DNA of 15,448 nucleotides, taken from NCBI GenBank assembly GCA_030267965.1, contig BRYA01000344.1, forward strand, positions 1 to 15,448, read 5' to 3'. The notes beneath the pieces are model-generated. The model was not told the DNA's origin and did no database searches. It saw nothing but the letters and a program-made list of their open reading frames with translations. A program made the translations under genes and the position numbers. Of this stretch, positions 1-15,448 are shown in pieces; within the stretch, counting starts at the first letter, position 1, and each line of letters opens with the position of its first letter. Source of the stretch: Triparma columacea. Taxonomy: Eukaryota > Sar > Bolidophyceae > Parmales > Triparmaceae.

Positions 1-107
1 AGACCTGTTATCTTTCCGCGGAGAAGTCCGGGGCGTTTTATTATCACGTCTGGGTGGAGGTGGAAAAGCGAGTTTTTTTTTTTTTTTTACATGGACTTGA
101 CCCCAAT
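1..107. other. Left flank with a T16 run; possible 5' extension of the MYND gene
   Basis: The reading frame of the downstream ankyrin-MYND gene is open without a stop from position 3 to its first in-frame ATG at 108. The gene could therefore begin in an upstream exon outside the window. A run of 16 T lies at 73-88. Read as protein it gives a run of Phe with no family counterpart, so it is more likely 5' UTR or the pyrimidine tract of an intron. I found no clear acceptor that forces a splice here. Nothing else is recognisable. Confidence 0.4.
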
Positions 108-911
108 ATGGACCTACAAGTCGAAGGGGTGATGGAAGACTCTTCCAACCTGTTGATGGTTGCTGTTGAAAGGGGACACATTGATCAGGCCATAGCACTT
201 CTCGATCATGGAGCAAATGTGAACAAGACAGTGGTTGCCCCTAATGGAGTTGTTGTTTCACCACTTACTTGTACTACGGATTATGGAGCACACGACATAT
301 GCAGACTGTTCCTCACGCGCGGTGCTATTCCAACCACCAACATCGTGCATTATGTAATGGGTTCGTGCCTCCAAGCGTGCAAAGGAGAACACCCTAGGCT
401 TAGTAGAGATGTCGCAATAAAGATGTTCACAACATTTCTTCACCTCGGAAAGCCCGATTCCGACGTAGTTCAAGACAAATTCGATTCTATCGTACCTTCC
501 TATGGCAATCCTACAATCACCAACATCACGAAACAGTACCTTAAAGGCTGTCCCTTCTGCTGCTTTGTTTGCGAGGCTCTAACTGCCAAGGAGCGCGACA
601 AGCTCCATATGTGCCCCTGTCGCAACGTCGCCTACTGCTCGAGGGAGTGCCAGATCAAGCACTGGAAGGAGCACAAGGTGCTATGCACGGGACCGCTGAA
701 CGAAAGGGGGGAGAGTGAGGCAATGGTCAAGAAAAGATCCAAGACAGGGAAGGGGATGACGGGGGGGGGAGGAGCAGATGTGGGAGTAGCGGATGTGGGA
801 GGAGCGGATGTGGGAGTAGCGGATGTGGGAGTAGCGGAAGGAGCAGTTGCGACAGGGAAGAATGGCAAGAAGGGGAAGAAGGGGAAGAAGGGTAGGGGTA
901 AGAAGAAGTGA
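108..911 (+). CDS. Ankyrin-repeat and MYND zinc-finger protein
   Basis: The protein has 267 residues from the first in-frame ATG (108); a second in-frame ATG is at 132. Residues about 10-80 look like two ankyrin-type helix pairs (GHIDQAIALLDHGANVN, then AHDICRLFLTRGA). Residues 152-193 form a MYND zinc finger. I see C152-x2-C155, C169-x-C171, Y176-C177-x3-C181-Q, H185, W186, H189 and C193, which fit the family spacing. MYND domains bind zinc and mediate protein-protein contacts, often with proline-rich peptides. Ankyrin-MYND proteins are common in algae and protists, mostly with unknown partners. The C-terminus is low-complexity: about four Ala-Asp-Val-Gly units encoded by a 15-bp minisatellite, then a Gly/Lys tail ending in KKK that could act as a nuclear or nucleic-acid-binding tail (inference). 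No intron is needed. The final codons and stop lie inside the 127-bp repeat shared with 11608-11734. The start is uncertain because the frame is open to the left edge. Confidence 0.85.
   Translation: MDLQVEGVMEDSSNLLMVAVERGHIDQAIALLDHGANVNKTVVAPNGVVVSPLTCTTDYGAHDICRLFLTRGAIPTTNIVHYVMGSCLQACKGEHPRLSRDVAIKMFTTFLHLGKPDSDVVQDKFDSIVPSYGNPTITNITKQYLKGCPFCCFVCEALTAKERDKLHMCPCRNVAYCSRECQIKHWKEHKVLCTGPLNERGESEAMVKKRSKTGKGMTGGGGADVGVADVGGADVGVADVGVAEGAVATGKNGKKGKKGKKGRGKKK
774..833 (+). repeat. 15-bp in-frame minisatellite, four units
   Basis: Four tandem 15-bp units of the type GCGGATGTGGGAGTA (starts at 774, 789, 804 and 819) encode repeated Ala-Asp-Val-Gly-Val/Gly. They differ from each other at one to two positions. 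The unit length is a multiple of three, so copy-number change would keep the frame. The region also explains long proline/serine-rich shadow frames on the other strand. Confidence 0.9.
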
Positions 912-1022
912 ACGAAACAATACAGTAATTCGGCGGCTATAAGCGATTTTTCAGAATTCGATGTACATCAAATTGCTTATTTTTATTGCGATTAGCGTGA
1001 GAATGAACAATTTCCATATTTC
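896..1022 (+). repeat. 127-bp dispersed repeat, copy 1
   Basis: This segment matches 11608-11734 in direct orientation (constant offset 10712) with about six substitutions and two compensating single-base indels, about 94% identity by eye. It starts inside the last codons of the MYND gene (the KKK-stop) and runs through its 3' flank. It contains GGCTATAAGC (935-944), the palindrome GAATTC (954-959), the 10-bp palindrome GATGTACATC (960-969) and a hairpin (939-980). Sequences outside the repeat do not match. It could be a duplicated 3' end of an ankyrin-MYND gene, a shared terminator/promoter module, or a small dispersed element. The window alone does not decide. Confidence 0.9.
939..980 (+). 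other. Imperfect hairpin inside repeat copy 1
   Basis: The left arm ATAAGCGATTT (939-949) pairs with the right arm AAATTGCTTAT (970-980), giving 11 pairs with one G-U if transcribed. The 20-base loop holds two palindromes. In copy 2 the outer seven pairs are kept but the inner pairs are broken by two mismatches, so conservation of the fold is only partial. The overlapping GGCTATAAGC could instead be a TATA-like box for the downstream gene. Function is unknown. Confidence 0.4.
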
Positions 1023-1156
1023 TCTAGAGGCAGGGGGAGCAAAACACAGATTTTGGGGTTGGTGAGGTGTGGCAGTTTTGGTTGGACTCCGAAGACTGAA
1101 GCAGAGCCTGGGAGAATAGGAATCCAAGGAGGGCTCAAAAACTCAACAACAAGCCC

Positions 1157-4100
1157 ATGGAGGGGGGCATCATGGTTGACTTCGAGGCCGATACTTCCAC
1201 CCCGCTTGTATCGTCGCCGAGGACTGAGCTCACCCTTTCGGTGGAATCTTCCAGCCCTGAGCAGCCAAATCCCTTTTCTAATGGGCGCTCAAGTGAAACT
1301 CCTCCTCTTGTTGACCATGCTAACGCAGAAACTGAGCTCTCCGGTCCTTCCCTACTCCGTCTTCCCGATAACAGTGCAGTCGCCGATGCCGCCGATGCCA
1401 CTGATGCCAATGATGCCACAAAGTATGGAAATGAAGATGATCTACCTCCTTCCTCTCCTGCGACTGGCACAGACTCTCTTATTCCGATGAAGTTCGGAGA
1501 CATAATAAGCCTCAACGTTCTCCAGGCCTCCCTCTCCGGGTATCTATCGGCCGATCCGTGCTTCGAGAGGGTCGGTTTCACGCAGACTCACCACGACTTA
1601 TCTGACTCCCACAGAAGCGACTGCCTGTTCCAAGTCGTTCCGATGCTGAGCTACGACAACAAGGCATCCAAGGCAAAGCTGGAGCGGAGGGGTTCCTTCT
1701 CCACGGAGGAGTCCCTCCTGGTGGATTTGAGGATACAGATGGAGGAGGCCAAAAATAAGCGCCAGATGAAGGTGAGTGTGAGATGAGTTTAGGATGGTAT
1801 GGGGGGATGAGATGAGATAGATGAGATGAGATGAGACGAGATGAGATGAGATGAGATGAGATGAGAGACGCGGAGCCTCTACAGCTCGCCACACCTAATC
1901 TCACCCCACCCCTCCTTCCCTCTCCCCAAGGCCATGCTCGAAAACAACCCCTCCTCTCGCTCAGGCTTTGTAATGTATGGCATGACGATCCAGCTCCGCC
2001 ACCTCAACTCCAACAAGTACCTCAATGCCGAGTCCTACACGGCCCTGCGGGAGAAGGACTGCCTCCGCCTCTCCCTCAACCCGGGAAGTTTGAACTGTGC
2101 ATTCCGGGTCCTCCCCCGCTTCAAGGTGCGCCATGAGGGCAGTGAAATTTACTACCGCGACCAGGTGTTTCTCTACAGGTGAGATGCGTTGAAATGTCAG
2201 GAGATGTGATGAGATAACGCCGCCACCGCAACCAACCCAAGAACGAAATTCTTCTTACACACATTGCCCCCCCTCCCTCCCCTCCCCAGCCTCCGGATGC
2301 CGGACTACGGGCTTCGTGCATCTCCCTGCATCTTCGATCCTCTCGAACCAAAACCCACAATTTCAGAGGCCAACCTTTCCGTGAAGCCCTCTTCCTTCCG
2401 CGTCGACATGTTCGCTCGTTTCTCCACCGCGCAGCGCTCCTCAGTCATGTTCGAGTCGATGGACCTTGTCCGTTTCTCCCACCCAGAGTCCGACTCCTTC
2501 CTTTCTATATCATGCGACGAAAAGAAGGCTCACAAGCCTCCTTACCTGAGAAAAAATACGGAGGTGAGCATCTTGAGGAAGGTTGAGATGTATGGAGACG
2601 AATGAACATGTGCGTCTTTCTGCGTATCTAACGTAACGTAACCCTTCCGTCGTCGTCGCAGGAGGTAAGCCACGACATTTCCTCAAAGGGCCTCTGGGCG
2701 ATAGAGTCCCTCGGAGGTTCCACCGCTAGGGCAGTCGAGTGGGGCAAAGAAATAAGAATCAGGCACGTCGCCACGTCAAAGTACCTCTCTATTGGTAGTT
2801 CGCCCCAAGCCGCCTTCCGCGAACGCTCGATGTCTTCGATAGACATCCAAACAGGTGGCCTGCCTGGATCGTCCAACGCCGAAGTAGTGAGGACAAAGTA
2901 TCTCACTTACGGATGCGAGATGGTGGCTCGTAACGAGATATCGGCTCGGTCCGTATTCCGCCTCGTCCCCACTGACTCGCAGAACGAAGAGGTCCCGAAG
3001 ACCAACGTGTCCTTCCGACTTGAGCACGTCACGAGCTCTAGTCAGACACTTCATGTGACGGCTATCTCCAAACCGAAATATGCCTCCTCAACCTGGGACG
3101 TGAAGTCTCTCGACATCCACTTTTCTCCCATTAAGGGAGACAACGATGCATTCCTCCTAATGCCCTTTGAGGCAGACTACATGATTTCCAAGCTTTCTTC
3201 CCTAATGTCTGCCAAGAGGTACCTGTCGTGGTTCACTGGGTCACATTTGCAGAACATTGACTCCATCACTGCCCTCCGCCCGTCTGACATTACCAAGTGC
3301 ATTAATGTCCTCGGCAAGATCATACAGATGATGAAGTTGCCGCTTGCGAAGGGTGAAGACTCTCAGGGTGACAGCGGTGATGACAAGCACTTTGACGTTG
3401 CGGCCCAAAATTACGCCCGGGAGCTCAAGGTCATGGACATCGTTTTCGCTATAGCGACAATTCCGAGGTTTTTCAATTTGGACACAACGTACGACTCCAA
3501 GTTTTCCACGTTCAGCGACAAGAATTATAGCAGGGTTGCTGAGCTTGTGTCGCTCGCTTGGAGAGCCATGGAGACAATGTTCCTGCACAACAGCGACAAC
3601 GAGGATTACTTTGCCCGCAAGGTGAGGATTGAAAGACATTCCAAAATAACAAAACAAGACGGAGAAATTTCGTGATCGAAAAATGTCCCTCTCCGACTAA
3701 CTCCACCTCTTCCGCGGCACCCCTCCGCTTTGCTCGCTGCAGCCGGAGTGGATTAACGTCACTATAAGTTTGGTATCGGACCCCATCGGCGCCGCAGTAG
3801 CGTTTGGAAAGCTAATCAACAACAACGCGGACCTTCTAAAGCGTTATGTTTCCCGACCAATAATCCAGGCTTTCAAGGACCTCATCAAGTCCAAGGGACT
3901 ACAATCTCGTCTCCTCTCCTTCTTTGCCACCATCTGCACCTGCAAGCAGAAGGCAATCCTTTCCAACCAGGAGGCCGTCCTTTGCGAGCTTTGGCTCGAC
4001 GAGCCTTCCCGAGAGCAGACATTGTTTAGAATATTTGAGAACGACGACATGGCAAAAGCCACCAACTTGGAGACGGTCCTCTCCCCTATGCCTGACTCCT

Positions 4101-7100
4101 TCCTCGGGATTGAGTGTATCACCGACGGCTTCAAGGAGGTCCTTGTGGACTGGTCCGCCATCGAACTCCTCTCGAACTTCAAGATCCTGGGCAGTCAGAC
4201 GGTCTCGGTCGAACAGCTCTGTTGGGTGCTTGAGCCGGAGCATCTGTGCCAGGTCGTCACTGGGAGGAATTGGGACGAAGTTCAAATGTCATTTGCGCCT
4301 GTTATAGACTCTCTAGGCAATATAGTTCGAATGTCTGACGCAAACATGGAGGTGAGGATGGGAGCACACTGAAACCCCCCTCTTGCGACTCGCTCCTCGT
4401 CCGCCCCAACTCACCCCCTTTGCTTGCGCAGTACAACCAGCTTTGGGACTTGGCGCAATACTTCAAGGTCCAACTAGACCTCTTCTCGTCGATGTGTTTC
4501 GGACGTTCCTACGCTTCCATTACGGCTCTCTCGAAAGTGGTCCCTTACAGAATGCTAGTCACACTTGCGAATTCGAAGAAGTTGCCAAAGTGCATCCGTG
4601 AGGCCTCCGTCAACGTTATTCACAGGCTTTACGTCGATAGGTATCCTCATTCCTCGCACTGTGGCCGCCCAGCCTTGCCCGATTTGATATGGAAATCAGA
4701 TGAACTGCGAAGGATTGAGTTGGCATCGGCAGGTGAGGTAGTATGCTGTCTTGCGTGGTTGAACTCTTGCGTGCTTGCCCCCACCCCACCTTTAAGCACG
4801 TCCTAACCCAGATATCGACCCTCCCAACCCAGCAGCTCGTAGTGAAGAAGGAGCCTTCCCCAGCTTTAAGCTCCCCCAAGAGAACGAACTCAACAACAAC
4901 CAAGACCCCTTCTATTCCATCACATCCCATACCAAATTTTTCCTGCTTAGATGCTTGATCCAAGGAGTATTCGACGATTTTGGTGATGTGCAAGAATACA
5001 GCCCTTCGCACCGCCCTGCCAACGGCCTCGTCTGCTCTGTCATTAATCTTCTCGCCGACCTCATGTCCTTTGGATTCTTCTCGACGAAGGATAAGATCGA
5101 CATGGCTTGCCGTCCCATGAATCGCCTTTTGGACGGAAGAACTGACATTGTGCCTTACGAGGGCAATCGTAGTGCAAGACACCACGAGGCTAAGCGGCGC
5201 AAGAGCAAGTCGTCATCCAACAAGATTCAGCCTGTGGGAGGGGACGGTGCTGCTGATGCTGCCGGTGTCAATGGAGGCGATGGAGGGGGTCTCCACAAGG
5301 CAGTCGAAGACTCTCTTCATGCCCTACAGAAGAGGGTCCTAGTTGGACCCTCCCGTTTCGCCAGCGACTCTCGCTCCATTGACGCTCACATGTCCAAAGT
5401 CTACGTATTTCGCACTCTCTTCTCCATTGCAGAGCTGAGGGCTCACTACCGTGTGGGCCAGCTGTTATTCATGATCAAGGAGTATGCTTCTCGTGGGCAG
5501 TCTATTCTCACATCTGACGGCTGCGTTTCTTCTGCTTTCTTCTCGGACTTTGAAGAACTTTTCACTTCCCCTGATGGAACCTCTTTGGACATCAACTCCA
5601 TGATGGACGCACCGATCGATTCAGTTTGCCTGGATTTAATGATGTATGACACAGATGCTGTGTTCGAGATGGCTCTGGGTTTCATTCGCCGTCGTTATGC
5701 TCAGCGCAGGACGTTGCTCGGCGTCTTGCCAAAGCTTTCGATCCTAGACTCTAATAAAATCCCCGTCTTTGACACGTTCGGGAAGCTCGAGAGTACGCTC
5801 AAGGACTTGACGTACATCATTCGCTCGTACAACGTCTGGGGGGTCTTCAATTCTATCGACAGGCCTATTGCTCTATCGACATATGAGAAGTGCCTCGGCA
5901 TCTTCGACAAATTGGATCAGTTCCTTTTCGACGATGACTCCAAGAACCACTTCGCCAGCGACAAGCTGCCGTCCAGTGTGACTGGGAAGGTAAAGAAGTT
6001 CCACCAGGGTATTCTTCGCAACATGGGATTAGTGCGCAACGTCCTAGTGTTTGGGCTTGAAATTGACATCGATATGATGAGCAAGGTCAATCCAAACTTT
6101 CGCAATTTGTCGCCATCCCAAAACGAGGCACTGCTTCTGAAGCAATCCAAGGATATTTTGTACCACGTTTGTAAGAGGGTAGTCTTCACGCTGAACGCCT
6201 TCGTCTTCAAGAACGCCGACAACCAGGCTATTCTTTTCAACTTCCTTGATCTTCTGGGTGACAAAATGGGCGTCGGTCTCAACGTTTGGGACATCGTCAT
6301 CACCCTCTTAGACGGCAACGGGGACCTTTGTGAAGTCGTTCCCGTCGCTATATTCCAAAAGGTGGCCAAAATCCTGGCAGGCTTCCAGGTGAACGCTGTC
6401 AAGCAGACCCTCGACCATCGTCTTCTTCGTTTGCTCGAGTTTTTTTTCGTGTTGATAAAGCCCCTTGAGGGAGAGATGAGGTAAGAATGGGCTATGCATC
6501 AAAGTAGCATCGAGACGACGATGCCGTTCACCTTGCAAGGCGTCACGTGATACCTCATGGCAAAACGATAATTTTAACCATAAACACAATCCCCTCCGCG
6601 ACTCGCTTCGCTCGTCGTAGACCGATTGCAAGGTCCCAAGATTTTGCCACTCAGGTCCTCTTCGATGGTTCTGTTTCAGGTTGTCTCCTTCTCAAACTTG
6701 ACCTTGCCGAAATGAGCAGCAGCGGTGACTCCCTCCTCATCAGCTACCACATCAAGTTGATAAAACTGCTGGCATTGACAGCTGCCGAGAGAAATAGTAC
6801 CAGCACGGCCAGAGTCCAGTCCCAGATAACCTTCGATGAAGCAATTGCGCTGGTTTCTGCCCCTGTCAGTGACTCGAGCATGGTGGAGTGGGAGATGTTG
6901 CAAAAGGCGGCGTTCCTGGACCTCCTCAGCACCACCTACGTCGACACGGCCCTTTTGGAGAGGTCGATGTGTGGGAAGAAGGCAACGTGGGTAGCCTTGG
7001 AGTTCACGTGCTCTCGCTTGATGGGGGTGTTCAGAAAGAGTGTTCTTGGTGCTCAGAGCACGAGACCAAAAGACGTTTTGAACCCTTCCCCTGACACTGC

Positions 7101-10100
7101 CGACGTCGTGTACGTCACCTCTGCGATCAACTTTCTCTTCAGGTTCTTCAAGGTATGTTACGAGCCTGGAGCAGTTACCGAAGATTGTGGGGAACTCCAC
7201 GCCAACACCAAAAAGTCTATCGAGGAGTTGCAGCGCCACGTTTTGTCCAAGAGCGATAATTATCATGTTTCGATTGTCAACCTCACGAAAGACCTTGCGA
7301 AGCAGATGGTATTGCACAGCAAGGATGCCCAGGTCCAAAGTGCTAGACGGGCAACCCTTCGTATCGGCGACCCTAAAGCGAGGGGTGTCTCCTTCTCTGG
7401 CGCCGAGGAGGTGCGTGAGGGTGATGCTGTGATGATAGCGCAAAGTGGCGTTGACAAGATGAAGGATGAGAACATTTCGGACTACGCGAAATCTGCCTTT
7501 TCGGCCCAGATGGGAGCCAAATTCGATTCCATTGACTCTGACGGGAACGGTTACTTGAGCCAGAAGGAGGTCTACAGTGCCATGAGGCAGGAGAAGCCCG
7601 ACCTTACCAAGAAGGACGCCAAAGCCTTGTTCAAGAAATACGACAAGAAGCGAGGGAGCGGGATTGACAAATTCGAGTTCCTTGACATGATGGCAGATGC
7701 CAAGAGCATGGAGCCAGGGAGTGGACTTGAGTGGCTAGAGGACCGCGAGATTATTGACGACGACCCGGAGCTCATCAATCTGATGCAGAGCGATCTGTCG
7801 TCCTTTCTTCACTTGAAGGTTGTCCCAGCACTGAAGAAGAGCCAGAAGGTTATCACGGCACTTTGTCGTAAGGATGATGAGTTCCTTGATGTCCTGGAAA
7901 ACTCGGAACAGATAACCTCGCCGGATGATGCTGAGTACATCGCTGCGTTGAAGGGAACGTCCGTCGAAGAAGAGACGCGATTGGAGAAAATAAGGAGGGC
8001 CGCGGAAAACAATGACCCCTTCGAAATCTTCTGCGGCAAGGTCCTGTCGATCCTGAATGGAGCTCGTGTCCTCGTTATTGTCTTGACCGTAGTTTTCTTC
8101 GCAATCGTCGTGCTTCTGATCCAGCTCATTGGGGAGACGAACGACACCCTCAAGATGATGGACTTGCTCATCACGATCTTCTTCACAGTAGAGCTCGTTA
8201 TAAAGGGGGGTTGCCATGCGTACGTTCACAAGGAGCTCGACACTTTCTTGCTTGATTTCATGAATTTCATCGACTTCTCCGTGGTTTTCATCGACCTCTT
8301 CTTCATTTACGTTGAGCAGAGGGGGGATGGGGGCGGTGGTGGAAGCAGGAGCGGAGGGCTCATCAAGGCCCTAAGGCTCGCCCGTGCTGCACGACTTTTT
8401 AGATTAATCAGGATAAGGAAGCTGCTTGCAGTGAGCTCTAAGAATATGAGCGTCGAGGAAGCTATGACGGACCCTCGTGCCGTCCCTATCAAGTTTGAAA
8501 TGCTGCTTGGGCGCATGGTGCGCTACTTGCGGGATAATTCTCTCAACACGGAGAAGACGGAGACCCTTGGAACCGTCATGCACGTATTAAATTTGCATGT
8601 GGGGAGGGCACACAAGCTACTGAATCCCACCATGTTGGAGGAGGCAGCGCTCATAGAAGACACGAACGTCCAAGACTTGCTTTTAAGGAAGAAAGCAGAG
8701 TTCGAACAGATCCAGATGCACATCGGTATCGATTGTGAGTGCGTTGAAGTGTTGCTTGAGGCTATAAGCCACACGAAATCACTGGGCGTAAGGGAGGACG
8801 CCATCGACACCTTGAGGAACCTTCTCCTCGGAGGCAACAAGAATGTTCAGGCTGCTTGCGTGGACACCCTGACCGACAGTGGGAGTCGATCCATCGGGGC
8901 CGCATTCTTCTTCAAGGTCAGGGATCTATTGAGGGATAATGTGACAAAGCTGAAAGAATACAGAATTGTCAGGAAAATGAACCCGGTGAGGGCCGAATCG
9001 CTGGGAGGCGATCTTCTCAGTTGCTTGAAGATCATGAAGCTTATGAAGGAGATGTGCGAGGGGCATTACAGCCCCCTACAGAATCTTCTTCGGAAGCAGC
9101 CGCACGCCAAGAGCACGAACTTGGTCGAGGAAACGATGGATCTATTTTGCATCGTTGCCAAGAACCTAGCGAGCGTTCGGCAGTGGGACGACGTTGAGGC
9201 AAACGTCGGAAACGAAGCGATGACTTTGATGATCGAGCTGTCCCAGGGGCCATGCCGTGAGAACCAGCAGACTTTCGCCGAAAACGCCAAGATGATCGAC
9301 GGCTGCCTTTGCGTCGTGACGGCTAATTTGCAGTCAGTGAAGGATGCGAGGCTCAAGCTTCAACTTGAGAGCTCCTGTATGGTGCTTCTTAGCAGTCTTA
9401 TGGAGAACGGCACACCGGAGGTTATCATGGCCATCAAGGACCTCGTCCCTGTAGCAATTCTGGACGACCGGGCTGACAAAGTGGCGCGCAAGTTAGATTG
9501 GCTTGGATCGATGGGGGCAACTTTCAGGGACGAGTTCATTGAGGTACTGAACGCCGAGGCCCAATCAATCATGACCCTGAAGCAAGCTTTCGAGGAGAAC
9601 GACGAGGAGAGTGGAATCATGCAAGGGGTTGGAGAGGCTGACGATGGAAGTGAAGACGATGGGGGCGAGGAGGGGGGAGAGGGGAGGAAGAAGGGGAAGG
9701 AGAAGGAGAAAAGTGGTCTAGCTTTGAGAAACGTGGAGGTGTTTTAAACGGTAGGTGCCAGAAGGTATTTTTCAATGCCGCGCTGGATAGCCTGAGCAGT
9801 TCAAGTAAGGTCAGGTTCATGGACGAGTGCGATTTGAGCAGTCAGGAGGCGAGGGTGAAGGAGATGATCCAGGCGTGCGATGACTTGGAGGATGAGATGG
9901 AGTACTTCCTAAAGATGAAGGACTTCCGCGTATTTCAAATGTTCACGAGGAATTTCCTAACCATCAAGAGGTAAGTGTCGGAAAGGTTTATATCGGGGGG
10001 TTGGGTTTACATTTTTGTGGCTTGCAGGTATTCCTCAGAATTCCTCTTATTCAATCAATTGCGCCACGGTTCCCTTCGCTCGCTGCAGCTTTGTGTTTGC

Positions 10101-11577
10101 TCTCGTACTGCTGCTTAACGTGAACGTCATGTTGAGCACCCTGACGGATGAGAACCTCGTCCTCGCTGATTCCACGTGGGCCTTCAACAACAGCGCGGGT
10201 CTGACGGTGCTTTTGGGCGTTCTCGTAAATTTTGGGTATACTTTCATTGTTGCCTTCCTCATTGTAAGCTTCGGTCCCCTTGAGTGGAGGCGTTGCTTGA
10301 GAAACCAGGAGCTGCAGGACGAGGAGGAGGAGGAGCTTCGCAAGAGGGGGGAAGAGGTGCCGCGGAGCAACGCCATGTGGAAGTTTTTCGTGGCAATCAT
10401 CTTCTACGTGTGCTGCTGCTACATCCACAGCATGACGAAGAATGCCGCGGGGGCCGAAGCCTACTACGGCCTAGGCGAGACCTTTTTCGCCCTCTTTTTG
10501 CCCTTTGCGCTGAGGGCCCAACTCCAGCTCCCCAAGAGCCCCATCTTGAGACGGTACTGCGCTGCACTCGACTTATTGTCCTATCCACCCATCCGGAACC
10601 ACATCATTCTGGTGGTGTTCACGTATGTTGGTCTGTGGAGGAGTTATTTCTTTACCTTGACGTTGCTGGATGTGCTTACCATGAGTCAGACGCTCTACAG
10701 CGTTGTTAAGAGTGTGCTGATCCCGATCACTCAGTTGACGCAGACCTTCTTCCTTTTCATTGTCGTGATTTGCTGCTACACTTCCTTCGCGTACTTTCTC
10801 TTCGGGAGTACTCAGTTCGGGGGCGAGGACGACAGGATGATTGAGTACCTCGTCAATTCGACAGTCGGGGCGAACGGAACTGAGGAGGAGGTTTTGCAGC
10901 CCACGGGCGTGGTTTGGCTCCCCGAGGAGGAAGAGGGTGCGGTCGAGGGGTGTGATACACTTTTAGAATGCTTCATTCAGACGACGTACATTGGAATCAG
11001 GGCTGGAGATATGGCCGAGGTGCTCGATGACCCGGACGAGAGCTCATACCACGTGAGGATGCTTTTCGATTTGAGTTTCTTTCTCATCCTCGGTATCCTT
11101 CTCTTCGACATGGTGACTGGCATAATTTTGGACACGTTCGGCGCGCTCAGGGAGGAAGTGGCTGAAAGGGAAGATACGCTCAAGAACGTCAGCTTCATCA
11201 GTGGCCTTGAGAGGAAAGAAATCGAGGAGATTGGAGGTTTGAACTTTGACAGCATCAACGAAAGCGATCAGAGCGTGTGGGACTACATCTTCTTTGTCAT
11301 TTACCTGCGGAATAAGAGCCCTTCAGATATGACGGGTTGTGAGACGTTCGTGCACGAATGCCTGGAGGCGGACGACACAAGTTGGGTGCCTAATCACACC
11401 TCCTTGGTAATGGAGAGGATGGGCATTGGCGATGACGGGGGAGAGGACGACGAGGTGCTTATGCAAAAGGTTGAGGGGTTGGAAAGGGGTATGAGGAGGC
11501 TTGAGGAGCTACTCATGAATGCGGGGGTTGGGAACGGAGGGAACGGAGGGAACGGAGGGGAGGGGGCTAAAAGCTAG
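1157..11577 (+). CDS. IP3 receptor/ryanodine receptor-family calcium-release channel with inserted EF-hands and voltage sensor
   Basis: Exons: 1157-1771, 1931-2178, 2290-2563, 2662-3621, 3743-4351, 4432-4732, 4812-6480, 6621-9970 (with one frame break) and 10089-11577. The product is about 3171 residues if one base is missing; IP3 receptors have about 2700. The start ATG has good context (GCCCATGG). Domains in order: a disordered leader (1-110); the Ins145/MIR trefoil region (111 to about 480, e.g. MKFGDIISL and IQLRHLNSNKYL); RIH/armadillo repeats (about 600-1100, e.g. VQLDLFSSMC); further solenoid; an EF-hand pair (1864-1911); a voltage sensor (2038-2160); an armadillo stretch with GGNKNVQ; the RIH-associated domain (about 2353-2453, ELSQGPCRENQQ); then a six-segment channel with two luminal NxT/S sequons, a pore, S6 and the C-terminal thumb-and-finger region. 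The family releases calcium from ER-type stores as tetramers. Odd points are listed under separate entries: voltage sensor, altered filter, lost zinc ligands, weak IP3 site and frame break. The family assignment is firm. The ligand and the membrane it sits in are inferred. Confidence 0.92.
1772..1930 (+). other. Channel gene intron 1 (phase 0)
   Basis: The donor AAG|GTGAGT and acceptor CCCCAAG|GCC join ...RQMK to AMLENN. Without removal the frame ends in a stop at 1784. The intron contains an ATGAG pentanucleotide microsatellite. Confidence 0.88.
1807..1866 (+). repeat. ATGAG pentanucleotide microsatellite in intron 1
   Basis: About twelve tandem, slightly imperfect copies of ATGAG/GATGA, interrupted by an ATAG and an ACGAG unit. 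It lies wholly inside intron 1 and extends the donor-like GTGAG motif of that intron. A shorter GAGATG-rich stretch follows the donor of intron 2. Confidence 0.9.
2179..2289 (+). other. Channel gene intron 2 (phase 2)
   Basis: The donor CTACAG|GTGAGA and acceptor CTCCCCAG|CCTC join VFLYR/S to LRMPDYGL, keeping the MIR region in frame. The 3' end is strongly pyrimidine-rich. Confidence 0.88.
2564..2661 (+). other. Channel gene intron 3 (phase 0)
   Basis: The donor ACGGAG|GTGAGC and acceptor CGTCGCAG|GAG join LRKNTE to EVSHDISSKGLW. A CTAAC branch-point-like motif lies near 2628. The splice falls in the loop that binds IP3 in animal receptors. The alternative AGGAG acceptor at 2664 would drop a codon, so one residue here is uncertain. 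Confidence 0.85.
3622..3742 (+). other. Channel gene intron 4 (phase 0)
   Basis: The donor CGCAAG|GTGAGG and acceptor CTCGCTGCAG|CCG join DYFARK to PEWINVTI. A CTAAC motif lies near 3697. The 3' end GCTCGCTGCAG is identical over 10 bases to that of intron 8. Confidence 0.88.
4352..4431 (+). other. Channel gene intron 5 (phase 0)
   Basis: The donor ATGGAG|GTGAGG and acceptor CTTGCGCAG|TAC join DANME to YNQLWDLAQYF. It contains GCGACTCGCTCC, which recurs as GCGACTCGCTTC in intron 7, and an ACTCAC branch-like motif. Confidence 0.88.
4733..4811 (+). other. Channel gene intron 6 (phase 1)
   Basis: The donor TCGGCAG|GTGAGG and acceptor CCTAACCCAG|ATATC join RIELASA to DIDPPNP. The CTAAC motif sits immediately before the acceptor. 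The downstream frame stays open through 6480. Confidence 0.82.
6481..6620 (+). other. Channel gene intron 7 (phase 2)
   Basis: The donor GATGAG|GTAAGA and acceptor CTCGTCGTAG|ACC join PLEGEM-R to PIARSQDF. The frame would stop at 6482 without splicing. It contains a perfect GCATCG/CGATGC inverted repeat. Other AG sites at 6632 and 6656 are possible and would change a few residues. Confidence 0.78.
7534..7677 (+). other. EF-hand pair of the channel
   Basis: The loop at residues 1864-1875 reads DSDGNGYLSQKE. It has Asp at positions 1 and 3, Asn at 5, Ser at 9 and Glu at 12, a complete calcium-binding pattern. A second loop at 1900-1911 reads DKKRGSGIDKFE. It has Asp at 1 and 9 and Glu at 12 but Lys at 3, so it is probably weak or structural. 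Helices flank both. The pair sits about 130 residues before the voltage sensor on the expected cytosolic side. Confidence 0.85.
8050..8430 (+). other. Voltage-sensor domain (S1-S4) inserted in the channel solenoid
   Basis: Four hydrophobic segments are visible. S1 is about residues 2041-2063 (VLVIVLTVVFFAIVVLLIQL). S2 contains ITIFFTVELVIK, the F-x-x-E...K charge-transfer pattern. S3 contains FMNFIDFSVVFIDLF, the N-x-x-D-F pattern of voltage-gated cation channels. S4 is LIKALRLARAARLFRLIRIR. In S4, K2141, R2144, R2147, R2150, R2153 and R2156 are spaced exactly three apart, followed by R2158 and K2159. The S3-S4 loop is Gly-rich. No S5-pore-S6 follows; the chain returns to soluble armadillo-type sequence. 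The even number of membrane passes keeps both flanks on the same side. Confidence 0.92.
9001..9320 (+). other. RIH-associated domain of the channel
   Basis: Residues about 2353-2453 carry MKEMCEGHYSPLQNLLRKQ, NLVEETMDLF and LSQGPCRENQQTFAEN. These match the conserved RIH-associated pattern (a C-E-x-H block, then x-QGPCxENQ) shared by IP3 and ryanodine receptors. In the known structures this block links the cytosolic solenoid to the channel's cytosolic collar. Confidence 0.9.
9642..9761 (+). other. Reading-frame break in the channel gene
   Basis: The long exon frame that starts at 6622 ends in TAA at 9745, after an acidic/lysine low-complexity tail. A second frame, open from 9642, continues with LNGRCQKVFFNAALDSL and then MKDFRVFQMFTRNFL. 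This is the segment expected just before the membrane domain in IP3R. Joining them needs one missing base between 9642 and 9744 (many G and T homopolymers lie here), or an intron of length 2 modulo 3. Intron candidates ending at CAG 9761 are 9628-9761 (134 bp, weak donor GTTGGA) and 9739-9761 (23 bp). Neither has a pyrimidine tract, unlike every other intron in the gene. Confidence 0.8.
9971..10088 (+). other. Channel gene intron 8 (phase 2)
   Basis: The donor AAGAG|GTAAGT and acceptor TTCGCTCGCTGCAG|CTT join NFLTIK-S to FVFALVLLLNVNVML, the start of the first pore-domain membrane segment. Two earlier AG sites (10027 and 10038) give the wrong frame. Confidence 0.85.
10089..11145 (+). other. 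Channel pore domain (six-segment IP3R/RyR type)
   Basis: Membrane segments run from SFVFALVLLLNVNVML, through LTVLLGVLVNFGYTFIVAFL, AMWKFFVAIIFYVCCCY, YYGLGETFFALFLPFAL and IILVVFTYVGLWRSYFF, to S5 (QTFFLFIVVICCYTSFAYFLF). The LLDVLTMSQTLYSVVKSV linker matches the family S4-S5 linker. A luminal loop carries NST and NGT sequons and the CDTLLEC motif. Then come the pore GIRAGDMAEVL (10993-11025) and S6 (LFDLSFFLILGILLFDMVTG), ending in ILDTFGALRE. The filter is one residue shorter than in animal family members and lacks the triple glycine. Confidence 0.88.
11191..11280 (+). other. C-terminal thumb-and-finger segment lacking zinc ligands
   Basis: SFISGLERKEIEEI...SVWDY aligns with the family CFICGLERDKF...MWHY segment that normally binds zinc through C-x2-C and H-x4-H. 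Here both cysteines are serine and no histidine is present. The scaffold residues (F-I-x-G-L-E-R, W-x-Y) remain. Confidence 0.85.
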
Positions 11578-11738
11578 GCTTGAGAAAATTGCTCAAAGGG
11601 ACACATTGGGTAAGAAGAAGTGAACGAAACAATACAGTAATGTGGCGGCTATAAGCAAATTTTCAGAATTCGATGTACATCAAAGTGCTTATTTTTTATT
11701 GCGATTAGCGTGAGAACGAACAATTTCATATTTCGAAT
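11578..11738 (+). other. Intergenic region between channel and helicase genes
   Basis: This is the 3' flank of the channel gene and the 5' flank of the helicase gene. Nearly all of it is repeat copy 2. At its edge CATATT-TCG-AATATG (11727-11741) is a small perfect hairpin overlapping the first possible helicase ATG. No RNA gene or separate coding frame is visible. Confidence 0.6.
11608..11734 (+). repeat. 127-bp dispersed repeat, copy 2
   Basis: Direct repeat of 896-1022, starting 31 bases after the channel gene stop. It retains the GGGTAAGAAGAAGTGAACG block that encodes the last residues and stop of the MYND gene in copy 1, although no MYND frame precedes it here. This favours a duplicated MYND 3' end or a mobile fragment as its origin. 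It retains GGCTATAAGC (11647-11656) and GATGTACATC (11672-11681). The next gene's first ATG lies five bases after its end. Confidence 0.9.
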
Positions 11739-14700
11739 ATGGAAAGCAGGAAGCAGGAAAGCAGGAAGGGAAAGCAGGAAGGGAAAGCAGGGAATCAAGG
11801 AAAGCAGGTTATGGCCAAGAAGAAGAAAAGAGGGTAAGTAGACAGATCTACCAACACACGCTAAAATGACCCCCCCCCAACCTGTTCCACCTGTTGTCAA
11901 ATATAAGCATAGTAGATGATTTCCAAGCCTCCCCCCCCATCGTCGATCCAGCTCCCAATCAATTTCCTCCAAATTACTCACCTATTTCGCTTATTTTTTA
12001 CACAGCGGCGGAGATGCTAGAGGCTATGCTACGACTGCACAACCTAGGAAACCAATACCAGTCCCATTGAAGAATATAAAAGAGCATTCACCTCAGACTG
12101 AGGTCTCCCCTACCCCCCCTACTTCCCCACAAATTACCACCGAAAAGATCGACCTTCCGCCCTCTCCTCCCAAGTCTACTGACCCTATCTACCCGTCCAA
12201 AGTGTTGAGATACGACTGTTCTGACCTCTCTGGTTTCATCGAAAACTCTGTCGATGTCAATGACCTGCTTCACGGCAAGGGCGGCATTGAGTGGGACTCA
12301 AGCGGGGAGGTAAGGGACGACGCCCGGACCGCTCACCTCGCGGCTGAGCTTCTGCGCTCGGGCCAGAGCAGGACGAGCGTATTGAAGAAGCTCTTCCTTT
12401 ACACTTATGGTAGGTGGGAGGGGGAGAGGCTTAATTGGGAGGAAGCTGCAGGGTGGGATGGCGAGGGTTGGGAGGGTGTCTTCCCTGACTGGAATGCCTG
12501 GCTAAAGTCTGAGGAGGACGTTGAGAGGGAGGAGAGGTTGAGGAAGGAGAGAGATAAGGAGGATCAGGAGAGGCTGGAGAGGGAGCGGGAAGAGAAGGAG
12601 AGGGAGGAGAGGGAGAGAAGGGAGGCCCAAGAGGCGGCGCCGGAGCCGCCCTCGGACGCCGGACCCGAAACGCACGTCTTCCTACCCCTCCCCACCCAGC
12701 TCCCCTCAGAGTCCCACTCTGCGTTTGCGTGCCTGTCTGTAATGTGGGAGGCGTCAAGGCTGGAGAAGGAGCTCGATATTGTCAGGAGCGACTACCTGGC
12801 CTCGAAGAAGGATGTCGCGGCGGCGGAGAGGAAGGTGAAGGACAAGAAGAAACACCTTGGGAGGCTCAAGGGTAGGGTTGTTGACGATCATGTTAGGAGG
12901 GGAATGGAGGAGGCTGTCGAAAGGTACGACGAGGAGGGGAAGCTGATTGATGGGGGGGGTATGGCAGAGGTTCCCGTGGAGCGCGTCAAGGTCGAGGTGG
13001 AAGAGCCATCCAAGGAGGGGGAGGGGGAAGGGGTCGAGGATGAAAATGATGGAATTATGGGCTTCGGGGACATTATGGGAGCGCTTGAGGGGGAGGGCGC
13101 GGATGGCATGGGCGGAGGGGAACGCGCGGCCTCTGCCTCGGAAGCCCAGACGGAGGAGAAGTTCACCATCAACAAGGCAACCACGAAGGTCGGATCTACT
13201 CTGACACCCAAAAAGTGGACTGGAGCGACTCCGTGGAGTTACGTGAAGCTAATGAATAAGAAGGCCCTGTGGAATCACTTTAAGAAAGGGGGTAACGGAA
13301 CGGTTAAGACTGCCTCAGCAATGGTGGTCGGGTCTGCCTCCGAGATGGCTGCGGAGGTCCCGGTTACGGTTGTGACAGTGAACGACTTCAGGGACTTTGT
13401 GTCGCTCAAGTTTCTTTACGAGACGTCGCCGTCGCTTAACCCGGCGCCGCTGTTCCCGCCCGTATGGGTGGACGTCTGGAAGGCGTGGAAGTTCGCGGAG
13501 GGGAAGGAAGAGAGGGAGAGGGCAGAGAAAACGAGGGCAGACTGGAGCTGGGTGAGGGAGAGAATGCAGGAGGTTAGAGGGAGGGTAAAGGGGGGCGTCG
13601 TGGAGGAGCAAGACGAGGGGAAGGAAAGGAGGAGCAAGGTGAGGAGGGCCCGGAACGGAGACTTCAAGCCGTTCTCCTGGCACTACAACACTGCAGAGTA
13701 CAAGGAGATGAGGAGGAAGAGGGAGAAGCTGCCGGCCTGGAGGTTTAGGGAGGAGGTCGTGGGGGTCGCCATGTCACGCGCCGTCACAATGGTGAAGGGA
13801 ACGACTGGGTGCGGCAAGAGCACGCAGGTCCCCCACTTCCTCCTGGCGGCGGGGGAGGACACTAGGATCGTCGTCACGCAGCCGAGGAGGATCGCGGCGA
13901 TCGGGGTAGCGGAGAGGATCGGAAAAGAGATAGGGTGCGGGTGCGGGGGACTGGTGGGGTACAGGGTTAGGGGGGGGAGCAAGTGCGTCGATAACACTAG
14001 GCTGACCTTTGTTACTACTCAGGTTCTAGTGAATGAACCAGAGTGGATCGACGAGATTGACTTTGTGGTGGTTGACGAGGTGCACGAGCGCAACTGGCAG
14101 ACCGACCTGCTGCTTACGCTGTTAAAGAGGAAGATCCGCGAGGGACGTTGGCAGGGTCGGGTAATTCTGATGTCGGCGACGGTGCAGGTCGAGGTCTTCA
14201 AGCAGTTCTTTGACGTCGACATTCCTAGCATTGAGATTGAGGGCAGGACGTTCCCGGTTAGGGGTTACTACTTGGAGGACGTGCTGAGGGGGACGGAGGA
14301 GAGGATCGGGGAGGAGTACTGGGTTAAGCCGCAGGGGGACCTTAAGGGAAAGGCTGCGGTCAGGATGAGGCAGGGGGGGGGGGTCAGGGGCAAGGTGGAG
14401 CTGGATTACTATGACGAGGAGGGGATTGTTTGGGACAACGGGAACTACTCTGCTTACGATGGGTACGGGGAGGCGGTTAGAGGGGACATGAGGAAAGTGG
14501 ACGAGGCTAGGATAAACTACGGTCTGATCGTTAAGGTCGTCGTGGGGTATTTGAGGAGGGAGGGTATGTTCAAGGACGAGCCCGGGGAGGAAGAGGGGGG
14601 AGGCAGCGTACTGGTCTTCCTCCCGGGTAAGGGGGAGATCGAGAAGCTCATAAGGGAGCTTGTAGGGTGCAGGGAGTGGAGGGAGCTGGGGGCTAGGGGG

Positions 14701-15448
14701 GTGAAAGTCTTGCCTCTGCACTCTAGCCTTGACCCTGGGAAGCAGAGCGAAGTTCTTGGGGGCCGAGGGGTCAAGGTTATCGTTAGCACTAACATCGCTG
14801 AGACTAGCGTCACGATCGAAAGTGTGACTATGGTAGTGGACGCTGGGCTGGTTCGGGAGGTCGGCGTTAGTAAGAGGACCGGCAGCAGCGTTCTGGAGTG
14901 CAAGTGGACCAGCAGGGCCAGCGCAATGCAGAGGCAGGGCAGGGCGGGCAGGGTCAGGGAGGGCGTCTGCGTTAAGATGTTCAGCAAGTTCACGGAGAGG
15001 GAGGTCATGAGGGAGGAGGGGAAACCGGAGATTGGGAGGATGCCGCTCGAGGAGGTCGTGGCGTGCATCTTGGGCTTGGGGGTTAGGGACATTGAGAAAT
15101 TTGCGTCAAGTATGCCAACCCCTCCCGAAGAGTCCGTGTTATCCAAGGCTCTGTCCGTCCTGGAGGAGATCGGCGCTGTCGATTCCGCAGGTTTGATTAC
15201 CCCTTTGGGCTTGGCTGTGGTGAAGTTGGGTTGCGACGTTAGGGTTGGAAAGATGCTGCTATGGTGTTGCGTTTTCGGGAGGGTTGAGTGGGGGCTCGGG
15301 ATTGCGGGCTGGCTGGGAGTGGGGAAGAGCTTATGGGGAGACGGGGAGGAGGGGGGGGGGGGGGGCTGGAGAAAGAGAATGGTAGAGGAGGTGGGAGGGA
15401 ATGATTTCGAGCTCGCCGGGAAGGTTTGGGAGGAATATGAGGGGGCTA
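11739..15448 (+). CDS. DEVH-box RNA helicase (DHX29/DHX57-like), 3' end cut off
   Basis: Exons are 11739-11833 and 12006 to the edge, at least 1179 residues. ATG 11739 is the first after an in-frame stop at 11706; ATG 11811 (MAKKKKRG) is an equally good alternative start. The N-terminal half is Pro-rich, then highly charged (Glu/Arg coiled-coil-like, about 180-290). The helicase core has motif I GTTGCGKSTQ (630-639), Ia TQPRR (656-660), II DEVH (722-725), III SAT (755-757), the motif IV-type VLVFLPGKGEI, V STNIAETSVTI (959-969) and VI QRQGRAGR (1007-1014). A winged-helix/HA2 region follows (PEIGRMPLEEVV...LITPLGLAVVKLG, from about 1031). The DEVH variant is typical of DHX29 and DHX57; DHX36 has DEIH. 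This family unwinds RNA with ATP, 3' to 5', and DHX29 helps ribosome scanning, but that role is only inferred. The C-terminal OB-fold is outside the window. Arg is mostly AGG and Glu mostly GAG, giving a strongly G-rich sense strand. Confidence 0.92.
11741..11808 (+). repeat. Purine-rich GGAAAGCA tandem repeat at the helicase 5' end
   Basis: About five imperfect units of GGAAAGCAGGAAG (8-13 bp) lie between the two candidate start codons. If translated they give a Lys/Gln/Gly/Arg-rich leader of 24 residues. Otherwise they are 5' UTR. Confidence 0.75.
11834..12005 (+). other. Helicase gene intron 1 (phase 2)
   Basis: The donor AGAGG|GTAAGT and acceptor TTTTTTACACAG|CGG join MAKKKKRG to GGDARGYATT. 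The unspliced frame stops at once (TAA at 11835). It contains two poly-C runs and a CTCAC branch-like motif near 11978. Confidence 0.85.
15351..15365 (+). repeat. G15 homopolymer inside the helicase frame
   Basis: Fifteen consecutive G encode five glycines in the region after the winged helix. The frame stays open to the window edge with this count, and the following residues (GNDFELAGKVWEEYEG) look like normal coding sequence. A one-base error here would shift the whole C-terminus. Confidence 0.9.

Follow-up and report, generated by a model that had tools for sequence, protein, structure and literature searches.

A voltage sensor in a calcium-release channel gene

Coupling of voltage to release of internal Ca2+ is known from muscle as the work of a two-protein machine, CaV1.1 plus RyR1. 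The window analysed here, a stretch of 15,448 nucleotides of the diatom-related marine alga Triparma columacea (contig BRYA01000344.1), raises the question whether sensor and release channel can be combined in one polypeptide. The original prediction had placed a four-segment voltage sensor (VSD), with no S5-S6 of its own, inside an IP3R/RyR-type calcium-release channel.

Positions 8050-8430 translate as S1-S4 without a stop (frame residues 515-641), and translation and alignment located the predicted S2 F-x-x-E, S3 N-x-x-D and i+3 basic residues of S4 where they had been claimed. S2 contains F559-x-x-E562 (F-T-V-E) with a Lys four residues further, and S3 contains N586-x-x-D589 (N-F-I-D) with a second Asp seven further. 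S4 follows the pattern K-R-R-R-R-R-K at exact i+3 spacing; in 20,000 shuffled versions of the 1079-aa frame, a run of seven or more basics at i+3 occurred 9 times. The stretch matched Pfam Ion_trans (residues 523-636, E 2.6e-10), and since this match covered only positions 6-111 of the 241 in the profile, the sensor has no S5-S6, as predicted. Present together were the S2 aromatic-x-x-acid, the S3 acid, the S4 basics at i+3 and, in the predicted model, a four-helix fold. The VSD sequence matched solved CaV1.2/CaV1.1 and Kv1.3 chains (best E 1.1e-5), and the VSD profile had no match at E below 1 in the pore domains of IP3R-family proteins, a result that bears on the idea of the VSD as a duplicate of the S1-S4 in the pore domain. 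Unlike in CaV, NaV and Kv channels, S4 leads into armadillo sequence and not into S5-S6.

Armadillo and RIH-associated sequence had been described on both sides of the sensor within its frame. This held downstream, where RIH_assoc and a weak Arm match were found. Upstream it did not: the frame contains an EF-hand pair and a stretch without Pfam match at E 0.1, and the RIH and MIR domains lie in earlier exons (Table 1).

Table 1. Channel gene features, in window coordinates
Feature	Position	Strand	Evidence
Channel gene, approximate coding span (multi-exon; start codon and splice sites provisional)	1472..11577	+	tblastn with Triparma laevis P0003; open frame to 11577
Ins145_P3_rec (IP3R/RyR N-terminal domain), spanning a frame interruption	1484..2179	+	PF08709, E 5.8e-20
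Open frame: MIR domain and start of RIH	2632..3672	+	PF02815, E 1.5e-12
Open frame: end of RIH (RYDR_ITPR)	3701..4369	+	PF01365, E 4.2e-9
Open frame, ARM2-like; weak RIH match, below cut-off	4796..6484	+	PF01365, E 0.002; colinear with P0003 909-1462
1079-aa open frame: EF-hand pair, voltage sensor, Arm, RIH_assoc	6508..9747	+	Open-frame list, Pfam
EF-hand pair, frame residues 335-395	7510..7692	+	PF13499, E 4e-9
S1	8065..8130	+	Translation; hydropathy peak 3.24
S2: F (8182-8184), E (8191-8193), K (8203-8205)	8149..8211	+	Translation, alignment
S3: N (8263), D (8272), second D (8293)	8245..8313	+	Alignment
S4: K at 8365, then R,R,R,R,R,K at exact i+3 (8374-8421)	8359..8427	+	Translation, alignment
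Conserved post-S4 segment (DPR...F) leading into ARM3	8470..8499	+	D336, R338, F344 invariant in 6/6 type A rows
Arm repeat, weak, below cut-off	8728..8823	+	PF00514, E 0.0023
RIH_assoc (ARM3), frame residues 839-931	9022..9300	+	PF08454, E 1.8e-19
Activation-site residues on ARM3: Glu, His, Glu, Gln	9058-9060, 9064-9066, 9235-9237, 9244-9246	+	Alignment
Continuation in a different frame	9747..9977	+	tblastn; matches P0003/P0002 at 61-64% identity
C-terminal pore domain	10090..11577	+	PF00520, E 1.7e-12; 75% identity to P0003 over 10090-11508

Full-length relatives and paralogues

Among the matches listed, the named relatives nearest in sequence came from Triparma (Bolidophyceae, Parmales). 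P0003, from Triparma laevis f. longispina (TrLO_g6616, 3056 aa), is a single chain in which Pfam matched Ins145, MIR, RIH, EF-hand, RIH_assoc and, twice, Ion_trans, with its VSD at 1918-2060; P0002 (2012 aa) is without the N-terminal part. By tblastn, P0003 residues 5-3042 fell on window positions 1472-11508 in eight colinear pieces, and residues 1458-2451, which include EF-hand, VSD and RIH_assoc, fell on 6601-9636 as one piece. The order Ins145_P3_rec, MIR, RIH, RIH_assoc, Ion_trans pore was found both across the pieces of the window, with the pore match within the downstream open piece 9961-11577, and in the single protein P0003. The gene model of P0003 relied on protein hints only, without RNA-seq; annotation of the T. 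retinervis genome used RNA-seq hints (PMC10328945).

A profile search of the whole genome (37.85 Mb, 789 contigs) yielded six RIH_assoc matches, five of them above the family cut-off. A VSD was present at four of these six loci, namely the window (C329), C39, C206 and C147, and none was found in the seven open frames scanned of the other two, C66 and C192. C147 is an uninterrupted 2552-aa frame comprising RIH, VSD (354-502), RIH_assoc (1485-1574), pore (2023-2155) and a C2 domain, and is 84% identical to P0006 of T. retinervis over the region searched.

Three protein searches, one of them with C206, which returned two proteins among the matches listed (one already known), gave at least 83 proteins: 82 of the IP3R family and one CaV (P0004), which was left out of the tally. 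Counts from these searches are lower bounds, because each scored only the 7977-7981 candidates sharing most words. The VSD profile matched 20 of the 82 at E below 1e-5. The 62 listed proteins without it include every animal ITPR returned, P0080 of Phytophthora capsici, P0005, P0019 (counted as a miss) and P0069, which is N-terminally truncated and cannot show the site.

Two insertion sites

The sensors occupy two positions on the scaffold. In type A (the window, C39, C206, P0002, P0003 and P0084) the VSD lies about 500 residues before the pore, as measured on P0003. By sequence it falls between IP3R1 positions 1453 and 1971, and by fold just ahead of ARM3 (model residues 342-719 aligned to IP3R1 1647-2173). 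In type B (C147, P0006-P0018 and P0020-P0023) it lies about 1,300 residues before the pore, as measured on P0008, between ITPR2 positions 882 and 1047; the best RIH match precedes the VSD in P0008 and follows it in C147. A terminal C2 domain was seen in the type B channels C147 (L031:231-7886) and P0008.

In a tree of the channel bodies, from which C206 was left out, the five type A rows formed one group (100/100) on the same side as C192, animal proteins and other VSD-less proteins; type B lay on the opposite side (100/98), with P0019 and P0069 among its members. The VSD tree did not reject a single clade of all 24 sensors (p-AU 0.156), of type A (0.41) or of type B (0.121); the sensor may have been captured once and then moved, or captured twice. 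It separated the IP3R-type VSDs from eight CaV rows (100/100).

That the sensor is an assembly chimera, belongs to a neighbouring gene or is removed as an intron from the mRNA had to be weighed against these relatives. The gene has several exons, and the 1079-aa frame ends with a stop at 9745-9747 (junction 9731-9765). P0002 and P0003 have no stop there and run through to the pore, and the window goes on in a different frame. This break lies outside the VSD and reflects an indel, a slip of the assembly or a splice that escaped recognition. Furthermore, the stretch of 152 residues with the VSD in C147 corresponds to 67 residues in the type B protein P0019, which has therefore lost the sensor either in reality or in its gene model. 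However, P0002 and P0003, which come from other assemblies, carry the same VSD at the same place, C147 holds everything in one frame, and P0006, annotated with RNA-seq hints, keeps its VSD. An artefact of this kind is hardly credible, and a chimera was rejected on the evidence of the other assemblies and the one-frame paralogue. Two outcomes named beforehand as fatal to the idea fare accordingly: absence of the insert from all orthologues is excluded by the VSDs of relatives in other assemblies, and separate genes are made unlikely by the single-protein relatives and C147.

Conservation of the sensor

The residues of the sensor are close to invariant. Throughout the 24 aligned IP3R-type VSDs, the S2 aromatic (F; Y in P0021), the S2 acid (E; D in P0013 and P0020) and both S3 aspartates were kept, the S3 Asn being less constant. 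All six S4 positions were basic in every VSD except that of P0020 (23/24). The six type A rows showed no variation at F and E of S2, at N and both aspartates of S3, at the Lys and five Arg of S4, or at D336, R338 and F344 of the segment after it. Identity between the window, P0003 and P0002 reached 77% in S4, compared with 46% over the whole VSD and 25-46% in blocks outside it; S4 was the best conserved of the blocks compared, a comparison from which the pore was left out.

A first model of the sensor with its flanks (six rows) was of moderate confidence (pTM 0.52), and because its S4 was poor (pLDDT under 50), the sensor was refolded alone with 13 rows. Foldseek with this second model returned no match under E 0.001, the best being NavAb (0.016), and VIA-align scores were used instead for comparison of the sensor fold. 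An ARM3 solenoid fold was present in the predicted model when compared with IP3R1, and some 20 residues separated the end of S4 (residue 640) from the helix with which ARM3 begins (661-663). By sequence and modelled fold, the protein is nearer to IP3R than to RyR. Pfam matched no SPRY or RyR-repeat domain, whether in P0003 or in the eight pieces of the window that were scanned, and a ryanodine receptor proper was rejected on this ground. Taken together, full-length relatives, paralogues, a second site, near-invariant residues and matching predicted folds support IP3R/RyR-type anatomy with a VSD more widely than had been proposed.

Calcium site, IP3 contacts and pore filter

Two glutamates of ARM3 (E1882, E1946) and T2581 of the juxtamembrane domain are reported to hold Ca2+, H1884 and Q1949 lying close by; the same paper proposes a receptor primed by IP3, in which the juxtamembrane domain rotates and opens the pore because ARM3 is constrained (PMC8930994). 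The window has the corresponding ARM3 residues (Table 1), and of the 15 VSD proteins aligned, from a set of 20, 12 have both activation glutamates. The remaining three, P0021, P0022 and P0023, form a type B subgroup that kept the VSD and lost both glutamates, so that voltage may be a more dominant input there.

The residues that bind IP3 are R265-R269, R504, K508, R511, Y567, R568 and K569. Equivalents of Y567 and R568 were missing in all 15 VSD proteins aligned, in a divergent alignment of these related proteins. In P0003, likewise divergently aligned, T267, R269, R504 and K508 differ, and R265 and R511 match. Judged from this alignment, the orthologue P0003 is without most of the contacts checked, a loss that is clear only in part, and it is probably not IP3 that triggers the window's channel. 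Equivalents of R504, K508 and R511 persist in some type B proteins, P0008 among them. The CFICG of the zinc-finger linker was not found in P0003 (SFVSG) or the window (FISGLER); of 14 type B rows, ten kept it and four were gapped there. The pore filter reads GIRAGD (10993-11010), shared with P0003, in place of GGGVGD, a departure that makes permeation of Ca2+ through a tetrameric pore no more than putative, and selectivity may differ.

A proposed mechanism and its alternatives

We favour, as moderately probable, the reading that this gene encodes a divergent Ca2+-release channel of the IP3R/RyR superfamily with a working S1-S4 sensor at the ARM2/ARM3 border of the cytosolic armadillo scaffold, beside the pore in its membrane, S4 acting on ARM3. 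Since there are four helices, both ends of the sensor would be cytosolic and the topology of the C-terminal pore is therefore kept. The sensor would sit beside the pore in the pore's own membrane, be it the store membrane or whichever membrane the channel occupies; movement of S4 would turn or free ARM3, and together with Ca2+ at the ARM3/juxtamembrane site and at the EF-hands would open the pore. In type A, voltage may take the place held by IP3 in animals, an idea based on the kept Ca2+ site and the partial loss of IP3 contacts. Voltage sensitivity, the membrane, mechanical coupling and loss of IP3 control are what we infer from these features, and with them the gating of calcium release by voltage. 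The short distance from S4 to ARM3 speaks for direct mechanical coupling and for a sensor located in the membrane of the pore. Conversely, the voltage across store membranes is commonly thought small, which weakens a same-membrane sensor. Also counting against the favoured reading are the protein-hint gene model of P0003, the frame break at 9745-9747, the low confidence of the flank model at S4, the departing pore filter, the VSD-less C66, C192 and P0019, and the fact that IP3 contacts are clearly lost only in part.

The sensor might instead lie in the plasma membrane and the pore in the ER, one polypeptide crossing an ER-plasma-membrane contact as CaV1.1 and RyR1 rolled together. The cytosolic ends of the VSD permit this topology, the roughly 125 residues between EF-hand and S1 could serve as a tether, and physical coupling of CaV1.1 and RyR1 is established (PMC13095418). 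However, S4 ends some 20 residues before ARM3, and ARM3 is membrane-proximal in IP3R, a short leash for a junctional gap; we consider such a bridge distinctly unlikely. Unlikely too is an anchoring role, in which the four helices would serve structure or targeting and owe the retention of their charges to folding, assembly or lipid binding and not to voltage gating. The human protein TMEM266 bears a VSD without known channel function (PMC13095418), but an anchor fits poorly with the constancy of the six S4 basics and the S2/S3 countercharges and with S4 as the best-conserved block. Hv1 is marked by an acid in S1 and RxWRxxR in S4. The VSD alignment showed no conserved S1 acid and no S4 Trp; this Hv1 signature being absent from it, a voltage-gated proton channel is unsupported. 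Currents through VSDs have been described (PMC10651576), yet for the same lack of S1 acid and S4 Trp it is very improbable that protons or cations leak through the VSD itself, which would then be an Hv1-like pathway attached to the release channel.

Comparison with known systems

The favoured release channel with a built-in sensor resembles the IP3 receptors (ITPR1-3) in the order Ins145, MIR, RIH, RIH_assoc, pore, in its Ca2+-activation residues and in the ARM3 fold. It differs from them by the added S1-S4 sensor and EF-hands before ARM3 and by its filter, and P0003 differs further in most of the checked IP3 contacts and in lacking the LNK zinc-finger cysteines. With ryanodine receptors it shares a related pore, the RIH/RIH_assoc scaffold and EF-hands; unlike them, it is without SPRY/RyR-repeat Pfam matches and has its EF-hands before RIH_assoc. 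Whereas RyR1 receives voltage from the separate CaV1.1 (PMC13095418), here the sensor is in the same chain. The match of the VSD to CaV channels is one of sequence: in CaV channels the VSD is coupled to an S5-S6, and the three CaV1.2-like repeats aligned have no second S3 Asp.

SLC9C1, the sperm Na+/H+ exchanger with VSD and CNBD, is likewise a voltage-responsive graft of a stand-alone VSD on another membrane protein (PMC6052114, PMC13095418); there the graft is on an exchanger, and here the VSD lies within the cytosolic solenoid of a release channel. In the voltage-sensing phosphatase Ci-VSP the effector is a phosphatase and not a channel scaffold. Oomycete PKDRR proteins are also a stramenopile domain mixture with a release-channel module (PMC7399828), but are PKD-type channels with RyR domains and not IP3R channels with a VSD.

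The available text of Voltage sensors (PMC13095418), a review from 2024, covers SLC9C1, VSPs and TMEM266, mentions ryanodine receptors only as partners of CaV1.1 and does not contain the terms IP3 and inositol. No description of a VSD inside an IP3R/RyR was found in the accessible parts of the protist and stramenopile Ca2+-channel literature (PMC11085791, PMC9694693, PMC7016017, PMC3194816, PMC7399828, PMC4820453), a scope that leaves aside subscription papers and bioRxiv. An IP3R/RyR-superfamily channel with a built-in voltage sensor is thus new by absence from the literature searched, which is not proof.

We regard as evenly balanced the broader proposition that single-polypeptide voltage-gated calcium-release channels exist in bolidophytes and, given the divergence of type B, probably in other protists. 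Such channels would carry a stand-alone sensor at two sites of the IP3R scaffold (ARM2/ARM3 and RIH1/RIH2), release Ca2+ under the control of Ca2+ and voltage, be independent of IP3 in type A, and form a one-protein counterpart of CaV1.1-RyR1. If this is true, a protist family with sensor and release channel in one chain would mean that such coupling can be built outside animals, at two scaffold sites. It would also make one gene available for studying whether there is a usable voltage across endomembranes and how the ARM solenoid passes force to an IP3R pore.

Other genes in the window and genome

The open frames neighbouring the channel gene, 3-911 and 11920-15447, look by eye like ankyrin/MYND-like and DEAH-helicase-like proteins. 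Elsewhere in the genome, C418 (L015:5274-7172) encodes a 633-aa orphan multi-helix membrane protein whose VSD has seven S4 basics at i+3 and is its only Pfam match. C35 (L016:3351-6893) combines a Na+/H+ exchanger, a VSD and a cyclic-nucleotide domain, the SLC9C architecture in an alga. The VSD tree placed the C418 and SLC9C-like C35 sensors among type B. Finally, C581 (L041-L043) and C755 (L046) each contain several CaV-like VSD repeats, and the genome therefore also has conventional-looking voltage-gated channels.
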